From: a bacterium
GTDB taxonomy: Bacteria > Armatimonadota > UBA5829
Assembly: GCA_021371935.1 (NCBI GenBank)
Contig: JAJFVF010000013.1
Span: forward strand, 62,001 to 126,000
Length of the DNA: 64,000 nucleotides
Direction: 5' to 3'
Shown here: positions 1 through 64,000 of the stretch, in pieces
How positions within the stretch are numbered: position 1 is the stretch's first letter
Layout of the letters: every line of letters begins with the position of its first letter
Position numbers and translations under genes: made by a program
The notes under the pieces: generated by a model
What the model was told of the DNA's origin: nothing
The model's input: the letters and a program-made list of their open reading frames with translations, nothing else
Database searches by the model: none

Positions 1-2
1 AC

Positions 3-179
3 AGCGGCGCGCAAGTTTTGCTGACCGGTCACTGCGGTCCGAAGGCATTCAGAGTGCTTGGTGCCGCAGGTATCAAAGTCTATACAGGCTGTTCTGGCAG
101 TATATCACAGACACTGGCCGCATTTCAGAGTGGTGAGCTCAAGCCCGCCGAGAATGCGGACGTCCAGGGACACTGGTAA
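3..179 (+). CDS. NifX/NifB-type dinitrogenase cofactor-binding domain protein (3' end only)
   Basis: The reading frame is open from the window edge and stops with TAA at 177-179, so only the last 58 residues are present. The segment GHCGPKAFRVLGAAGIKVYT, the following glycine-rich turn and the ADVQGHW end are typical of small NifX/NifY/NifB C-terminal-like proteins. These bind FeMo-co precursors in nitrogen fixers and serve as metal or cluster carriers in many non-fixing anaerobes. It lies 28 bases ahead of the zinc-ribbon peptide, in line with the operon that follows. A second NifX domain is fused to Mrp downstream. The role as an Fe-S or metal carrier is inferred from family and neighbours. 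Confidence 0.85.
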   Translation, partial: SGAQVLLTGHCGPKAFRVLGAAGIKVYTGCSGSISQTLAAFQSGELKPAENADVQGHW

Positions 180-207
180 TCGATTAGTTTCAGAAAGGAG
201 TCATATC

Positions 208-402
208 ATGCCAAGAGGAGACGGAACCGGACCTGCTGGAGGTCGAGGAAGAGGTCAAATGGGCGGCGGACGCGCATCTGCCGGACCGGGCGGCGATTGT
301 GTATGCCCATCGTGCGGACATCGCGAGGCTCATGAGCGCGGCGTGCCATGCGTGGAGAAAACTTGCCCCAAGTGCGGCACAAAAATGGTCAGAGCACGCT
401 GA
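208..402 (+). CDS. Small Gly-rich zinc-ribbon protein of Mrp/NifX clusters
   Basis: This 64-residue protein starts at ATG 208 behind an AGAAAGGAG ribosome site. The N-terminus (MPRGDGTGPAGG) resembles the short glycine-rich DUF5320-type peptides. The C-terminus has two CPxCG knuckles (CPSCG and CPKCG) plus a further Cys pair near GVPCVEKTC, so a zinc ribbon or rubredoxin-like metal site is likely. Such peptides commonly sit next to ferredoxin-MinD ATPases and NifX proteins. The gene ends two bases before the next start, which suggests translational coupling. No biochemical function is known to me. Confidence 0.7.
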   Translation: MPRGDGTGPAGGRGRGQMGGGRASAGPGGDCVCPSCGHREAHERGVPCVEKTCPKCGTKMVRAR

Positions 403-403
403 T

Positions 404-1261
404 ATGATAATTGCGGTAGCCAGCGGCAAAGGCGGAACGGGAAAGACGACCGTCAGTACGAACCTTGCACTTGCTCTTTCGAGCACGCACCGGGTGCAGT
501 ATCTCGACTGCGATGTTGAAGAGCCTAACGGGCACATTTTCCTGAAACCGCAGATCGAGTCGACCGCTGTAGTCACTACTCCCGTTCCGGTAATCGACGA
601 GTCGAAATGCACGGTCTGCGGCAAGTGTAAGGACATATGCAGATATAATGCAATTGTGCTTCTCGGCAAGAGTGTGCTCACATTTCCCGAACTCTGTCAT
701 GGCTGCGGAGGATGTTCGCTCGTATGTCCGACCGGCGCACTGATCGAGACTCAGCGTGAAATCGGGTTCATAGAGCAGGGCAGAGCGGGCGATATTATGT
801 TTGTCAATGGAATGCTGAACATCGGCGAAGTGCTTTCACCTCTTGTGATAAAATATGTCAAGGAACGCATAGACGATGATTCGATCGCGATAATAGACGT
901 GCCCCCCGGCACATCCTGCCCGGTGGTCGAAGCGGTGAAAGGCACAGATTATGTTGTGCTCGTTACCGAGCCGACTCCATTCGGTGTGAACGATCTCAAG
1001 CTGGCAGTGGATATGCTCAAGGCATTAAATTTGCCATTCGGAGTGGTTGTCAACAGAGCCGATGCGGGCGATGAGGCCGTTTTTGACTACTGCCGCGGCG
1101 AGTCGATAGAAATACTGATGAAAATCCCGGATGACAGGCGAATAGCGCAGGCATATTCGAGGGGCGAAATGGCTGTGTGCGCGGTTCCTGAGTGCCGGGC
1201 ACAATTCACGGATTTGGCTGCGGCCATAAAAGGAAAATTTGATGAGTATTGCGGAAACTGA
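404..1261 (+). CDS. Ferredoxin-containing MinD/ParA-type P-loop ATPase (first copy)
   Basis: A 285-residue cytoplasmic ATPase of the MinD/Mrp superfamily with a deviant Walker A (GKGGTGKTT, residues 8-16). Two [4Fe-4S] ferredoxin motifs are inserted after the first strand-helix unit, with Cys 69/72/75/79 and Cys 98/101/104/108. Proteins of this layout occur in pairs in anaerobes and are thought to load or move Fe-S clusters, often with NifX partners. ATG 404 is chosen because the protein then begins at the family's first beta strand (MIIAVASGKG); longer in-frame starts run through the upstream gene. It overlaps the methyltransferase gene by 20 bases. A second copy lies at 1841. Confidence 0.9.
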   Translation: MIIAVASGKGGTGKTTVSTNLALALSSTHRVQYLDCDVEEPNGHIFLKPQIESTAVVTTPVPVIDESKCTVCGKCKDICRYNAIVLLGKSVLTFPELCHGCGGCSLVCPTGALIETQREIGFIEQGRAGDIMFVNGMLNIGEVLSPLVIKYVKERIDDDSIAIIDVPPGTSCPVVEAVKGTDYVVLVTEPTPFGVNDLKLAVDMLKALNLPFGVVVNRADAGDEAVFDYCRGESIEILMKIPDDRRIAQAYSRGEMAVCAVPECRAQFTDLAAAIKGKFDEYCGN

Positions 1262-1844
1262 AAATGACAAGTATATAGCAGAGATGGGCTACAGCATACT
1301 CGGCGAGTATATGCAGGCTGTAAAGCTTGCCGCGTTCGATCCGAATGAGCAGGTTTTCGATGTTGCGACGGGTTCCGGTAGAATGGCCTCTACTCTTTCG
1401 CAGGCAGGCTATAATGTGCTTTCGGGCGACATAGACCCGGACGCCCTCGAAAGAGCAAAAGCCCGGCTTAAAGAAAGTGGGCTTGGCAGTGTGAAGTTTA
1501 TAGATCTGGACGCTTCCGATATGGCATACGATGGCGAGTTCGCCTCAGTAATGTGCGCAAATGCGATCCATCACTTTGCCGACCCGATCCTGGTGATATC
1601 CGAGATGGCCAAAGCCTGCGCCGACAGCGGCAAGCTGGTTATAATGGAGTTCAACACAAAAGGTTTCGAGGTCATGGAGATTCTGCATAAGGACCACGAC
1701 AAAGGCCTGCATGAGAGAAGCGCTATGGATTCGCAGGGGATCGAGTCTCAACTGAAATTGCACTTTGTGAATGTAGAGTGTCACAGTCTCACACTAAATA
1801 ACGTATGGATCGCGTCCGGCAAGAAGCCGGCTTCGGATAAATGA
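1242..1844 (+). CDS. Class I SAM-dependent methyltransferase
   Basis: A 200-residue protein with a SAM-binding motif I (VFDVATGSGRMA, near residues 38-49), an acidic motif II (GDIDPDAL) and the post-motif NAIHHFADP. This is the fold of UbiE/COQ5-type small-molecule methyltransferases. The start is ATG 1242 with AGGAA seven bases upstream. The gene overlaps the ends of both flanking ATPase genes, so it is translationally coupled into the operon. A methyltransferase between two ferredoxin ATPases is unusual, and the substrate cannot be told from the sequence. Confidence 0.85.
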   Translation: MSIAETENDKYIAEMGYSILGEYMQAVKLAAFDPNEQVFDVATGSGRMASTLSQAGYNVLSGDIDPDALERAKARLKESGLGSVKFIDLDASDMAYDGEFASVMCANAIHHFADPILVISEMAKACADSGKLVIMEFNTKGFEVMEILHKDHDKGLHERSAMDSQGIESQLKLHFVNVECHSLTLNNVWIASGKKPASDK

Positions 1845-2731
1845 TAAAAGAAATCGTAGTAATAAGCGGCAAAGGCGGGACAGGCAAAACGAGCATCACC
1901 GCTGCATTTGCCACTCTTGCAAAAAATATAGTAGTTGCGGACTGTGATGTGGATGCCGCCGATTTGCACCTGGTGCTTTCGCCGCAAATCGAGCGCACCG
2001 AGGATTTCACAGGCGGCAAATGCGCGAGGATCGAACCAGGCCTATGTATGGGCTGCGGCAAATGTGAGTCGATCTGCAGGTTTGAAGCGGTGAGTCTCAA
2101 CGGTCCGGCAAACGACCTGATTGCAAAGACTTATTTGATTGACCCAACCGAGTGCGAGGGCTGCGGAGTATGCGCAAAATTTTGCCCTACTGATGCGATT
2201 GTCATGGAAGATGATGTTTCAGGGCAGTGGTTCGTATCCAGGACGCATGTCGGTCCGATGGTGCATGCCAAGCTGAAAGCCGGAGGCGAAAACTCTGGAA
2301 AACTGGTGACCCTGATACGAAATGAGTCGAGATCGATAGCCGAGTCTGTCGGAGCGGATATAGTGCTCACCGACGGTCCTCCCGGTACAGGCTGTCCGGT
2401 AATTGCATCGCTTACGGGTGCGAGCATGGCGGTAATAGTGACCGAGCCGACCATGTCGGGCGTGCATGACCTAAAGCGGGTTGCGGAGCTTGTTGAGTAT
2501 TTCAAGATACCCGCAAGTCTGATTATAAACAAATGCGATATCAACTCGGATAAGTCCGATGAGATTGCCGGTTTTGCAGAGTCGCATAATATAGAGATGC
2601 TCGGTCGTCTGCCGTATGACCCTGACGTCACAAAGGCGCAGATAGCTGGCATGAGTATCACGCAGTATTCGGATAATAATATAAGCAGACTGATCCGGGA
2701 TATATGGGGTCAGCTGGAACACAAGGAGTAA
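1841..2731 (+). CDS. Ferredoxin-containing MinD/ParA-type P-loop ATPase (second copy)
   Basis: A paralogue of the first ATPase, 296 residues, with Walker A GKGGTGKTS (residues 10-18) and two ferredoxin motifs, Cys 69/72/75/79 and Cys 105/108/111/115. The start overlaps the methyltransferase stop as ATGA. Two paralogous ferredoxin ATPases next to each other probably act as a heterodimer, as suggested for similar pairs in sulfate reducers and methanogens; that is inference. The next gene, the Mrp-NifX fusion, starts four bases downstream. The neighbours point to Fe-S or metal-cofactor handling in the cytoplasm. Confidence 0.9.
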   Translation: MIKEIVVISGKGGTGKTSITAAFATLAKNIVVADCDVDAADLHLVLSPQIERTEDFTGGKCARIEPGLCMGCGKCESICRFEAVSLNGPANDLIAKTYLIDPTECEGCGVCAKFCPTDAIVMEDDVSGQWFVSRTHVGPMVHAKLKAGGENSGKLVTLIRNESRSIAESVGADIVLTDGPPGTGCPVIASLTGASMAVIVTEPTMSGVHDLKRVAELVEYFKIPASLIINKCDINSDKSDEIAGFAESHNIEMLGRLPYDPDVTKAQIAGMSITQYSDNNISRLIRDIWGQLEHKE

Positions 2732-2734
2732 TAA

Positions 2735-3964
2735 ATGTCTTGTAATGAGAATTGTGACGGCAAGCATGAGTGCGGCTCATGCGCAGCCAATAGCCCGCAG
2801 AGCGTCGATGAGTTCATGGAGATGATGAACCGCGAGGAGACTCTGCGGCGCATCAAGCACAAAATAGTGGTCCTTTCGGGCAAGGGCGGCGTCGGCAAGA
2901 GCACAGTTGCGGTGAACCTGGCCGTATCTCTGGGCCTCAATGGCAGCCGTGTCGGTCTGCTGGATGTCGATATCCATGGTCCCAGCATTCCCAAGATGCT
3001 GAATCTGGACAACCACGTGCTCGAATCGGACGGCGTTAAGATGACCCCGGCGCAGGTCGGCAACATCAAGGTGATGTCCATCGGTTTTCTGCTCAAGAGT
3101 GAGGACAATGCCGTGATATGGCGCGGACCCATGAAGGCCGGTGTGATAAAGCAGTTTGTCGAGGAAGTAGACTGGGGCGACCTCGATTACCTGATAGTAG
3201 ACTGCCCTCCGGGAACGGGCGATGAGCCATTGTCGGTCATCCAGACCCTGCAGGGTGCGGATGGCGCGGTAGTTGTTACGACACCTCAGGATCTGGCACT
3301 TGCCGATGTCCGCAAGTCTATACGGTTTTGTGAGCAGCTCGAACTGCCTGTGCTCGGCGTGATCGAAAACATGAGCGGTTTTGTCTGCCCGCATTGCGGC
3401 GAAGTGGTCAATGTATTCAAATCAGGCGGCGGTGAGCAGATGGCGATCGAAATGGGTGTACCATTCCTCGGCCGTGTGCCGCTTGACCCGATAGTTGTAT
3501 CCGCCGGTGACGACGGCACTCCATATATCTACAAATACGGCGACTCCACCGCAGCCAAAGCGTTTGAGAGTATTGTCGATACGCTCAATGAAAACCTGAC
3601 ACCAAAAAGCAAGGAGGAACAGAAAATGCTTATAGCACTTCCTACGTCCGACGGCCAGCTTTGCATGCACTTCGGCCACTGTGAGAAGTTTGCGATATTT
3701 GAAGTCGACCCCGATGAGAATAGGATCATCGCGAAGACGATTCTGATCCCGCCGCCGCATGAGCCGGGTCTTTTGCCCAAATGGCTCCACGGAGAGGGCG
3801 TGAGCGTGGTAATCGCGGGCGGAATGGGTCAGCATGCGCAGGAACTCTTCTCGCAGTCCGGGGTAAAAGTAATCACCGGCGCGCAGCCTGCCGAGCCTGA
3901 GAGCGTTGTGATGGCTTATCTTAACGGCACGCTCGAAACTGGTGAAAATGTTTGCGACCACTAA
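2735..3964 (+). CDS. Mrp/NBP35-type Fe-S carrier ATPase fused to a C-terminal NifX domain
   Basis: A 409-residue fusion. Residues 1-20 carry four Cys (3, 7, 13, 16), as in NBP35-type N-terminal cluster sites. Residues 44-290 are the Mrp/ApbC ATPase with Walker A GKGGVGKST (49-57) and the conserved CPHC pair that bridges the dimer's [4Fe-4S] cluster. Residues 298-409 form a NifX/NifB-type cofactor-binding domain. The family carries Fe-S clusters to apoproteins. An AAGGAGG sequence (3611-3617) stands eight bases before the in-frame ATG 3626, exactly where the NifX domain begins, so a free NifX form may also be made. It is the last strictly coupled gene of the operon. Confidence 0.92.
   Translation: MSCNENCDGKHECGSCAANSPQSVDEFMEMMNREETLRRIKHKIVVLSGKGGVGKSTVAVNLAVSLGLNGSRVGLLDVDIHGPSIPKMLNLDNHVLESDGVKMTPAQVGNIKVMSIGFLLKSEDNAVIWRGPMKAGVIKQFVEEVDWGDLDYLIVDCPPGTGDEPLSVIQTLQGADGAVVVTTPQDLALADVRKSIRFCEQLELPVLGVIENMSGFVCPHCGEVVNVFKSGGGEQMAIEMGVPFLGRVPLDPIVVSAGDDGTPYIYKYGDSTAAKAFESIVDTLNENLTPKSKEEQKMLIALPTSDGQLCMHFGHCEKFAIFEVDPDENRIIAKTILIPPPHEPGLLPKWLHGEGVSVVIAGGMGQHAQELFSQSGVKVITGAQPAEPESVVMAYLNGTLETGENVCDH
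3611..3628 (+). promoter_or_regulatory. Strong internal ribosome site and in-frame ATG inside the Mrp-NifX gene
   Basis: AAGGAGG at 3611-3617 is followed after eight bases by ATG 3626-3628 in the same frame as the fusion gene. Initiation here would give a 112-residue free NifX protein (MLIALPTSDG...). The Shine-Dalgarno bases also encode Lys-Glu-Glu in the linker, so chance is possible, but the placement at the domain boundary is striking. Confidence 0.5.
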
Positions 3965-4014
3965 GCTTATAAGGTAAAATGCAGAATAATTCCTATTCAA
4001 AGGAGCGACGGACA

Positions 4015-4587
4015 ATGAAGACAAAGTTGTTTGCTGTTGTTTTGGTAGTGGTAATTGTTGTAGCCGCCGGAACTGCAATCGCCCAGCGCGGCCGTGCTGG
4101 GATGGGGCAGGGCATGGCCAGACAGGGTGCCGGTCAGCCGTGCGGTCTAGGCCTTGGTTTAGGTCTTGGCCCTGCAGTCAGTGAACTCAAGTTTACTGAT
4201 GCACAGACGACCAAGCTCCAGAGTATTCGCAGCAAATACCTTGCGGATACTCAGACGTCACGCACACAGTTACAGACGCGTCTAAAAGAGCTTGCGCAGC
4301 TTTGGACCGCTGAAAAGCCGAGCGAGTCCGCTATCCGCGGCAAGATCGCTCAGATTGACACGCTTCGAGCGAAGATCAGGAATTCAATGGTTAGCCGGAC
4401 ATTTTCAGTTATGAGTGTGCTGACAAAAGACCAGAAGACAAAACTGCGCAGCCTGGTAAAGAGCCGACCCGGGTTCGGCGCAGGAATGGGCATGGGTCTG
4501 GGTCTCGGGTGTGACATGAACGGCGCAGGCTGCCTTATGGGCGGGTCTGGAAGCGGCATGGGATATCGCGGCGGTCAAAAGAAGTAG
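4015..4587 (+). CDS. Periplasmic Spy/CpxP/ZraP-like protein
   Basis: A 190-residue exported protein. It has a signal peptide (MKTKLFAVV... to TAIAQ, about residues 1-25), a helical core with the LTxxQ-type motif (TKDQKTKLRSL) and Gly/Met-rich ends. The architecture matches ZraP/CpxP/Spy helical-hairpin proteins, which act as periplasmic chaperones or metal-stress sensors. ATG 4015 is chosen because AGGAG lies nine bases upstream and it opens directly into the signal peptide. It sits between the Fe-S cluster operon and a Cys-rich PadR regulator, which suggests a metal- or redox-responsive role; that link is inference. Confidence 0.75.
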   Translation: MKTKLFAVVLVVVIVVAAGTAIAQRGRAGMGQGMARQGAGQPCGLGLGLGLGPAVSELKFTDAQTTKLQSIRSKYLADTQTSRTQLQTRLKELAQLWTAEKPSESAIRGKIAQIDTLRAKIRNSMVSRTFSVMSVLTKDQKTKLRSLVKSRPGFGAGMGMGLGLGCDMNGAGCLMGGSGSGMGYRGGQKK

Positions 4588-4623
4588 TTAATCCGAATAC
4601 CGGACTGTAGAATCAAATTGTTT

Positions 4624-4654
4624 TCGGCGGGGACTTACGGTCAAGCCCCGCCGA
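4624..4654 (+). promoter_or_regulatory. Stem-loop ahead of padR-like gene
   Basis: TCGGCGGGG (4624-4632) pairs with CCCCGCCGA (4646-4654) around a 13-base loop, 25 bases before the PadR start. No T-run follows on either strand, so a simple terminator is unlikely. It could be an operator or an attenuation structure. Confidence 0.5.
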
Positions 4655-4678
4655 GACAATAATGTTGGAGTTGATGCA

Positions 4679-5092
4679 ATGCCAAGACGATGCTGTCGTC
4701 GCCATGGACCGGGAGAGCCGTGCACATGTGCGATGGGCAACTTATACAGATTTGTGGAGCCGGTAGTGCTATATCTGCTCAAAAAGAAGGGCAAGACCTA
4801 TGGCTATGAGCTTGGAAAGGCACTCGGTGAGCATTCCCTGACGGACTCGATCATCGAGCCGGGGGCGCTGTACCGCACACTGCGGCGTTTGGAAGAGAAC
4901 GGCTACGTAATCTCGAAGTGGGATGTCAGCGGTGCCGGTCCGGCGAAAAGACTATATGAACTTACCCCGGATGGCGAGAAGCATCTTAATGAATGGGTCA
5001 CTGTACTAGATCAACTCGCTAATTCGATGTCGGGTTTCGTATCTGATGCTCGCAGTCTTCTGGAACAAATCTCTGTAGCGGACAGTGCATGA
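4679..5092 (+). CDS. PadR-family transcriptional regulator with Cys-rich N-terminal extension
   Basis: A 137-residue regulator. Residues about 20-105 are a winged helix of the PadR type (GYELGKAL, PGALYRTLRRLEENGYV, RLYELTPDGEKHL), followed by a short dimerisation helix. The first 18 residues form an extension with Cys 5, 6, 15, 17 and His 9, which could bind a metal or cluster. PadR proteins usually repress nearby operons, so the likely targets are the CpxP-like gene and the Fe-S operon. ATG 4679 has GGAG eight bases upstream; a later Met (residue 19) would remove the Cys cluster. Confidence 0.85.
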   Translation: MPRRCCRRHGPGEPCTCAMGNLYRFVEPVVLYLLKKKGKTYGYELGKALGEHSLTDSIIEPGALYRTLRRLEENGYVISKWDVSGAGPAKRLYELTPDGEKHLNEWVTVLDQLANSMSGFVSDARSLLEQISVADSA

Positions 5093-5095
5093 CAG

Positions 5096-5117
5096 TATTT
5101 TTGTCGGCTGAAAAATA
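5096..5117 (+). terminator. Weak A/T stem-loop after padR-like gene
   Basis: TATTTTT (5096-5102) can pair with AAAAATA (5111-5117) directly after the PadR stop. The stem is A/T only, so it is a weak terminator candidate. Confidence 0.3.
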
Positions 5118-5150
5118 TTCTCTGTCATAAAATCTTTCCCAACAATACCA

Positions 5151-5179
5151 TTGACAAACGTCAAATCTTAGGATATAAA
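5151..5179 (+). promoter_or_regulatory. Sigma-70-type promoter of PEP-CTERM gene
   Basis: TTGACA (5151-5156) and TATAAA (5174-5179) are separated by exactly 17 bases, close to the full consensus. Transcription would begin near 5186 and give a leader of about 80 bases that contains an inverted repeat. Confidence 0.8.
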
Positions 5180-5198
5180 GAACAGGTTGGTCGTCACT

Positions 5199-5235
5199 GT
5201 GATACAAGTGTGGCAGTGGAATGCAAGTGTATCAC
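5199..5235 (+). promoter_or_regulatory. Inverted repeat in the 5' leader of the PEP-CTERM gene
   Basis: GTGATACA (5199-5206) and TGTATCAC (5228-5235) are perfect reverse complements 21 bases apart, between the predicted transcription start and the ribosome site (GGGAGG near 5252). It could be an RNA hairpin or a protein-binding operator. Confidence 0.5.
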
Positions 5236-5264
5236 AATATCTTAAGGAGAAGGGAGGAAAAGAA

Positions 5265-5834
5265 ATGTACAGAGTTTTGCTGCCGATCATAATGCTTGTG
5301 CTTGTTGTGGCGGCTGTTCCGGCATTTTCGTTTAGTGCATCGGTTCTTTGTCAGGGTAATATCTGCGGAGGCGGTGGAATTCGCAATTACCAGTATGATG
5401 TCAGCGTGGCTGACGGGCTGATCTATCAGTTCCATGTGGGCACATGTGACCCGAACATTGCGGATTATTCGAACATATTGATGCCTGCTGGATGGAGTTT
5501 CAATATCTACAGCATTCTCGAAGACCATGCGGATAAATTCACACCCCATGGTCAGATATCGTCTGCCGACGGCTATTGCCAGTGGTGCGCGGTCTGGACT
5601 GACACTACGGGTCAGGGTATAGCGAGTGCGACATTCGGCTTCGACAACCCCAACAGTCCGCATGACGTCGGCTGGTTTATCAATTCCAGCAGCGCGGTCG
5701 AGAACTGGTCGATGCCGGTAGGGCTGGGTGATGGTCCGGTCCATGGTCCCACGGTTCCGGAGCCGTCGAGCCTGCTTTCACTGCTAAGCGGCCTTGGCGT
5801 TCTCGGTGGGGTCATTGCTCGGATGAAGAAGTGA
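5265..5834 (+). CDS. PEP-CTERM sorting-domain surface protein
   Basis: A 189-residue secreted protein. It has a signal peptide (MYRVLLPIIMLVLVVAAVPAF...), an unrecognised beta-rich middle and a C-terminal PEP-CTERM tail: VPEPSS, a hydrophobic helix and a basic end (ARMKK). Such tails are cut by exosortase, which anchors or releases proteins into extracellular polymer. ATG 5265 follows GGGAGG and opens the signal peptide. It is a single gene with its own promoter (5151-5179) and a strong terminator (5862-5893). It is one of four PEP-CTERM proteins here; no exosortase gene lies in the window. Confidence 0.88.
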   Translation: MYRVLLPIIMLVLVVAAVPAFSFSASVLCQGNICGGGGIRNYQYDVSVADGLIYQFHVGTCDPNIADYSNILMPAGWSFNIYSILEDHADKFTPHGQISSADGYCQWCAVWTDTTGQGIASATFGFDNPNSPHDVGWFINSSSAVENWSMPVGLGDGPVHGPTVPEPSSLLSLLSGLGVLGGVIARMKK

Positions 5835-5861
5835 TACCTCTTTCAATCTAACTACCTCTTG

Positions 5862-5893
5862 ATGCCTCTGCAGACCTGTGCAGAGGCATTTTT
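5862..5893 (+). terminator. Rho-independent terminator of PEP-CTERM gene
   Basis: An 11-bp perfect stem, ATGCCTCTGCA (5862-5872) with its complement (5879-5889), has a 6-base loop and is followed by a T-run. It lies between convergent genes and overlaps the dinB stop codon. Confidence 0.9.
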
Positions 5894-7097
5894 ATGAGAA
5901 TTTTTTCTTGTCGAACCCATGAACCTTCTCCAGAGCCTTTATCCCCACCAGGCTGGCGCGCTTGATCGCGAACTCTCCATATCTGTCATTGATCGCATCG
6001 AGCGCCTTTAAGAGGTTTTGGCCGCGGGGATCGGTGAACAGGTTCATCTGGTGAGCATTCTTCGCCAGGCTGGAGACACACACGCCTACCAGCCGGATAG
6101 CGCGCCTGTCGGAGTGCTGATCGAAGATCGACATGGCCGCTTGATATATATCGAATCCATCATCGAAGTATCGGCTGAAAGTCTTCCTGTAGCCGGCAAA
6201 ATGCATATCAGCGTATCTGATCACGAGCGTGACAGTCTTTCCGGCGAAACCCTGCTCTCTGAGCCTGCGTCCGACCATCTCCGAAAGCCTCAGCAAGTGG
6301 CGAGCCACGAGGTCGAGGTCACGCGTATTGCGGCTGAGAGTGTAGGAGTGACTCACAGACTTGATGTCCGGCTTGCCGTAATATGGGATTATCGCTGGGT
6401 TATATATGCCGTTGCCCATCCCATGCAGCGCTTCGCCGAGCACCCCGAACTTCAGCTTGAGTATATTCTTGGGCGTCCGACCGAGCTGGCCTGCGGTGGT
6501 GATCCCCATTTTTTCGAGTTGGAGCCTGAGCCTTTCGCCGATGCCATGGAGCTTTTCCACGGGCAGGCTTTCAAGCAGATTTTTGACGTCTTCGTGCTTG
6601 ATCTCAACCAGCCCGTCCGGTTTTTGTATATTAGCGGCGAGCTTGGCAAGCATTATATTCGGCGCAATACCCACAGAGCATGTCAGCCCGAACTCCGCTC
6701 GAATACGCCGTTTTATCGCACGGCCAATTTTCCATGCCCCGCCGAAGCGCTCCTGAGTGTGTGTGACATCCAGGAAGCATTCGTCGATGGAATATATCTC
6801 CATCAGGTCTGTGTAGTCGCCGCAAATATCGAATATACGCCGGGCGGTGTCGGAATACTTTGTAGTGTCTCCGGTCACGATAATCGCATCCGGGCACTTT
6901 TCGATTGCCTGGAAAGTCGCCATTCCCGAGTGGATGCCATATGGCCTGGCCTCATAACTTGCCGCAGCCACGACTGAGCGCTTCGCCAGGCTTCCGCCTA
7001 CCAGCACGGGCTTGCCGCGCAGAGCTGGGTTGCATCTCTGCTCCACATTGGCGAAAAATGCATTCATATCCACAAGTATGATCGTGCGGTCTGTCAT
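5892..7097 (-). CDS. dinB: DNA polymerase IV (Y-family translesion polymerase)
   Basis: A 401-residue protein of normal family length. Catalytic residues are visible: Asp10 in LVDMNAFFANVEQ, with the FF steric-gate region, and Asp105-Glu106 in YSIDECFLDV. Helix-hairpin-helix and little-finger regions follow, and no clear beta-clamp motif stands at the very end. It copies damaged templates during the SOS response. ATG 7097 has AGGA upstream. The gene starts four bases after a small DUF6504-like gene, and both lie behind a promoter with a LexA box (7385-7413), so SOS control is well supported. Confidence 0.95.
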   Translation of the reverse strand: MTDRTIILVDMNAFFANVEQRCNPALRGKPVLVGGSLAKRSVVAAASYEARPYGIHSGMATFQAIEKCPDAIIVTGDTTKYSDTARRIFDICGDYTDLMEIYSIDECFLDVTHTQERFGGAWKIGRAIKRRIRAEFGLTCSVGIAPNIMLAKLAANIQKPDGLVEIKHEDVKNLLESLPVEKLHGIGERLRLQLEKMGITTAGQLGRTPKNILKLKFGVLGEALHGMGNGIYNPAIIPYYGKPDIKSVSHSYTLSRNTRDLDLVARHLLRLSEMVGRRLREQGFAGKTVTLVIRYADMHFAGYRKTFSRYFDDGFDIYQAAMSIFDQHSDRRAIRLVGVCVSSLAKNAHQMNLFTDPRGQNLLKALDAINDRYGEFAIKRASLVGIKALEKVHGFDKKKFS

Positions 7098-7101
7098 ATT
7101 A

Positions 7102-7350
7102 TCATCCTGAGCATATCTTGCTCAACGTCCATTCCAGAGTCAGCGAGTTGAAGCAAATCTCATACATGTTGGCCCCGACGGTTACGGAGTAGTGCCTGAG
7201 TTTTGCCGAGCCGATGTTGCTGCTCCATGCAAAATTAATTGTGCCGACCTTATAGTACCGGCTGCGCCACAGAAACCAGACAGGTTTTGCCTTACCTTTG
7301 TCGAATGCTGCTCCAACGCGGATCTGTTCATCAACCGCCGCTGTTTCCAC
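7102..7350 (-). CDS. DUF6504-like small protein, first gene of the dinB operon
   Basis: An 82-residue protein with FLWRSRYYKV, a Trp-containing strand and a YEICFNSLTLEW end. It resembles DUF6504 proteins that sit beside dinB or dnaE2 in many bacteria; function unknown. I choose GTG 7350, which has GAGG eight bases upstream. The longer in-frame ATGs would lie inside, or at the very start of, the mRNA from the SOS promoter at 7385-7413. It is co-transcribed with dinB, so a DNA-damage role is likely. A leaderless start at ATG 7380 is the main alternative. Confidence 0.65.
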   Translation of the reverse strand: METAAVDEQIRVGAAFDKGKAKPVWFLWRSRYYKVGTINFAWSSNIGSAKLRHYSVTVGANMYEICFNSLTLEWTLSKICSG

Positions 7351-7384
7351 GCTTATTACCTCTGCGCAGTAGTTTGTCATATGG

Positions 7385-7413
7385 ATTGTAACGAACAGAT
7401 GTTCGTTTGTCAA
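7385..7413 (-). promoter_or_regulatory. SOS promoter with LexA box
   Basis: On the minus strand TTGACA (7413-7408) and TACAAT (7390-7385) are 17 bases apart. The spacer holds CGAAC-AGAT-GTTCG (7392-7405 on the plus strand), a perfect CGAAC-N4-GTTCG box of the Bacillus/Terrabacteria LexA type. LexA bound here would block RNA polymerase directly. Confidence 0.88.
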
Positions 7414-7491
7414 GTAGTATATACCCTGAAGGAATAGATTTGTTACATGTCAAATTGAGACTCAAAGCACAATACGGCTGTGGAGGCAGAT

Positions 7492-8322
7492 ATGACACAC
7501 GATCAAACCAGGCATTCAGTAATTTTCGCGGTTTCGGACGCAAGCGGCGAGACAGCCGAGCGTATTGTCCAGTCGGCACTGGTGCAGTTCAAGGACGCCG
7601 ATGCGACGATTATCCGCCGCAGCCAGGTCAACACACCTGACCAGGTAAAGTCGGTGGTTCAAGAAGCCGCGGATAATGAAGCTCCAATCGTGCACACATT
7701 GGTCTCCAGTGATCTTCGCGCTCTCATACTCGATCAAGCAAGGCTCTTGCATGTTGAGGCCGTGGACCTGATGGGCCCGGTGCTGGACCGTCTGGCAAAT
7801 TTGCTCAAGCTCCATCCGATGCAGCAGCCTGGGCTTTTGAAGCAGCTGATCGACGCCAGGACCAGGGAGATCGAGGCTGTGGAATATGCTTTCCGGCACG
7901 ATGACGGTCAGCGCCCCGAGGGTCTTGATCGAGCGGATATCGTGCTGGTCGGGATATCGCGGACGATGAAGACGCCGACTATGCTATATCTGGCATATCG
8001 CGGATGGTTTGTGGCGAATGTGCCGATTGTGCCTGAGATTCCTCTGCCGGATGAGCTTTTCAAGGTGCCGGTGGAGCGAGTGTTTTGTCTGTATATGTCT
8101 CCGAGCCGATTGCAGGAACTACGTCGGGTGCGCGCAGCTTCATTGAAGTTGCCTGAGGAGCCGTATGCATCGATTGAGTTTATCCGCCAGGAATTACAGC
8201 ATGCCCGCAGACTCTGCGCAGAGCATGGCTGGAGAAATGTCGATACTACCGATAAATCAGTCGAGGAGGCGACCAGGGAGATACTTACTCTGCTTGCTGT
8301 GGATGGTTTGGGACCAAGGTAG
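7492..8322 (+). CDS. ppsR: Pyruvate, phosphate dikinase regulatory protein (bifunctional kinase/phosphorylase)
   Basis: A 276-residue member of the DUF299/PSRP family. It has the N-terminal SDASGETAERIV motif and a P-loop-like segment GISRTMKTPTMLYLA; a Met replaces the more usual Ser after the Thr. The family switches PPDK or PEP synthase off and on by ADP-dependent phosphorylation and Pi-dependent dephosphorylation of a threonine. ATG 7492 with GGAGG five bases upstream is preferred over GTG 7480. PPDK itself is not in this window. It stands alone between divergent dinB and the accessory zone. Confidence 0.93.
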   Translation: MTHDQTRHSVIFAVSDASGETAERIVQSALVQFKDADATIIRRSQVNTPDQVKSVVQEAADNEAPIVHTLVSSDLRALILDQARLLHVEAVDLMGPVLDRLANLLKLHPMQQPGLLKQLIDARTREIEAVEYAFRHDDGQRPEGLDRADIVLVGISRTMKTPTMLYLAYRGWFVANVPIVPEIPLPDELFKVPVERVFCLYMSPSRLQELRRVRAASLKLPEEPYASIEFIRQELQHARRLCAEHGWRNVDTTDKSVEEATREILTLLAVDGLGPR

Positions 8323-8660
8323 TCAAAAAGTTAGCCATATGCGGTTTCGGGAAAAGGGTTTCCCGAAACAACGAAACCAATATTGACTATCGGATAAAAA
8401 CAGGATACATTAAGGCTGAGCCAGTTGTTGTATGTGGGCTGCAGTATAGCAGTTCAGATGCCGCGGCGGGTTTTAATTCTGATGGTCCGGGATTAGAATT
8501 CCCGACAATCCTTAAATTGCGCAGGCTACGGGAACTAACTATCTCGTTTATTTGTCAGGTAGTATTGCGTTTGGCGCCGTTCTCGAAGCATGAAAAATCG
8601 GCCAAGAAATACGCGTCTATTTATATAACACTGAAGAATCAGGGGCGGGAGGTAACAACA
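8323..8660. repeat. Intergenic stretch with hairpin repeats, no gene seen
   Basis: It holds a palindrome of the CGGGAA family (TTTCGGGAAA and its complement, about 8345-8368). It also has a GGTCCGGGATT hairpin near 8482-8505 that matches modules after two other genes (18180 and 19391 regions). The sequence 8513-8610 resembles the 10365-10409 repeat (AAATTGCGCAGG ... GGCGCCGTTCTCGAAGCATGAAAAA). No convincing ORF or promoter is visible. Confidence 0.6.
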
Positions 8661-8912
8661 ATGCGGACAGACAAGGAGCGGCAGGATTGGACCACCAACG
8701 CGTGGACCCATTCGATCTTTTCCGGGCTTGTGTGTGGTGTGATTATGGGCATTACCATGAAGAGTTACGGTGGGGTAGCATTATTGCCGACCATATTGGC
8801 TTTCTATTATCTCATCGCGAGGCGGAACCTTGGATTTCTACGGCTTCAGCAAGCAATAGCAACAGCTATTATGCTGCTGATCGGTTTGAATTGGGAATGT
8901 TCATTCGGATGA
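8661..8912 (+). CDS. Small membrane protein of unknown function
   Basis: An 83-residue protein with two hydrophobic helices (about residues 17-50, possibly one hairpin, and 62-80) and a charged N-terminus (MRTDKERQDW). ATG 8661 has GGGAGG nine bases upstream, which decides it over the in-frame upstream starts. I do not recognise the family. The next small membrane gene follows at 8990. Both look accessory. Confidence 0.5.
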   Translation: MRTDKERQDWTTNAWTHSIFSGLVCGVIMGITMKSYGGVALLPTILAFYYLIARRNLGFLRLQQAIATAIMLLIGLNWECSFG

Positions 8913-8989
8913 TATTGCTTAATGCAGCAAGATCTCAATAAGTGGAGCGTAAGGGCGGCAACAGGATTCGAAACATAAGGAGGTAGATT

Positions 8990-9295
8990 GTGTCTCAAGA
9001 TCAGCCAAGAGTCTGGCACTGCACGTGTGGCGCGGTAAATTTCGAGTCGAAGATAAGATGCCGAAAATGCAGAAAAGTGCGACCTGAAGGGGTTGTTTTT
9101 GTTCCTAAAAGCGTCGTCAAAAAATCGCGTTCTAAATTAGTCGGCTATTTAGTCGGTGCTATTGCGGCGATAATAACCCTAATCATATTAATGAACCTCT
9201 TTCCCGACAATCCGGGTTCACATTTTAGCTTGTCGAAATTTGGGGCCATCGTAGTCTTTTATACGGTATCAAGTTATGTAAATCATGCAAAATAG
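8990..9295 (+). CDS. Small zinc-finger membrane protein (RanBP2-like finger)
   Basis: A 101-residue protein starting at GTG 8990 with AAGGAGG upstream. Residues about 8-26 (W-x-C-x-C-x3-N-x6-C-x2-C) match the RanBP2-type zinc finger, except that the first pair is C-x-C rather than C-x2-C. Two hydrophobic helices follow (about 47-68 and 78-95). The finger would face the cytoplasm. Function unknown; it may form a unit with the small membrane gene at 8661. Confidence 0.6.
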   Translation: MSQDQPRVWHCTCGAVNFESKIRCRKCRKVRPEGVVFVPKSVVKKSRSKLVGYLVGAIAAIITLIILMNLFPDNPGSHFSLSKFGAIVVFYTVSSYVNHAK

Positions 9296-9451
9296 AGACA
9301 GACCCCCTATTTGATTGTTCGTATTAGTTGCTATGGCACCAGTCAATTTCCATATATGTGTTTGCGTGCTTCGGGAACTATACGCATTTGCGCATTCTCT
9401 TAGCAGAATCGTTGGCTCAATCGATAAAGATAGCGAATACTGGAGGATGTT

Positions 9452-10276
9452 GTGCATATGCAGAAAATAACCAAAACTTGGATTTCGGAAATCCTGGCCG
9501 GTGATGAGTCTATAAAGGGGTTAGTCCTGATTGGCTCACATGCGCAGTCGGACGTTGTGCCGGATGAGTGGAGCGATCTTGATCTGGTGGTCGTTGTTGA
9601 TGACAAATCTGTTGACCACTACTATCCCACGACCGACTGGACTACCCAGTTCGGCGACCTCTACGCATTTCACTTGTCTAGTGGAGAGTATTTCAGTGCG
9701 ATTCGCGTCCAATACACTGATGCCCAGCGTATCGATTTCGTCATCATCCCCGAATCATCTCTTAAATCTATTAATCACTGGACACAAAATCCGCTTCAGT
9801 TTGAAAATCGTTGCCTCTTTTCCCGGTCGCCACTTTTGGACCAAGTCCTGAGAATAAAATATCCGGAACATGTTCAACAAAAATGCACGTCTGAACAATT
9901 CGAGCGAATTGCTAACGATTTCTGGTTTAAGGGCATGCTTGCCGTCACCAAGGCAGCACGTAATGAATTACTGATAGCTTTGCATCTGGCTCTGGATATG
10001 ATAAGAGATTGTCTGGTTTTATCCATGATGATCAGAGATCAGGCAACTGGTACGAATCATCACCGTGATGGGAGCATGGGAAACCACTTCATAGAATTAC
10101 TTAACCCACCATTGAGCGGGTACACAGCCTTGGAAATTCTAAGCAGCATCGAAAGAAGTGCCATCAGCTTTGAATGTCTCGCTGCTCAGATGAACAGTGA
10201 TTATGAAGACCATCGAAAGCCACTGCTGGACTATATCGTACGAGTGCGCACCAGTCTCCTCAGAAATGTTGACTAA
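9452..10276 (+). CDS. Nucleotidyltransferase-domain protein, aminoglycoside adenylyltransferase-like
   Basis: A 274-residue protein with the polymerase-beta nucleotidyltransferase signature LIGSHAQSDVVPDEWSDLDL (GS-x11-DxD), where the two Asp bind metal. The C-terminal half is helical, like the ANT(6)/AadK family that adenylylates streptomycin. Actual drug resistance cannot be claimed from this similarity. GTG 9452 has GGAGG five bases upstream; ATG 9458 is the alternative. It is a single accessory gene with a stem-loop repeat just after its stop. Confidence 0.65.
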   Translation: MHMQKITKTWISEILAGDESIKGLVLIGSHAQSDVVPDEWSDLDLVVVVDDKSVDHYYPTTDWTTQFGDLYAFHLSSGEYFSAIRVQYTDAQRIDFVIIPESSLKSINHWTQNPLQFENRCLFSRSPLLDQVLRIKYPEHVQQKCTSEQFERIANDFWFKGMLAVTKAARNELLIALHLALDMIRDCLVLSMMIRDQATGTNHHRDGSMGNHFIELLNPPLSGYTALEILSSIERSAISFECLAAQMNSDYEDHRKPLLDYIVRVRTSLLRNVD

Positions 10277-10280
10277 GTTT

Positions 10281-10345
10281 TGTATGCTGCGGGAATGACG
10301 CATATACTCGGCGTTTTCAGTTTGCACAGCGTTAGTTCCTGCAGC
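10281..10345. repeat. Post-stop stem-loop repeat, copy A
   Basis: GCTGCGGGAATGACGC (10286-10301) pairs imperfectly with the GCGTTAGTTCCTGCAGC stretch ending at 10345. The loop carries CGGCGTTTTCAGTTTGCACA. Near-identical units lie at 18091 and, more diverged, at 13606 and 19348. It starts only a few bases past the stop codon of the upstream gene. Confidence 0.75.
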
Positions 10346-10441
10346 TTTGCCAAGCCGATAAATTGCGCAGGTGTTGTGATTGGTGCCGTTCCATAAGCAT
10401 AAAAAAGTACGGAATGTCCTAGTTTAAGGTAGCTTACTATA

Positions 10442-10471
10442 TTAAGGGCTGATTGCATAATCAGCCCTTAA
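10442..10471 (-). terminator. Hairpin at the left end of the IS
   Basis: A 13-bp perfect stem, TTAAGGGCTGATT (10442-10454) and its complement (10459-10471), with a 4-base loop, sits just past the P63C stop inside the element. It probably limits read-through across the IS end. A T-run (10479-10483, plus strand) would serve only outside transcription. Confidence 0.6.
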
Positions 10472-10481
10472 GCTACTGTTT

Positions 10482-11447
10482 TTATATTTCGTCTACATCA
10501 ATAGGTTCTTCAGTTCCCGGAAGGACCGGATGCAAGCTAGGCTTTGGTAACGATCGCTGTATAAGCCGATGAAAAACACTCCATGTGGGCGCCGCCCTCA
10601 TCAGTGCTATCACCTCTAATAGATGCCTTTCTAATGCAGGACAACCATGGTCTTCGGTCAAGTGTTGAAAATATTTGTGCTTTCGGCGTCCTTTATCATC
10701 TTTTGGAGTAAGACGTTTTAATTCATCTAGCACGCCAGGAGCTAATCGTTCATAAACAAGATCATTGGTCAGTTGTGCAACTCTAATAGGACGCTTTACC
10801 GACATTCCAGAATATCGCCAATTATTCAACCTAAACAATTGCTGATAGAATTCGTCTGGAAAACGTTTAGTCCAAGGCAAACGATAGTCGGTTATATATT
10901 TTGCGAGTATTTTTTGCAGTGCTAATCGATCTCGCACTTCCTGGTATCCGGTAGCTTCGTCCACAAGTGCGATTATGCCTACTGTCGCAAGCCCGCGAAT
11001 AAGCAATTTGCATTTCTTGGCGATGTGCTTTTGTGAAGCCAAAAGCACATCGCCATCTTCGGCATCTATGAATACATTACAAACCATCGGCAATAGTTCG
11101 GCTGGATATCCAAAGGCTATTCCTCTATAACCTCCGTGAAGTGGCTTGAATATGATAGGTGCACATGCTTTCTGCAGTTCGTCTGATATAAACTTTCTCA
11201 GATTGTTTGCCGCCAAAAACGCTGGCATTTTGCTTTCCCCAGCAGCTCCTTGTCCTGCTTTTGCTTTTGCAGCCCTGCCAACAGCCTGCAAAAAACCTTG
11301 TTGCGTCAAAACTCGTCGACCGTCATTTAGAACTGCACAGGGGATTGTTGAAGCAGAAATATGCAGTTCCCCATCGTGTGTAGCATATGGTAGGTCTTGT
11401 TTTTGCTTCATGGAGTCTACAGTCGTCGACTTATTGGTTGTTGTCAT
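10482..11447 (-). CDS. P63C-domain protein, IS1595 passenger
   Basis: A 321-residue protein whose C-terminal part holds the P63C signature (YRLPWTKRFPDEFYQQLFRL, then a Trp-rich stretch). The N-terminal 120 residues carry a basic, DNA-binding-like segment (GRAAKAKAGQG). P63C proteins are found in phages and mobile elements; the molecular role is unknown. The start overlaps the transposase stop by four bases (ATGA), so the two are co-translated. It lies inside the terminal repeats, so it moves with the element. Confidence 0.85.
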   Translation of the reverse strand: MTTTNKSTTVDSMKQKQDLPYATHDGELHISASTIPCAVLNDGRRVLTQQGFLQAVGRAAKAKAGQGAAGESKMPAFLAANNLRKFISDELQKACAPIIFKPLHGGYRGIAFGYPAELLPMVCNVFIDAEDGDVLLASQKHIAKKCKLLIRGLATVGIIALVDEATGYQEVRDRLALQKILAKYITDYRLPWTKRFPDEFYQQLFRLNNWRYSGMSVKRPIRVAQLTNDLVYERLAPGVLDELKRLTPKDDKGRRKHKYFQHLTEDHGCPALERHLLEVIALMRAAPTWSVFHRLIQRSLPKPSLHPVLPGTEEPIDVDEI

Positions 11448-12316
11448 AATGCTACCCCCAAACCTCTAGCGATCGTTAATGCAAACAGATCATTATTTTC
11501 CCGATGATTATGCCTGTAGCAAAATTCGTCGACATATTGTGGCAAGTGCCGAACACTTACTTTGTGAAATTGCCCAACAATACCACGCTTAAGGAGAGAC
11601 CAAAAACTTTCAATATTATTTGTATGAAGGTCTCCGTCAACGTACCATACCTTGTGATTAACGGTCTCGTGTGGCAAAATCCAACTCATGCGCATGTAGC
11701 CACGATACTCGTCGGTTATTAGTGTAGATTCATTGCGGTTGACGTGTTCTCTAACCAATGCACACAGCGATCGAGATATTAGTTGTTTTGACCTCATGAC
11801 CGCACATCTAACTTCGCCGTTTCGCTCTATCATTCCAACTACTGGAATCTTGTCAGTGCCACGACCACGCTTGTGAGGTTTTCCGTCACCCTTGCGAGGC
11901 TTACCGCCGATATAGGTCTCATCCATCTCAACTATTCCGGTTAGTAATGAGCGTTGATCTGCTTCCGCCATAGCGTTACGTATTCTCATACTTAAATACC
12001 AAGCTGTGTTTCGATGGACATCCAAGTCACGAGCTAATTGACGAGCAGCTATCCCCTTCTTGGCATTGAGGATTAGAGTCAGGGCAAGAAACCACTTTTG
12101 CAGTGGCAGGTGAGTATGGTGGAAGATCGTGCCTACAGTGACACTGAATGACGTATTGCAGTTGTTACAGTGATGGCGATGTTCTTCCGGCAAAGGAGTT
12201 GTGCGATCGGATTTGCAATACGGGCACACAGGAGTGCCGCTCCATCTAACTTGTTCAAGATAGTTAATGCAGTCCGATTCTGTAGGGAATTTCTCATATA
12301 CAGATACGATATTCAA
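11444..12316 (-). CDS. IS1595-family transposase
   Basis: A 290-residue transposase. The N-terminal zinc ribbon has two CxxC pairs (CPYC ... CNNC, about residues 31-55), followed by a helical region with an HTH (ARQLARDLDVHRNTAWYLSM). The catalytic core of the ISXO2-like type has its acidic residues in EMDETYIGG, ITDEYRGY and NNIESFWSLLKRG. No frameshift or stop interrupts it. It catalyses cut-and-paste or copy-paste movement of the element that contains it. Confidence 0.95.
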   Translation of the reverse strand: MNIVSVYEKFPTESDCINYLEQVRWSGTPVCPYCKSDRTTPLPEEHRHHCNNCNTSFSVTVGTIFHHTHLPLQKWFLALTLILNAKKGIAARQLARDLDVHRNTAWYLSMRIRNAMAEADQRSLLTGIVEMDETYIGGKPRKGDGKPHKRGRGTDKIPVVGMIERNGEVRCAVMRSKQLISRSLCALVREHVNRNESTLITDEYRGYMRMSWILPHETVNHKVWYVDGDLHTNNIESFWSLLKRGIVGQFHKVSVRHLPQYVDEFCYRHNHRENNDLFALTIARGLGVAL

Positions 12317-12435
12317 AACACAAACCTTCTACCATTTGCTAGGCTGGTTGTATTCTATCATGGTAAACAGGCATTGTCAAGGGATAATTCACTACCTTTT
12401 GCTAGGACATTCCGAAAAAGTATGATGCCCGCAAT

Positions 12436-12462
12436 TTTTCGGGAACAAGTTTCCGAAACACC
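12436..12462. repeat. CGGGAA palindrome, copy 2
   Basis: TTTTCGGGAAC-AA-GTTTCCGAAA followed by CACCAAA. It is the same design as the perfect 30-bp palindrome at 30167 and lies just right of the IS. Confidence 0.6.
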
Positions 12463-12509
12463 AAATATTCAGAGCATTACGCTTGCAGCTTAGCAAGTAT
12501 GTATTGAAC

Positions 12510-13490
12510 TTATGACATAGGGGCCATAGTCAGTCCGATACTCTGACCCAAACGGCCGCCGATGGCAGCGAAAAGATAGAGCGTGTCGTCTTCATAGAAT
12601 GGACAGGGATCGCTGACACGCATGCAGTCATCACCGAAGAGCTGCCGGCTGCAAAATAGCCGTTGTGGTCCTATTGGCTGCAAACCTGCGTCAACTTCGA
12701 CAGCAAATAAATCACTAAGCACTCCGCCTGGAACCCTGTTATCTTTCCAATCTTTGTGAAACACCACATACTGCTTCCCATGCCAGGAAAAAAGACATGG
12801 CGAACAGACAAAATACTCATCGGGTTCCTGAAGATCTCGATGCGAGATGATAGGGTTGTCATCGACATGCCAGCTTCGCGCATCGTTCGACCATGCGCGG
12901 TATAACCCATACCATGTAAAGGTATCCCAGGATTCCGGCTCATAAGCCAAGCTCATAAACAGCATAACATAGCGAAAAGGACCATCAGGGGATGTAAGAC
13001 GAAACACTCGGGCGTATGCCGTAACATCGGATCCGGGAAGCATAGTATAATCGATGGCCACCCCGCCATATGTGAAACTTATACCATCTTTGCTGATGGC
13101 GTAATGCGTAAGCTCGTTGTCGCCATGGTAATAAAGAAAGAGCAGTGACTCCTCCGATATATAAACTGCGTAAGGACTTGACACATGCTCAACATCATAA
13201 TGCGGTAACCACTGGTTCGAGATAATGGGGTTATCCGCATATTCGATCCAAGGACCGCGTAGGGATGACGCATAAGCCAGGCATATTCCCCCAGGTTCAT
13301 TATGAGGTGCGTAATACATATAATATTTGCCGAGCGGATCAGAGCAGTAATCCTGTGCATTGATCACGCTGGGAAAAATCAAGTCATTACACGGATTGTA
13401 TGCCATTTCCGATGGAGTAAGTAAGATCACTCCCTGTTTAAATCTCGGAAGGTTATCTGCCGAAAAACGTTGCATGGGTCTATTATTCAT
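12510..13490 (-). CDS. Five-bladed beta-propeller glycosidase-like protein (GH43/GH117-type fold)
   Basis: A 326-residue protein without a signal peptide. Repeated strand patterns such as YYMYYAPHNEPGGICLAYAS, SLLFLYYHGDNELTHYAIS and PCLFSWHGKQYVVFHKDW are typical of five-bladed propeller glycosidases of the GH43, GH117 and related families. I cannot assign catalytic acids with certainty, so the substrate is open; arabinose- or galactose-type sugars are possible. It is a single gene transcribed away from the AlkZ-like gene, with repeats on both sides. Confidence 0.6.
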   Translation of the reverse strand: MNNRPMQRFSADNLPRFKQGVILLTPSEMAYNPCNDLIFPSVINAQDYCSDPLGKYYMYYAPHNEPGGICLAYASSLRGPWIEYADNPIISNQWLPHYDVEHVSSPYAVYISEESLLFLYYHGDNELTHYAISKDGISFTYGGVAIDYTMLPGSDVTAYARVFRLTSPDGPFRYVMLFMSLAYEPESWDTFTWYGLYRAWSNDARSWHVDDNPIISHRDLQEPDEYFVCSPCLFSWHGKQYVVFHKDWKDNRVPGGVLSDLFAVEVDAGLQPIGPQRLFCSRQLFGDDCMRVSDPCPFYEDDTLYLFAAIGGRLGQSIGLTMAPMS

Positions 13491-13572
13491 TTAATCCACC
13501 CTTTATCAAATATGCAGGCTATAATATTCTCTATAATCACTTATCAAGTAGATGCAATAGACATCACTATAA

Positions 13573-13586
13573 TACGTATATACGTA
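13573..13586. promoter_or_regulatory. Perfect 14-bp palindrome upstream of the glycosidase gene
   Basis: TACGTATATACGTA lies about 85 bases before the glycosidase start in the divergent intergenic region. It could be an operator for either gene; no regulator is encoded nearby. Confidence 0.35.
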
Positions 13587-13605
13587 AAAAAGCGTAGTAT
13601 ATCCT

Positions 13606-13675
13606 TTGTATGCTAATACGGGGACGACACCCATAATCAGCGTTTTCAGTTTTGCACGGCGTTAATTCCAGCAGC
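13606..13675. repeat. Stem-loop repeat, diverged copy C
   Basis: It shares the core CGTTTTCAGTTTTGCACGGC and the flanking TTGTATGCT and CAGCTTAGCC words with the units at 10281 and 18091, but its 5' arm is altered (TAATACGGGGACGAC). It lies in front of the AlkZ-like gene rather than after a stop codon. Confidence 0.65.
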
Positions 13676-13713
13676 TTAGCCTATGTGTTATGATATCTCA
13701 AAGGAAATCAGTT

Positions 13714-14412
13714 ATGGCACATACAAACAAAACAACCCCGCATCAACCAAGCCCCTGGCATAAGCAATGGGCAGGCAGAGTCTGCACACCTGAAGACATG
13801 GTCCGCTTTGTAGACTCAGTCGGCTGCTGCATGAGCATGGAACTGCCCGGATACCCGAATTTCCCGTATCAAAGCGCAGTGATTGGTGATGTGGAGCCGG
13901 ATGTGCCCCACCCATGGTTCTGGAAAGACGATCTGCACATCGAAAAGCGAGTCTATTACACCCGTGTCTTCGGCGGCAAGCCATGCTTCATCTCATACGC
14001 CATGTTGCCTGCATTTATGGCCACAAACGGTGCAGTGTTCGACGAACTCGTGTTCAACGGCGTGCTCACGCCGGAGCATAGGCTGATCTACAGCATTATT
14101 GAGGCGAGCGGTCCCATTCCTATAAAGGACCTGAAGCGCCAACTCACCCCGGGCGCAAAGGCTGCTGCCGACCGCATCCTGCATGATTTCGACAGACAGT
14201 TCATCATCACCAAGACAGGCATCACCGGCAGGACCATGGGCACATACGGCTATATATGGGACCTGGTCGAGCGCTGGGTGCCGGATATGTTCACCGCCGC
14301 CGACCACCTTGGCCGCGACAAAGCCGAAGCCATGATCCGCAGCCATCTCACACAATACGGCATATCCCAGGACTCTGCGTTCTACACAAAGCTGCTGGGT
14401 TGGACAGGATAG
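13714..14412 (+). CDS. AlkZ-related winged-helix protein
   Basis: A 232-residue protein. The N-terminal half (EDMVRFVDSVGCCMSMELPG ... WFWKDDLHIEKRVYYTRVF) matches the AlkZ-related/YcaQ-like family. The middle contains winged-helix units (LIYSIIEASGPIPIKDLKR, AADRILHDFDRQFIITKTG). AlkZ/YcaQ glycosylases unhook DNA crosslinks, but this shorter relative is uncharacterised and may not be a glycosylase. ATG 13714 with AAAGGA eight bases upstream is chosen over ATG 13690. The DUF815 ATPase gene follows 60 bases later. Confidence 0.7.
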   Translation: MAHTNKTTPHQPSPWHKQWAGRVCTPEDMVRFVDSVGCCMSMELPGYPNFPYQSAVIGDVEPDVPHPWFWKDDLHIEKRVYYTRVFGGKPCFISYAMLPAFMATNGAVFDELVFNGVLTPEHRLIYSIIEASGPIPIKDLKRQLTPGAKAAADRILHDFDRQFIITKTGITGRTMGTYGYIWDLVERWVPDMFTAADHLGRDKAEAMIRSHLTQYGISQDSAFYTKLLGWTG

Positions 14413-14471
14413 AGCCTTGACCATACAAACTGAGCGGACTAGAATATCGGTGTAGTTCGGAGGTTTTGGTG

Positions 14472-15731
14472 ATGAGTATTGCGGGATGTATATCGATATT
14501 CGGCTCGGTCCTGGATGATGAGGCGGTCAGTTTGATTCTGAGCCTGCTCGACGGCAATGGAGCGGATGATGAGCGGGGCAGGGCCGACCTGTTCGCGATT
14601 CTGGCTGAGAGCGCTGAGATGGCGAGTCAGCCTGTAATAGGAAACGCATGGCAGAACCACCTCATGAACGTTATCCTTGCCGATGACAATATATTCGCGC
14701 GCAAGGCCGAGATGGTAGGGCTCGATGGGATGGGGGAGTCCCTGGTGAGCCAGGTCGGCTCTGAACTCAAAGCCCTCAAGGAGCTGTATGATGCCGATGT
14801 CGACTCTATCCTGGCGGACTATCCCTCTCTTGACACATTCAAACCGATAGCCGCCTCACGGGTGGATGAGCGGCTGCTCGACCTCAAGAAGTCACTGAGC
14901 GGATGCTGCGACTGGTCGACATATCTCGAACGGATCGCCGGATATTATGCATCGAGCGGAACAGGGCTTTTCGGCAAATATTACGCTTTCAGGTGGCTGA
15001 GATCATCGGGTGGTGGCAAGCTCAAGGGCATAGAATCGCCGGACCCGATCCGCCTGGACGACCTGGTGGAATATGAATGGCAGCGCGAGGCCGTCTCTCG
15101 GAACACTCAAAAGCTGCTGGCGGGTCTGCCGTCAAACAATATGCTTCTCTATGGCGACAGGGGCACAGGCAAGTCTTCCACGGTGAAGGCCATGCTCAAC
15201 GAGTATGCACATCGCAAGCTACGGCTGGTTGAAGTTGCCAAAGACGACCTCATCGACCTGCCGGACATCCTCTCGATCCTGCGCAAGCGCCCCGAGAAGT
15301 TCATCCTCTTCATCGACGACCTCTCATTCGAGGAGAACGAGACTCAGTATAAGGCACTCAAGGCAGTGCTGGAGGGCGGGCTTGAGGCCAGGCCGGTGAA
15401 CGTGGCGCTGTATGCCACCTCGAACAGGCGCAATATAGTAAAAGAGCGCTTCTCTGACCGCCAAAAGAATGATGATGAGGTGCATCCCGGCGACACTATG
15501 CAGGAAAAGCTCTCGCTCTCGGACAGGTTCGGGATCAAGCTGCCGTTCCTCGCGCCCGACCAGGACGAGTTTTTGAAGATTGTCGAAACCCTGGCACAGC
15601 GCGCGGACATCAAGATGACCGATGACCTGCGAAAGAACGCGCTCTCCTGGCAGCACGCGCGATCAGGCCGCAGCGCGCGGCAGTTTGTGGACTACTGGAT
15701 CGGTGAGAATGGGCTGCAGGAGACTAAGTAG
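14472..15731 (+). CDS. DUF815-family AAA ATPase
   Basis: A 419-residue protein. Residues about 200-400 form an AAA core with Walker A GDRGTGKSS and Walker B FILFIDDLSFE, followed by the sensor-like NVALYATSNRRNIV and the DRFGIKLPF segment typical of DUF815. The N-terminal half is helical and family-specific. DUF815 proteins are widespread, and their role is not established. ATG 14472 has GGAGG eight bases upstream, which decides it over TTG and GTG just before it. It is probably co-transcribed with the AlkZ-like gene. Confidence 0.85.
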   Translation: MSIAGCISIFGSVLDDEAVSLILSLLDGNGADDERGRADLFAILAESAEMASQPVIGNAWQNHLMNVILADDNIFARKAEMVGLDGMGESLVSQVGSELKALKELYDADVDSILADYPSLDTFKPIAASRVDERLLDLKKSLSGCCDWSTYLERIAGYYASSGTGLFGKYYAFRWLRSSGGGKLKGIESPDPIRLDDLVEYEWQREAVSRNTQKLLAGLPSNNMLLYGDRGTGKSSTVKAMLNEYAHRKLRLVEVAKDDLIDLPDILSILRKRPEKFILFIDDLSFEENETQYKALKAVLEGGLEARPVNVALYATSNRRNIVKERFSDRQKNDDEVHPGDTMQEKLSLSDRFGIKLPFLAPDQDEFLKIVETLAQRADIKMTDDLRKNALSWQHARSGRSARQFVDYWIGENGLQETK

Positions 15732-15780
15732 CTACACAGTCGGCGCAGCCAAGACCATGAGCAAAATTCGCAAAATCGTC

Positions 15781-15831
15781 AAAACGAACTGAGCGTGAAA
15801 TTAGAAATTTTAAGCGTGGGCAGTTCGTTTT
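15781..15831 (+). terminator. Long-loop hairpin after the DUF815 gene
   Basis: AAAACGAACTG (15781-15791) pairs perfectly with its complement at 15821-15831 around a 29-base loop. It ends in TTTTTA, so it may terminate the DUF815 transcript. Confidence 0.5.
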
Positions 15832-15906
15832 TACGCATTATTCACAAGAAGTGTGAATAATGCTCTCGGAGCCCGTATTATGCGTTTCCCGCATAATACG
15901 GGGTAG
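15829..15906. repeat. 78-bp double-hairpin element, copy 1
   Basis: Hairpin 1 (15835-15863) has arms GCATTATTCACA and TGTGAATAATGC. Hairpin 2 (15872-15903) has arms CCCGTATTATGCG and CGCATAATACGGG. CTCTCGGAG lies between them. The same two-hairpin design recurs at 29854 and, inverted, at 38563. A T8 run follows at 15911, so this copy may also end transcription. Confidence 0.85.
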
Positions 15907-15946
15907 CGGTTTTTTTTATATCACAAATTCATTCCTCTCACAATAA

Positions 15947-15970
15947 CGCGAAATTGCGAAAACGCGAAAG
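15947..15970. repeat. Degenerate octamer micro-array
   Basis: Three adjoining 8-mers read CGCGAAAT, TGCGAAAA and CGCGAAAG. Similar octamers (CACGAAAN) occur at 51974-52005. Confidence 0.6.
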
Positions 15971-16145
15971 AATTAATCATCAGTTAACAATATTCTCCCA
16001 TGATTACAAGGCAACAACTCGAAAAAATGTGGTTAACAGGTCATGGTATTTTAGCTAAAAGCCGTTCAATAGTTGTGAACTGATCAGGAATTGCCTTGTT
16101 AAAGAGCGCTATATGACACGAATGTCCGAAACGAGTCTTTGAATA

Positions 16146-16174
16146 TTGACAGGTAGGCTGGTTGGGGATAAAAT
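16146..16174 (+). promoter_or_regulatory. Recurrent-cassette promoter, copy 1
   Basis: TTGACA (16146-16151), a 17-base spacer and TAAAAT (16169-16174). The spacer (GGTAGGCTGGTTGGGGA) is shared almost base for base with promoters at 30106 and 30975. Transcription would reach the lipoprotein gene at 16246 after about 65 bases. Confidence 0.75.
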
Positions 16175-16245
16175 GCGGTTGAGGCTATTAGTGATATGTA
16201 GCACTTGATAAGATATATTTTACTACAAGAAAAGGGAGAGAGAGT

Positions 16246-18066
16246 ATGTTTGTGCAATATTGCAAGAATAAGCAATATTTGATTGTAGTATTAACACTAA
16301 TCGCCGCTGTCTGCGCGGTGTTATTTGCTGGATGTGGAGGTGGGGGAGGTGGTGGAAGCCAGCCAATTACGCTGACACAAGATCAGGCGAATCAAATAGA
16401 AGCTGCCAGCACGGCTATAACAAATGCTATAACTACAAATGAAGAGAATGGATCCGATTCACCGCTAAATGATGCGGTAGCTGTTGCTCGACAGCAGCAA
16501 GGTGTCGAAAGTGCGACAGTCTCGAACGATGGTTTGATTGTTCGCTATTCTGCGGGCGGTACAGAAATGTGGGTGCATGATGATCCCGAAGATCAGCCTC
16601 CCACAGATATTCCAGATGTGCAGACCAGGACTCGGGAGATAATAAGTAGTAACCAAAGAATACGCCAATCGATAGGCAATCGGAATGCTGTGATAATAAA
16701 TTCGTTTACGTATGAGACTGAACGTGCCGTCCGACTACCTTATTTTGAATCGATGAAGAATTTATTAGAGGCATCAGGGTTTACTGTGACACTGTACACT
16801 GAGGAAACATGTACTCCTGATATTCTGAAAGACCTTCAAGGCAATAGCCTGATTCTGCTCAGTGGGCACGGTTGCCTTACTGGTGACCCACAAAACCCAT
16901 ATTATACTATGGCAGGACGGTGGAAGACCTCTTACATCTTTACTTTCGACTTTTTGAAGGGCCGAATAGCTCGGCTGCATAATATAGACAATCGCGGTGA
17001 TTTCTTTGCCGTCAATAGTGATTTCTGGTCGAGTGCATATGCGACAAAATCATTTAATCATGGACTCTTTATGAATTTAGAGTGTTCTGGTTCTGCTTTC
17101 GAATCATACAGGAATGCGCTATTTCAACATGGAATCGATGCATATACTGGATGGAGTGATGCACAGGGCACGGCAGTTTACACTGCATGGCGAATCATTG
17201 CTTACATGGTTGCTGGAAAGACACTACGGCAGGCTGTTGATGCATGCCCGGCGTCGTCGCTCCATGACAACAACGCGGATTTTTGGTATGGCCCTGATAG
17301 TAACCGAGACATTACGCTGGGTGGAAATAACGAGTGGACTGTACCAGATATCACCATTTCCAGCCCTTCTTCGGGGACTACTATACACTCTGTCTCTTGC
17401 ACTGTAACCGGAACTATATGGCCATGGAATACATCCTGCCGTGCCACCATCAGTACAAGTGTCAACACCAGTGCACTGCCTGTAGACGACGATGGTAGCT
17501 TTTCTCAAACTGTTGCTCTCAATCCAGGTAGTAATGTGATTCGAGTGGCTGCATTTATGCCTTCCGCCGGTGGTTCGACTGCTACCGTCAATGTGATTGC
17601 AGATATACCTTCCCAATTGTTGGCGACTGAATTGTCATGGAATACTGATTACAATGATCTAGACCTTCACTTAACACCAGATTACGCTGAGCCATTCTCT
17701 ACTGATGACTGCTACTACTACAATAAGAATCCATTATGGGGTGGCTCACTTGACTTTGATGATATAGATGGTTTTGGTCCAGAACATATCACAGCAGACT
17801 CGTTGCCTGATGGACGCTACAGGTTGTGGGTGGACTATTTTAGCCAACATGGTGTTACTGATGCAGTTGCTGTGTCAATTAGTGTGTCCACATTTGGGCA
17901 GAATACACGCTTTTTCCAGTTGAATACCAGTCGAGGATTCACAACTTTGCACCAAATATGGAATGTGTGCTATTTGGATTTTCCTTCTGGAGCTATCACA
18001 CCAATTGATTCTCTTGGGACGCGAAGCCTTGGTGATCATTATACGCGTCCGGCAAAAAAGAAATGA
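16246..18066 (+). CDS. Secreted lipoprotein with caspase-like (clan CD) peptidase domain
   Basis: A 606-residue lipoprotein. The signal peptide ends in the lipobox LFAGC (Cys30), followed by a Gly linker. Residues about 145-345 resemble a caspase/gingipain-type fold: His208 in ILLSGHGCLTG and Cys280 in LFMNLECSGSAF are a plausible His-Cys pair, and AYTGWS with a later helical pair fits the fold. Residues about 368-460 are an Ig-like domain (PDITISSPSSG). Residues about 465-550 resemble DUF2135/YfaP (SWNTDYNDLDLHL ... GFGPEHIT). It likely sits on the cell surface. Proteolytic activity is inferred from the motif pair only. Confidence 0.7.
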   Translation: MFVQYCKNKQYLIVVLTLIAAVCAVLFAGCGGGGGGGSQPITLTQDQANQIEAASTAITNAITTNEENGSDSPLNDAVAVARQQQGVESATVSNDGLIVRYSAGGTEMWVHDDPEDQPPTDIPDVQTRTREIISSNQRIRQSIGNRNAVIINSFTYETERAVRLPYFESMKNLLEASGFTVTLYTEETCTPDILKDLQGNSLILLSGHGCLTGDPQNPYYTMAGRWKTSYIFTFDFLKGRIARLHNIDNRGDFFAVNSDFWSSAYATKSFNHGLFMNLECSGSAFESYRNALFQHGIDAYTGWSDAQGTAVYTAWRIIAYMVAGKTLRQAVDACPASSLHDNNADFWYGPDSNRDITLGGNNEWTVPDITISSPSSGTTIHSVSCTVTGTIWPWNTSCRATISTSVNTSALPVDDDGSFSQTVALNPGSNVIRVAAFMPSAGGSTATVNVIADIPSQLLATELSWNTDYNDLDLHLTPDYAEPFSTDDCYYYNKNPLWGGSLDFDDIDGFGPEHITADSLPDGRYRLWVDYFSQHGVTDAVAVSISVSTFGQNTRFFQLNTSRGFTTLHQIWNVCYLDFPSGAITPIDSLGTRSLGDHYTRPAKKK

Positions 18067-18090
18067 CCTGGTGCTACAAATATATCTTTT

Positions 18091-18156
18091 TGTATGCTGC
18101 GGGGGTGACGCTTATACTCGGCGTTTTCAGTTTTGCACGGCGTTAATTCCCGCAGC
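18091..18156. repeat. Post-stop stem-loop repeat, copy B
   Basis: It has the same arms as copy A: GCTGCGGGGGTGACGC at 18096-18111 against GCGTTAATTCCCGCAGC ending at 18156. Much of the loop is identical (CGGCGTTTTCAGTTTTGCAC). It begins 25 bases after the lipoprotein stop. Confidence 0.75.
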
Positions 18157-18323
18157 TTGCCAAGCCAATAAATTGCTGATGGTTCGGGATTTGAATCCTG
18201 GACTTCTATATTAAAGATTTTAATCCCCGAAGACATCAATTTTGTTCACTGGCAGTGACGCAATCCATCTATGTCTTGCGGGTGGGCAATATGATACGGA
18301 TGTACGATGTAAATCGCTCAATC

Positions 18324-18352
18324 TTGACAAGTAACTCATCTGTTGATATCTT
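18324..18352 (+). promoter_or_regulatory. Likely promoter of the UPF0164-like gene
   Basis: TTGACA (18324-18329), a 17-base spacer and TATCTT (18347-18352). The -35 is perfect and the -10 matches four of six. The spacer does not match the recurrent cassette. Confidence 0.55.
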
Positions 18353-18418
18353 TGTGCTGTAATGCTTGGCACTTCAGTTCACGTGCCACAAATTAAATTA
18401 TGATACAAGGGGGAAATA

Positions 18419-19309
18419 ATGAGGTGGTTTAGGGTGTTTGTGATCATCAATTTGCTATTAATTGATGTGACTGCTGTGAATGCATGTGTTGGAGCTAGAC
18501 CACTTTCTATGGGAGGCGCATTTGTCGGTGTTGCTGATGATGCTAACGCTACATATTGGAATCCTGCTGGTTTAGCCCAACTTAAACCAAACATGCCTTA
18601 TTTCACTGGAATGCATACAACTACCAATAGAGATGAAATCAACTATCAAGATTATGCTTCAGTGGCGATGAGCATAACAGATGCAAAGACGGAACAGCCG
18701 CTTGCCTTTGGTGTATCCTACATCAAAAATAACATGCAACTTGGTTATGTGATAGATAAACAGGACTGGTATTGGGTGTCTGCAGCAGCTGATTTAGGCA
18801 AAGCAGGTATGCTGGGAATAAATATTCGACAGGTGGAGGACTCAGCGCCAGGTATGTCTGTAGATACAAGTGTTGGGTTAGATATTGGTTATCTTTACAA
18901 ACTGGATAACCAGATCAGTTTTGGTCTGTTGATTCAAGATGTAAACAAGCCGAAGGTAAAAGTCGACGGTATAACTGCGACAGAATACTGTAGAAATATC
19001 AGACCCGGCTTTGCATTTAGGCCGGACAAAAACTCGCTTATATCAGCTGAAATTTATGACGTCACTGACGAAGTTGATAGAGCCTTTAGAGTGGGTTGCG
19101 AACTGCATCTGCCGGAATTTACGAAAAATTCCGTATTAACAGATTTTGCCGTTCGTGCAGGATACTATGGACTTGGTTCCAGCTACTCAAAAGGGTTTAC
19201 CGCCGGTTTTGGTGTCGGCACTGAATTCGGCAAGTTTGATGCTGCTCTTCTCATGGGAGATTTTAGCAACACGATTTTGCTCAGTGGTTCAATGAACTTC
19301 AGTTGGTAG
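18419..19309 (+). CDS. PorV/UPF0164-like outer-membrane beta-barrel protein
   Basis: A 296-residue protein with a signal peptide (to about residue 22). The mature start is a hallmark: GARPLSMGGAFVGVADDANATYWNPAGLAQL, with MGGA, VADD and WNPAGL as key elements. This is the start of FadL/PorV/UPF0164 barrels, and alternating beta strands follow to the end (NFSW). It sits in the outer membrane, and ligand or partner is unknown. GGGGGA precedes ATG 18419. It is a single gene flanked by stem-loop repeats. Confidence 0.85.
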   Translation: MRWFRVFVIINLLLIDVTAVNACVGARPLSMGGAFVGVADDANATYWNPAGLAQLKPNMPYFTGMHTTTNRDEINYQDYASVAMSITDAKTEQPLAFGVSYIKNNMQLGYVIDKQDWYWVSAAADLGKAGMLGINIRQVEDSAPGMSVDTSVGLDIGYLYKLDNQISFGLLIQDVNKPKVKVDGITATEYCRNIRPGFAFRPDKNSLISAEIYDVTDEVDRAFRVGCELHLPEFTKNSVLTDFAVRAGYYGLGSSYSKGFTAGFGVGTEFGKFDAALLMGDFSNTILLSGSMNFSW

Positions 19310-19347
19310 CATTATGCTGAACGTAATTGCTCAAAAATGTGTAACAC

Positions 19348-19415
19348 TTGCATGCGGGAATGACGCTTATACACGGTGTTCTGAGTTGTTGATGGTCCGG
19401 GACTTAAATCCCGGA
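19348..19415. repeat. Stem-loop repeat, diverged copy D
   Basis: It starts GCATGCGGGAATGACGCTTATAC as in copies A and B, then continues into a hairpin GGTCCGGGA ... TCCCGGACC (about 19393-19416). It follows the UPF0164-like stop by about 40 bases and lies before the convergent ABC permease stop. Confidence 0.6.
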
Positions 19416-19452
19416 CCTCTGTATTTGGGATTTTAATCCTGTTTATTAGGAA

Positions 19453-20274
19453 TTATCCCTTCAACCCCGTCATCACAACACCCTGCACAAAGTATCTCTG
19501 CGCCAGGAAGAATATAATGAGCACAGGCAGTAGGACTGCAGTTGACGCAGCCATCAGCGAGACTATATCCACTCCCCACACGTCCGAGAATGTGGCAAGG
19601 CCGAGTGCGAGTGTGCGCTTATCTACTGAGTTCAGATAGAGCAGGGGAGTAAGGAAGTCGTTCCAGTGCGCAACAAATGAAAACACCGCCACGCTCACCA
19701 ATACGGGTTTCGACAGGGGCATGATTATCTGCCAGAAGATGCGGAATGTGCCGCAGCCGTCTATCTTTGCGGCTTCTTCCAGTTCCACGGGGATAGTGAG
19801 GAAGAACTGACGCATCAGGAAGATATAAAACGCATTGCCGAAGAACGCGGGCACGATCAGCGGCAGCAGTGTGTCATACCAGCCGAAGCTCTTGAAGATT
19901 ATAAAGATTGGTATCATCGTGACCATCGCCGGCAGCATCATCGTGCTCAGCATCAGTATGAAAAGAGTGTCCTTGCCCGGAGCCTTGAGACGCGCAAATG
20001 CGAACGCCACCATAGCGCTGGAGAGCATACCGCCCATTACCGCGAAGAACGTCACTATAACTGTGTTCAGCGCATACCTGCCAAACGGCATGAGCGTGAG
20101 GGCTGCCTTGTAGTTATCCCACTTAAGCTGGGTCGGCAGCAGGTGAATTCCTGGTTGAGCGACCTGTTCGGGCGTGCTCAGCGAGACCGTCACCATCCAC
20201 AATAGCGGGATCAGAAACAATGCCGCTCCGGCAAGTATCAACAGATATGTAAATGCTGTGCGAATATACTTCAT
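19453..20274 (-). CDS. Carbohydrate ABC transporter permease, MalG/UgpE type
   Basis: A 273-residue inner-membrane protein with six predicted helices. The EAA loop (EEAAKIDGCGTFRIFWQIIMP) contacts the ATPase. It belongs to the CUT1 family that imports oligosaccharides or glycerol-phosphate. Its start overlaps the upstream fusion gene's stop by four bases (ATGA), so it is strictly coupled. No ATPase gene is nearby; a shared MsmX/UgpC-type ATPase elsewhere is likely. Confidence 0.93.
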   Translation of the reverse strand: MKYIRTAFTYLLILAGAALFLIPLLWMVTVSLSTPEQVAQPGIHLLPTQLKWDNYKAALTLMPFGRYALNTVIVTFFAVMGGMLSSAMVAFAFARLKAPGKDTLFILMLSTMMLPAMVTMIPIFIIFKSFGWYDTLLPLIVPAFFGNAFYIFLMRQFFLTIPVELEEAAKIDGCGTFRIFWQIIMPLSKPVLVSVAVFSFVAHWNDFLTPLLYLNSVDKRTLALGLATFSDVWGVDIVSLMAASTAVLLPVLIIFFLAQRYFVQGVVMTGLKG

Positions 20275-22577
20275 TTCTGACTAGACCCCTCGTAATAGAC
20301 CCATCGCTGCGAGCCTTTGAGATGGAACAGTGTAATCAAGAGCACGATCAGGAAAAGTATCCACGCCATTGCCGAGCCGTAGCCCATCTTCATCCACTCG
20401 AAGGAGTTTTTCCAGAGGTAGAGGGCGTAGAAGAGTGTCGAGTCTTCGGGTCCGCCGCCGGTCATGATATATGCCTGGGTGAACATCTGCAGTGAATACA
20501 TCGTTCCCACCACGAGCTGATAGAATATCGCGGGGGTCATCAGCGGCAGAGTGACATGCCTGAATATTTTCCATGCGCCCGCACCGTCGAGCTTGGCGGC
20601 CTCGTATAATTCCTCGGGGATTCCCTGAAGCGCAGCCAGATATACTATCATCGCTCCGCCGACACCCCAGAACCCCATTATGATGAATGCGGGCATCGAC
20701 CACGCGGGGTCAAGCAGCCAGCTCGGCGGGTTCGCCCATATAGGCAGCCACGCGAAGTGCCCGCCGGATATTCCAGGAATTATGTTGAGGGTCAACAGTT
20801 TGTTGAGAATGCCGGTGGTCGGGTTGAACACGAACAGCCAGAGCATCGACGTCGCCACGCCCGAAATTACTACGGGCAGGTAATACATCGTGCGGAAGAG
20901 ACGGATCCCGAACACCTTCTGATTCATCAGGACCGATACTGCCAATCCGCCAACGATGGCGAGCGGTATACTGAAGACTGCATAATAGCCCGTGACCGTC
21001 AGAGCCTTGAAGAACCTGGAGTCGGCAGTGAACATATCAGAATAGTTCCGCGCGCCTATGAAGTGGGCAGGGGATAGCGCGTCCCATTTGCTGAAACTGA
21101 TTACCAACGACGCGAGCATGGCACCGAGTGTGAGCGTCAGAAAACCTATTATCCACGGCGAGGCAAACATATAAAACGTCGCGGCCTCTTTGCGGGCGGA
21201 CCTGCTGCCGTTAGTGTGTTTTCGGACATAGGTTACGACCCCGACGGCCGTAATGGCCAGTGCGCAAAATGCGATTATCCCAAGCATTTTCCACGGCACT
21301 ATAGGAAATCTGGACATATCTTCATTTGCCTTAGCCAAAATCGTATTTGCCGACTTTGCCGACGCGTCGAGTGCGGCTTTGGGAGACGCTTGGCCCTTCA
21401 GCGCTCGTTCGATATTTCTGGCAAGTGTATCCGACACTTCTTGCCAGCCCGGCACAATCGGAACAGTGCGACCGTATGGAATCTGGTCTATGAACCCACG
21501 GGTAATCGGGTCTGAATAGAACTCCGGCCTGTGCGCAACCGATATCCTCGCCGGTATTCGTCCCGCTACTTTGCATATGGCTGCAAGCTGCTCCGGGCTG
21601 GACGCGAATTTGATGAACCGCCATGCTGCCTCGCGGTGTTTGCTGCCGCGTGGGATTATGAGCGAGTTGCCGACCACCTCAATTGCGGGTTTGTCCTTAT
21701 AAGGGACCCCTGCGACACCATAATCGAGCTTTGGAAAATATTTTTTGAGGTCGGGTATGCGGAACGGGCTGTCCACGCGCATCGCGACCATTTCCTGGCC
21801 GAACGGGTCCTGCGTGGCTCCCTTGAAATTTGCGGAAAATGTCTGAAGAGGCTTTACTCCGCCTGCCTCACGGTCCAGAAATGACTTCATCCATGTCAGC
21901 GCCGAGACACCTTCGGAACTATTGAATAATGCCTTCTTGCCGTCCTTGGAGAGCAGTTCGCCATTGGACTGCCAGAGATACATGGAAAAATTGTTCGGGT
22001 TATACAAGAAATCGGCATAGCCTATGCGTTCGATCCGGCCTTTGGCATCGCGCTTGGTGAGCTTCATTGCGTATTCTTCGAGCTGCGCCCAGGTCTGTGG
22101 AGGTTTGTTAGGGTTTAGACCAGCAATCTTGAACAGCCTCTTGTTGTAAAAGAGTGCGTTCGGACTCAAGACCCACGGAATGCCGTACAGCTTGCTCTCG
22201 TAGGTGTTCTGTTCGAGTCCAACTTTGTAGAAATCATGCACATCGAACTTATCGCGTCTGACCAGGTTATCAAGAGGCTCCAGACCGCCTCGGGACATAA
22301 GCTCGCCGCCAAGATGGGCATAAAATCTCACCACATCAGGCGGCACTCCTCCCGCCACTGAGAGTATCAGCTTCTGCTCCACATATTTTTGCGGGACCAG
22401 CATTGCGTTGACTTTGATGTCCGGGTTTTGACGCTCGAAGTCTGCGATCATCTTCTCGTAGGCGGCGCGCTCGTCCTGAGACGCGCCATACCAGAATACG
22501 ATTGTTTCCTTAGCCTGTGCGCCCAGTGATGCAGTCAACAGAAGAATTGTTGTGATCAGTAATGCTCTAATTCTCAT
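20271..22577 (-). CDS. ABC sugar-binding protein fused to MalF/UgpA-type permease
   Basis: A 768-residue fusion. Residues 1-22 are a signal peptide. Residues about 23-425 form a UgpB/MalE-type solute-binding domain (ETIVFWYGASQDERAAYEKM ... GIPWVLSPNALFYNKRLF). A transmembrane helix at about 432-453 leads into a MalF/UgpA permease with the EAA loop (YEAAKLDGAGAWKIFRHVTLP, near residue 685). The binding domain is thus tethered outside the membrane to its own channel. ATG 22577 is chosen because it opens the signal peptide; ATG 22589 is four codons longer. The frame is continuous with no sign of a sequencing join. Confidence 0.9.
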   Translation of the reverse strand: MRIRALLITTILLLTASLGAQAKETIVFWYGASQDERAAYEKMIADFERQNPDIKVNAMLVPQKYVEQKLILSVAGGVPPDVVRFYAHLGGELMSRGGLEPLDNLVRRDKFDVHDFYKVGLEQNTYESKLYGIPWVLSPNALFYNKRLFKIAGLNPNKPPQTWAQLEEYAMKLTKRDAKGRIERIGYADFLYNPNNFSMYLWQSNGELLSKDGKKALFNSSEGVSALTWMKSFLDREAGGVKPLQTFSANFKGATQDPFGQEMVAMRVDSPFRIPDLKKYFPKLDYGVAGVPYKDKPAIEVVGNSLIIPRGSKHREAAWRFIKFASSPEQLAAICKVAGRIPARISVAHRPEFYSDPITRGFIDQIPYGRTVPIVPGWQEVSDTLARNIERALKGQASPKAALDASAKSANTILAKANEDMSRFPIVPWKMLGIIAFCALAITAVGVVTYVRKHTNGSRSARKEAATFYMFASPWIIGFLTLTLGAMLASLVISFSKWDALSPAHFIGARNYSDMFTADSRFFKALTVTGYYAVFSIPLAIVGGLAVSVLMNQKVFGIRLFRTMYYLPVVISGVATSMLWLFVFNPTTGILNKLLTLNIIPGISGGHFAWLPIWANPPSWLLDPAWSMPAFIIMGFWGVGGAMIVYLAALQGIPEELYEAAKLDGAGAWKIFRHVTLPLMTPAIFYQLVVGTMYSLQMFTQAYIMTGGGPEDSTLFYALYLWKNSFEWMKMGYGSAMAWILFLIVLLITLFHLKGSQRWVYYEGSSQK

Positions 22578-22640
22578 ATAGTCATCCAATATAGTGGAAA
22601 ATTGCGTTTATGTAAACACTACATTAAAGGCAAACAAGCC

Positions 22641-22726
22641 TGTCATTCCCGCGAAAGCGGGAATCCAGACACCCGGTTTTCGTTAGTGTGCAGGTTTCTG
22701 GATTCCCAGTCAAGCTGGGAATGACA
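22641..22726. repeat. 86-bp palindromic repeat, copy 1
   Basis: It runs from TGTCATTCCC to GGGAATGACA. The first hairpin is ATTCCCGCGAAAGCGGGAAT and the second is ATTCCCAGTCAAGCTGGGAAT; ATCCAGACACC and TTTCTGGATT lie between them. Copies of exactly the same length lie at 24928 (inverted) and 52144. Confidence 0.9.
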
Positions 22727-22868
22727 AGTGAGCTTTACTCATACATCAGTTGGCTGTTCAACATAGTGTATAATTCCATTCACGTAAACAATACGATAGG
22801 CCATATTGCGCTGTTCCCGGCGTCTATAATTGACAATGACGCAGCTGCTGTGCTAGATTGACCGTGCA

Positions 22869-24269
22869 ATGAAACTGCGTATTTGTTTAATCCTCTGTTT
22901 GTTATTATCGGCGTATGACCCCGTGTTTGCACAGGATTCTGTCGGCGAACCGGATGTCGTGCGTCCTCAGCCTGTGTGCGTCAGCGACCAGCCTGAGAAG
23001 ATAAGCGTGGAAGGCAGGCAGTGGGGACTGTTGGGACCAAAGATATGGGCGGACGGCGATGTGCTCTTTCAAAGAGGATCGACTCGAATATGGGCATCAT
23101 CGGCTGAATATGATTACAATGCACGCACAGGCACCATGCGCGACGTTATGTTCACAACATGCTGTGCCAAAAGACCGGACTATCACATTCGAGCAAGTGA
23201 GGTAACCCTGCTTCCGAACCAAAAAATCCGTGCGCGCAATGCTTCTCTTTATCTGGGCAAACTTAAAGTATTGACGCTGCCGTCGATAAAGCTCAGGACT
23301 GGTGGGGCGAGTGCATCTACAAATGTCTTTCCGACTCCCGGCTTCAATAAGAACGATGGATTTACTCTCTCTCAAATACTGCGGATCATAGACAACGATC
23401 AATTCCATACGACAGCCGATATATGTCTGACCACGAATAACGGTGTGCAGGGTCAGTTGACCGGGCAATATGGTATCAATGGCAACCTGGACCGTTTTCC
23501 GGGACGCTTTTTGACCTATGATTCGCTGCGGTCAGATGTCCTGGACCTGCCTAAGCAGCCTGTCGGGGAGCCGTGTCCGCCCGAGATGCTTGAGCCGCCC
23601 GGCATAGCACGGTTGAGGGGGTTCGGGACATTTACGATCAAACAAAGGACGTATGACATCGAGAATGACAATCTGGTTGTCTATAGACAGCCCGAGTTCG
23701 GGTTGGACTATATAGGCAGGCAGATCAATTTTACCAAGACAAAACTCGATCCCAGACTGGATATCTACCCTGAGGTTATCGCGACATGGGGGCACTATAA
23801 GGAGACACCCGGACCAGCAGGTTTCATCGACCGCAATCAGCTTGTCGCCACAGCAGGCTTGAATATTATCCCGCTCGGTCCGTCCACCACTCTTCAGCCG
23901 GTAATTTCGCATACATGGTCGAACTACAGCAATAACGACCACTATCAACAATCCGCATTCGCGATAGACGCCAGCCACTTATTCCCGAACTCATCGTTTG
24001 CCTCAATCAGATATATAGCCCGCAGCGAGAGCGGCACAACGCCGTTTCAGTTCGATGATGTGGATATCTTTCACGAGTATCAAGGTGCATTCCAAGTCAA
24101 TTTCAGCAAGCATACTATCGGGCTGGTGCTGAGTTATGATATTGATGAAGATGACTTCTATAACTGGGAAGCGCTGTATGGCTGGCGGAGTGACTGTCTG
24201 GCATCATGGTTGCGCTGGAACAACAGAATGGAGCGCCTTTCGTTCCATGTGACGCTTTACAACCTTTAG
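22869..24269 (+). CDS. LptD/OstA-like outer-membrane protein
   Basis: A 466-residue protein with a signal peptide (to about FAQ, residue 22). The OstA-type segment is visible as DGDVLFQRGSTRIWASSAEY, followed by VTLLPNQKIRARNASLYLGKLKVLTLPSIKLR. The rest is beta-barrel-like with aromatic-rich strands. LptD inserts lipopolysaccharide into the outer membrane; this protein is shorter than E. coli LptD (784 residues) and its C-terminal barrel is small, so it may be a paralogue. A promoter-like TTGACA lies at about 22831. It supports a diderm cell. Confidence 0.75.
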   Translation: MKLRICLILCLLLSAYDPVFAQDSVGEPDVVRPQPVCVSDQPEKISVEGRQWGLLGPKIWADGDVLFQRGSTRIWASSAEYDYNARTGTMRDVMFTTCCAKRPDYHIRASEVTLLPNQKIRARNASLYLGKLKVLTLPSIKLRTGGASASTNVFPTPGFNKNDGFTLSQILRIIDNDQFHTTADICLTTNNGVQGQLTGQYGINGNLDRFPGRFLTYDSLRSDVLDLPKQPVGEPCPPEMLEPPGIARLRGFGTFTIKQRTYDIENDNLVVYRQPEFGLDYIGRQINFTKTKLDPRLDIYPEVIATWGHYKETPGPAGFIDRNQLVATAGLNIIPLGPSTTLQPVISHTWSNYSNNDHYQQSAFAIDASHLFPNSSFASIRYIARSESGTTPFQFDDVDIFHEYQGAFQVNFSKHTIGLVLSYDIDEDDFYNWEALYGWRSDCLASWLRWNNRMERLSFHVTLYNL

Positions 24270-24328
24270 TTTTTTTTCATTTGATGTTACAATGACTGGT
24301 CGATTGTAGAAATGAGAGGTAGTCTATT

Positions 24329-24886
24329 ATGCAAGTTCTGACTCAAATAAGAAGTAGGAAACTGACTGGTTATCAGGCGCTTATTGCATCCCTTATAGGC
24401 GCCGGGCTTACTGCTCTCTGCGCTAAGATCATATTTTATCTGCCTATAAGTCCTGTGCCGTTTACCGGACAGGTGTTCGCGGTGATATTGTGCGGCATGG
24501 TGCTTGGAGGCCGTCTCGGAGCGCTTTCGCAGATCGAGTATATTGCCATAGGGCTGATGGGTGCGCCTGTTTTTTGCGGTTCTGTTTCAGGTCCGACGGT
24601 CCTTACCGGCCCTACGGTAGGCTACCTCGTCGGGTTCGTGGGGGCGGCATATATGGTCGGTAGGCTTATGGAGACTCGTGAAAATGCGTCACTCAAGTTT
24701 GCATTTGCGGCTGGGCTTATCGGGGTAGGCGTGATACATACATGCGGAGTATGCTGGCTTGCCGTGTGGCCGGGACATCCATTTGCGGGTCTGAGCGCAT
24801 GGCTGGTCGGCGCAGTGCCGTTTATTGGCGTGGATGCGGCAAAAGCCGCAATAGCCGCCGGTCTATGCACCAGAAAGCATAATTAG
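24329..24886 (+). CDS. bioY: Biotin transporter S-component BioY
   Basis: A 185-residue membrane protein with about six helices. The BioY pattern is clear: PISPVPFTGQVFAVILCGMV, LGGRLGALSQIEYIAIGLMG and GPTVGYLVGFV. It captures biotin for an ECF or solitary transporter. BirA is encoded at 49474 in the same window. The gene follows the LptD-like gene by 60 bases on the same strand; an 8-T run lies between them without a clear hairpin. Confidence 0.92.
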   Translation: MQVLTQIRSRKLTGYQALIASLIGAGLTALCAKIIFYLPISPVPFTGQVFAVILCGMVLGGRLGALSQIEYIAIGLMGAPVFCGSVSGPTVLTGPTVGYLVGFVGAAYMVGRLMETRENASLKFAFAAGLIGVGVIHTCGVCWLAVWPGHPFAGLSAWLVGAVPFIGVDAAKAAIAAGLCTRKHN

Positions 24887-24927
24887 TATTTTGCAGGGTG
24901 TATCCCATAACTAAGATGTAGTTTATG

Positions 24928-25013
24928 TGTCATTCCCAGCTTGACTGGGAATCCAGGAACCATGTACCTGACGAAAGATAGGTGTCTAGATTCCCGCTTT
25001 CGCGGGAATGACA
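24928..25013. repeat. 86-bp palindromic repeat, copy 2 (inverted)
   Basis: It has the same two hairpins as copy 1 in reverse order (CCCAGCTTGACTGGG first, CCCGCTTTCGCGGG second), and it is again 86 bp from TGTCATTCCC to GGGAATGACA. It lies just after bioY. Confidence 0.9.
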
Positions 25014-25089
25014 TAGATCTAAGCAAGAGGTGCACCTTATTTAGTATTTGATATTTTATATTGATTATTGGATTATTGTTGTTGCGCAG

Positions 25090-25113
25090 GTCGGGGGTAT
25101 TTTTGCCCCCGAC
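25090..25113. repeat. GC-rich hairpin
   Basis: GTCGGGGGTA-TTTT-TGCCCCCGAC is a near-perfect stem-loop. The same stem occurs at 49424 with another loop. It could end the bioY transcript but lacks a trailing T-run. Confidence 0.6.
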
Positions 25114-25166
25114 TTACGTATTTATATTAAGGCGTGTGATAGAATTAATGTCGACCGACGACTGTT

Positions 25167-26972
25167 ATGAAACCAATTGAACTTCTGGCTCCAGCAAAAG
25201 ATATTGAATGCGGCATTGCTGCTATAGACTGCGGCGCGGACGCGATATATATAGGCGCGCCAAGGTTCGGCGCAAGGTCTGCCGCCGGAAACAACTTGGA
25301 TGATATTGCGAGCCTGGCTGAGCATGCGCACAAATACTGGGCAAAGGTATACGTTACTGTCAACACGCTTCTGCGCGATGACGAGATAGATGAAGCTCTG
25401 AGAATGATCCGGCAGCTATATGATATAGGCGCAGACGGCATCATCATTCAGGACACCGCCCTGCTCGAATGCGACCTGCCTCCCATTCCGATTATCGCAA
25501 GCACCCAGATGCACAACAACACCCCCGAAAAAGTGTCATTTCTGGAGCAAGTGGGCATAAACAGGGTGATCCTTGCACGTGAACTCAGCCTGGATCAGAT
25601 CAAGGCAATACGAACGGCTACAAAAAATATCGAGCTTGAGTTTTTCGTGCATGGAGCGCTGTGTGTCTGCTATAGTGGTCAGTGCTATATGAGTTACGCC
25701 CTGGGAGGGCGCAGTGGGAACAGAGGCGAATGCGCGCAGCCGTGCCGCAAGCCTTATGATCTGGTCGACAATAAGGGCAAAACCCTGATACCCGGCAGAC
25801 ACCTGCTTTCGCTCAAAGACCTGAACCTCTCTGAGCATTTGTCGAGCCTTATCGAGGCGGGTGTGACCTCATTCAAGATAGAAGGCAGGCTCAAGGAGAG
25901 GCCGTATGTGGCCAATGTGGTGTCGTTCTACAGGCAGAAGCTGGACGACCTCGGTGTCAAGAGGCCGTCATCAGGCGCCAGCCGGATCGATATCAAACCC
26001 GACGTGAACAAGACATTCAACCGTGGCTACACTACGTATTTTCTGCATGGCCGCGATTATGATATGGGTTCGATAGATACCCCCAAGATGGTAGGCGAAG
26101 CTGTGGGCAAGGTGACATCGGTCAGTGCGCGCGGAGTGACTGTGGATGCGAATATTTCCATGCACAACGGCGACGGCATTTGCTTTTTTGACAGCAGCGG
26201 CGATCTGCGTGGAAGTGTGATAAACAACGTACGGGGCAGGACGATCATTCCCGATAAGCTCGACGGCATAGAAAAAGGCACTTTTATCTTTCGCAATCAC
26301 GATCATGAGTATCTTACGCGGCTGCAGAAGTCCAAAGCAGAGAGGCTAATCGATGTCTCGATGAGCCTGCATGACACGGATACCGGGCTGTGTTTGACTG
26401 CTGAGGACGAGGACGGCAACACGGCTGAATATTCGATAGAATGCGAGAAAGTTATTGCGCAAAAGCCCGAGCAGACCATCGACAATATAAATAAACAGCT
26501 CAGCAAGCTCGGCGGGACAATATTTACATGCACAAACGTGACGTTTGAACTCAGCGATATATACTTTATTCCGATATCGGTTTTGAACAGCCTGCGCCGC
26601 GGCGTATTGGATGAACTGATAGGAGTGCGAGCGGTGAACAGGCCGATTGATTATGGTGCGATCATCAGGAATGATGTGCCGTATCCTGAGACATATCTAT
26701 CTTACCGGGGCAATGTGCTCAACATCTGCGCAAGGCGGTTTTATGAGCGCCATGGAGTCTCATCGGTCGAACCGGCGGCTGAGTCCGGTCTGGATATGCG
26801 CGGTCGCAAAGTGATGACCACTCGATATTGCATAAAGCGCCAGATCGGCCTGTGCGGATCATCAAAGCAGGCAAATGAGCCGCTGTTCCTGGTCGATTCT
26901 GAGGGTCACAAGTTGGAACTTCGCTTCGACTGCTCACGCTGCGAGATGGATGTGATATTGGTTAACGGTTGA
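25167..26972 (+). CDS. U32-family peptidase / RlhA-like 23S rRNA hydroxylase
   Basis: A 601-residue protein. The N-terminal TIM-barrel-like half has the U32 hallmark LEFFVHGALCVCYSGQCYMS, followed by GGRSGNRGECAQPCRKPY, which supplies the conserved Cys. The C-terminal half matches the DUF3656-type extension and ends with a Cys pair (CSRCEMD). Members act in tRNA/rRNA hydroxylation (RlhA, TrhP) or were named collagenases. The length is close to RlhA (653 residues), so an RNA-modifying role is more likely than peptidase. No strong Shine-Dalgarno is visible before ATG 25167. Confidence 0.85.
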   Translation: MKPIELLAPAKDIECGIAAIDCGADAIYIGAPRFGARSAAGNNLDDIASLAEHAHKYWAKVYVTVNTLLRDDEIDEALRMIRQLYDIGADGIIIQDTALLECDLPPIPIIASTQMHNNTPEKVSFLEQVGINRVILARELSLDQIKAIRTATKNIELEFFVHGALCVCYSGQCYMSYALGGRSGNRGECAQPCRKPYDLVDNKGKTLIPGRHLLSLKDLNLSEHLSSLIEAGVTSFKIEGRLKERPYVANVVSFYRQKLDDLGVKRPSSGASRIDIKPDVNKTFNRGYTTYFLHGRDYDMGSIDTPKMVGEAVGKVTSVSARGVTVDANISMHNGDGICFFDSSGDLRGSVINNVRGRTIIPDKLDGIEKGTFIFRNHDHEYLTRLQKSKAERLIDVSMSLHDTDTGLCLTAEDEDGNTAEYSIECEKVIAQKPEQTIDNINKQLSKLGGTIFTCTNVTFELSDIYFIPISVLNSLRRGVLDELIGVRAVNRPIDYGAIIRNDVPYPETYLSYRGNVLNICARRFYERHGVSSVEPAAESGLDMRGRKVMTTRYCIKRQIGLCGSSKQANEPLFLVDSEGHKLELRFDCSRCEMDVILVNG

Positions 26973-26998
26973 CTGCCGCACACTTTTTTGGAGCGATA

Positions 26999-28156
26999 AT
27001 GATCGATATAACCAAACTATATTGTGGCAAATCTACTCCAGGCGACGCACTGCGATATGGCCGCGCGAGCCAGGGCGCGATGCAGCGCAAGCCGATAGTG
27101 GTGTGGAACTGCACTCGCAGGTGCAACCTCAAGTGCATCCACTGCTATTCGGATTCCGACAATATGGCTTACCCCAATGAGCTTACATTCGATGAATCTC
27201 AGGCAATGATACGGTCGCTTGCCGACTTTGGCGCGCCCGTATTGCTCTTTTCTGGCGGCGAGCCTCTGATAAGGGATGATATTTTCGAGCATGCCGCACT
27301 CGCCAATGAACTCGGCATGCGCACTGTAATATCCACCAATGGCACTCTCATAACTGAGAAAATGGCCGAGCATATCAAGCAGACAGGGTTCGGCTATGTG
27401 GGGATCAGCCTGGACGGAATAGGCAAGGATAACGATCAATTTCGCGGCAAACAAGGCGCTTTCGAGGCGGCTGTGCGAGGTTTTGATAACTGTGTAGCGG
27501 TCGGGCAGAAATGTGGTCTCAGGCTCACGCTCACCCGGCATAACTATGACCAGCTCGACACCATATTCGACTTTATCGAGCAGCACAATATCCCGAGAGC
27601 ATGCTTTTATCACCTGGTCTATACGGGTCGAGGCGGCTCGATCAAGGATCAGGACCTCACGCATGAGCAGTCACGGTCGGCAGTCGATAAAATTATAGAT
27701 CGCACAGCCGACTTTGCGCGCCGTGGACTGGATATCGATATCCTGACGGTCGACAATCACTGCGACGGTCCGTATCTATATATGCGTATGCTTCATGAGG
27801 GTTTAGGTCGGGCTGAGGACGTGTTGAAGCTATTGCGCGTCAACGGCGGCAACAGTTCGGGGATCAGCATTGCATGCGTGGATAACGAAGGCAATGTCCA
27901 TGCCGACCAGTTCTGGCGGCACTATTCATTCGGCAACGTCCACGAGCGAGCGTTCGGCGATATCTGGCTCGATACATCCGATCCGCTTATGGCCGGTCTC
28001 AAGGATCGTAAAAAACTGCTCACAGGCAGATGCGCCGAATGCAAATGGCTGGAAATCTGCAACGGCAACTTCAGAGTCCGCTCCGAGGCGGTGTATAACG
28101 ATATTTGGGCTCCCGACCCTGCATGCTATCTGACGGATGAAGAGATAGGGCTGTAA
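26999..28156 (+). CDS. Radical SAM/SPASM enzyme of the AhbC/NirJ heme-pathway type
   Basis: A 385-residue enzyme. The opening MIDITKLYCGKSTPGDALRY is typical of AhbC/NirJ proteins. The radical SAM motif is C-x3-C-x2-C in CTRRCNLKCIHC, with the GGEP motif at LLFSGGEPLI. A C-terminal SPASM-like set lies near CAECKWLEICNGNFRV. AhbC removes acetate side chains from 12,18-didecarboxysiroheme in alternative heme synthesis; NirJ acts in heme d1 synthesis. No other ahb or nir gene is nearby, so the exact substrate is open. ATG 26999 has GGAG five bases upstream and follows the U32 gene by 26 bases. Confidence 0.85.
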   Translation: MIDITKLYCGKSTPGDALRYGRASQGAMQRKPIVVWNCTRRCNLKCIHCYSDSDNMAYPNELTFDESQAMIRSLADFGAPVLLFSGGEPLIRDDIFEHAALANELGMRTVISTNGTLITEKMAEHIKQTGFGYVGISLDGIGKDNDQFRGKQGAFEAAVRGFDNCVAVGQKCGLRLTLTRHNYDQLDTIFDFIEQHNIPRACFYHLVYTGRGGSIKDQDLTHEQSRSAVDKIIDRTADFARRGLDIDILTVDNHCDGPYLYMRMLHEGLGRAEDVLKLLRVNGGNSSGISIACVDNEGNVHADQFWRHYSFGNVHERAFGDIWLDTSDPLMAGLKDRKKLLTGRCAECKWLEICNGNFRVRSEAVYNDIWAPDPACYLTDEEIGL

Positions 28157-28304
28157 ACCCTACGCTATGCGCTAGATATCGGATACCAAAGCCACCGACC
28201 CGCACAAGTTTTTGTCATTCCCTGTTGCCTTTCCAAGCTCAGCGTGTTAAAGTAGTCAAGGTGTATGTTGGTTATGGATTTAACCTCTTCGCCCGAAGAA
28301 TTAG

Positions 28305-28327
28305 CGGCATGATTTAGCCTCATGCCG
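28305..28327 (+). promoter_or_regulatory. Leader stem-loop before the oxidoreductase gene
   Basis: CGGCATGA (28305-28312) pairs with TCATGCCG (28320-28327). It ends eight bases before the GAGAGGA ribosome site of the gene at 28345, so it may tune translation. It matches no riboswitch class I know. Confidence 0.4.
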
Positions 28328-28344
28328 GTTATTGAGAGGACGAT

Positions 28345-29487
28345 ATGGACAAGCTGAGAATAGGCGTTATTGGTGTGTGCGGGCGAGGATCTCTTGCCGA
28401 CAACTGGAAAGACAGCAGCCGTGCCGAGGTTGTAGCCGGGGCTGATGTAAAAGAAGAAAACCTCGCCGACTTTAAATCACGTTTTGGCGATTCGGTCTTC
28501 ACGACTCTTGACTATCGTCAGATGCTGGATCGTAAAGATATAGATGCGGTGATGATAGCTTCACCCGACTTTATGCACGAAGAGCATGCTGTCGCCGCGC
28601 TTCAGGCGGGTAAGCATGTCTATCTCGAAAAGCCGATGGCCATCACCGTTGAGGGCTGCGATCATATCATCCGCACAGAAAAAGAGACCGGCAAGAAACT
28701 GATGGTCGGGTTCAATATGCGATGCATGAATATCTATCGCACCGCGAAAGACGTTGTTGACAGGGGCATGATAGGTGAGATCAAGGCCGCATGGGTTCGC
28801 CACTTCGTATGGAGCGGCAGCCATTGGTATTTCCATGACTGGCATGCCACAAAGAAAAACTGCACATCTCTGATGCTTCAGAAAGGCTCGCACGATATCG
28901 ACATTGTCCACTGGATATGCGGGTCATATACAAAACGGGTTGCTGCGTTTGGTGATATGGACTTCTTCGGCGGCGATAAGCCTAATGACCTCAACTGCCG
29001 CACATGTGACGAAAAAGACACTTGTCTTGCAGAGACTCCGCATTGGGAGAAACTCATACAGTGCGCCAAGCGCAAGGATGTTGATGTCGAGGACAATAAC
29101 TTCCTGTTGATGCAGCTCGAATCGGGCGCAAAAGCTGCATATCTGGAATGCCACTTCACGCCGGATGACGAGCGCAACTACGTGTTCATCGGGACCGAAG
29201 GCAGCGTGGAATTATCTGAGAGAGCCAACAAGGTCTGGGTCAAGACACGCCGCACAAACGATTATCGTGAACTATCAGATTGCACATACAAGATCAAGAA
29301 GTCCGAAGGCAGCCATGGTGGTGCGGACCCTGTCATCACAGAGGGTTTCCTCGACTATGTGATCGATGGCAAGGCGCCTATTGCGTCACCAATCGATGGG
29401 CGCATGAGCGTTGCGACAGGATGCTGTGGGGCACAGTCTATGCGAAACGGCGGCATGCCCGTTGATATTCCCAAACTCGATATCTAG
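28345..29487 (+). CDS. Gfo/Idh/MocA-family NAD(P)-dependent oxidoreductase
   Basis: A 380-residue enzyme. The Rossmann start (RIGVIGVCGRGSLADNW) and the family EKP motif (VYLEKPMAI, near residue 94) are clear. The C-terminal half holds the substrate domain. An insert with clustered Cys (CRTCDEKDTC, near residues 218-227) could bind a metal and is found in a subset of the family. It oxidises or reduces sugars or cyclitols; the substrate is not evident. GAGAGGA lies before ATG 28345. A terminator shared with the convergent BON gene follows. Confidence 0.9.
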   Translation: MDKLRIGVIGVCGRGSLADNWKDSSRAEVVAGADVKEENLADFKSRFGDSVFTTLDYRQMLDRKDIDAVMIASPDFMHEEHAVAALQAGKHVYLEKPMAITVEGCDHIIRTEKETGKKLMVGFNMRCMNIYRTAKDVVDRGMIGEIKAAWVRHFVWSGSHWYFHDWHATKKNCTSLMLQKGSHDIDIVHWICGSYTKRVAAFGDMDFFGGDKPNDLNCRTCDEKDTCLAETPHWEKLIQCAKRKDVDVEDNNFLLMQLESGAKAAYLECHFTPDDERNYVFIGTEGSVELSERANKVWVKTRRTNDYRELSDCTYKIKKSEGSHGGADPVITEGFLDYVIDGKAPIASPIDGRMSVATGCCGAQSMRNGGMPVDIPKLDI

Positions 29488-29507
29488 CCGATCCAGGCTG
29501 GGACCAT

Positions 29508-29539
29508 AAAAAAGCCCGGTTCACACTGTGGACCGGGCT
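29508..29539 (-). terminator. Terminator between convergent oxidoreductase and BON genes
   Basis: The stem AGCCCGGT (29513-29520) and ACCGGGCT (29532-29539) is followed on the minus strand by T6 (29513-29508). It is strong for the BON gene and may serve the plus-strand gene as well. Confidence 0.85.
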
Positions 29540-29548
29540 AAATAATAT

Positions 29549-29815
29549 TCATTGCCGCAGGTTCATCCTCGGACCTTTGATGTCGACCTCGCAAATAACG
29601 TCCCTTATCCCAGGTTTGAGCCTCAACACTTTCACGATCATGTGAAGCTCTTCATGGAGGTCGATGTCATCGCTGCTCCTGATCTTTTCAAGTCTGCCTC
29701 GAAGATAGATGACTCCGCGCATAACATGCACGTCCAGACTGCCTAAATCCAACGCAGACCGCTTTGAGATGTCCCTCATGACTTCTCTTGTCATGGCTGA
29801 ATCGACTACCGTCAT
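29549..29815 (-). CDS. Small BON-domain protein
   Basis: An 88-residue protein. The pattern LDLGSLDVHVMRGVIYLRGRLE ... LRLKPGIRDVICEVDI fits a single BON domain (alpha-beta fold that binds phospholipid or membranes in OsmY-like proteins). No signal peptide is present, so it is cytoplasmic or membrane-attached from inside. ATG 29815 has a GGGGGAG ribosome site six bases upstream; longer starts run into the double-hairpin element. It is a single gene with its own terminator. Confidence 0.7.
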   Translation of the reverse strand: MTVVDSAMTREVMRDISKRSALDLGSLDVHVMRGVIYLRGRLEKIRSSDDIDLHEELHMIVKVLRLKPGIRDVICEVDIKGPRMNLRQ

Positions 29816-29853
29816 CTTGATCTCCCCCCTCCGCGGAAATAGCAAACCACTAT

Positions 29854-29931
29854 TAGCCCGCATTATTCACGAGAAACGTGAATAATGCTCTCGGAAACCC
29901 GTATTATGCGCTTTATGCATAATACGGGCTA
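29854..29931. repeat. 78-bp double-hairpin element, copy 2
   Basis: The outer ends are TAGCCCG and CGGGCTA. Hairpin 1 has arms GCATTATTCACG and CGTGAATAATGC; hairpin 2 has arms CCCGTATTATGC and GCATAATACGGG. It has the same length as the inverted copy at 38563. It lies directly upstream of the BON gene. Confidence 0.88.
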
Positions 29932-30105
29932 GATGAGACTATTGATGTTGAGCCTGATATAGAAGTATACCACCATTTTCTTAAATGTAGACATTATTCT
30001 TAAGAATTTACGCGCAAAGTTTTTATAATTCTGGGCGACACAAATGAATTAGGTGTTTTGAACCGCTGAGACGCTGAACGAGTTATGCAGTTAATGCGGT
30101 AAATA

Positions 30106-30134
30106 TTGACAGCTGGGCAGGTTGGGGATAGAAT
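30106..30134 (+). promoter_or_regulatory. Recurrent-cassette promoter, copy 2 (orphan)
   Basis: TTGACA (30106-30111), the spacer GCTGGGCAGGTTGGGGA and TAGAAT (30129-30134). The sequence downstream (GCGGGTGAGTTT ... GCGTCCGGCGG) matches copy 3 closely. The only gene ahead is on the opposite strand, so a transcript would be antisense to the PEP-CTERM gene at 30242-30847. Confidence 0.65.
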
Positions 30135-30166
30135 GCGGGTGAGTTTTTAGGGATAATGCGTCCGGC

Positions 30167-30196
30167 GGTGTTTCGGGAACTTGTTCCCGAAACACC
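30167..30196. repeat. Perfect 30-bp CGGGAA palindrome
   Basis: GGTGTTTCGGGAAC, TT, and the exact reverse complement of the first arm. Looser copies are at 8345, 12436 and 61057, most followed by a CACCAAA-like tail. Confidence 0.8.
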
Positions 30197-30241
30197 AAAA
30201 CACCAAATGTCTTGTCAGTCGTAGTCTACAATGTTGGCTGT

Positions 30242-30847
30242 CTAGAGCACATGACGCCTTCGCATCTTGCTTATCCCCAGAAGTGCACTGCATATGGTCA
30301 CTAATGACAACGCAGTGGATGGTTCCGGCACCTCAGTCACATTGTCAATTGCGAATTCTTGTCCGCCAATACCAAAAGAGGAAATCGGACCGCTCAGCGT
30401 TAAGCAACCGTGGACATTGCCGGTAAGTGCACTCTGGGTGACGGAAGCATTAACCCCACCAATCTGTACGCCGTCCAAATCCAGCATATTGTAAATTTTC
30501 TGTGTGTCTCCATTAACTTCAACTTTTGTGTAGCCACCATAGTTTCCGAACAACAACGATAGTCCTGAAATACTACCAAAACCGAAGTGAAGCATCACGT
30601 TGCCTGTCCAGGCTTCATTGCCTGATCCACAAGCATATCCATCTGATATTATGGTGCAATGGCCACTCAGGTAAGTGGACGAAAGAGCGTCCAGACTGAT
30701 CTCAATACCATTTGATACAAATGTGTCTCCGACATAATAGTTTGTGTCTGTAACCAAGTCGTCAAAGTCGACTGCTGCTTGTGCGTTTGCCAAGGCTGGA
30801 TATGTTAACAACAGTATTGTCACAACAACAACAAGGTGTACGCGCAT
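30242..30847 (-). CDS. PEP-CTERM sorting-domain surface protein
   Basis: A 201-residue secreted protein with a signal peptide (MRVHLVVVVTILLLTYPALANA). The beta-rich middle contains a pattern (FDDLVTDTNYYVGDTFVSNG) common in PEP-CTERM proteins. The sorting tail is VPEPSTALSL ... KMRRRHVL. ATG 30847 is preferred because GGAGG lies six bases upstream; an ATG four codons earlier has none. The orphan promoter at 30106 points into its antisense strand. The exosortase that would process it is outside the window. Confidence 0.88.
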   Translation of the reverse strand: MRVHLVVVVTILLLTYPALANAQAAVDFDDLVTDTNYYVGDTFVSNGIEISLDALSSTYLSGHCTIISDGYACGSGNEAWTGNVMLHFGFGSISGLSLLFGNYGGYTKVEVNGDTQKIYNMLDLDGVQIGGVNASVTQSALTGNVHGCLTLSGPISSFGIGGQEFAIDNVTEVPEPSTALSLVTICSALLGISKMRRRHVL

Positions 30848-30974
30848 AGTTGCCTCCATAGGATGTTTTGCAATTGTTAGTCGAGACAGGCAAGCAAAAA
30901 GTTCCAGTCGGATCTCGCCACTTTTTGATATGCTGTGGTAATGCCGCTTATTTGCAGCCTAACAAAAGCTGATG

Positions 30975-31003
30975 TTGACAGCCTGGCAGGTTGGGGATAG
31001 AAT
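30975..31003 (+). promoter_or_regulatory. Recurrent-cassette promoter, copy 3
   Basis: TTGACA (30975-30980), the spacer GCCTGGCAGGTTGGGGA and TAGAAT (30998-31003). About 70 bases match copy 2. It would drive the membrane protein gene at 31129. Confidence 0.75.
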
Positions 31004-31128
31004 GCGGGTGAGTTTATAAGGCTGGTGCGTTCGGCGGCTTCTGCAGCGGGATAGTTGAAATCATCAGGAAGTGCAAAGTTGACTGCTGACCGAAGCAACG
31101 AACGAAATACCATTGGATATTGCTGCGA

Positions 31129-32385
31129 ATGGAAAATCCTAAGATTCGAGAAAAAAATATACGAGATTGGATCGAAGCACTGTATACTGTTCCGTCAACG
31201 TTCTTTCAGGTTGTGTTTCATCCATCGGAATTTTTGAAATGGCTCACGCGAAATGCGAATGTATCATCGGATCAAGATATCATAGGGCCAGTTTGGTTCT
31301 GGTGTCTAAACACGTTTATTAGTCTGATTGTTGTAGATAATATTTTTCCAAAAGGCAACATCCACAACAGCCTGAAGTTATCACTACCGAAGCTTGTAAT
31401 GGGAAGTATGGTATTCTGGTTTTTCATTACAATAATGTTTCGAGGTTGGAATAGGGAGCAGAGATGGTTGGTTGCAAAAATCATCTGTTATGCTTCTGCA
31501 TACTATCTGCCCTATTCAATTTTATCAACCTGGATCTGTAATTCTATCGGCCAGAGTCTGTATACATCTCTTTATCGATGCATAGTAAGTAATACCAATT
31601 TTCAATTGCGACCACAAGATAACTGGCAAACAATAGTTGCAGCATGCGGATTGGCAGTAATATGTTTCATATGGTTCTTATTTATAGTGAAAGGCATAGC
31701 GATGGTTGGTAAAAAGCCAAAGCGTAGTCGTAGGCTATATTTTAAGGTGATGATTTCAATAGCCATGATTACGCTTGTAAATGGATGTTTTTATCTTGTT
31801 GATCTATGTATTTATGCTTTGCCTGCTGCAAAAATCTATGTGAGCTGTGGAGACCTCAGCAAACCTCTAAAACTTAAAAACTTGGCCGGTTATGAAAACC
31901 TAGAAAAGCTTTCCAGAACAGTTGCAGCGGATCACACTTTTAAGACAACAGATAGATATCTATCTCAACAACTTGTTGTCATCGGTTGTGTTGCAAGCGA
32001 GGAGTTACTGGCAGAATCAAAGAGCATACGTGGTTTTGCTAACAAGCTCTGGCAGCAGCAGAAACAGCCAGAGAAATTTGAAGAAACGTATGCTCTGTGG
32101 ATACCTAAAATTAAGGTAATATCTGATCTCTATGCAACAACAGACAAAATATCAAGATGGGAAAATGACCTCAAAACTTTAAGATCGTTGCGATATAAAG
32201 CTGATTTCCAGCTGCCAAAAGAAGGAACCAAGTGGGGTATCTGTTTCTACCGAACCTATAGCCCACCTCTGCTTCTATGGCCATCTAGGCAAAGCAGGTC
32301 TGCTATATATGTTGGAATAACGAAGCAAAATGGACAAAATGCTTTTTCAACACTTCACTCGATTGATCATAATCCATTCCGATGA
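31129..32385 (+). CDS. Membrane protein with C-terminal soluble domain, unknown function (Yip1-like membrane part)
   Basis: A 418-residue protein. About five hydrophobic helices lie in residues 45-240, with a layout (FHPSEFLKW start, helix pairs) that loosely resembles Yip1-domain proteins. A soluble region of about 170 residues follows. ATG 31129 lacks a good Shine-Dalgarno; TTG 31120 is an in-frame alternative. Codon use is more A/T-rich than the neighbours, which suggests transfer or weak selection. It is preceded by cassette promoter copy 3 and followed near 32437 by a degenerate stem-loop fragment. Confidence 0.6.
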   Translation: MENPKIREKNIRDWIEALYTVPSTFFQVVFHPSEFLKWLTRNANVSSDQDIIGPVWFWCLNTFISLIVVDNIFPKGNIHNSLKLSLPKLVMGSMVFWFFITIMFRGWNREQRWLVAKIICYASAYYLPYSILSTWICNSIGQSLYTSLYRCIVSNTNFQLRPQDNWQTIVAACGLAVICFIWFLFIVKGIAMVGKKPKRSRRLYFKVMISIAMITLVNGCFYLVDLCIYALPAAKIYVSCGDLSKPLKLKNLAGYENLEKLSRTVAADHTFKTTDRYLSQQLVVIGCVASEELLAESKSIRGFANKLWQQQKQPEKFEETYALWIPKIKVISDLYATTDKISRWENDLKTLRSLRYKADFQLPKEGTKWGICFYRTYSPPLLLWPSRQSRSAIYVGITKQNGQNAFSTLHSIDHNPFR

Positions 32386-32517
32386 TCCGCGATGATCTAT
32401 TACTTTGACCAAAGTGTCTGAACCTCGGAAAAGCTTGATGTGCTGCAGGAATGCCACTAATTTGCAGTCTGCAAATCTACTCATAATGTCCATCCCTGCA
32501 GCATCGCATAGTTATCA

Positions 32518-35500
32518 CTAGTAAACCACTATATCGTCTTGCTCCCTGGGCAGTATTGCGCGGCACACTGCGCCGGATATCAACTCGCACGAGACTATTC
32601 CGGTCACGGACACATAATCTCCCACCGCTGGCTCTGAAAGAGAACCGGATGTGACCCTGATAGTCGTGCCGGAACGGCTTTCGATATAGAAATATGTGGA
32701 TGAGGTGGATGTTACTTCGCCCCATGTGGTTGCCAGCAGTCCGATGTTGTTTGCGCCGTATGCGCCGGTGATTCCCGGTGTCTGAGCATTAAGCGCAGCG
32801 CCGCCCAGATAGTCGCCTCGAATTCCAAGCGGGGCAGGGGGATCATCAGTCGTGCCTAGATTGTAGAGTTCCGTGCAGATGATCTGGCGCTCACCGTCGG
32901 ATATCGATATGGGACCGATAACATTCACCAGACTGTCGCGAGTAATGGCCGCATCAGATATCACTCTAATCCCGCTCACCCTGTCGAGGTCCTCGATATA
33001 GAAGTAGCCTGAGAATGCACCAGTTACGGCTTTGTCTGCAAGTGAGACCGTTGTCCCGGCAGACAGACTCTTTGCCTCCGCGATTGTGTCCACTTCCTGA
33101 GCGGCTTGATCCTGCAATGTGACTGCGCATACGCCGTCGGAGTAATTGTATAGCCGTGAATATGTCATAAAGCCCTGGCTGCCTGAGTAGAATATCCTTG
33201 GTGCCAACTGCGGGATCAGGTTCGATACGAGCGCGATCTTCGGTGATGAAGACACTACACCGGTCGAATCGACAGTGGTGTAATATATGTCAGAGTTTGC
33301 TGAATCTGATGAGCGGTAGTCTTCCCATACGACTCTATATATCGACCCGTCCCAGCAAGCGCTCGGCTTGGATTTTGTCTTGGTCCCACTGTCGATACAA
33401 AGGCCGGAGGTGTCGAGGGCCGAGCCTGTTGTGGAGACCCTACACCCCGATATTCTGTTGATGTCCGACCATGTGACGAAATAATTGCCGCCGCCATAGC
33501 ATACGCTGGGTGTCGTTTCACTGTAAGTTATCTGCGGCATGGCGATTCCACCTGAGTCCTGCACGGTTCCCGAGGAGGTCACGCGCGTGCCGTATATCCG
33601 CGCTGACGAGCGGTAATCCTCCCAAACCACAAAGTAATTTGTGCCGTTTGAGGCGGTATAAGGGTTCAATTGGCTGCCGGTGGAGGTGCAGATTGTCGCG
33701 TTTGTAACTGTGCCGCTGGACGATACCACGGCGCCGTATATATCAGTATAGTAATTAGGCGAGACAGCCGATCTGGAATCCTCCCATGCCACAAAGAAGC
33801 TGGTTCCGTTGGATGTCGCACATGGGTCTGCTTGATCTTCCGAGGCCACAGATATTGAAAATGGTGATATGCTCAGTTTGTTAAGATTGGAATCCAAAAA
33901 CCAACCGCGAATATCCCATTCGGTGGATGAATATGTCTCATTGCCCGACCATACCACAAGATATTTTGTTCCGTTCCATGCTATCGACGGTTCGACCTGG
34001 TCGCCGTAATATGTGGAAGTGATATTTACTGGCTCGTCACACAGCGGCTCGCCATCATGAGATATCCTTGCAGCCATAATATCGCAGCTGCCGTTTACGC
34101 TTTGGGACCATACGACTGCGTATTCACTGCCATTATCGGCCACGGAGTAGTCATTCTCATCGTCGAGCGCCATGGATGTCGTATTACCTGCAGCGTTTTG
34201 CACCGATCCGCCGTTGGTTACGAGTGTGGTCAGCGCATCCGAGTCCGTCACGCTGAAACTGCTCCATCCCGCAACAAACGAGCTGTTTAATCCTGCCGCA
34301 CATCCACATGTCGCGCCCGCCATACCGGTCGATATTGCAATACCCGAAGCGTCGAGGACTGTGCCGCTTGTGTCGAGCCTGGCTCCGCGCATGGTCCTGT
34401 CCGAGCCCTTAGCGCGCCATAAGGCCAGCAGCCTGCTGCCATTATATTCGACACAGGGCATCTCCTCATCGCCGGACTGAGTAGATATCGCAATGCCGCC
34501 TTTGTCCAGAACGGAGGCTGCTGAACTTACCCTTGCTCCATATACATCGGACTCATCGTCTGAGTTTCTGTAATCTTCCCAGACGACCATGCATGTGGTG
34601 CCCATGCCACAGATACGCGGGTTCATCTGGATTCCCGGCGCTCCGGTCGACCCGGTCGACGTGCATGAGATCAGCACATCCCCCGTTAAACGGACGCCGA
34701 GCCGTGATACCCTGCAGCCGTATATGTCGGTATTGCTCGATGAATAATTTCTATAATCGCGCCAGACGACAATATAGTTGGTCCCGTTGTATGCCACATC
34801 CGGCATCTCGTCATTGTTGGCGGTCGTGGAGATGCCGTATCTTCTGCTAATAGTCCCGTCCGAGTTGACCTTGCAGCCATACACATCCAGCGAGGTGCTG
34901 ATTGTGTCCTGCCAGACCACCAGCCAGCTGCTCATGTCCGATGCAACTTTAGGGTAATACTGATTGGCGGTCGATCCAGACAGAAGAATTCCCTGAGGAT
35001 CGAGCACTTCGCCGTTTGGTCGGACCCTGCAGCCGTATATGTGCTGTAGAGAATTCCGCCTATCCGCCCAGACCACAAGATATTCGGTGCCGTTCCAGGC
35101 GACATCCGGTGTAAGTTGTTTGCCCGAGGATGTGGATATCGGTATGCCGAGCACATCGATAATTTCGCCGCTCGAACTGATCCTGCAGCCGAATATGTCC
35201 GAATCATCGGGACCACGTGTGTCCGACCAGACTGCAAGGTAGCCATTACTGCCCGCAGCAATGCTCATTGATTCCTGAGTTCCCGGCGCAGCGCCGTATG
35301 TCGGGCAGACCAGTGTTTCATTGCCGACAACAGGGTCCACCTGTATCGGGAATTTTGCGCTGGATATAAAATTGTAAGGGATACATATTTTCAGACTATT
35401 GCCGCTGATTTGTGGAAGACACGCGAACTTTTTACCTGCACTGTCTATCACTGTGACCCTGCCGTAAGTAAGCGCCACATGACCATTTTTATCGGTAAAG

Positions 35501-35901
35501 ATTATGCCGAAAGGTGAGGTTCGTGGAGTGTGTGGGGAATATATCTCGCCTTCGATAATAACGTCGCCTATACTCTTCGGCTTGTAATTTATGACCCATG
35601 TCTGCTCCACGCCCTTATCCAGAGCGCTGTAGCTTTCGGATATGATATTGCCGTAATAATAGCAGACTGCATCATGCGCAGTTTTTACTTCAGGATCGCC
35701 TTTGAAGATAATCCGCTTTGCGCCCAACTGCAGGCTATGGAATGCGTATTTGAAATCAGCATTACGCGATGATCTGGAAAGATATCGAAACTCACCATTC
35801 GAAAATTCGGCACTGTAGCATTTGTGTTTAAATGACTGAACTGCTTGTGCTTGAGTGTTGCACAGACAGACAATTGTGAGAAGCAGGGTTAATCGCAACA
35901 T
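32518..35901 (-). CDS. Secreted 14-unit beta-propeller-type repeat protein with OB-fold-like C-terminus
   Basis: A 1127-residue exported protein. After a signal peptide (MLRLTLLLTIVCLCNTQAQA) and a domain of about 190 residues, I count 14 tandem units. Each has a core like WNGTEYLVVWADRR followed by DIYGCRVS-type and GIxIS-type segments, 50-60 residues apart. The units probably form one or two propellers. The last 200 residues hold two OB-fold-like units (YFYIEDLDRVSGIRV and YFYIESRSGTTIRV). ATG 35901 follows AAGGAGG by 11 bases. It probably binds polymer or matrix outside the cell; the ligand is unknown. Confidence 0.8.
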   Translation of the reverse strand: MLRLTLLLTIVCLCNTQAQAVQSFKHKCYSAEFSNGEFRYLSRSSRNADFKYAFHSLQLGAKRIIFKGDPEVKTAHDAVCYYYGNIISESYSALDKGVEQTWVINYKPKSIGDVIIEGEIYSPHTPRTSPFGIIFTDKNGHVALTYGRVTVIDSAGKKFACLPQISGNSLKICIPYNFISSAKFPIQVDPVVGNETLVCPTYGAAPGTQESMSIAAGSNGYLAVWSDTRGPDDSDIFGCRISSSGEIIDVLGIPISTSSGKQLTPDVAWNGTEYLVVWADRRNSLQHIYGCRVRPNGEVLDPQGILLSGSTANQYYPKVASDMSSWLVVWQDTISTSLDVYGCKVNSDGTISRRYGISTTANNDEMPDVAYNGTNYIVVWRDYRNYSSSNTDIYGCRVSRLGVRLTGDVLISCTSTGSTGAPGIQMNPRICGMGTTCMVVWEDYRNSDDESDVYGARVSSAASVLDKGGIAISTQSGDEEMPCVEYNGSRLLALWRAKGSDRTMRGARLDTSGTVLDASGIAISTGMAGATCGCAAGLNSSFVAGWSSFSVTDSDALTTLVTNGGSVQNAAGNTTSMALDDENDYSVADNGSEYAVVWSQSVNGSCDIMAARISHDGEPLCDEPVNITSTYYGDQVEPSIAWNGTKYLVVWSGNETYSSTEWDIRGWFLDSNLNKLSISPFSISVASEDQADPCATSNGTSFFVAWEDSRSAVSPNYYTDIYGAVVSSSGTVTNATICTSTGSQLNPYTASNGTNYFVVWEDYRSSARIYGTRVTSSGTVQDSGGIAMPQITYSETTPSVCYGGGNYFVTWSDINRISGCRVSTTGSALDTSGLCIDSGTKTKSKPSACWDGSIYRVVWEDYRSSDSANSDIYYTTVDSTGVVSSSPKIALVSNLIPQLAPRIFYSGSQGFMTYSRLYNYSDGVCAVTLQDQAAQEVDTIAEAKSLSAGTTVSLADKAVTGAFSGYFYIEDLDRVSGIRVISDAAITRDSLVNVIGPISISDGERQIICTELYNLGTTDDPPAPLGIRGDYLGGAALNAQTPGITGAYGANNIGLLATTWGEVTSTSSTYFYIESRSGTTIRVTSGSLSEPAVGDYVSVTGIVSCELISGAVCRAILPREQDDIVVY

Positions 35902-36229
35902 AGGTCTTGTGTCCTCCTTTGCCGTTGGGCTTGAGGGCGTGACATTACGCCCGGCTGCCGATGCCACATCGAAGTATACCCGTCTGCCTGCCATGAAAAC
36001 CTGAGTTATGAAATTATTATTTAGTACGGTAATTAAGCTCAACATTTATTGTGCATGAGTTTATATTAAACTACGCCATTTATGCCAGCTCAGGCGAAAT
36101 ATGGCACGCATCTTGCACGTCATAAGGCAAGTGAGTAGGATGTATGACAGGTGCATTCGCTTATTGATGGGCCAGCACATAATCGTTTGAATTCCTGACA
36201 GCTCAGCAGCCAAAGGAGGGCGATGTCTG
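35902..36229. other. 328-base divergent intergenic region
   Basis: It holds the leader of the repeat-protein gene (minus strand) and the sigma-54 promoter of the PEP-CTERM gene (36102-36117). The A/T-rich part 36005-36070 could hold minus-strand promoter elements, but none is close to consensus. No repeat-family member is visible here. Confidence 0.5.
36102..36117 (+). promoter_or_regulatory. Sigma-54 (RpoN) promoter of PEP-CTERM gene
   Basis: TGGCACGCATCTTGCA matches the -24/-12 consensus TGGCACG-N4-TTGCA at every fixed position, with GG (36103-36104) and GC (36115-36116) ten bases apart. Transcription would begin near 36128, leaving about 100 bases of leader. An enhancer-binding protein site should lie upstream. 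Confidence 0.8.
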
Positions 36230-36745
36230 ATGCGAGCGTTAATTATCGCCGCGATATTGATTGTCTGCTGCGGTCCGGCGATGTGCCAGGCAATAGGCGC
36301 ACAGCAATATAGTGCACTTGTTATGGGACAGCCGGTAGATATAGGTGACCCGAGCGCATGGGTCTACACACTGACAAACACAAGCGCGAGCGCAAACTAT
36401 ACAATCTGGCTCCTTGCGATCGAAGTTGACGAATCGACGGACGTTCTCAATGTGTCTTCACCGTCGGGATGGGCATGTGACACCAGCGTGCCTCACTTCA
36501 TCAGTTGGATGTATGTGACGAATGAGCTATACGCTGGGGAGAGTGAGAATGGGTTCCAGGCGGAGTATAGTGCTGCGCCTGCATATCAGTCATGGACAGT
36601 AATGTTCAATAACATCGATAATCCGGGTGAAAGCCCGAGTGAGTTCGGCGTGCTGGAGACGGCTGTGCCGGAACCTGCTAGTATGATTGCTATGTTGGTG
36701 GGGATTACATCCCTTGTCGGAGTAAAGATGCGAAGGCGAGTCTAG
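36230..36745 (+). CDS. PEP-CTERM sorting-domain surface protein (sigma-54 controlled)
   Basis: A 171-residue secreted protein with a signal peptide (MRALIIAAILIVCCGPAMCQA), a short beta-rich domain and the sorting tail VPEPASMIAMLVG ... KMRRRV. ATG 36230 has AAGGAGGG nine bases upstream; ATG 36223 is in another frame. Its promoter is of the sigma-54 type, unlike two of the other PEP-CTERM genes, whose promoters are of the sigma-70 type. A terminator follows at once, so it is monocistronic. Confidence 0.88.
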   Translation: MRALIIAAILIVCCGPAMCQAIGAQQYSALVMGQPVDIGDPSAWVYTLTNTSASANYTIWLLAIEVDESTDVLNVSSPSGWACDTSVPHFISWMYVTNELYAGESENGFQAEYSAAPAYQSWTVMFNNIDNPGESPSEFGVLETAVPEPASMIAMLVGITSLVGVKMRRRV

Positions 36746-36751
36746 TGTGAT

Positions 36752-36780
36752 GATAGCCCGGTTAATAATGCCGGGCTATC
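36752..36780 (+). terminator. Hairpin after PEP-CTERM gene
   Basis: GATAGCCCGG (36752-36761) pairs with CCGGGCTATC (36771-36780), followed by TTATCATATTT. It separates the gene from the convergent SPFH gene. Confidence 0.75.
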
Positions 36781-36789
36781 TTATCATAT

Positions 36790-37689
36790 TTACTGACCGT
36801 TTCTGAGCAGTGAGTTGATATCTATTATCACACCATTGCCTGCACCGCCGGAGACGGTCGGAACATGGCCGTCCCACTTCTCTATCCATTCGCGCGCAAG
36901 CACTTTTGAACCACCTTGCGCCTGAAGCGCCTGTGCATTTAGTTTGGCTGCTTCCGCCGCGCCCTTTGCCATAGTTACTTCAGTCTGCCTTTCCAGTTCC
37001 GCCTTCTGCAAAATGTATTTCTGTTTCTCAGCCTCCTGCTGAGCGACCTGTTTAGCCTCAATTGCGGCATTAAATTCAGTTGAGAAATTGAAGTTTGTTA
37101 TGGAGAGCCCCGCCGGCTCAACAATTAAATCATATACACTCAGACGTTTGGTGATATCTTCTTCGACACCGGTCTTAACGGCCGCTCTATGCTTAATAAG
37201 TTCTTCAGCCGTATACTGGGCAGTCACCATCTTAATGGACTCCTGCACAGCCGGATCGATTATTCTCGACTTATAGTCAATTCCCACAGATTTATAGAGA
37301 TCACCCACGCGTGCTGGGTCTATGTGAAAGTTAAGCGCCAGCGATGTTGTTACTATCTGCAAGTCCTTGGATGCTGCAGTCGCCTCTGAGGCTTCTTTTT
37401 GTGTCCTGACTTCCATAAGTTCAACTGAATTTACATACGGGACGATGAAACTTATACCTTCGTTCAGCGTTCCCCTTACAGCTCCGAAACGCATCTTTAC
37501 ACCGCGGTAACCTGCAGGCACGATGACGATGGATGCTGACAGCAAGCCGCCGATCACCATTACAATGGCCAGAATCCTGGTTGCCCATGCCCAGGGTCTC
37601 AAATTGATATTATCGCTGGTTTCCTTGTGAAAGCGTCTGAGCATAAACGAGACCATAAATAAGATCAAACCAAGCCATACAAATCCCAT
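36790..37689 (-). CDS. SPFH/prohibitin-family membrane protein
   Basis: A 299-residue protein. Two N-terminal membrane helices (about residues 1-18 and 36-58) precede the prohibitin signature (VPAGYRGVKMRFGAVRGTLNEGISFIVPYV). A coiled-coil region follows (IEAKQVAQQEAEKQKYILQKAELERQ, near 200-250). These proteins form ring-like scaffolds on the inner membrane and often control FtsH-type proteolysis. ATG 37689 has AGGAGG six bases upstream; GTG 37710 and ATG 37695 are in frame but badly spaced. It is a single gene. Confidence 0.88.
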   Translation of the reverse strand: MGFVWLGLILFMVSFMLRRFHKETSDNINLRPWAWATRILAIVMVIGGLLSASIVIVPAGYRGVKMRFGAVRGTLNEGISFIVPYVNSVELMEVRTQKEASEATAASKDLQIVTTSLALNFHIDPARVGDLYKSVGIDYKSRIIDPAVQESIKMVTAQYTAEELIKHRAAVKTGVEEDITKRLSVYDLIVEPAGLSITNFNFSTEFNAAIEAKQVAQQEAEKQKYILQKAELERQTEVTMAKGAAEAAKLNAQALQAQGGSKVLAREWIEKWDGHVPTVSGGAGNGVIIDINSLLRNGQ

Positions 37690-37780
37690 TACCATCCTCC
37701 TTGCGACCACAGTTTGTCGCAGAATATAATTCGTCGTTGTTTTGCACTAGTCCTTTAGGATGATTTCAAGAATCTACTTG

Positions 37781-37812
37781 AAAAAATGGCCTGTGATCCA
37801 GATCACAGGCCA
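37781..37812 (-). terminator. Terminator of PEP-CTERM gene (minus strand)
   Basis: TGGCCTGTGA and TCACAGGCCA form a strong stem (37787-37812), and T6 follows on the minus strand (37786-37781). Confidence 0.88.
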
Positions 37813-37841
37813 TAAGAACACTATACTATATAAAAAACAGG

Positions 37842-38447
37842 TTATGCCTTCTTGCGTCGGGCTATGCTAAATCCACAAGCCAATATGCCGCTCATAATGA
37901 CTATGATTGATGACGGTTCGGGAACAGTTGCATCCAGAATAAGTTTTGCCGAAGAAAGGATGCCATATGGGTTCGTGCCCGTAGCGCCGCCTGCGATATT
38001 CGATGGCACAAATTCCACATAAATAGTACCTTTGCCATCCAAGAGAAAGTCCCAGGGCACTACATTGTATCTGTCGAACGGCTCAAAAGCATCGGTTTGT
38101 GAAAAGCTCTCACAACTTGGGTATGTTGTTGTGCCCAGTGTAGATGTGCCTGCATCCCAAGCCGTGCTGCTGCTGGGTCCATTTATTCCTATATAAAACA
38201 TACCGCCCCAAGGGCCGCTGAAACCTTCCGTCAAATTATAGTAGTATCCGGGATAAACCGCGCCGGACCACTCAATACTCATGCCGGATATGCTAGTAAA
38301 CTCCCGGCCAAAGTCAATGTTGAAATATCTGGCAGACCCATAATAATATCCTGCTGCGGGGATCGTCAGTTCATATGTTCCTGCATATGCAATCCCGACA
38401 CTGCAGGCAATAAGCAGTAACACTGCAACTAACATCATTTTTCTCAT
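37842..38447 (-). CDS. PEP-CTERM sorting-domain surface protein
   Basis: A 201-residue secreted protein with a signal peptide (MRKMMLVAVLLLIACSVGIAYA) and an aromatic-rich beta domain (AAGYYYGSARYFNIDFG). The sorting tail is VPEPSSIIVIMSG ... ARRKKA. A GGAAGGGG ribosome site precedes ATG 38447. It has its own consensus sigma-70 promoter (38497-38525) and terminator (37781-37812). It is one of four exosortase substrates here. Confidence 0.88.
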   Translation of the reverse strand: MRKMMLVAVLLLIACSVGIAYAGTYELTIPAAGYYYGSARYFNIDFGREFTSISGMSIEWSGAVYPGYYYNLTEGFSGPWGGMFYIGINGPSSSTAWDAGTSTLGTTTYPSCESFSQTDAFEPFDRYNVVPWDFLLDGKGTIYVEFVPSNIAGGATGTNPYGILSSAKLILDATVPEPSSIIVIMSGILACGFSIARRKKA

Positions 38448-38496
38448 ACTTTTACCCCTTCCAATATTATCGATCTTTTGCTTTTCATTCTATTGC

Positions 38497-38525
38497 AATA
38501 TATATTATTAGTGCTTGGTTGTCAA
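38497..38525 (-). promoter_or_regulatory. Sigma-70-type promoter of PEP-CTERM gene
   Basis: On the minus strand TTGACA (38525-38520), a 17-base spacer and TATATT (38502-38497). Transcription would start near 38490, about 40 bases before the ATG. Confidence 0.8.
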
Positions 38526-38562
38526 CGGTTAATTTATATGATTTATTGTATGAATGCTTATC

Positions 38563-38640
38563 TAACCCGGATTATGCATAAAGCGCATAATCCATGTCTC
38601 CGGGAGCATTATTCACGTTTCTCGTGAATAATGCGGGCTA
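38563..38640. repeat. 78-bp double-hairpin element, copy 3 (inverted)
   Basis: It reads TAACCCG at one end and CGGGCTA at the other, with the GCATTATTCACG hairpin on the right and the ATTATGC hairpin on the left. It has the same length and content as copy 2 in reverse orientation. Confidence 0.88.
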
Positions 38641-38719
38641 ACACCATAGGGCAGACAAACCGATAATACCTTTAGAACTCCGTAATTTTACGGGTATGCA
38701 AAAGAATGGGGTAACTCTC

Positions 38720-39856
38720 ATGAAAGCGATAATATTGGCGGGTGGAAGACCAACACAGTTCCATTGCTATGCGTCCGATTGTCCGAAGCCGATGGCTCCA
38801 TTGTTCGACAGACCAGTGATGGAACACACCATAAATCTGCTCCGCAAGCACGGTATAGAGGATATAATAGCTGCCATATCGCGAGATGGGCAGGATATAA
38901 TAGATTACTTTGGCAATGGTGCCCGCTGGGGCGTGAATATCAACTACTGCATAGAAAATGAACCTCTTGGGACGGCTGGAGCCGTGAAACAGGCTCGAAA
39001 GATGATCGACGGCACATTTTTAGTCATTCATGGCGACATAGTGACCGATTTCGATCTTGCCGACGCAATAAGGAAGCACAAAAAGTCCTCCGCAATCGCC
39101 ACTATCTTGCTTGCCGAGGTCAATGAACCGACTCAGTTCGGCGTTGTCGGGTGTGATGAGTCAGCTAATGTGACACGGATTCTTGAGAAGCCCAAATCGA
39201 CCGAAGTATTTACAAATATGGTCTCGACCGGTATATATATACTCGAACCCGAAGTGATGAGCTGTATACCTTATGATGCGTCATGCGATTTTTCCAGAAA
39301 AGTTTTCCCGGCGATGCTTGCGAACCGTGAGTCGATTAAAGCATTATCGCCTGCCGGATACTGGTGTGACGTGGGAGATGCGGGTCAATATCGAAACGTA
39401 CATTTCGACGCACTGACAGGAAAACTAATGCTCGATCTGCCGGCCACGCACATAGGCGAGGGGATATGGATTGGTGAAAGGGCTGTTGTGGACCCGAGTG
39501 TGGAGATATCCGCGCCGGTCTACATAGGCGCTGGTGCCAGTATCGGAAGAGGCGCAATAATCGGCAGCCGCACAGTGGTTGGTGAAGGCAGTGTGGTCGA
39601 TGATTATGCACAAGTCTCGCACAGCGTAATTGGGAGTGGCTCATTTGTCGGTCGCGATTGCCGCATCAGCAGTTGCATTGTGGGCGGCGGCTATAGTATC
39701 ACTGAAGGCGATGGGCTATCTGATCAGATGTTGATTTCCAATATCCACTACTCAAAGCCGACAGTCGAAAGCTCTCCCACGATTCCAACAACTCCATCAA
39801 AGCGCGGAATGGAGAGTCGTAAGATCGAAGCCGGTGTCGTGATAAGACGAGAATGA
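38720..39856 (+). CDS. Sugar-phosphate nucleotidyltransferase-like protein with left-handed beta-helix; altered active-site motif
   Basis: A 378-residue protein. Residues 1-230 have the nucleotidyltransferase fold (MKAIILAGG, PKPMAPLFDRPVMEHTINLL, FLVIHGDIVTDFD, GVVGCDESANVTRILEKP). Residues about 245-335 are hexapeptide repeats. GDP-mannose or dTDP-glucose pyrophosphorylases normally read GGxGTRLxPLT after LA. Here it is GGRPTQFHCYASDC, so the catalytic Arg of GxGTR is missing. It may be a regulatory paralogue or act differently. ATG 38720 opens the first strand; an in-frame ATG lies at 38696. Confidence 0.8.
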   Translation: MKAIILAGGRPTQFHCYASDCPKPMAPLFDRPVMEHTINLLRKHGIEDIIAAISRDGQDIIDYFGNGARWGVNINYCIENEPLGTAGAVKQARKMIDGTFLVIHGDIVTDFDLADAIRKHKKSSAIATILLAEVNEPTQFGVVGCDESANVTRILEKPKSTEVFTNMVSTGIYILEPEVMSCIPYDASCDFSRKVFPAMLANRESIKALSPAGYWCDVGDAGQYRNVHFDALTGKLMLDLPATHIGEGIWIGERAVVDPSVEISAPVYIGAGASIGRGAIIGSRTVVGEGSVVDDYAQVSHSVIGSGSFVGRDCRISSCIVGGGYSITEGDGLSDQMLISNIHYSKPTVESSPTIPTTPSKRGMESRKIEAGVVIRRE

Positions 39857-39939
39857 AAAATAATTGCGGAGATGTCGACTCATAAATTCAGCATCTCCGC
39901 AATTGGAAAATTGTTGACATAGTCCGTGAGCTATGCAGA

Positions 39940-40149
39940 CTATGATCCCTCTCTCCAGCAACCGGTTACCTGATCCGTACATTTGGTCAAGTCTTCCTGG
40001 TTTGAATTCTCAATATCATATCCACGCTCACACTCCCACCTTATGAACCTCTTTTCGGGAAAAGGTGATTTATGCGATGTCTGAAGTTTATATCTTGCTC
40101 TCATATGGCGGCAAGCACCCTGTACTGGTTCGATCTCTGTCTGTGACAT
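39940..40149 (-). CDS. Small Cys-containing protein of unknown function
   Basis: A 69-residue protein with a strong GGAGG nine bases before ATG 40149. It has four Cys (near residues 13, 40, 57 and 64) and the features RWECERG, NSNQEDLTKC and GCW, so it may bind metal or form disulfides. No signal peptide is present. I do not recognise the family. It lies downstream of the outer-membrane barrel gene on the same strand (40-base gap) and may be co-transcribed with it. Confidence 0.55.
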   Translation of the reverse strand: MSQTEIEPVQGACRHMRARYKLQTSHKSPFPEKRFIRWECERGYDIENSNQEDLTKCTDQVTGCWREGS

Positions 40150-40189
40150 ATAATAAATCCTCCATTGGATGAATGTTCGATGATTACGT

Positions 40190-42133
40190 TTAAAACTTAA
40201 TTCCCAGGTTCAGTTCAGTCTTATATTCAGACTCTTCCGGTATCAAAACCTGGTCCTGCATATATCGTAAATAGTAACCCGTCAGCGAGAGGTTGAAATC
40301 CGACCCGATTGAGTGTTCATAGCCAAGGGAATATGTGTTTTTCGAGACTTCAGACCCGTCCAGGCTGCGCGCCATCTTATATCCAGTCTTCATTTTGCCG
40401 TGACCGAATGCCGGGACTTCCAATTTTACCTCGCGTTCATCCGACAAGGCGTTTTCAGAGTATTCGTCTTTGGATGTATAATTGGTTGTCAGTCCGATAC
40501 TGCCGAACGTGAACTTCATACCCATCGTTGTAGCTTTATATTCTTGCACAGTACCGCTTGTGTTCTCAGGATTCTCTTGATAGTCGCCGGTCAGTTTTAT
40601 AAATTTGAATGGGGCCAACGAGAGGTTGAGCTTTCTTGTGTCTGGGGCAAAGTCCTGCTCCATGCATCGGTCGCGAAGGCTGCCTGTCATGCTCAAAAAT
40701 GTCCATGGCGATGTTGTGGCGGCATAATCGCGTATCGTCATGATACCGTTGCTGCTGTCGGTCACCTGTTTATACCCTGCGGACAGCTTCATTTTTTTGC
40801 TTGGTGACATCTCCAGCGCGGCGCCCTTTGTCATGGCATCAGTGTCATCTGCGCCCGATTGAGAAAAATTAGCTGTAAGCTTGGCATTTTTAACCGGTGT
40901 CACCGACAGGCTGACATCTTTCTTAAATTCGTTTTCATCGCTATCGTCAGAGTTTGTCTCGGTATATGCCGCTTTCACCGTCACTTGGGACATTGGAGAT
41001 ATCGTGACGGCAGTCGACACTTTCTGTTGAGAGCCATCGGCAAGTGAGTCTTTCTGCGTAACGGTACCCTGAACACTCATACCCTGGATCGCACTTGTTG
41101 TAAGTGACGCCTGCCTAGTCTGAACCTGATTTGTGGAATCATCATCCGTTGTGTTTGTGTTTACAACGCTCAAACTTGTGCTTGTCTTGGAACCTATCTT
41201 TTGATCCAACTGCACTTTGCTGGTCTCGATGGCCGTTTCTGAGTCATCAGCTAGGGAATTGCCTTTCTCAGTAGTCGAATGAGCCATTGAGACTTTTGTC
41301 GCACCCGTGGGAGCATAGGTCATGGTCTGCTCGTTGACACGTGAATAATAGCCCTCATTTGTTCCTGATGTCTGGTCAGCATTTTGAAACTTGAAGCCGG
41401 TCTGCAGTTTTCCTAGTCCATAGGTGCCTGAAAGGTTCATGGTCTGCTGGCCTGTCGTAAGCCCATATTGTTTGGCTCCGGCAAAATCTTTTCCTGCTTT
41501 GGAGTATGTTCCGGTGAGTTTGAGTCCACCCAGGTTCGTTGTGTTGCTGAGTTTGAATGCAGAGGTGTCCAGATTATCGGCAGAATCCGATTCGTCGTCA
41601 TTTGTCTTCTGGCTCATAAGGAACGTAGACTCGAGCTTGCCGCCGGACCATGACTTATTACCACCAACGCCCATAACCGCATCTCCTGCCTCACTGTCGG
41701 TTGCACTTTTCACATAAAGGCTGGTTAAGTTCAGTCCTGAACTACCATTCTGCATAAGGTTGATGGAGACAGGTGTGTTTGTGGTGCTTGATGTGGATTT
41801 TGAGCTGCTGGTTTTCTTATATGAGACACGCACGATTGCATCACTGAGCACATTTGCATTGAACGATATCATACCGTTTGTGGTGTCGACATTATAATCA
41901 GTGGTCGAACGCAGCGTCCTGCCGTTCAGGACTACGCTCACTGTGTTCGAGTCGATCTGGTTCCACGAAAGAAAATAGGGACCCTTATTGCCATGACCCA
42001 CAATGACGTCCGTGACAACACCGAGAGCGTCGGTAGAGGTGGAATCCGCAATCGAAGGCGTAATATAGCACAGCGCGAGTGCAGCCATCATGGCTGCAGC
42101 TATGCGCTTGAAGAAGATTATTTTGCGAGTCAT
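40190..42133 (-). CDS. Outer-membrane beta-barrel protein of unknown function
   Basis: A 647-residue exported protein with a signal peptide (to about SIADS, residue 31). An N-terminal domain (FLSWNQIDSNTVSVVLNGR ... ISFNANVLSDAIVRVSYKK) is followed by many Thr/Ser-rich amphipathic strands in regular repeats (for example GLKLTGTYSKAGKDF, KMKLSAGYKQVTDS). It ends in LNLGIKF, the terminal Phe that the barrel-assembly machinery reads. AAGGAG precedes ATG 42133. It may be a porin-like or surface polymer export protein; the function is not known. Confidence 0.72.
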   Translation of the reverse strand: MTRKIIFFKRIAAAMMAALALCYITPSIADSTSTDALGVVTDVIVGHGNKGPYFLSWNQIDSNTVSVVLNGRTLRSTTDYNVDTTNGMISFNANVLSDAIVRVSYKKTSSSKSTSSTTNTPVSINLMQNGSSGLNLTSLYVKSATDSEAGDAVMGVGGNKSWSGGKLESTFLMSQKTNDDESDSADNLDTSAFKLSNTTNLGGLKLTGTYSKAGKDFAGAKQYGLTTGQQTMNLSGTYGLGKLQTGFKFQNADQTSGTNEGYYSRVNEQTMTYAPTGATKVSMAHSTTEKGNSLADDSETAIETSKVQLDQKIGSKTSTSLSVVNTNTTDDDSTNQVQTRQASLTTSAIQGMSVQGTVTQKDSLADGSQQKVSTAVTISPMSQVTVKAAYTETNSDDSDENEFKKDVSLSVTPVKNAKLTANFSQSGADDTDAMTKGAALEMSPSKKMKLSAGYKQVTDSSNGIMTIRDYAATTSPWTFLSMTGSLRDRCMEQDFAPDTRKLNLSLAPFKFIKLTGDYQENPENTSGTVQEYKATTMGMKFTFGSIGLTTNYTSKDEYSENALSDEREVKLEVPAFGHGKMKTGYKMARSLDGSEVSKNTYSLGYEHSIGSDFNLSLTGYYLRYMQDQVLIPEESEYKTELNLGIKF

Positions 42134-42198
42134 TCTCCTTCCGCCCTCCTGCTTATTCCTCTATTTTATAGACGCATGGCGAACGCACATGTTCCCAC

Positions 42199-43803
42199 TC
42201 ATTCGTCGACAATTGGAGGATGAACCACTCCAAAAGCCTCTTGTGCGTAGTATATATCCGTGAGTTCGGCGAATGAGTTTTTCAAGGTCGAACCACACAA
42301 TCTGCCGCCTGTCTTGAACATTTCATAATCGATCAGCGCTCTCAAGTAAATTATGCGCCATCGCCATGAATTTCTGATATCGCCGCATAGACTGTCGTCT
42401 GCTTCTTTAATCAGTTCCCATGCCTTCGCCGAGTTCTCGCCGATCTGTTCACGGCAGTGATTTGATTCCAATATATCAATAGCCTCAGATGCTTTATCCA
42501 CGACACCGGGCGAAAACTGGCTGGATATGTATTCTCTTATAATATTATCTGCTTGTCTGTCCTTATCCCAGTATAACTGGAGGCATATGACCTTGTTTAT
42601 ATCTTCAAATATACCCTCAGAGTATGGAAATCCACCTGCGAGTTTGTCTGATGCCTGGCTCCACAGCCTTTGAAACCTTGCAGGCAGTGGGTTGGCTCCA
42701 TAGCCTCCCCATGGTCCTTGACCCCACATGCTGATCTCAGGAAAGTTGATCAGAGACAGATTGCCGGGGACCGGGTGATCGAGCGGATAACGCGGAAAGT
42801 CCTCATGCGCATCTGCCATTATGTAATCGACCCACTTATCGTCGGCCATTGATCTGCTCAGGCCTTCCCATTCGCCCGCATCTGGAGTGTCATACAGCCA
42901 TGTCGACAAGATAAATTTTGCACCGGCAAACTTGCTCCGGACTATGCCGGAGACATCCTTTGAAATGTCGAGAAAACCCTTCGTTCCCCACGGCCAGCAC
43001 ATGTCGCATCCGCATCCGCCCTCGTCATATGGCCATGACACGAAGAAATCAAGCCCAATGTCCAAGAACTCGTCTGTCAGCCCATCCCAGAGCTTCAAAA
43101 GATATTTCCTGCTCTCGGGAATACTGGGGCACAGCAGGGTCCCGAGGCTGCCTCTTTTGTTTAGATCATCAGGAAACGGCTGGTAATAATACTCTTTGGG
43201 AGCATTCCTAAATCCTATATTCGGGCATTCGATCAGACCAACATCCAGCCCCAGGCGTTTTGCAGTCTGCATCAGCACACGTATTTTCTCAATATTGCAT
43301 TTTGCCGCCGGGTCGTTGAAACCATCGAACTGCTGCGGTGGAAAATGGAATGCAATACTGTTTGCTCCCCACAGAGCTAGCTCCTGAAGATATAGTTCGA
43401 CCTCATCTGCAGGCGCAGCCTCATAGAAATTATTAAAGTGGACTGCCATATATATGCCGCGGATATCGCAATCCGGGCTGGAACTGCCACGCCATGTGCT
43501 CGGCACAAAGCCATTGTCGAAGCTGGAAGTCCGCAAAAATTTCCCGACACCATAGAGCAACCCGCGTCCATCAGAGCCGACTATCTTTATTCCGTCGTTC
43601 GGTGCATCGATGATGCTGTAACTTTCTGGATGTCCGTCATTTTCGATCTCAAGAAATACACTCACATCACCAGGGCTGCCGACCGCATTGGAGCCTGAGC
43701 GCTGAGTTATTCTCTTTGCCAGGATAGCGGCTATATCATGTTCGATATTGTTTGGTTTGTGCACTATGTTTATGCTTGTGCCCACGAATTTCGGTCTCTC
43801 CAA
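42199..43803 (-). CDS. Alpha-glucuronidase/hexosaminidase-like glycoside hydrolase
   Basis: A 534-residue cytoplasmic-type protein. Residues about 1-100 match the GH20/GH67 N-terminal alpha-beta domain (YSIIDAPNDGIKIVGSDGRGLLYGVGKFLR). A TIM-barrel-like region follows (DIRGIYMAVHFNNFYEA, FFVSWPYDEGGCGCDMCWPWG). The CGCDMC cluster could bind a metal. It probably acts on uronic-acid or amino-sugar oligomers. It is transcribed away from the GH172 gene, and both may share regulation. The exact activity is not decided by the sequence. Confidence 0.65.
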   Translation of the reverse strand: MERPKFVGTSINIVHKPNNIEHDIAAILAKRITQRSGSNAVGSPGDVSVFLEIENDGHPESYSIIDAPNDGIKIVGSDGRGLLYGVGKFLRTSSFDNGFVPSTWRGSSSPDCDIRGIYMAVHFNNFYEAAPADEVELYLQELALWGANSIAFHFPPQQFDGFNDPAAKCNIEKIRVLMQTAKRLGLDVGLIECPNIGFRNAPKEYYYQPFPDDLNKRGSLGTLLCPSIPESRKYLLKLWDGLTDEFLDIGLDFFVSWPYDEGGCGCDMCWPWGTKGFLDISKDVSGIVRSKFAGAKFILSTWLYDTPDAGEWEGLSRSMADDKWVDYIMADAHEDFPRYPLDHPVPGNLSLINFPEISMWGQGPWGGYGANPLPARFQRLWSQASDKLAGGFPYSEGIFEDINKVICLQLYWDKDRQADNIIREYISSQFSPGVVDKASEAIDILESNHCREQIGENSAKAWELIKEADDSLCGDIRNSWRWRIIYLRALIDYEMFKTGGRLCGSTLKNSFAELTDIYYAQEAFGVVHPPIVDE

Positions 43804-43858
43804 TCTGTGTGATTAAGCTCAGTTTGGCACATGGCAGACAGTTTGTCAATGAATTTGC

Positions 43859-43887
43859 TTGACCGTCATGGATATAAGTGCTACATT
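43859..43887 (+). promoter_or_regulatory. Likely promoter of the GH172 gene
   Basis: TTGACC (43859-43864), a 17-base spacer and TACATT (43882-43887), about 40 bases before ATG 43927. A weaker minus-strand TTGACA (about 43849-43844) could serve the divergent hydrolase. Confidence 0.55.
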
Positions 43888-43926
43888 GTTGCATAATCGA
43901 ATATCCATCAGGAGGAAATATACGAA

Positions 43927-44994
43927 ATGAGCTTCTTCGAGACAGGTTTTCTGTCAAACGTCGCGAAGATAACCAACGCAAAAACACGCAGTATATCCGC
44001 CGAGAACCCCAATGGTGAAAAAGGCAAAGGCGCGATGGAAATTCCCCAGGCCGATAGTGCAGGGTCGATGCTGGGCCAGGGCTGGAAAATCCGCCCATGC
44101 ATCTCCTTGGAACCGAATTCCAAGACAACAATAGCCGAAATAAAGGGGTCTGGCACTATCCGCCACATCTGGATTACGGCCAATGAAAAGACTTATCGAA
44201 ACAGTATCATCAGAGTGTATTGGGATGGTGAGAAGATTCCTTCGGTTGAAGTCCCACTTGGTGATTTCTTCTGCTGCGGGCATGCCATTAGGACAAAAGT
44301 CGATTCGATCCCGATGGCCGTGAACCCCAGCGGCGGGTTCAACTCCTACTGGCCTATGCCGTTTAGAAAGAGTGCCAAAATCGAGATCGAGAACCAGTGG
44401 CATGAGCCGATTCATGGTTTCTTCTATCAAGTAGATTATGAACTCGACGATGTGCCCAGTGACGCTGCATATTTCCATGCGCAGTGGAGGCGCGCGGTCA
44501 CTCCTATAGATGCGCCCGAGCATGTGATTCTCGACGGCATCAAAGGCAAAGGTCAATATGTGGGCACATACCTGGCCTGGACACAGCTTGCAAACGGCTG
44601 GTGGGGCGAAGGCGAGATCAAGTTCTTCATGGACGGCGACACCAAGTTCCCGACAATCTGCGGTACCGGCACTGAAGATTACTTCTGCGGTGCATGGTGT
44701 TTCCATGGTCCCGACGGCAGGGAGGAACCCTATTCCGGCTCCTACACCGGCATGCCGTTGGTTCGCCACATTGACAATGAGGTGCCGAAGTTCGGGTTAT
44801 ACCGCTGGCACATACCCGATCCGGTCAGGTTTGACAGTGATCTCAAGGTTACAATCCAGGCGCTGGGTTGGTGGCCGAACGGCAAATATCAGCAGCTTCA
44901 GGACGATATCGCTTCCACGGCCTACTGGTATCAGGTCGAGCCGCATGCCAAGTTTCCTGAGATACTGCCCGTTCACCTCAGATGGCCCAGATAG
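43927..44994 (+). CDS. DUF2961/GH172-family glycoside hydrolase
   Basis: A 355-residue protein. The GH172 core is visible: GSGTIRHIWITAN, PLGDFFCCGH, WWGEGEIKFFMDGD and GTGTEDYFCGAW, with Glu in the last two as likely catalytic residues. The family includes difructose dianhydride synthases and alpha-D-arabinofuranosidases and works as oligomers. No signal peptide is visible. AGGAGG precedes ATG 43927. It is divergent from the alpha-glucuronidase-like gene and close to rhamnulokinase, which points to breakdown of complex plant or microbial glycans. Confidence 0.88.
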   Translation: MSFFETGFLSNVAKITNAKTRSISAENPNGEKGKGAMEIPQADSAGSMLGQGWKIRPCISLEPNSKTTIAEIKGSGTIRHIWITANEKTYRNSIIRVYWDGEKIPSVEVPLGDFFCCGHAIRTKVDSIPMAVNPSGGFNSYWPMPFRKSAKIEIENQWHEPIHGFFYQVDYELDDVPSDAAYFHAQWRRAVTPIDAPEHVILDGIKGKGQYVGTYLAWTQLANGWWGEGEIKFFMDGDTKFPTICGTGTEDYFCGAWCFHGPDGREEPYSGSYTGMPLVRHIDNEVPKFGLYRWHIPDPVRFDSDLKVTIQALGWWPNGKYQQLQDDIASTAYWYQVEPHAKFPEILPVHLRWPR

Positions 44995-45039
44995 ATTTAG
45001 TAATTTAGATTTTGTATTGAGTATTTGGATCTCTATGGT

Positions 45040-45063
45040 CGGGCACGATATCCATCGTGCCCG
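45040..45063. repeat. GGA-loop hairpin after the GH172 gene
   Basis: CGGGCACGAT-ATCC-ATCGTGCCCG has a 10-bp perfect stem. On the minus strand the loop reads GGAT. It could end the GH172 transcript, though no T-run follows. Confidence 0.6.
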
Positions 45064-45127
45064 AAACATAACTACGCAGGCAAGTCCTTGAATTTTGCGG
45101 AGGCACTCTCCTTGATGGATTGCAATT

Positions 45128-45478
45128 TTACTTAGTGAACTGCTGCTTTAAGATTTTGCCGGTTGCTATATCAATTGTGCAATCATAGCCAGACCAAGTA
45201 TACACAATCAATGGTTCCCGCGACACTATCTGGAGGTATGCATCTGCTATTCCATTTATTTGCACTTCCGGAAGCGCGGCGATCCACAACTGAGAACCGT
45301 TTGAATCCAGAGCGATAAGATTTTGGAAAGATTTTCCAAGATCGGCAGCGTCTTGTTTGAAGAGAACAATTATCGTTTTCCCCACTACGAATGCATCTTT
45401 AATGGGAAAAGGTAGGTCTATATGTCGACAATTCCATATTACTGAACAGTCAATAAACTCAATCGGTATAGTTGCCAT
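45128..45478 (-). CDS. Small hypothetical protein, single propeller-blade-like pattern
   Basis: A 116-residue protein. Strand patterns such as NLIALDSNGSQLWIAALP and YDCTIDIATGKILKQ resemble PQQ-type beta-propeller blades, but the length allows only two or three blades. AAGGAG lies ten bases before ATG 45478; the longer start at 45505 has no ribosome site. No signal peptide. It lies downstream of rhaB on the same strand, beyond two hairpins. Function unknown. Confidence 0.5.
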   Translation of the reverse strand: MATIPIEFIDCSVIWNCRHIDLPFPIKDAFVVGKTIIVLFKQDAADLGKSFQNLIALDSNGSQLWIAALPEVQINGIADAYLQIVSREPLIVYTWSGYDCTIDIATGKILKQQFTK

Positions 45479-45589
45479 GGTAATCGTACTCCTTTCTTGA
45501 AGCATGATTCAGGAATACGTCCTCTCAGCTCAAACTGCTCTAATCCACCTCGCGCACCCGGCATCCAATCTTTACCAACAATTCTTGAT

Positions 45590-45645
45590 GGGTGGCGATC
45601 TCCGAATCGCCACCCTAAAACCAGATCAGGATCTCCGAATCCTGA
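45590..45645 (-). repeat. Two tandem GGA-loop hairpins after rhaB
   Basis: GGGTGGCGAT-CTCCGA-ATCGCCACCC (45590-45615) and TCAGGAT-CTCCGA-ATCCTGA (45626-45645) differ in their arms but share the loop and flanks (GATCTCCGAATC). On the minus strand, which carries rhaB, the loops read TCGGAG. Confidence 0.7.
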
Positions 45646-45678
45646 ATTTTCTGTCACCTGGTCACTCCAGAAACAAAA

Positions 45679-47160
45679 CTACTTGGACAAGCACCTGAAT
45701 GTTGCATAAGCGCTCTCAATTTCCGAAGACCGCGTCGGCGTATATGTGGTCAACTCGAATGAGTCTCGTATGATCTGCCTGGCTTCACCCAGGTCGGCAA
45801 CCATACCTGTCCCAATAGCCTGCACCAGCACATTCCCGATTGCAGTAGCTTCCACGGGTCCTGCAATGACTGTTCGTCCCGTCGCGTCTGCAGTGAGCTG
45901 AGAAAGCAGCTTGTTCTGCGTGCCGCCACCGACTATATGGATCTTACCAAGTTTTTTGCCGAGCAGGTCATCGAGGTCTTCCATTGTGGCGCGATATGCC
46001 AGAGCCAGGCTGTCCAAAGCGCATCTGACGATCTCGCCCTTCGTCTCAGGGACTTTCTGGCCGCTATCACGGCAATAATTCTGTATGCGGCTTGGCATGT
46101 CGCCATGAGTGAGGAATACGGCGGCATTTGGGTTTACCACAGATACGAACCCTTCGCATCCAGCAGCCATATCGGTTATCTCTGCATACGATATCTGCTC
46201 GCCTGCATTGAGCCACGTCTGCCTGCACTGCTGCACGATCCACAGCCCCATAATATTATGCAGCAGCCTGATCGTGCCCGACACGCCGCCCTCGTTTGTG
46301 AACCCATGATCGCGGGACTTGTCATTTATGATTGGCTTATCGGTTTCAACTCCCATCAGGGACCATGTCCCCGAACTCAGATAAGCGTAATCCTTGTCCT
46401 TGGCGGGGACTGCCGCCACAGCGCTGCCGGTGTCGTGAGTCGCCGGAGCAATTACCTTTATATCAGCGCCCATGCCCAGTTCTTTGACCAGAGAATCTGA
46501 AAGCGTACCGATCACAGTGCCCGGCTCGACTGTTTTCTGGAAGATTGACGCGGGTATGCCGAGCTTTGTAATCAAGCCATATGCCCAGTCATTGGTCCGC
46601 ATATCATAGCACTGAGATGTGGACGCTATCGAAAACTCGCATGACTTCACACCTGTGAGCCAATAGTTGAACAGGTCAGGGATAAAGAGCAGCGTCGATG
46701 CGCCCCTAAGAGCCGTCGCATGGTCAAGCGTCATGGCATAGAGCTGATATAGAGTGTTGAACGGCAGAAGCTGAATGCCCGTCGTCTCAAAAACCTTTTC
46801 CCAAGGCACTAATTCAAAGAGCTTTTCTGGAATGCCGTCCGTGCGCACATCCCTATAATGATATGGGTTGCCGAGCAGTTCGCCATCTTCGCCGAGCAGT
46901 GCGAAGTCTACACCCCATGTATCCACCCCGATGCCGTCTATCTTGCCGCCGGTTTTCTCAAGCGCAAGTTTGAGCCCTTGTTTGATCTCATCAAAGAGTC
47001 GCAGCACGTCCCAGTGCATATGTCCCAGGGTCGAGACGCATGCGGTGGGAAATCTGTGGATCTCATCCAGAGTCAATTTGCCGCTTTCAAGTGTCGCCAA
47101 AAGTGCGCGCCCGCTTTCAGCGCCGAAATCGAATGCCAGAAACTTAGAATCCTTAGCCAT
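45679..47160 (-). CDS. rhaB: Rhamnulokinase
   Basis: A 493-residue FGGY-family kinase. The rhamnulokinase pattern is clear: FLAFDFGAESGRALL at the start, GVDTWGVDFALLG, the nucleotide-binding ATHDTGSAVAAVP and YLSSGTWSLMGVE, and IHIVGGGTQNKLLSQLTADA near the end. It phosphorylates L-rhamnulose in the rhamnose pathway. RhaA and RhaD are not in the window. It lies near two glycosidase genes, which fits use of rhamnose-bearing glycans. Confidence 0.93.
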   Translation of the reverse strand: MAKDSKFLAFDFGAESGRALLATLESGKLTLDEIHRFPTACVSTLGHMHWDVLRLFDEIKQGLKLALEKTGGKIDGIGVDTWGVDFALLGEDGELLGNPYHYRDVRTDGIPEKLFELVPWEKVFETTGIQLLPFNTLYQLYAMTLDHATALRGASTLLFIPDLFNYWLTGVKSCEFSIASTSQCYDMRTNDWAYGLITKLGIPASIFQKTVEPGTVIGTLSDSLVKELGMGADIKVIAPATHDTGSAVAAVPAKDKDYAYLSSGTWSLMGVETDKPIINDKSRDHGFTNEGGVSGTIRLLHNIMGLWIVQQCRQTWLNAGEQISYAEITDMAAGCEGFVSVVNPNAAVFLTHGDMPSRIQNYCRDSGQKVPETKGEIVRCALDSLALAYRATMEDLDDLLGKKLGKIHIVGGGTQNKLLSQLTADATGRTVIAGPVEATAIGNVLVQAIGTGMVADLGEARQIIRDSFELTTYTPTRSSEIESAYATFRCLSK

Positions 47161-47266
47161 GATTTGCTCCGTTATGGGTTATGAGTTATGGTTTGCGCAG
47201 CATACTAGTACGGCAAAGTGTCGTGTTGAGAATAGATTCTTTTCGTTGAGCTTCCTCATTTGTGAA

Positions 47267-47824
47267 TCATGTAAGGTCATACTCGCGAGGGCATTGAACT
47301 GCCGCCGTTAACCGGAATCCCTGTTCCTTTAGTTTTATCGCGGTGGGACCAACGTAGAATGCCTGTTGCTTAATGAGACTCTTCGTTAAGTACTTTTTGA
47401 AGAGCTTAAATATTACCTTCGCGTTGTCGCTCTGTCCTGTCGTATCGACCAGCCCGTGGATGATTATGCCACCTTCCCGCACTCCGCCTGACTGAAAGTG
47501 TATCGAATCGGGGTTCACTAATTGGTCAACCGCATACCTGACCCCACCGGATATCTGTGGTACCTCTCGAACCACAATTTGGGTGCCGATTGGGACAACC
47601 AGATACGAATCGCAACCAATAGCCGAGTCCTGCGTTGCTTGACCAAGTGTCGGAATCTCAAGCGCAGAGGAATACACTGGAAAACTGAGCGAAGTATGTA
47701 GACCGGTCAGCGCATAATTAAATTTCATCAGAACCTCGATTGAATGAATAACTGGTTCTAGATCCTCGCGCGTCGCATAGAAATATATCCGATGGCCTAG
47801 CATTCTCTTTGTCTTGCCTAACAT
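47267..47824 (-). CDS. Hypothetical protein
   Basis: A 185-residue protein without signal peptide or membrane helices. The N-terminus (RIYFYATREDLEPVIHSIE) looks like an alpha-beta sandwich start, and the rest alternates strands and helices. I do not recognise the family. ATG 47824 has no clear Shine-Dalgarno; ATG 47803 is an in-frame alternative. It stands alone between rhaB and the phosphoglycerate mutase gene. Confidence 0.45.
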   Translation of the reverse strand: MLGKTKRMLGHRIYFYATREDLEPVIHSIEVLMKFNYALTGLHTSLSFPVYSSALEIPTLGQATQDSAIGCDSYLVVPIGTQIVVREVPQISGGVRYAVDQLVNPDSIHFQSGGVREGGIIIHGLVDTTGQSDNAKVIFKLFKKYLTKSLIKQQAFYVGPTAIKLKEQGFRLTAAVQCPREYDLT

Positions 47825-47946
47825 TGCTTTTGATCTACATTGGCTTTCGCGGCTATTCTACTAGTTGGGACACGCCCGTGTCAATTGCTGGCACGGGCGT
47901 GTTTCATATCCTTCCAAATATCTTACCTGGAGGGTAAAACATTTTC

Positions 47947-49188
47947 CTACGCCCCGAATTTCTCCTGTACATTCATAAGCTGAGTGATGATATTTACCAC
48001 ATCGATGCCTCGAATGCGGCCAAGCCCACCAGACGTGACCGATCTCTCATCGAACTTATCGCACTTATCGGTGCGCACGCCCTCGCCCCAGAATACGATC
48101 GGCACAGGGTCGCCCGAGTGGTCCATGATTGCGCATGGCGTGGAGTGATCGGCTGTGAGCACAATATAAGTGTTTTCCGGCACATTGTCATGCAGATATC
48201 CGATCATCTCGTTGAGCTTCTTAATAACATCGAGCTTCGCCTGGGGGTCGCCGTCATGACCGCCGAGGTCGGTTCCCTTGACGTTGCAGAGCACGAAGTC
48301 ATTGTCCTTGAGCTGCTCGACAATTGCCTTGGCCATGTTCATCACATTGGAGTCCAGCCCGCCTGTTGCGCCGGGGACCTCGGTGATATCCATGCCGACG
48401 TATTTTGCGACGCCATTGATCAGACCCGTCTCCGCGACACATGCGGCCTTAAGGCCATGCTCGCACTCGAAACTCTCTATATTAGGCCCGATCCCACCGC
48501 CTCTGGGCAGAATGATATTCGCGGGCATAAGTCCCTTGGCAATCCTATCCTTGTTGACCGGATGGTCCTTTAGAATCTCATAGGACTTTTTGACGAACTC
48601 ATTGACTGCCTGAGCGGTCTTTGCTGCTGCGGCGTTATCAGGGTCGCATGGCTCACTGGTCAAAACAGCCACGCCCTCATGATGGGGGTCGGTGTCTGTG
48701 ATCTCAGCGCTGAGCCCGGGTGCGCGGAGGATTAATGCGCCTCTGTGCGCCACCGATTCTTTGAAGATAACCTCGACACCGCTGCTGAGCTTCATACCAT
48801 TTATGGCTGCAGCCAATTGATCCGTGCCGCTCTCAATCCGGCCAGCGCGGCGGTCTTTTATGACCATATTATCGTCCACGGTGGAGAAGTTGCACCTGAA
48901 CGCTATATCGCCCTTCTTGACATCCATGCCGATCCCGGCTGCCTCAAATGGACCTCTGCCGGTGTAATATTTGTATGGGTCGTAACCCAAAATTGCGAGG
49001 TGGGATGTATCGCTGCCTGCGCGAATCCCAGGCGCTATAGGGTCCATAAGACCACACTCACCCTCGGCTGCGAGCTTGTCCAAATTTGGCTTATCTGCCG
49101 CTTCCAGGGGAGTTTTGTTTCCCAGTTCCTTAATCGGCCTGTCACCCAGACCGTCTGCGATCAAAAGCACTGCTTTCGGTGTTGCCAT
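47947..49188 (-). CDS. apgM: Cofactor-independent phosphoglycerate mutase, archaeal type (aPGAM)
   Basis: A 413-residue metalloenzyme. The alkaline-phosphatase-like metal motifs are visible: [11 protein letters not shown] at the start, [13 protein letters not shown] with the phospho-accepting Ser, [11 protein letters not shown] and [17 protein letters not shown]. It interconverts 3- and 2-phosphoglycerate in glycolysis. AAGGAGG lies before ATG 49188. Length and motifs match the archaeal/ApgM branch rather than GpmI (about 510 residues). It is a single gene with heptamer arrays upstream. Confidence 0.92.
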
Positions 49189-49209
49189 TACTTCCTCCTT
49201 ATAATAGCT

Positions 49210-49270
49210 GAAAGTGGAGTGTGGAGAGTGGAAAGTTCAGAATATGCTGCTTTCCACTTTCGGCTTTCCA
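49210..49270. repeat. Inverted heptamer micro-arrays
   Basis: GAAAGTG, GAGTGTG, GAGAGTG and GAAAGTT (49210-49237) face CTTTCCA, CTTTCGG and CTTTCCA (49250-49270), which are rotated complements. The two arrays can fold into one long imperfect hairpin just upstream of apgM. Confidence 0.7.
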
Positions 49271-49423
49271 CTGATATTAAGCTGCGATTATTTTGATATA
49301 TGATCGGGCGCGATATCTGATCGCGACCGCAAAGAAATCTGCGATTTGACATCACAATATTCTCTTCCGGACTGGATCGGATATCCAGCCCGAACAAAGT
49401 ATCCAACGCATGCTGATGCCGAT

Positions 49424-49474
49424 GGTCGGGGGTATTCCTGCCCCCGACCCTGTATGAAGGGCATTCTTGCCCTT
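49424..49474. repeat. Two hairpins at the birA 3' end
   Basis: GGTCGGGGGTA-TTCC-TGCCCCCGACC (49424-49449) and AAGGGCA-TTCT-TGCCCTT (49457-49474). The second touches the birA stop codon. The first stem is the same as at 25090, with a different loop. Confidence 0.65.
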
Positions 49475-50208
49475 TACGTGTTTCTAATAACCCTGATTGC
49501 ATCCGCCGCATGTATTGCATGCAGACTGCCGTCCGCACATTTGACGATAAGCGCGCCCGATGGTTTCACGCCATCTATGGTCCCCTCGATCGAACCAGCC
49601 TCTGAAGAAACCTCGACCATACGACCGATGCCCCACATGCGTTCTCGCCACCGTCTCAAGATTTCGTCGAACCCACTTGAAAGATAATGGTCGTACACTT
49701 CAAGCACTTTTGCAGCAAGACGCTCGCATGCCTCGTCTATATTCGACTGATGCCCGGTCTCGATAGCGACGGAGGTGGCCGTATCCTTTATTTCATTTGC
49801 CATCTCGACCTGATTTACATTCAATCCTATCCCGGCTACCGCACCGGAGCCATTTACTGTCTCGACGAGAATTCCTACTATCTTTCTATCGCCCACCAGC
49901 ACATCGTTCGGCCACTTGAGAGCCGGTTCAAGATTGTGATTCATCTCAAGATAGTCCGCGACACCAAGTGACATTACGAATGTCAGCTCGCCCATTTCAG
50001 ATATGGGCCTGCCCGGTGTCAGTATTACGCTTATCATCGCGCAATCGCCCGGCTTATCTATCCAGCTTCTGCCGCGCCTGCCGCGTCCACTGCTCTGCGA
50101 TAGCGCAGTAACGACCGTCCTCTCAGGTTCGCCCCGGCGCAGCATCTCGATTGCTATATCATTGGTCGAAGTCACCATGCCGTAGCGATGGATTCGCATA
50201 GGGATCAC
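49474..50208 (-). CDS. birA: Biotin--[acetyl-CoA carboxylase] ligase (no HTH domain)
   Basis: A 244-residue ligase. The biotin-binding signature GRGRRGRSW and the KWPNDVLV segment are clear, with a small C-terminal SH3-like domain. It lacks the N-terminal DNA-binding domain of E. coli BirA, so it cannot repress bio genes in that way. GTG 50208 overlaps the nadC stop as GTGA and has GGAG five bases upstream; ATG 50199 is the alternative. It is the last gene of a nadA-nadC-birA run. BioY is at 24329. Confidence 0.93.
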   Translation of the reverse strand: MIPMRIHRYGMVTSTNDIAIEMLRRGEPERTVVTALSQSSGRGRRGRSWIDKPGDCAMISVILTPGRPISEMGELTFVMSLGVADYLEMNHNLEPALKWPNDVLVGDRKIVGILVETVNGSGAVAGIGLNVNQVEMANEIKDTATSVAIETGHQSNIDEACERLAAKVLEVYDHYLSSGFDEILRRWRERMWGIGRMVEVSSEAGSIEGTIDGVKPSGALIVKCADGSLHAIHAADAIRVIRNT

Positions 50209-51056
50209 ACTATGTCTCCAACGATCTCCAGGTTGATGTCCATCGCAGGAGCGGAGTGGGTGAGTGCGCCGACTGAAATCAAATCCACACCTGTCTCGGC
50301 AATTTCTTTGACACTCTTCAGGCTCACTCCTCCGGAAGCCTCCAGTAATACCTTGCCGTCGGTAAATGTGACTGCTCTGCGCATCTGGTCGAGAGGCATA
50401 TTGTCGAGCATGACTATGTCTGCCCCGGCTTTGATCGCTTCCTCAAGGCCGTTGATATTGGTAACCTCGACTTCGATCTTGAGAGTATGTGGAGCGCTGT
50501 CTTTTGCTGCCTCTATTGCTGCCGTGATACCCCCTGCAGCAGCGATATGATTGTCCTTGATGAGAATGCCGTCGTCCAAGCCGAACCTGTGATTATATCC
50601 GCCTCCGCAGGTGACCGCGTATTTTTCGAGCCGCCTGAGGCCGGGTGTGGTCTTGCGTGTGTCGACGATACGCGCCTTGGTGTGTTTGACCTGGTCGACA
50701 TACTTTGCTGTAAGAGTAGCGATACCTGACATTCTCTGCAAAAAGTTCAGAGCCACCCTTTCGCCCGTGAGGATTGTCCTGGCCTTGCCGGAAACATTGC
50801 CGATCACGGTCCCGGCCTTTACATGCTTACCGTCACGGATCAATGGCTCGTACATCGTCTGAGTAAAGAACTCGTGAAAGACGACCCATGCCAACTCCTG
50901 ACCAGCAATAATTCCGCTCTCTTTGGCAGTAATAACGCCTCGAGCGGTCATGTCATTTGGAATGGTGAGCAGCGTGGTAATGTCGCCGCTGCCCACGTCT
51001 TCCGCTATTGCACTTTTGACCACGGATTCCAGGTAGACAGGGTCCAGTCCGATCAT
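50205..51056 (-). CDS. nadC: Nicotinate-nucleotide pyrophosphorylase (carboxylating)
   Basis: A 283-residue enzyme of normal length. Key segments: ALNFLQRMSGIATLT, DTRKTTPGLRRLEKYAV (substrate-binding Arg and Lys), HRFGLDDGILIKDNH and a Glu/Asp pair in KIEVEVTN and IVMLDNM. It converts quinolinate and PRPP to nicotinate mononucleotide in NAD synthesis. The start overlaps the nadA stop (ATGA), and birA overlaps its own stop, so the three genes are tightly coupled. Confidence 0.96.
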   Translation of the reverse strand: MIGLDPVYLESVVKSAIAEDVGSGDITTLLTIPNDMTARGVITAKESGIIAGQELAWVVFHEFFTQTMYEPLIRDGKHVKAGTVIGNVSGKARTILTGERVALNFLQRMSGIATLTAKYVDQVKHTKARIVDTRKTTPGLRRLEKYAVTCGGGYNHRFGLDDGILIKDNHIAAAGGITAAIEAAKDSAPHTLKIEVEVTNINGLEEAIKAGADIVMLDNMPLDQMRRAVTFTDGKVLLEASGGVSLKSVKEIAETGVDLISVGALTHSAPAMDINLEIVGDIV

Positions 51057-51952
51057 ATGGCAATCATCCCCTCTATTGCAGCGCGCGCCTTTTCAATTAC
51101 ATCAGCGGACAATGTGATCTCATACTTCATGTCCTCAAGGCTCCAGAGGACCTTCTCAAGCGTAATCTTCTTCATGTTCGGACAAATATTGAGCGGGCTT
51201 GGGTTATAGAAAATCTTGTCCGGGTTATCCTTTTTGAGACGATGGAGTATGCCGCGTTCGGTGCAGACTATAAACTCCTTTGCATCGCTGCCGCTTACAA
51301 ACCGTATCATACCTGATGTGCTCTCGACACCGTCCGCCAGCGCAATTACATCCGGTGTGCACTCGGGATGAGCGATCACCAGCGCATCAGGATGAGCATG
51401 CTTAGCGCGCATCACGTCCTGCGAGAGTATGCGGTGATGCGTGGGGCAAAATCCTGAGTATGTGATGACCTGCTTGTTTGTCTTTGACGCTACATATGCC
51501 CCGAGGGACTTGTCCGGCACGAAGAGTATCGTGTCGGCAGCCATAGACTCGACTATCTTCACTGCATTAGCTGATGTGCAGCAGATATCGCTTTCGGCTT
51601 TGACCTCTGCGCTTGTATTGACATATGCCACCACCGGCAGACCGGGATGCATCTTCTTGAACTCCCTGAGCTGATTGGCATTTATCATGTCTGCCATCGG
51701 GCAGCCCGCATGCAGATCGGGGATCAGAACGGTTTTGTCCGGTGAGAGTATTTTGGCGGTCTCAGCCATAAAGTGCACACCGCAAAAGACAATCACTGCC
51801 GCGTCCGTCTGTGCGGCTTTGCGCGAAAGCTCGAGTGAATCGCCCGTAAAATCGGCTATGTCCTGCACCTCGCCGAGCTGATAGTTGTGCGCAAGTATTA
51901 CCGCGCCGCGCTCGGCCTTGAGTGCTTGTATTTTGTCTATTAGTTCGCTCAT
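51053..51952 (-). CDS. nadA: Quinolinate synthase
   Basis: A 299-residue [4Fe-4S] enzyme. Cluster ligands are expected at Cys84 (HAGCPMAD), Cys169 (SGFCPTHH) and Cys257 (ICPNM), matching the three-Cys class. It condenses iminoaspartate with DHAP to quinolinate. ATG 51952 (MSELIDKIQ) with AGGAAA upstream is chosen over a longer start at 52000. It heads the nadA-nadC-birA operon. No nadB or aspartate dehydrogenase is nearby. Confidence 0.96.
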   Translation of the reverse strand: MSELIDKIQALKAERGAVILAHNYQLGEVQDIADFTGDSLELSRKAAQTDAAVIVFCGVHFMAETAKILSPDKTVLIPDLHAGCPMADMINANQLREFKKMHPGLPVVAYVNTSAEVKAESDICCTSANAVKIVESMAADTILFVPDKSLGAYVASKTNKQVITYSGFCPTHHRILSQDVMRAKHAHPDALVIAHPECTPDVIALADGVESTSGMIRFVSGSDAKEFIVCTERGILHRLKKDNPDKIFYNPSPLNICPNMKKITLEKVLWSLEDMKYEITLSADVIEKARAAIEGMIAI

Positions 51953-52326
51953 TAAATAATTTCCTATTTGAATCACGAAAGCACGAATGTGCGAAAACAC
52001 GAAATTCTATTTTCGTACTTTCCGATAGTACCAAGAATGGTGCGCTGACCAATTAATAAATTAAGTTATTTGCCATGTTATTCCGAGTGCAGTGAGGAAT
52101 GACAGAGCAAGATGCAACCTTATAGCAAAGGTAAATAAACTTGTGTCATTCCCGCAAAAGCGGGAATCCAGACACCTCTCTTCCGTCGAAGCGCCTGTTC
52201 CTGGATTCCCAGTCAAGCTGGGAATGACATATAAGCTTAACCTCCGTTTTGAATTGCAGCCGACAGAGCAATATGCACTTCTTTTCTTGCGTTCTTCATT
52301 TTGTGTTTTCGTGATAAAAACCCGCT
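51953..52326. repeat. 374-base intergenic region between nadA and radA, built of repeats
   Basis: Octamer array 1 (51974-52005: CACGAAAG, CACGAATG, TGCGAAAA, CACGAAAT), then the 86-bp palindrome (52144-52229), then octamer array 2 in complement form (52282-52313: TTTTCTTG, CGTTCTTC, ATTTTGTG, TTTTCGTG). The two arrays face each other around the 86-bp unit. The nadA promoter must lie here, but none is obvious. Confidence 0.65.
52144..52229. repeat. 86-bp palindromic repeat, copy 3
   Basis: It has the same order as copy 1 (CCCGCAAAAGCGGG hairpin, then CCCAGTCAAGCTGGG hairpin) and again runs 86 bp from TGTCATTCCC to GGGAATGACA. Confidence 0.9.
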
Positions 52327-53700
52327 TTATCCCGAAAAGGCGCTGTCTATCGCTGTCTTTACTGTCAGCACCCCTGCAGGCTCGATCTTGATAGATTTTG
52401 AAATCTTGGTTGCGCTGCGGCCTGACATAATGCATTTGTCGAAGCCCAGCCGCGCTGCCTCTTTAAGTCGTTTTTCGGCCTGGCCGACTGCCCGCACCTC
52501 ACCTGCAAGCCCTATCTCGCCGAGAGCGATAGTGCTGTCGTTTATGCTGCAGTCCGACAGGCTCGACGCTACGGCCAGCGCGACCGCCAGGTCGGCTGCA
52601 GGCTCGATGATCCGCACGCCACCGGCCACATTTACGTAAATATCCTTACCCGAAAGGTTAAGTCCGACACGCTTTTCCAGCACGGCAAGGATCATCAAGA
52701 GTTTATTATAGTCGATGCCGGTGCATGTGCGCCTCGGGCTGGGGAAATAGCTGGGCGCTACCAATGCCTGTATCTCGACCAGTATAGGCCGCGTGCCTTC
52801 CATAGTCGAAGTCACAACCGATCCCGACCCATGCTCCGGCCTCTCGGCGAGCAGCGCTTCAGACGGATTGGGCACCTCGACCAGCCCGACCTCACGCATC
52901 TCGAAGATGCCGAGCTCATCCGTCGAGCCGAATCTGTTCTTGACCGCGCGCAACACACGGTAGCTCTGATGCCGGTCTCCCTCAAAGTATAGCACGGTAT
53001 CGACCATGTGTTCCAGAACCCTCGGACCCGCCAATGAGCCTTCTTTGGTGACATGACCTACTATGAAAACAGGTATTCCGGCGTTTTTTGCGATCCGTGC
53101 AAGGGCAGCAGTGCAAGTTCTGACCTGGCTCACAGTCCCAGGCGCGGATGCGAGGTTTGGATCGAACATGGTCTGTATGGAGTCGATTATCACGTATTGA
53201 GGAGCAACATTATCGACATAGTGCTCCACGCCGTGGATGTTCGTCTCCGAGACCACGTAGAGCATCGGCGAAGCTATCCCGATCCTGTTGGAGCGCAGCT
53301 TTATCTGTTCAGCCGACTCTTCACCAGATACGTATAGCACTTTGCCATTACTTGTGCTTAGATGATTAGCGACCTGTATAAGTATTGTGGATTTTCCTAT
53401 ACCTGGGTCGCCACCAATGAGAACCAGCGAACCCGAAACTACGCCACCGCCAAGCACACGGTCGAACTCCGATATGCCACTGGATATTCGCTGAGCGCCG
53501 GTCGCTGTGAGGTCTGTAATTGGTGTAGGAGTGGCGAATTCGCCGGAAAATGCTGTGGCGTGCTTACTGACGGGTGCTTCAGGCGCAACGACTTCTTCGA
53601 CCAGGCTGCCCCATTCGTCACAGTCCGGGCAGCGCCCCAGCCATTTGGGTGATTCGTAGCCGCATGATTGACAGACAAACTTTGTATGAGTTTTAGCCAT
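52327..53700 (-). CDS. radA: DNA repair protein RadA (Sms)
   Basis: A 457-residue protein with the three RadA parts. The zinc finger is CQSCGYESPKWLGRCPDC, the RecA-like ATPase has Walker A GGDPGIGKST and the RadA-specific KNRFG motif, and the C-terminal domain is Lon-like. It helps branch migration in recombination. MAKTHTKF at ATG 53700 is the usual family start, although no good Shine-Dalgarno is visible; TTG 53721 is longer. It is encoded next to, but separate from, the nadA operon. Confidence 0.96.
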   Translation of the reverse strand: MAKTHTKFVCQSCGYESPKWLGRCPDCDEWGSLVEEVVAPEAPVSKHATAFSGEFATPTPITDLTATGAQRISSGISEFDRVLGGGVVSGSLVLIGGDPGIGKSTILIQVANHLSTSNGKVLYVSGEESAEQIKLRSNRIGIASPMLYVVSETNIHGVEHYVDNVAPQYVIIDSIQTMFDPNLASAPGTVSQVRTCTAALARIAKNAGIPVFIVGHVTKEGSLAGPRVLEHMVDTVLYFEGDRHQSYRVLRAVKNRFGSTDELGIFEMREVGLVEVPNPSEALLAERPEHGSGSVVTSTMEGTRPILVEIQALVAPSYFPSPRRTCTGIDYNKLLMILAVLEKRVGLNLSGKDIYVNVAGGVRIIEPAADLAVALAVASSLSDCSINDSTIALGEIGLAGEVRAVGQAEKRLKEAARLGFDKCIMSGRSATKISKSIKIEPAGVLTVKTAIDSAFSG

Positions 53701-53803
53701 AGACTTAAACAAACGGGGCAATCAGACCCATGTCTTTTCACCCCATTTCCATTCGGTATATTTTAGCAGAAGAGCGGAAGGGCTTCAACTGTTTCAGAGA
53801 AGC

Positions 53804-55180
53804 TCATTCCATCCAAAAAAGTCTAGTCGGTGCGCCCGATGTCCAGATATTACGATAAAACGTAGTGGATTTTCCGGTTTTTACATCAACCGCTCTTGCG
53901 TCCGGCCGCCAGATGTCTTTAGTAAACGGGTTCGGATGTCCCAGATAAGCTATGAAGCACCCGTCGGGGCTCCATGCAATGCAATTGGAACATATCGAAC
54001 CCGGCACTCTAGTTGTTCTCTTGTGTCTGCTCGAACAGTCAATTACGACAATCGTATTGTCTATTACCCATGCAACCTGTGCCTTGACTGGGCAAGATGC
54101 AAAATACCATGCGTCCTTTAACGGAGTGACAGAACCTGTTTCCAAGTCTACCAGTATTGATTTGACCGCGGATTGTGTTGCATTGTTGCCGAGACTGACT
54201 TCATATCGATGCGCAAGGGCAGCATATCGATTGTCGAATGAAAAAGCTGCCCGATCAATCCCATCCATATACTTATCGAGGTCCTGCAGTTTCTTTTTCG
54301 ACTCGAGATCGTATATGACCTGGCGACCGCGAAATGTGCAGCAGATCAGCCCACCATCATGCGACATTCCAACAGGATCGGACAATCCATCCGGCAAGTT
54401 CACATAGTCTTTCTGCCAACTGCCGTCAATATATCGTAGATGCAGCAACTTATGAGGCATCAGGCCGATTATTTGTCCATCCGCCAGCAATAAAAAATTT
54501 TTGATTCTTTTCTCGTCCGAATCAAGAGGGCTGGTTCGCAGCCCAAGCTCAACTACATCCTGCAGTTTTGGAGGGCTGGATGAGATGTTAAGAATCTGGA
54601 AATCATTGCGATATTCATGCATAACAAGTTTTCCGCTGACAGCTCTCCTGATGTTTGGGTTCTCATTGCCTATCTGGGGCAGATAAATCACAGCCAGAAG
54701 TATAGCCGTTAAAAGCGCATAGCTTGCGGTGTTCATTTTTGCCGATATCACGAACGACTGTCTTATCGACCTCGGCAGTCTCATCCGATTGGAAAATACA
54801 AACAGGATTAAGCCTTCTGATAATATTGTCAGGACATAACATATAGGCAGGCCGGGCCATAGCTCTGTGCCCTGCGGCATAAAGAATGTGCCGAAGATAC
54901 TTGTGACTGCATTTATAATAACCAGGCCGCCAAAAGGTGTTTTTCTTCCTTTTGTGTATCTGCGCACGACCAGCGCTTCGACGCCTGAGATCACAAGCAA
55001 AACCGGTATAGTGACAATCATCGTTACGACCAACAATGATGCCGCAAGGGGAGACGTGATAACTTGAACGAAGCTGGGTATCCATATATTTGCTTGAGCT
55101 GTTGAGGGGACAAATAACATGACAAAAACTGCAAATACAGTCCATTTCCAGTTCTGCGATACAATAGGTCTTGTAATCAC
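53804..55180 (-). CDS. Membrane protein with C-terminal WD40-like propeller, unknown function
   Basis: A 458-residue protein. The first 175 residues hold four or five hydrophobic helices (near 14-30, 43-68, 84-100, 110-128, 150-170). The remaining 280 residues show TolB/WD40-like strands (CIAWSPDGCFIAYLG, AAFSFDNRYAALAHRYE, MSHDGGLICCTFRGRQVIYDLESK). The propeller is probably outside the inner membrane. GTG 55180 has AAGGA upstream. It is followed by radA and preceded closely by nif3 (21-base gap). No function is recognised. Confidence 0.6.
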   Translation of the reverse strand: MITRPIVSQNWKWTVFAVFVMLFVPSTAQANIWIPSFVQVITSPLAASLLVVTMIVTIPVLLVISGVEALVVRRYTKGRKTPFGGLVIINAVTSIFGTFFMPQGTELWPGLPICYVLTILSEGLILFVFSNRMRLPRSIRQSFVISAKMNTASYALLTAILLAVIYLPQIGNENPNIRRAVSGKLVMHEYRNDFQILNISSSPPKLQDVVELGLRTSPLDSDEKRIKNFLLLADGQIIGLMPHKLLHLRYIDGSWQKDYVNLPDGLSDPVGMSHDGGLICCTFRGRQVIYDLESKKKLQDLDKYMDGIDRAAFSFDNRYAALAHRYEVSLGNNATQSAVKSILVDLETGSVTPLKDAWYFASCPVKAQVAWVIDNTIVVIDCSSRHKRTTRVPGSICSNCIAWSPDGCFIAYLGHPNPFTKDIWRPDARAVDVKTGKSTTFYRNIWTSGAPTRLFWME

Positions 55181-55201
55181 GTTCTGTCCTTCCGCAAATA
55201 T

Positions 55202-56284
55202 CTATTCGATGTAATGAATTTCCATCCCGCATCCGGCGTAATTGGCCTTGAGCCTCTGAGTGATAGCGATCATGCCGGGCCTCTCAGTCTCGAAGTGACC
55301 TGCGTCTATTATTGCAAGGCCATATGCATTCGCGTCTAGTATGTCGTGATGTTTGGTGTCGCCGGTTACGAACACATCGGCTCCCGCATCGAGCGCATCT
55401 TTGAAGTGCGACGACCCGCTGCCGCCGAGCACTGCGACTTTTCGCACAGGCTTACTGAAATCGCCCTCCACCTTCAGCCATTTTACTGCAAGGTCGGTGC
55501 GTACCTTCTCGGCGAAGTCCTTCAGGCTCATTTCATGTTCTAGAGTGCCGACGCGGCCATAGCCATATATGATCGGGTCATTTGCAAGTTGATAGAGGTC
55601 ATATGCGACCTCATCGTAAGGGTGTTTTTCGATCATAGCTTCGACGACTGCATCCAGCCATGATTCGGTACAGATCATCTCCAGTCGGAATTCCTCAACC
55701 TCCGCGAGTTTGCCTATATCACCCACATATGGATCGGCCATAGGCAGCGGCACAAACGATCCTGTCCCACTCACACGGAAACTGCAGTGAGTATACTGGC
55801 CGATCCTGCCGGCGCCAGCCTCGGCCATGGCGTTGCGGACGCTTTCGACGGCCTCTTCAGGGACGAATGTGACGATTTTATAGAATGTGTCCTGCCTGCG
55901 GTTTGTGAGAGGCTTGCAGCCTGTCACGCCCAGCAGGTCGGCCAGGATATCGTTTACCCCACCTGGGGCTGTGTCATAGTTCGTATGCATTGCGTAGAGC
56001 GCTGTATCGGACTTAATGAGTTTGATTACGCGATTTGCTGTTATCTCATCCGGCGTGAGCGACTTGAGCGGCTTATATATCAACGGGTGGTGCGACACGA
56101 TCAGATCGGCATTCATCCCCAGCGCACGGTCTATTGTGTGAGGCGAAACATCCACCGTGACACAGATTTTCTTTACTTCACGGCTCTTGTCACCAACATG
56201 CAGTCCGACAGGGTCGCCATCTTCGGCCAGTTCCGGTGGAACCCAGTTCTCCAGTTGTTCGATTATGTCGGCTATGATCGGCAT
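55202..56284 (-). CDS. Nif3-like dinuclear metal-centre protein with inserted PII-like domain
   Basis: A 360-residue protein of the NIF3/YqfO long form. The metal-binding His pair is in LIVSHHPLIYKPL, with further ligands in AMHTNYDTAPGG and near the end in DAGHFETE. A domain resembling PII/CutA (YKIVTFVPEEAVESVRNAM) is inserted in the middle, as in B. subtilis YqfO. It may act as a GTP cyclohydrolase-like or metal chaperone protein; the function is unsettled. ATG 56284 has GGAGG seven bases upstream. Confidence 0.92.
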   Translation of the reverse strand: MPIIADIIEQLENWVPPELAEDGDPVGLHVGDKSREVKKICVTVDVSPHTIDRALGMNADLIVSHHPLIYKPLKSLTPDEITANRVIKLIKSDTALYAMHTNYDTAPGGVNDILADLLGVTGCKPLTNRRQDTFYKIVTFVPEEAVESVRNAMAEAGAGRIGQYTHCSFRVSGTGSFVPLPMADPYVGDIGKLAEVEEFRLEMICTESWLDAVVEAMIEKHPYDEVAYDLYQLANDPIIYGYGRVGTLEHEMSLKDFAEKVRTDLAVKWLKVEGDFSKPVRKVAVLGGSGSSHFKDALDAGADVFVTGDTKHHDILDANAYGLAIIDAGHFETERPGMIAITQRLKANYAGCGMEIHYIE

Positions 56285-56430
56285 CAGCAAACCTCCGATC
56301 TTATGTTCCCTTTTTTTGCCTTAAGCACCTTCTCAGATATAAATGCCAAATTCCCGTGGTGAATGGCGCATATTTGATGGAATGATTTTTATAGTGCAAT
56401 TTTTAGTTCCAAGGAAGGGTTTATTGCCTG

Positions 56431-57321
56431 ATGTTTGTGCTCGTTGGCATCGCAATAGTATTCGGCAGCATCCTGGCTGGATTTACAATGCACGGGGGCA
56501 AGGTAGCCGCCCTCATGCAATATACCGAGTTTATTATAATAGGTGGAGCCGCGTTTGGAAGCGTGGTAATCGCCTATTCCCTCAAAGACGCCATAGCTAT
56601 GGTCACCGTGGGTTTGAAACTGATGAAGGGCAACCCATTCAAGAAAGAAGTTTTCCTCGAACTGCTTCAGGCGATGTATGAGTTTTTCATGGTCGGGCGC
56701 AAAGGCGGACTCATAGCTTTGGAAAAGCATGTGGAGAACCCGCAGGAATCGGAGTTGTTTCAGAAATACCCGACATTTCTGCAGAACCATCATGCCTTGA
56801 ACCTCTTTGCCGACACGCTCAAACTTGTCGTAATGGGCGGCATCAGTGTCTATGACCTTTCGGATATGATGGACATAGACCTTGAGGCGCAGCATGAAGA
56901 GTCGATGAAGATGAGCGGTATGCTGACCATGGTTGCCGACTCCATGCCCGGCTTCGGAATTGTGGCTGCGGTCCTCGGCGTCGTTATCACCATGGCGGCC
57001 ATCGGCGGTCCGCCGGAGGTCATCGGTGAGAAAGTGGCGGCTGCTCTGGTCGGCACGTTCCTGGGTATTCTTTTGGCCTACGGACTGTTCGCGCCTATGG
57101 CGAAAGCCTGCGAGGCGATCGCCAAGTGCGAATCGCAGTATATGGCATGCATAAAGAACGCAGTGGTCGGGTTTGCCAGAGGCGACGCCCCGCTGATATG
57201 CGTCGAGTTTGCCAGAAGAAACATCGAACCCGAACTCAGGCCCAGTTTCTCTGAGATGGAAGACACCTGCAGAGGCCGCAAGAAGGACGAAGGCTCGGAA
57301 GAAGTAAAGAAAGCCGCATAG
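56431..57321 (+). CDS. motA: Flagellar motor stator protein MotA
   Basis: A 296-residue protein, almost exactly E. coli length. Four membrane helices and the cytoplasmic loop with Arg90 and Glu98 (VGRKGGLIALEKHVE) sit at the same positions as the torque-generating residues of E. coli MotA. PGFGIVAAVLGVVITMAAIGGP forms the third and fourth helices' start. It forms the proton channel with MotB, which follows after 14 bases. No other flagellar genes are present. Confidence 0.95.
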   Translation: MFVLVGIAIVFGSILAGFTMHGGKVAALMQYTEFIIIGGAAFGSVVIAYSLKDAIAMVTVGLKLMKGNPFKKEVFLELLQAMYEFFMVGRKGGLIALEKHVENPQESELFQKYPTFLQNHHALNLFADTLKLVVMGGISVYDLSDMMDIDLEAQHEESMKMSGMLTMVADSMPGFGIVAAVLGVVITMAAIGGPPEVIGEKVAAALVGTFLGILLAYGLFAPMAKACEAIAKCESQYMACIKNAVVGFARGDAPLICVEFARRNIEPELRPSFSEMEDTCRGRKKDEGSEEVKKAA

Positions 57322-57335
57322 TGAGAGTGAAGTAA

Positions 57336-58202
57336 TTGGCCGAAAAAGAAGCAGCTGAAATACGGGTTATTAAGAGGGGCAAATCGCATGCAGGCCACCA
57401 TGGGGGCGCATGGAAGGTGGCTTACGCCGACTTCATGACCGCCATGATGGCGTTCTTCCTGGTCATGTGGATCGTCGGGCTGAGCCAGAATATCAAGCAA
57501 TCCGTTGCGGGTTACTTCCAGGACCCAGTGGGCTTTATGAAGGCAGTTCAGGGAGGCAAGGCGCCATTTTGTGTTTCAGACCTGGACAAAGGTGGTCCCG
57601 GCACAAAACCCCAAGAGGCAGCGGCGGACAGAGTGCGCTTGGCCAAGACGAAACAGACACTGGAAAATATCGTAGCAGGCACCCCAGAGTTTAAGAATAT
57701 TAAGCAGTATGTTGACATCAGGCTTGTAAACGAAGGGCTTGAGATAGATCTGTTGGATGCAAAGGAGTCCATGTTTTTTGACAGCGGCAGCGCCAAGGTC
57801 AAACCCGCAACAAAACAACTTCTAGGTCGTCTTTCTCAGGAACTGACGAAACTGCCGAACAACGTGATTATCGAGGGGCACACAGACAATCGCCCGCTTG
57901 CGCGTTCAGATGGCTATACTAACTGGGAACTCTCAGCCGACCGTGCAAACAGCGCCAGACAGATCATGGAGAGCTGTGGCCTGCGCGAAAAACAGATAGA
58001 CCAGGTGCGCGGTTATGCTGCTACTCATCCGCGCGATTCTGCACATCCTGAAAGCTACACAAATCGACGTGTGAGCATCATTGTCGTACTCAAGGGGATG
58101 GGCGAAGTGCCCACTGTCGGCACTGCTGTCGATAAGGCTATCGGCACGAAAACAAAGGCTATAGACTCGTCCGATCCGGTCGGCATCAGCGGTTCCAAAT
58201 AG
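57336..58202 (+). CDS. motB: Flagellar motor stator protein MotB
   Basis: A 288-residue protein with one N-terminal membrane helix. Asp32 in KVAYADFMTAMMAFFLVMW is the proton-accepting residue at the same position as in E. coli MotB, which argues for a proton-driven motor. Residues about 140-245 are an OmpA-like peptidoglycan-binding domain (FDSGSAKVKPATKQLL, VIIEGHTDNRPLA, LSADRANSARQIM). The start is TTG 57336; no Met lies upstream of the helix. It is coupled with motA. Confidence 0.95.
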   Translation: MAEKEAAEIRVIKRGKSHAGHHGGAWKVAYADFMTAMMAFFLVMWIVGLSQNIKQSVAGYFQDPVGFMKAVQGGKAPFCVSDLDKGGPGTKPQEAAADRVRLAKTKQTLENIVAGTPEFKNIKQYVDIRLVNEGLEIDLLDAKESMFFDSGSAKVKPATKQLLGRLSQELTKLPNNVIIEGHTDNRPLARSDGYTNWELSADRANSARQIMESCGLREKQIDQVRGYAATHPRDSAHPESYTNRRVSIIVVLKGMGEVPTVGTAVDKAIGTKTKAIDSSDPVGISGSK

Positions 58203-58276
58203 TCTTGTATCCTTGCACGAAAAGTCGCATTTTGCTACCATGGCTGCAGTGAATTTACCTGCAGATTTGGAGCAAA

Positions 58277-59620
58277 ATGACCACCACTGACCTCAAATTT
58301 ATTGTATTTACCTGGGGCTGCCAGATGAATGAAGACGATGCCGAGCAAATAGCAAACATTCTGATGAGTATGGGCTATTCGCCTACTGACGATGAGCGCC
58401 AGGCCGATATAGCGATGCTGGTCACATGCAGCGTTCGAGAGAAGCCCGAAGAGAAAGCCAAGAGCAAACTCGGCATTCTCCGTGAGATCAAGGCCGATAA
58501 GCCCGAGATGATAATAGGTGTCTGCGGATGTATGGCTCAGCGCGAGGGCGAAAAGCTCAAAAAGGGCAGGCCATACCTCGACCTTGTGGTCGGCACGGCC
58601 AATATCTGGCAGATTCCCAGCCTGATACAAGATATCCAGTATAATCGCAAGTTCAAATCCGCGCTGGATTTGCCGGAAACGATTGCCGATACTCTGACAA
58701 TCCCGCCCAGGGTCGACAGGGCAGGGCAAGCTCTCAAGAGTTTTGTGCCGGTGATGTATGGCTGCAACAATTTCTGCGCATACTGCGTGGTGCCATATGT
58801 GCGTGGACGTGAGAGGAGCCGGCCTCTGGCCGATGTGGTTGCCGAGGTCGAAAGACTGGCGTCAAACGGCCGCAAAGAGGTGACTCTATTAGGCCAGAAT
58901 GTCAACTCATACGGCGCCACACTTGACGATCATGTCGATTTTGCTGACCTGCTATATGCTATAAGCGGCATAGCGGGTATCGAGAGGATCAGGTTCACGA
59001 CTTCTCACCCCAAAGACCTTTCCGATCGCCTGATAGAGGCCATGCGCGACCTGCCCAATGTCTGCGAGCACATCCACCTTGCCGTCCAGTCGGGCGATGA
59101 CGAGGTCCTTCGGCGGATGAACCGCAAATACACGTCGGACCACTTCCGTGAACGTGTCGCTGCGCTGAAGAATGCAGTGCCGGATATTGCAATTACCACC
59201 GATTTCCTGGTAGGCTTTCCTGGTGAGACAGACGAGCAGTTTGCAAACACGTTGCGTCTGGCTGAGGATATCAGGTTCGATGCGGCATTTATGTTTGCAT
59301 ATAATGTGATCCCGAACACAGCCGCCGCAAATCTGGACGGCCAACTTACAAAGAAAGTCAAAAATGAGCGCCTCGGCCGTCTCATAGATATCCAAAACCG
59401 TATTACTTGTGAGATCAATGCGAGTCAGGTCGGCAACATATACGAAGTCCTGGTCGAGGGCGTGAGCCAGAAGGACCGCACGCGCATCACGGGTCTCACT
59501 CGCCAGAACAAAACGATAAACTTCAAGGGCGATGAGAGCCTTGTGGGAAAACTGGTTAATGTAAAAGCCATAGAATGTCATTTATATGGCTTTATAGGCA
59601 TGTCATGTGATGGATATTAG
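58277..59620 (+). CDS. miaB: tRNA-2-methylthio-N6-dimethylallyladenosine synthase
   Basis: A 447-residue methylthiotransferase. The N-terminal UPF0004 domain has the second cluster's Cys in WGCQMNEDD, VTCSVREK and GVCGCMAQ. The radical SAM motif is CNNFCAYC near residue 157. A C-terminal TRAM domain follows. The sequence QSGDDEVLRRMNRKYT is typical of MiaB. It adds a methylthio group to i6A37 of tRNAs. The nudix gene overlaps its 3' end by 11 bases. Confidence 0.95.
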   Translation: MTTTDLKFIVFTWGCQMNEDDAEQIANILMSMGYSPTDDERQADIAMLVTCSVREKPEEKAKSKLGILREIKADKPEMIIGVCGCMAQREGEKLKKGRPYLDLVVGTANIWQIPSLIQDIQYNRKFKSALDLPETIADTLTIPPRVDRAGQALKSFVPVMYGCNNFCAYCVVPYVRGRERSRPLADVVAEVERLASNGRKEVTLLGQNVNSYGATLDDHVDFADLLYAISGIAGIERIRFTTSHPKDLSDRLIEAMRDLPNVCEHIHLAVQSGDDEVLRRMNRKYTSDHFRERVAALKNAVPDIAITTDFLVGFPGETDEQFANTLRLAEDIRFDAAFMFAYNVIPNTAAANLDGQLTKKVKNERLGRLIDIQNRITCEINASQVGNIYEVLVEGVSQKDRTRITGLTRQNKTINFKGDESLVGKLVNVKAIECHLYGFIGMSCDGY

Positions 59621-60095
59621 GGAAATAGCAACAATTAACAATAGGATTTACGAAATCACTTGGCATGGTACGCATATTCTTCCACCACGCAGTCAGATCA
59701 CACAAGTAAGTGCTGTTTGCTATACTTCCAGCAAGCAAATTGTAATGATCAGTTCTGATGGTCTACACTGGGGAATACCGGGCGGCCATCCGGAGAGCGA
59801 TGAGCCTTTGGACATTGCTTTAAGTCGGGAAGTCAGGGAAGAAGCCTGCTGTGAGATTGAAAAGGCGCAATTGCTTGGTTGGCAGCATGTGTGCGACTTG
59901 GACAACAATTCTATTCATTACCAGCTTAGGTATTGCTGTCTTGTAAGTGTTCATGCATTCAACCCTGAACACGAAATCACTTATCGTCAGCTAGTACCTC
60001 CTGATCAATTTCTGTGTATACTAGAATATGGGAAATCAAAGCTTGCTGTAGAGATGCTCCGGCTCGCGCAGAAGATAGTAACAAATACAAGCTAA
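59610..60095 (+). CDS. NUDIX-family hydrolase
   Basis: A 161-residue protein. The Nudix box is G-x5-E-x7-REV-x-EE (GHPESDEPLDIALSREVREE), but the usual Gly near the end of the box is Cys (ACCEI). The catalytic Glu residues are kept. It may hydrolyse nucleoside diphosphate-linked compounds; the substrate is not evident. The start lies inside the end of miaB without a clear ribosome site, so it probably depends on miaB translation. A GCCTCCAGG hairpin follows. Confidence 0.75.
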   Translation: MDIREIATINNRIYEITWHGTHILPPRSQITQVSAVCYTSSKQIVMISSDGLHWGIPGGHPESDEPLDIALSREVREEACCEIEKAQLLGWQHVCDLDNNSIHYQLRYCCLVSVHAFNPEHEITYRQLVPPDQFLCILEYGKSKLAVEMLRLAQKIVTNTS

Positions 60096-60138
60096 CTAGC
60101 TAATTATAATGTTTCGAGAAACCTGTGCGTTGTTTTAT

Positions 60139-60163
60139 GCCTCCAGGTATCCTATCTGGAGGC
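60139..60163. repeat. GGA-loop hairpin (GCCTCCAGG type), copy 1
   Basis: GCCTCCAGGTA-TCC-TATCTGGAGGC, one mismatch. With its flanks (TTTTATGCC ... TGGAATAG) it is nearly the same as the hairpin at 61376. It lies after the nudix gene. Confidence 0.7.
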
Positions 60164-60211
60164 TGGAATAGTCAGGTTGCTCTCCAGGAAAGGTAAAAGG
60201 AATGATGCACA

Positions 60212-60970
60212 GTGCAAGATGAGTTCCGACCAGGGATAGAGCGTGCTCTTGGTTTATGCCGGTTGCGTTTTGGCGACCGGCTCAAAACGGTTGTATTAGG
60301 TGGCAGTGTTGCGTTTGATGAGGCTCTGGCCGGAGTGTCCGACATGGACTGGTTTGCCTTTACAACTGATGAACCAACGGAAGCTGATTTGCGCTGGCAA
60401 GTAAAGACAAAGCAAATGCTGGAGCGCGATTATCCTGTAGTCTCGGAATTCAGCCTTGGGGTATTTCCTGTGGAGCATTTACGCAAACAGGATAGCTGGC
60501 GATTCATTATCAAATATAACTCTATCAGGCTCCATGGTGCGGATATAATTGCGGAATTGGAAAAAGAGGGTATTACGACACCGCCACCGTCTATCGAATT
60601 GCTCAAGTCGCGTATTTGCTGGACCGAGCCGATGTGGCAATGTGCCTGCGGCGGAAAGATACCTGATAAGTTGTTCAAGACCCCTGATGATCCATTCCTT
60701 GCATCAAGAAAAATAGCTCGTTACTTTGTCTTGCTAGAAGGCGCATATCTATTGATGCTCGATGGAAGATTTGTATCGTTTCGGCAGTCGGATGTGCTTG
60801 ATGGATTAAGAATGGCGTATCCTGAATGGAAGATGATTTATGATCTGACGCATAGGGTGTCAAATGCTCCACATGAGGTCTGCATGTTGCCCGAAGTCTT
60901 GATATCGACTATCAAGCCGTTCGTAAGCTGGATGATTCAAAGAGTCAAAGATGCTCCGTGTGCTTGCTAA
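60212..60970 (+). CDS. Nucleotidyltransferase-domain protein
   Basis: A 252-residue protein starting at GTG 60212 with AGGTAAAAGGA upstream. The signature VVLGGSVAFDEALAGVSDMDWFAF (GGS, then DxD) marks the polymerase-beta nucleotidyltransferase fold. The rest is helical and unrecognised. It is distantly like the adenylyltransferase at 9452 but not a close paralogue. Two small Cys-containing loops (CWTEPMWQCACGG) are seen. It may modify a small molecule or act as a toxin-type enzyme; neither is shown. Confidence 0.55.
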   Translation: MQDEFRPGIERALGLCRLRFGDRLKTVVLGGSVAFDEALAGVSDMDWFAFTTDEPTEADLRWQVKTKQMLERDYPVVSEFSLGVFPVEHLRKQDSWRFIIKYNSIRLHGADIIAELEKEGITTPPPSIELLKSRICWTEPMWQCACGGKIPDKLFKTPDDPFLASRKIARYFVLLEGAYLLMLDGRFVSFRQSDVLDGLRMAYPEWKMIYDLTHRVSNAPHEVCMLPEVLISTIKPFVSWMIQRVKDAPCAC

Positions 60971-61056
60971 TTCAGATGTCTACATTCTACACACAGTTTA
61001 TACAGCATATATGCTGATCGGCAATGGTTTTAAGTTATAATTTGGTATTGAAAGCA

Positions 61057-61082
61057 CGTATCGGGAATTTATTCCCAATACG
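61057..61082. repeat. CGGGAA palindrome, diverged copy 4
   Basis: CGTATCGGGAAT-TT-ATTCCCAATACG, with two mismatched arm bases, followed by CCAATC. It lies before the small membrane protein gene. Confidence 0.55.
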
Positions 61083-61114
61083 CCAATCCATATGATATCT
61101 GCGGAGGTGAAGAT

Positions 61115-61348
61115 GTGATAGTGCCGGGTACAATCGCTTCCTGTCTTGGAAGTATAGTATCTTTGTACGGGGTGTTTAAGGCTAAGCGGCGTGACACGCG
61201 AACGGGATTCTATTTTGCCTTTGTTGGATTTGGTATGTTGGCCTATGTGACGTTGGTGCCGGTGGCAGAGTACCTTACAAGCATAGCGCTAATTTTGTTG
61301 CTTGGAAGCTTGCTCACATGGTTACGACCTCTGATTGACAGCCTATGA
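61115..61348 (+). CDS. Small membrane protein of unknown function
   Basis: A 77-residue protein with two or three hydrophobic helices (about 2-20, 31-50 and 53-72) and a basic loop (KAKRRDTRTG). GTG 61115 follows GGAGGTGA by five bases. I do not recognise the family. Hairpins flank it on both sides. Confidence 0.5.
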   Translation: MIVPGTIASCLGSIVSLYGVFKAKRRDTRTGFYFAFVGFGMLAYVTLVPVAEYLTSIALILLLGSLLTWLRPLIDSL

Positions 61349-61375
61349 CTCAGCGCGGCAGCAGGTCCGTTTTAT

Positions 61376-61445
61376 GCCTCCAGGTATCCTACCTGGAGGC
61401 TGGAGTAGACAGTGTAAATCCCTCCATGAAAGATTCCTGGAGGGA
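61376..61445. repeat. Two tandem GGA-loop hairpins before mutS
   Basis: GCCTCCAGGTA-TCC-TACCTGGAGGC (61376-61400, perfect) and TCCCTCCA ... TGGAGGGA (61419-61426 with 61438-61445, loop containing ATTCC). On the minus strand the loops read AGGAT and AGGAAT. Confidence 0.7.
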
Positions 61446-61483
61446 TACAATACAATGGAAGCACGTATCATACTACAGAGCAT

Positions 61484-61535
61484 AGGCAATAGGCAATAGT
61501 CCTGTTGCCTATTACCTGTTCCCTGTGCCCTATAT
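61484..61535. repeat. Inverted heptamer micro-arrays before mutS
   Basis: AGGCAAT twice (61484-61497) faces CCTGTTG, CCTATTA, CCTGTTC, CCTGTGC and CCTATAT (61501-61535), which are rotated complements. The second array ends ten bases before the mutS start and could mask its ribosome site in a hairpin. Confidence 0.7.
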
Positions 61536-61544
61536 GGAGAAAAG

Positions 61545-64000
61545 ATGCAAGCTAAAAAAGTCACTCCCATGGTGGCTCAATATCAGGCCATCAAGGATCA
61601 ATATCCCGATGTAATACTGATGTTCCGCCTCGGTGATTTCTACGAGATGTTCGGCGAAGATGCCGAGGTTGCCAGCCGCGAGCTTGAGATAGTGCTCACC
61701 AGCCGCTCCCAGGGATATGCTGCGGATGTGCCTATGTGCGGCGTGCCGTATCACGCCGTGGAGCGATATGTCGCCAGGCTCATCTCCAAGGGCTATCGTG
61801 TGGCAATTTGCGATCAGCTCGAAGACCCCAAAAAGACAAAGAAGATAGTCAAGCGCGGCGTCACTCGTGTGGTCACGCCCGGCACAATCCTCGAAGACGG
61901 CATGCTTGACGCCAAGGCCAATAATTATCTGGTCGCTCTGGCCAGCGAGCCGGATATATACGGCGTGGCGGTGGTCGATGTATCCACAGGCGAGTTCGCA
62001 GTGACCGAGATAGACGCCAAACACGGTTCACAGAAGCTTATAGAGGAGCTTGGCAGGCTCTCTCCGGCGGAGGTCTTGATAAAGGAGATGGAGCTTGACC
62101 TCTCCGATCCGATACGTCGTACGACGGGTGCGGCAGTCACTCGGTATGAGGACAACTCGATATATCGCAAATCGGCCAAGGAGATGCTCACCGAGCACTT
62201 CCATACCGATTCTCTTCGGGGATTCGGTGCTGAGGATATGAGCGCGGGTCTGGAAGCGGCTGCGATGGTCATCGACTACCTCAAGCAGACCAATGCCAAT
62301 GCGCTTCAATCCATATCTACTATGTCCACATATTCGACCAGTGGTTTTATGGTATTGGATGCTGCGGCACGGCGCAATCTTGAGCTTACTCACTCTATGT
62401 CCGCCGATACACGTGGAGCTAGTCTGCTTTCTATCATAGACAAGACCCGCACTGCCATGGGCGGCCGCACATTGCGCAAATGGCTCGATCAACCTCTGCT
62501 CGACGTTCGTCAAATCAATAAACGCCTTGACAGTGTGGAGGAATTATATAACGATGCGATGATGCGTGGTGAAGTCCGCGAGATACTCGGCAGCGTTCAG
62601 GACCTCGAACGACTGATGTCACGAATAGTAGCTGAGAGCGCCAATGCGCGCGATCTGGTTGGCCTTGCACAGTCATTAAAGCAGCTTCCGAGACTGGTGA
62701 ACGCCCTTCAAAACGTGTCGACTGAGCGTCTTAAAACTCTTTCCGCTGCCATTGAATTTCTTGATCCGCTGATTGAACTCATAGACAAAGCAATCGTGCC
62801 CGACCCTCCTATTTTGATCAGAGAAGGAGGGATCATCGCCGAGGGATATAATGCTGATTTGGACGAACTACGCCATGCATCGCGTGACGGCAAGAGCTGG
62901 ATAGCGAGTCTTGAAGCGGATGAACGTGTGCGCACGGGCATTAAGAACCTCAAGGTGGGCTACAATTCAGTCTTCGGCTATTACCTGGAGGTCACCAAGT
63001 CCAATCTGAGCCTGGTGCCCGAGGATTACATACGCAAGCAGACCACCACCAATGCCGAGCGCTTCATTACACCCGGTCTCAAGGAGATGGAAGCAAAGGT
63101 TCTTGGTGCGGATGAGAAAGCCGCAGAACTGGAATACAAAGTTTTTTGCGAGGTGAGAAGCGCTGTAGCCGACGAAGCCCTTAAGGTCGCCAAGGTTGCG
63201 CGTGCAGTTGCTGAGATAGACGTATTGGCCTGCCTTGCTGAAATCGCATCAATAAAGAGTTTTGTCAAACCCACTGTCACTGACGACGACGTGCTTAGGA
63301 TCAAAAACGGACGCCATCCAGTGGTCGAACACTTCATTGAGGAGCGCTTTGTTCCCAACGACACTCTGGTCAACTGTGATTCAGACCAACTTCTTATCAT
63401 CACCGGACCGAATATGGCGGGCAAATCGACTTATCTGCGTCAGGTTGCGCTTATTGTGCTGCTGGCTCAGATGGGCAGCTTTGTGCCGGCGGACGAGGCC
63501 GAAATAGGTGTGGTAGACCGCATCTTCACGCGTGTCGGAGCGCATGACGAGCTTGCCAGCGGGCAGTCGACATTCATGGTCGAGATGAATGAGACTGCTA
63601 ATATATTGAATAACGCGACGCGGCGGTCCCTAATCGTGCTCGATGAGATAGGACGTGGCACATCCACCTACGACGGCCTGTCGATTGCGTGGGCGGTTGC
63701 TGAGGAGATCAACAGACTCGGGGCCAAGACCCTTTTTGCCACGCATTACCATCACCTCAATGACCTCGAAAAGCAGCTTGATGGGATTAAGAACTACCGA
63801 ATCGCGGTTCGAGAAGAGAAAGACCGTATAGTCTGGCTCCGCAAGATCATGCCCGGCGGCACGGACAAAAGCTACGGCATTGAGGTCGCAAGGCTTGCCG
63901 GTTTGCCCAATGAAGCAATAGAGCGGGCTAAGGAGATTCTCAAAGACCTGGAGTCTAATGGTGCTGCCTCACGAGCGACCGGCAAAGGCGCGAAAGTGAG
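61545..64000 (+). CDS. mutS: DNA mismatch repair protein MutS (3' end beyond window)
   Basis: The frame is open from ATG 61545 to the window end (818 codons); MutS is usually about 850-880 residues, so little is missing. The mismatch-reading Phe-x-Glu motif is in GDFYEMFGED (near residue 37). The core and clamp domains follow. Walker A ITGPNMAGKST lies near residue 621, followed by the signature STFMVEMNET and Walker B LIVLDEIGRGTSTYDG. It finds mismatches and recruits MutL. GGAGAAAAG lies just before the ATG. Confidence 0.96.
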   Translation, partial: MQAKKVTPMVAQYQAIKDQYPDVILMFRLGDFYEMFGEDAEVASRELEIVLTSRSQGYAADVPMCGVPYHAVERYVARLISKGYRVAICDQLEDPKKTKKIVKRGVTRVVTPGTILEDGMLDAKANNYLVALASEPDIYGVAVVDVSTGEFAVTEIDAKHGSQKLIEELGRLSPAEVLIKEMELDLSDPIRRTTGAAVTRYEDNSIYRKSAKEMLTEHFHTDSLRGFGAEDMSAGLEAAAMVIDYLKQTNANALQSISTMSTYSTSGFMVLDAAARRNLELTHSMSADTRGASLLSIIDKTRTAMGGRTLRKWLDQPLLDVRQINKRLDSVEELYNDAMMRGEVREILGSVQDLERLMSRIVAESANARDLVGLAQSLKQLPRLVNALQNVSTERLKTLSAAIEFLDPLIELIDKAIVPDPPILIREGGIIAEGYNADLDELRHASRDGKSWIASLEADERVRTGIKNLKVGYNSVFGYYLEVTKSNLSLVPEDYIRKQTTTNAERFITPGLKEMEAKVLGADEKAAELEYKVFCEVRSAVADEALKVAKVARAVAEIDVLACLAEIASIKSFVKPTVTDDDVLRIKNGRHPVVEHFIEERFVPNDTLVNCDSDQLLIITGPNMAGKSTYLRQVALIVLLAQMGSFVPADEAEIGVVDRIFTRVGAHDELASGQSTFMVEMNETANILNNATRRSLIVLDEIGRGTSTYDGLSIAWAVAEEINRLGAKTLFATHYHHLNDLEKQLDGIKNYRIAVREEKDRIVWLRKIMPGGTDKSYGIEVARLAGLPNEAIERAKEILKDLESNGAASRATGKGAKV

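Follow-up and report, generated by a model that had tools for sequence, protein, structure and literature searches.

A bacterium of the Armatimonadota appears to turn on one group of its surface proteins through sigma-54 promoters and an activator without an HTH, unlike the Proteobacteria. Within the window, the 64-kb stretch of DNA analysed here (C13:62001-126000 of genome G000, which comprises 3.54 Mb in 22 contigs), a -24/-12 box precedes a PEP-CTERM gene, and a single explanation that joins this sigma-54 promoter, the sigma factor RpoN1, an HTH-less activator working without an enhancer and a scattered PEP-CTERM regulon is considered likely.

The box TGGCACGCATCTTGCA lies at 36102-36117 on the plus strand, exactly where the preliminary description had placed a full match to TGGCACG-N4-TTGCA, with GG at 36103-36104, GC at 36115-36116 and hence GG-N10-GC spacing; it contains the GG-N10-GC core as well as the TGGCACG-N4-TTGCW consensus, and the downstream ATG stands at 36230. 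No other exact match occurs in the window, and sites with up to two mismatches are not enriched there (5 observed vs 11.8 expected), so that only the exact match is regarded as notable, and the near matches with one or two mismatches were dropped as extra promoters, the one at 6292-6307 being located inside a long ORF. The gene behind the box (36230-36745, plus strand) encodes a PEP-CTERM protein of 171 aa, recognised by profile matches and orthologues, with an N-terminal signal-like stretch identified by eye. Its C-terminal end combines a PEP motif, a hydrophobic stretch and a basic end (VPEPASMIAML...RRRV, encoded at 36662-36739, plus strand), as expected for the family, and passes the cut-offs of both PEP-CTERM profiles, with 21.0 bits vs 20.7 for Pfam and 19.6 vs 16 for TIGR02595. 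Orthologues with 43-79% identity were found in G004, G001, G005, G002 and G013.

Alignment of the six orthologous upstream regions, the window's own included, revealed that the box is kept in all of them, in five as an exact match and in one with the GG/GC core. Four relatives read TGGCACG-TATC-TTGCA, while the site of G002, TGGCATCTATCTTGCA, retains GG and GC; more distant homologues of the gene in G017 and G020 have exact boxes too. Judged from these sequences, the box very probably serves as a functional sigma-54 promoter for the gene at 36230-36745, and transcription would be predicted to start around 36128, 12 bases past the GC. The same alignment also showed conservation of the ribosome-binding site AAGGAGGG (36213-36220, plus strand), itself recognised by sequence, of a CTCAGGCG block immediately 5' of the box (36089-36096, plus strand) and of a TATACCC...AAAACC block about 100-130 bases 5' of it (35970-36001). 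The latter may be a regulator site of the PEP-CTERM gene or of the divergent gene on the minus strand (32518-35901), which encodes a secreted repeat protein without any Pfam family above its cut-off. The first-ATG ORF of this divergent gene extends to 36045, and a start near 35901, followed by a signal peptide, appears likelier by eye. Between box and gene, a 5'-UTR block TGTATGACAG...CTTATTGATGGGCCAGCA (36141-36177, plus strand) is strongly conserved in five of the six orthologues and lost in G002. No conserved RNA fold was found in it (consensus fold -1.4 kcal/mol, z-score -0.11), and an RNA switch in the 5'-UTR was rejected, there being no fold support and no Rfam match in 20 loci besides a weak one to RF02278.

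Other PEP-CTERM candidates in the window are found at 5751-5828 (plus strand), at 37854-37928 (minus strand) and, with a weak score of 17.7 bits, at 30254-30331 (minus strand). They number three, not the two for which sigma-70 promoters at 5151 and 38497 had initially been described; the promoters themselves hold up as consensus matches only. The neighbouring PEP-CTERM gene (37842-38447, minus strand), which has no sigma-54 box, is preceded by a sigma-70-like TTGACA-17-TATATT (38525-38497, minus strand) that ends at 38497 and agrees with the consensus at 11/12 positions, and a TTGACA-17-TATAAA near 5151 was recognised by eye, the hexamer scan that passed over it having demanded T at the last position.

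Across the whole genome, TGGCACGNNNNTTGCW has eight exact matches, all ending in TTGCA, where about 0.4 would be expected from the base composition of the window, and the reversed control pattern (TTGCA version) has none in the same genome. Seven of these eight boxes (C2:367635, C9:8195, C9:63511, C11:28728, C13:98102, which is that of the window, C16:3343 and C18:7057) stand within 190 bases 5' of a gene whose product has a PEP-CTERM end. The chance of such an outcome is 2e-20, or 6e-14 if sites are restricted to 12% of the genome, as computed with 41 genes, 200 bases and that 12% as an assumed intergenic share. Among the seven proteins, five pass the Pfam cut-off, one passes that of TIGR02595 only and one is weak; the end of C9:7134 scores 15.8 bits with Pfam and 16.4 with TIGR02595 (cut-off 16), and that of the weak one (C9:63511) 14.6 bits, below the cut-off of 20.7, the protein being included on the grounds that its orthologues retain an end of this kind.

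The reverse count started from 40 PEP-CTERM genes, that is, 42 PF07589 matches minus the last two (12.6 and 10.2 bits), which were not PEP-CTERM by eye. Nine of them have a same-strand upstream box that deviates from the motif at no more than one position (six exact, three with one mismatch), and a 424-aa PEP-CTERM protein outside this set has one as well; on the opposite strand, none of the 40 upstream regions contains a box even with up to two mismatches. The distribution is nearly two-peaked, most PEP-CTERM genes having either a near-perfect box or nothing close. The proposal that the motif recurs before other PEP-CTERM genes is thus borne out, as is, at the sequence level, the proposed split of these genes between sigma-54 and other promoters, with only about a quarter of them carrying a box and most lacking it. 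Of the 58 one-mismatch sites in the genome, the majority are located within ORFs; of the remainder, three stand before PEP-CTERM genes, and others before a phosphofructokinase gene, a flagellar rod gene and the gene of a CAP-domain protein. Two exosortase genes of the EpsH family (202 and 171 bits vs a cut-off of 25.7) are present in the genome.

In relatives, exact sites precede a PEP-CTERM gene by rule in 28 of 62 cases in a first set and in 16 of 30 in a second, both sets having been selected from site listings rather than comprising all sites of all genomes, and about half of the examined sites have no recognisable PEP-CTERM gene downstream. In the first set, five sites with less than 500 bases downstream (L212, L215, L217, L230 and L248) were scored as misses, as were L218 and L223, whose products look PEP-CTERM-like at their ends by eye. 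A slightly broader rule was applied to the second set. Here, L323 leaves room for only 73 bases, the PEP-CTERM assignment of L330 was made solely by eye, and L332 corresponds to the G004 orthologue that the first set had already included; L174 and L311 share one gene, L184 was also used in the small-RNA alignment described below, and the sites of G026 nearly duplicate those of G027.

The boxes follow the sigma factor. The preliminary description had asked for rpoN, and it is present in G000 as two genes, whose products are both intact, with AID, CBD and DBD domains; RpoN2 shares 82% identity with RpoN2 of 'Armatimonadetes bacterium UBA5829', by which G000 is assigned to the Armatimonadota. Among 41 genomes, exact boxes occur in 32 of the 33 with RpoN and in one of the eight without (Fisher P 2.8e-6, a value that is too small because the genomes are related). 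One exception, G029, has RpoN and 30 PEP-CTERM matches and no exact box; the other, G025, has boxes in a 69% complete genome in which RpoN was not found. As for the remaining RpoN-less genomes, PEP-CTERM matches are absent from G008, G012, G014, G024 and G040, and G009 and G037 have 30 and 12 such matches, respectively, with no exact box. G012 was counted as RpoN-less on account of a mere remnant of the gene with two TAA stops (C43:31741-31884). A 22-row RpoN tree separates RpoN1 from RpoN2 with 100/100 support and places the single-copy RpoN of G017, G018, G019, G020, G021 and G023 within the RpoN1 clade.

PF00158 has seven matches in G000, two of which, at 245 and 240 bits, have the scores of true sigma-54 activators, the others reaching at most 32. 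One of the two activators, encoded at C6:76746-77984, is a protein of 413 aa with a receiver, an AAA+ domain with a GSFTGA loop and a lid, and Pfam finds no HTH (no HTH_8) in it. This make-up, a receiver and an AAA+ domain with the GxFTGA loop and no C-terminal HTH, is that of the type Ic activators resembling CtcC and FlgR, the latter having a flagellar role. Directly 5' of the gene, a GAF-PAS histidine kinase of 1092 codons is encoded, and a kinase motif was found upstream in 16 of 23 loci of the HTH-less activator. At a search threshold of E <= 1e-40, which a very divergent activator could escape, the HTH-less activator was found in 23 of the 28 genomes of the class, namely all 22 with RpoN plus G025; the five without it (G008, G009, G012, G014 and G024) have no intact RpoN and no exact box. 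The protein ends soon after the lid domain in 23/23 loci, its terminus lying 32-40 residues past the start of RELEN in 21 of them; those of G016 and G018 read RQLEN and likewise have no HTH.

The proposed mechanism would thus start with a holoenzyme containing RpoN1 (C22:110922), which would transcribe the PEP-CTERM gene from the box once opened by the HTH-less activator, itself presumably phosphorylated by the kinase encoded just 5'. Since this activator has no DNA-binding part, it would work from solution, with no enhancer, and the choice of targets would rest on the box alone. Activation from solution, as in Chlamydia CtcC, would fit the outcome of k-mer counts against shuffles in the 200 bases 5' of 40 sigma-54 PEP-CTERM promoters, which revealed no common enhancer. 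At k=6 the best count was 15 vs a shuffle maximum of 16; AAACCTG at k=7 (9 vs 8) and AGCACAAG at k=8 (7 vs 5, on account of a single gene family) exceeded the shuffles, and k-mers that did so are those carried by orthologue groups. The predicted outcome would be a scattered sigma-54 regulon of about 10 of the 41 PEP-CTERM genes, together with one small RNA and a few further genes.

The second activator, C22:123760, has a receiver, an AAA+ domain and a Fis HTH, with a kinase gene adjacent, and could in principle serve the same sigma-54 promoter together with RpoN1 or RpoN2 by way of an enhancer, for which the TATACCC...AAAACC block would be a candidate. Its domain composition fits such a role, as does the conservation of upstream blocks among the orthologues, where both TATACCC...AAAACC and CTCAGGCG could be enhancers; moreover, ATACCC occurs in 14 of the 40 sigma-54 PEP-CTERM upstream regions. 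However, 14 is under the shuffle maximum of 16 at k=6, and many of these regions are orthologues, so the status of ATACCC as a common enhancer is not supported. G018, G019, G020, G021 and G023 have neither this activator nor RpoN2, and yet, with one RpoN of the RpoN1 clade and the HTH-less protein as their one activator, they possess boxes that precede PEP-CTERM genes (in G018 by eye); in G020, 6 of 19 exact sites do so by rule, and in G019 three of the four examined, two of these before one gene. RpoN2 and the Fis-type activator are therefore dispensable for this promoter class, and control of the window's gene by the latter is regarded as improbable. The two RpoN genes of G000 lie 22 kb apart (C22:110922-133887), with chemotaxis genes, the Fis-type activator and the activator's kinase near RpoN2; downstream of the activator follow chemotaxis and flagellar-switch-like genes (the unscanned ones named by eye) and RpoN2. 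RpoN2 and the Fis-type activator, which are patchily distributed over the class, probably form a separate module linked to motility.

Canonical PrsK/PrsR control, the system that had been invoked for the window at the outset, shares the logic of a sigma-54 box before PEP-CTERM genes and a two-component pair, as presented in PMC1569441 (Haft et al. 2006). There, the sigma-54 motif is described as restricted, among PEP-CTERM species, to Proteobacteria, together with PrsR, PrsK and PrsT; the box stands before 99 of 167 proteobacterial PEP-CTERM genes, and a 17-base enhancer, motif 1, which ends in TTTACA, lies about 63 bases 5' of it. In G000, however, the PrsR profile TIGR02915 (cut-off 502.6) gives 420.9 and 367.1 bits for the only two sigma-54 activators, and the two kinases that neighbour them, on which the PrsK profile TIGR02916 was scored, reach 91.8 and 104.1 bits vs a cut-off of 300. 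Neither is TTTACA common to the 40 upstream regions by eye, a comparison confined to the end of motif 1, and the favoured C6 activator is without the Fis domain described for PrsR. PrsK/PrsR control is accordingly held to be very improbable here, and the co-occurrence of RpoN1 with the HTH-less activator suggests that these would take its place. An unused box, being a chance match or another protein's site, with the gene driven by sigma-70 hexamers further upstream (e.g. TCAACA-17-TATATT at 36039-36067, 9/12 matches), is given hardly any credence: conservation is poor where these hexamers lie, in contrast to the box, RpoN and the box disappear together, and seven of the eight exact sites in G000 precede PEP-CTERM genes.

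Control by RpoN1 and the HTH-less activator can be set beside two known systems. The likeness to the proteobacterial PrsK/PrsR promoters consists in a -24/-12 box before many PEP-CTERM genes and in the involvement of RpoN, and for Aquincola PMC9850573 reports that pepA is RpoN1-dependent, with a mapped start beside TGGCAC and CTGCTT. The proteobacterial system relies on the motif 1 enhancer and PrsR, whereas here, in another phylum, no shared enhancer was found, no PrsR or PrsK is recognised by cut-off and the activator is HTH-less. A receiver and AAA+ activator without a DNA-binding domain, serving a sigma-54 regulon, is shared with Chlamydia CtcB/CtcC and Helicobacter FlgR, PMC7482065 and PMC3162934 describing CtcC, whose regulon consists of membrane and secretion genes, and FlgR, a type Ic activator, as lacking this domain. 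In contrast to the membrane and secretion genes given there for CtcC, the targets predicted here are PEP-CTERM surface proteins and small RNAs. Titles and abstract openings in the open-licence literature contained no PEP-CTERM sigma-54 promoters outside the Proteobacteria, an absence limited to that material, and PMC12316311, on sigma-54 regulons, mentions neither PEP-CTERM nor Armatimonad. The recurrence of this promoter logic outside the Proteobacteria, with an activator of another kind, suggests more than one route to tight sigma-54 control of exosortase substrates. In addition, the five relatives with a single activator provide a clear-cut example, found in nature, of a sigma-54 regulon that spans the chromosome under one activator without a DNA-binding domain, for which specificity would have to sit in the core promoter.

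Boxes also precede a small RNA in many relatives, with a layout of box, short hairpin, CUCCUUCC stretch and intrinsic terminator. Its single copy in G000 lies at C2:86008-86069 before pfkA (L011), further loci are L201, L242, L181, L190, L231 and L240, and three tandem copies occur in G002 as well as in G020. At E <= 0.01, a model built from 13 rows and covering the box plus 50 bases matches 23 of the 41 genomes, a count that includes the training genomes. It has no match in the five class members without intact RpoN, an absence that is not independent of the box count because the model includes the box; no match was obtained either in G006 and G010, which have RpoN, and RpoN-less G037 yields a single weak match without the box part. 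A match in the window itself (11484-11529, 13.1 bits) was dropped, as it shows no full -24/-12 box by eye. In the Rfam comparison, the L229 small RNA of a relative scored 35.1 bits (E 0.002) against RF02278 (Betaproteobacteria_toxic_sRNA), under the gathering cut-off of 50, and the other 19 loci gave no match; the likeness to this family is thus confined to L229 and below the curated cut-off. That the CUCCUUCC small RNA is a translational regulator is a guess. A wider reading, for and against which the arguments appear evenly balanced, holds that sigma-54 control of PEP-CTERM genes in this class may have arisen separately from PrsR, with one HTH-less activator and RpoN1 governing an enhancer-free genome-wide regulon that includes the often tandem, anti-Shine-Dalgarno-like CUCCUUCC small RNAs, so that the switching on of surface proteins would be coupled to translational control.

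Several boxes stand before genes of other kinds. One-mismatch boxes precede the flagellar rod gene (C19:160002, L138), the gene of the CAP-domain secreted protein (C2:297081, L017) and that of a receiver-PilZ protein (C2:292313, L016), and boxes before similar CAP-type proteins, recognised by eye, recur in G002 and G011. Downstream of the eighth exact box of G000 (C7:89742, L004) is an ORF of 40 codons that has a good ribosome site, and G001 has a similar one behind a box (L198), the products of 40-41 codons in the two genomes beginning with MIKVRIRI... and MMIKVNIRV..., and a site in G004 (C58:19852) has box letters identical to those at C7:89742.
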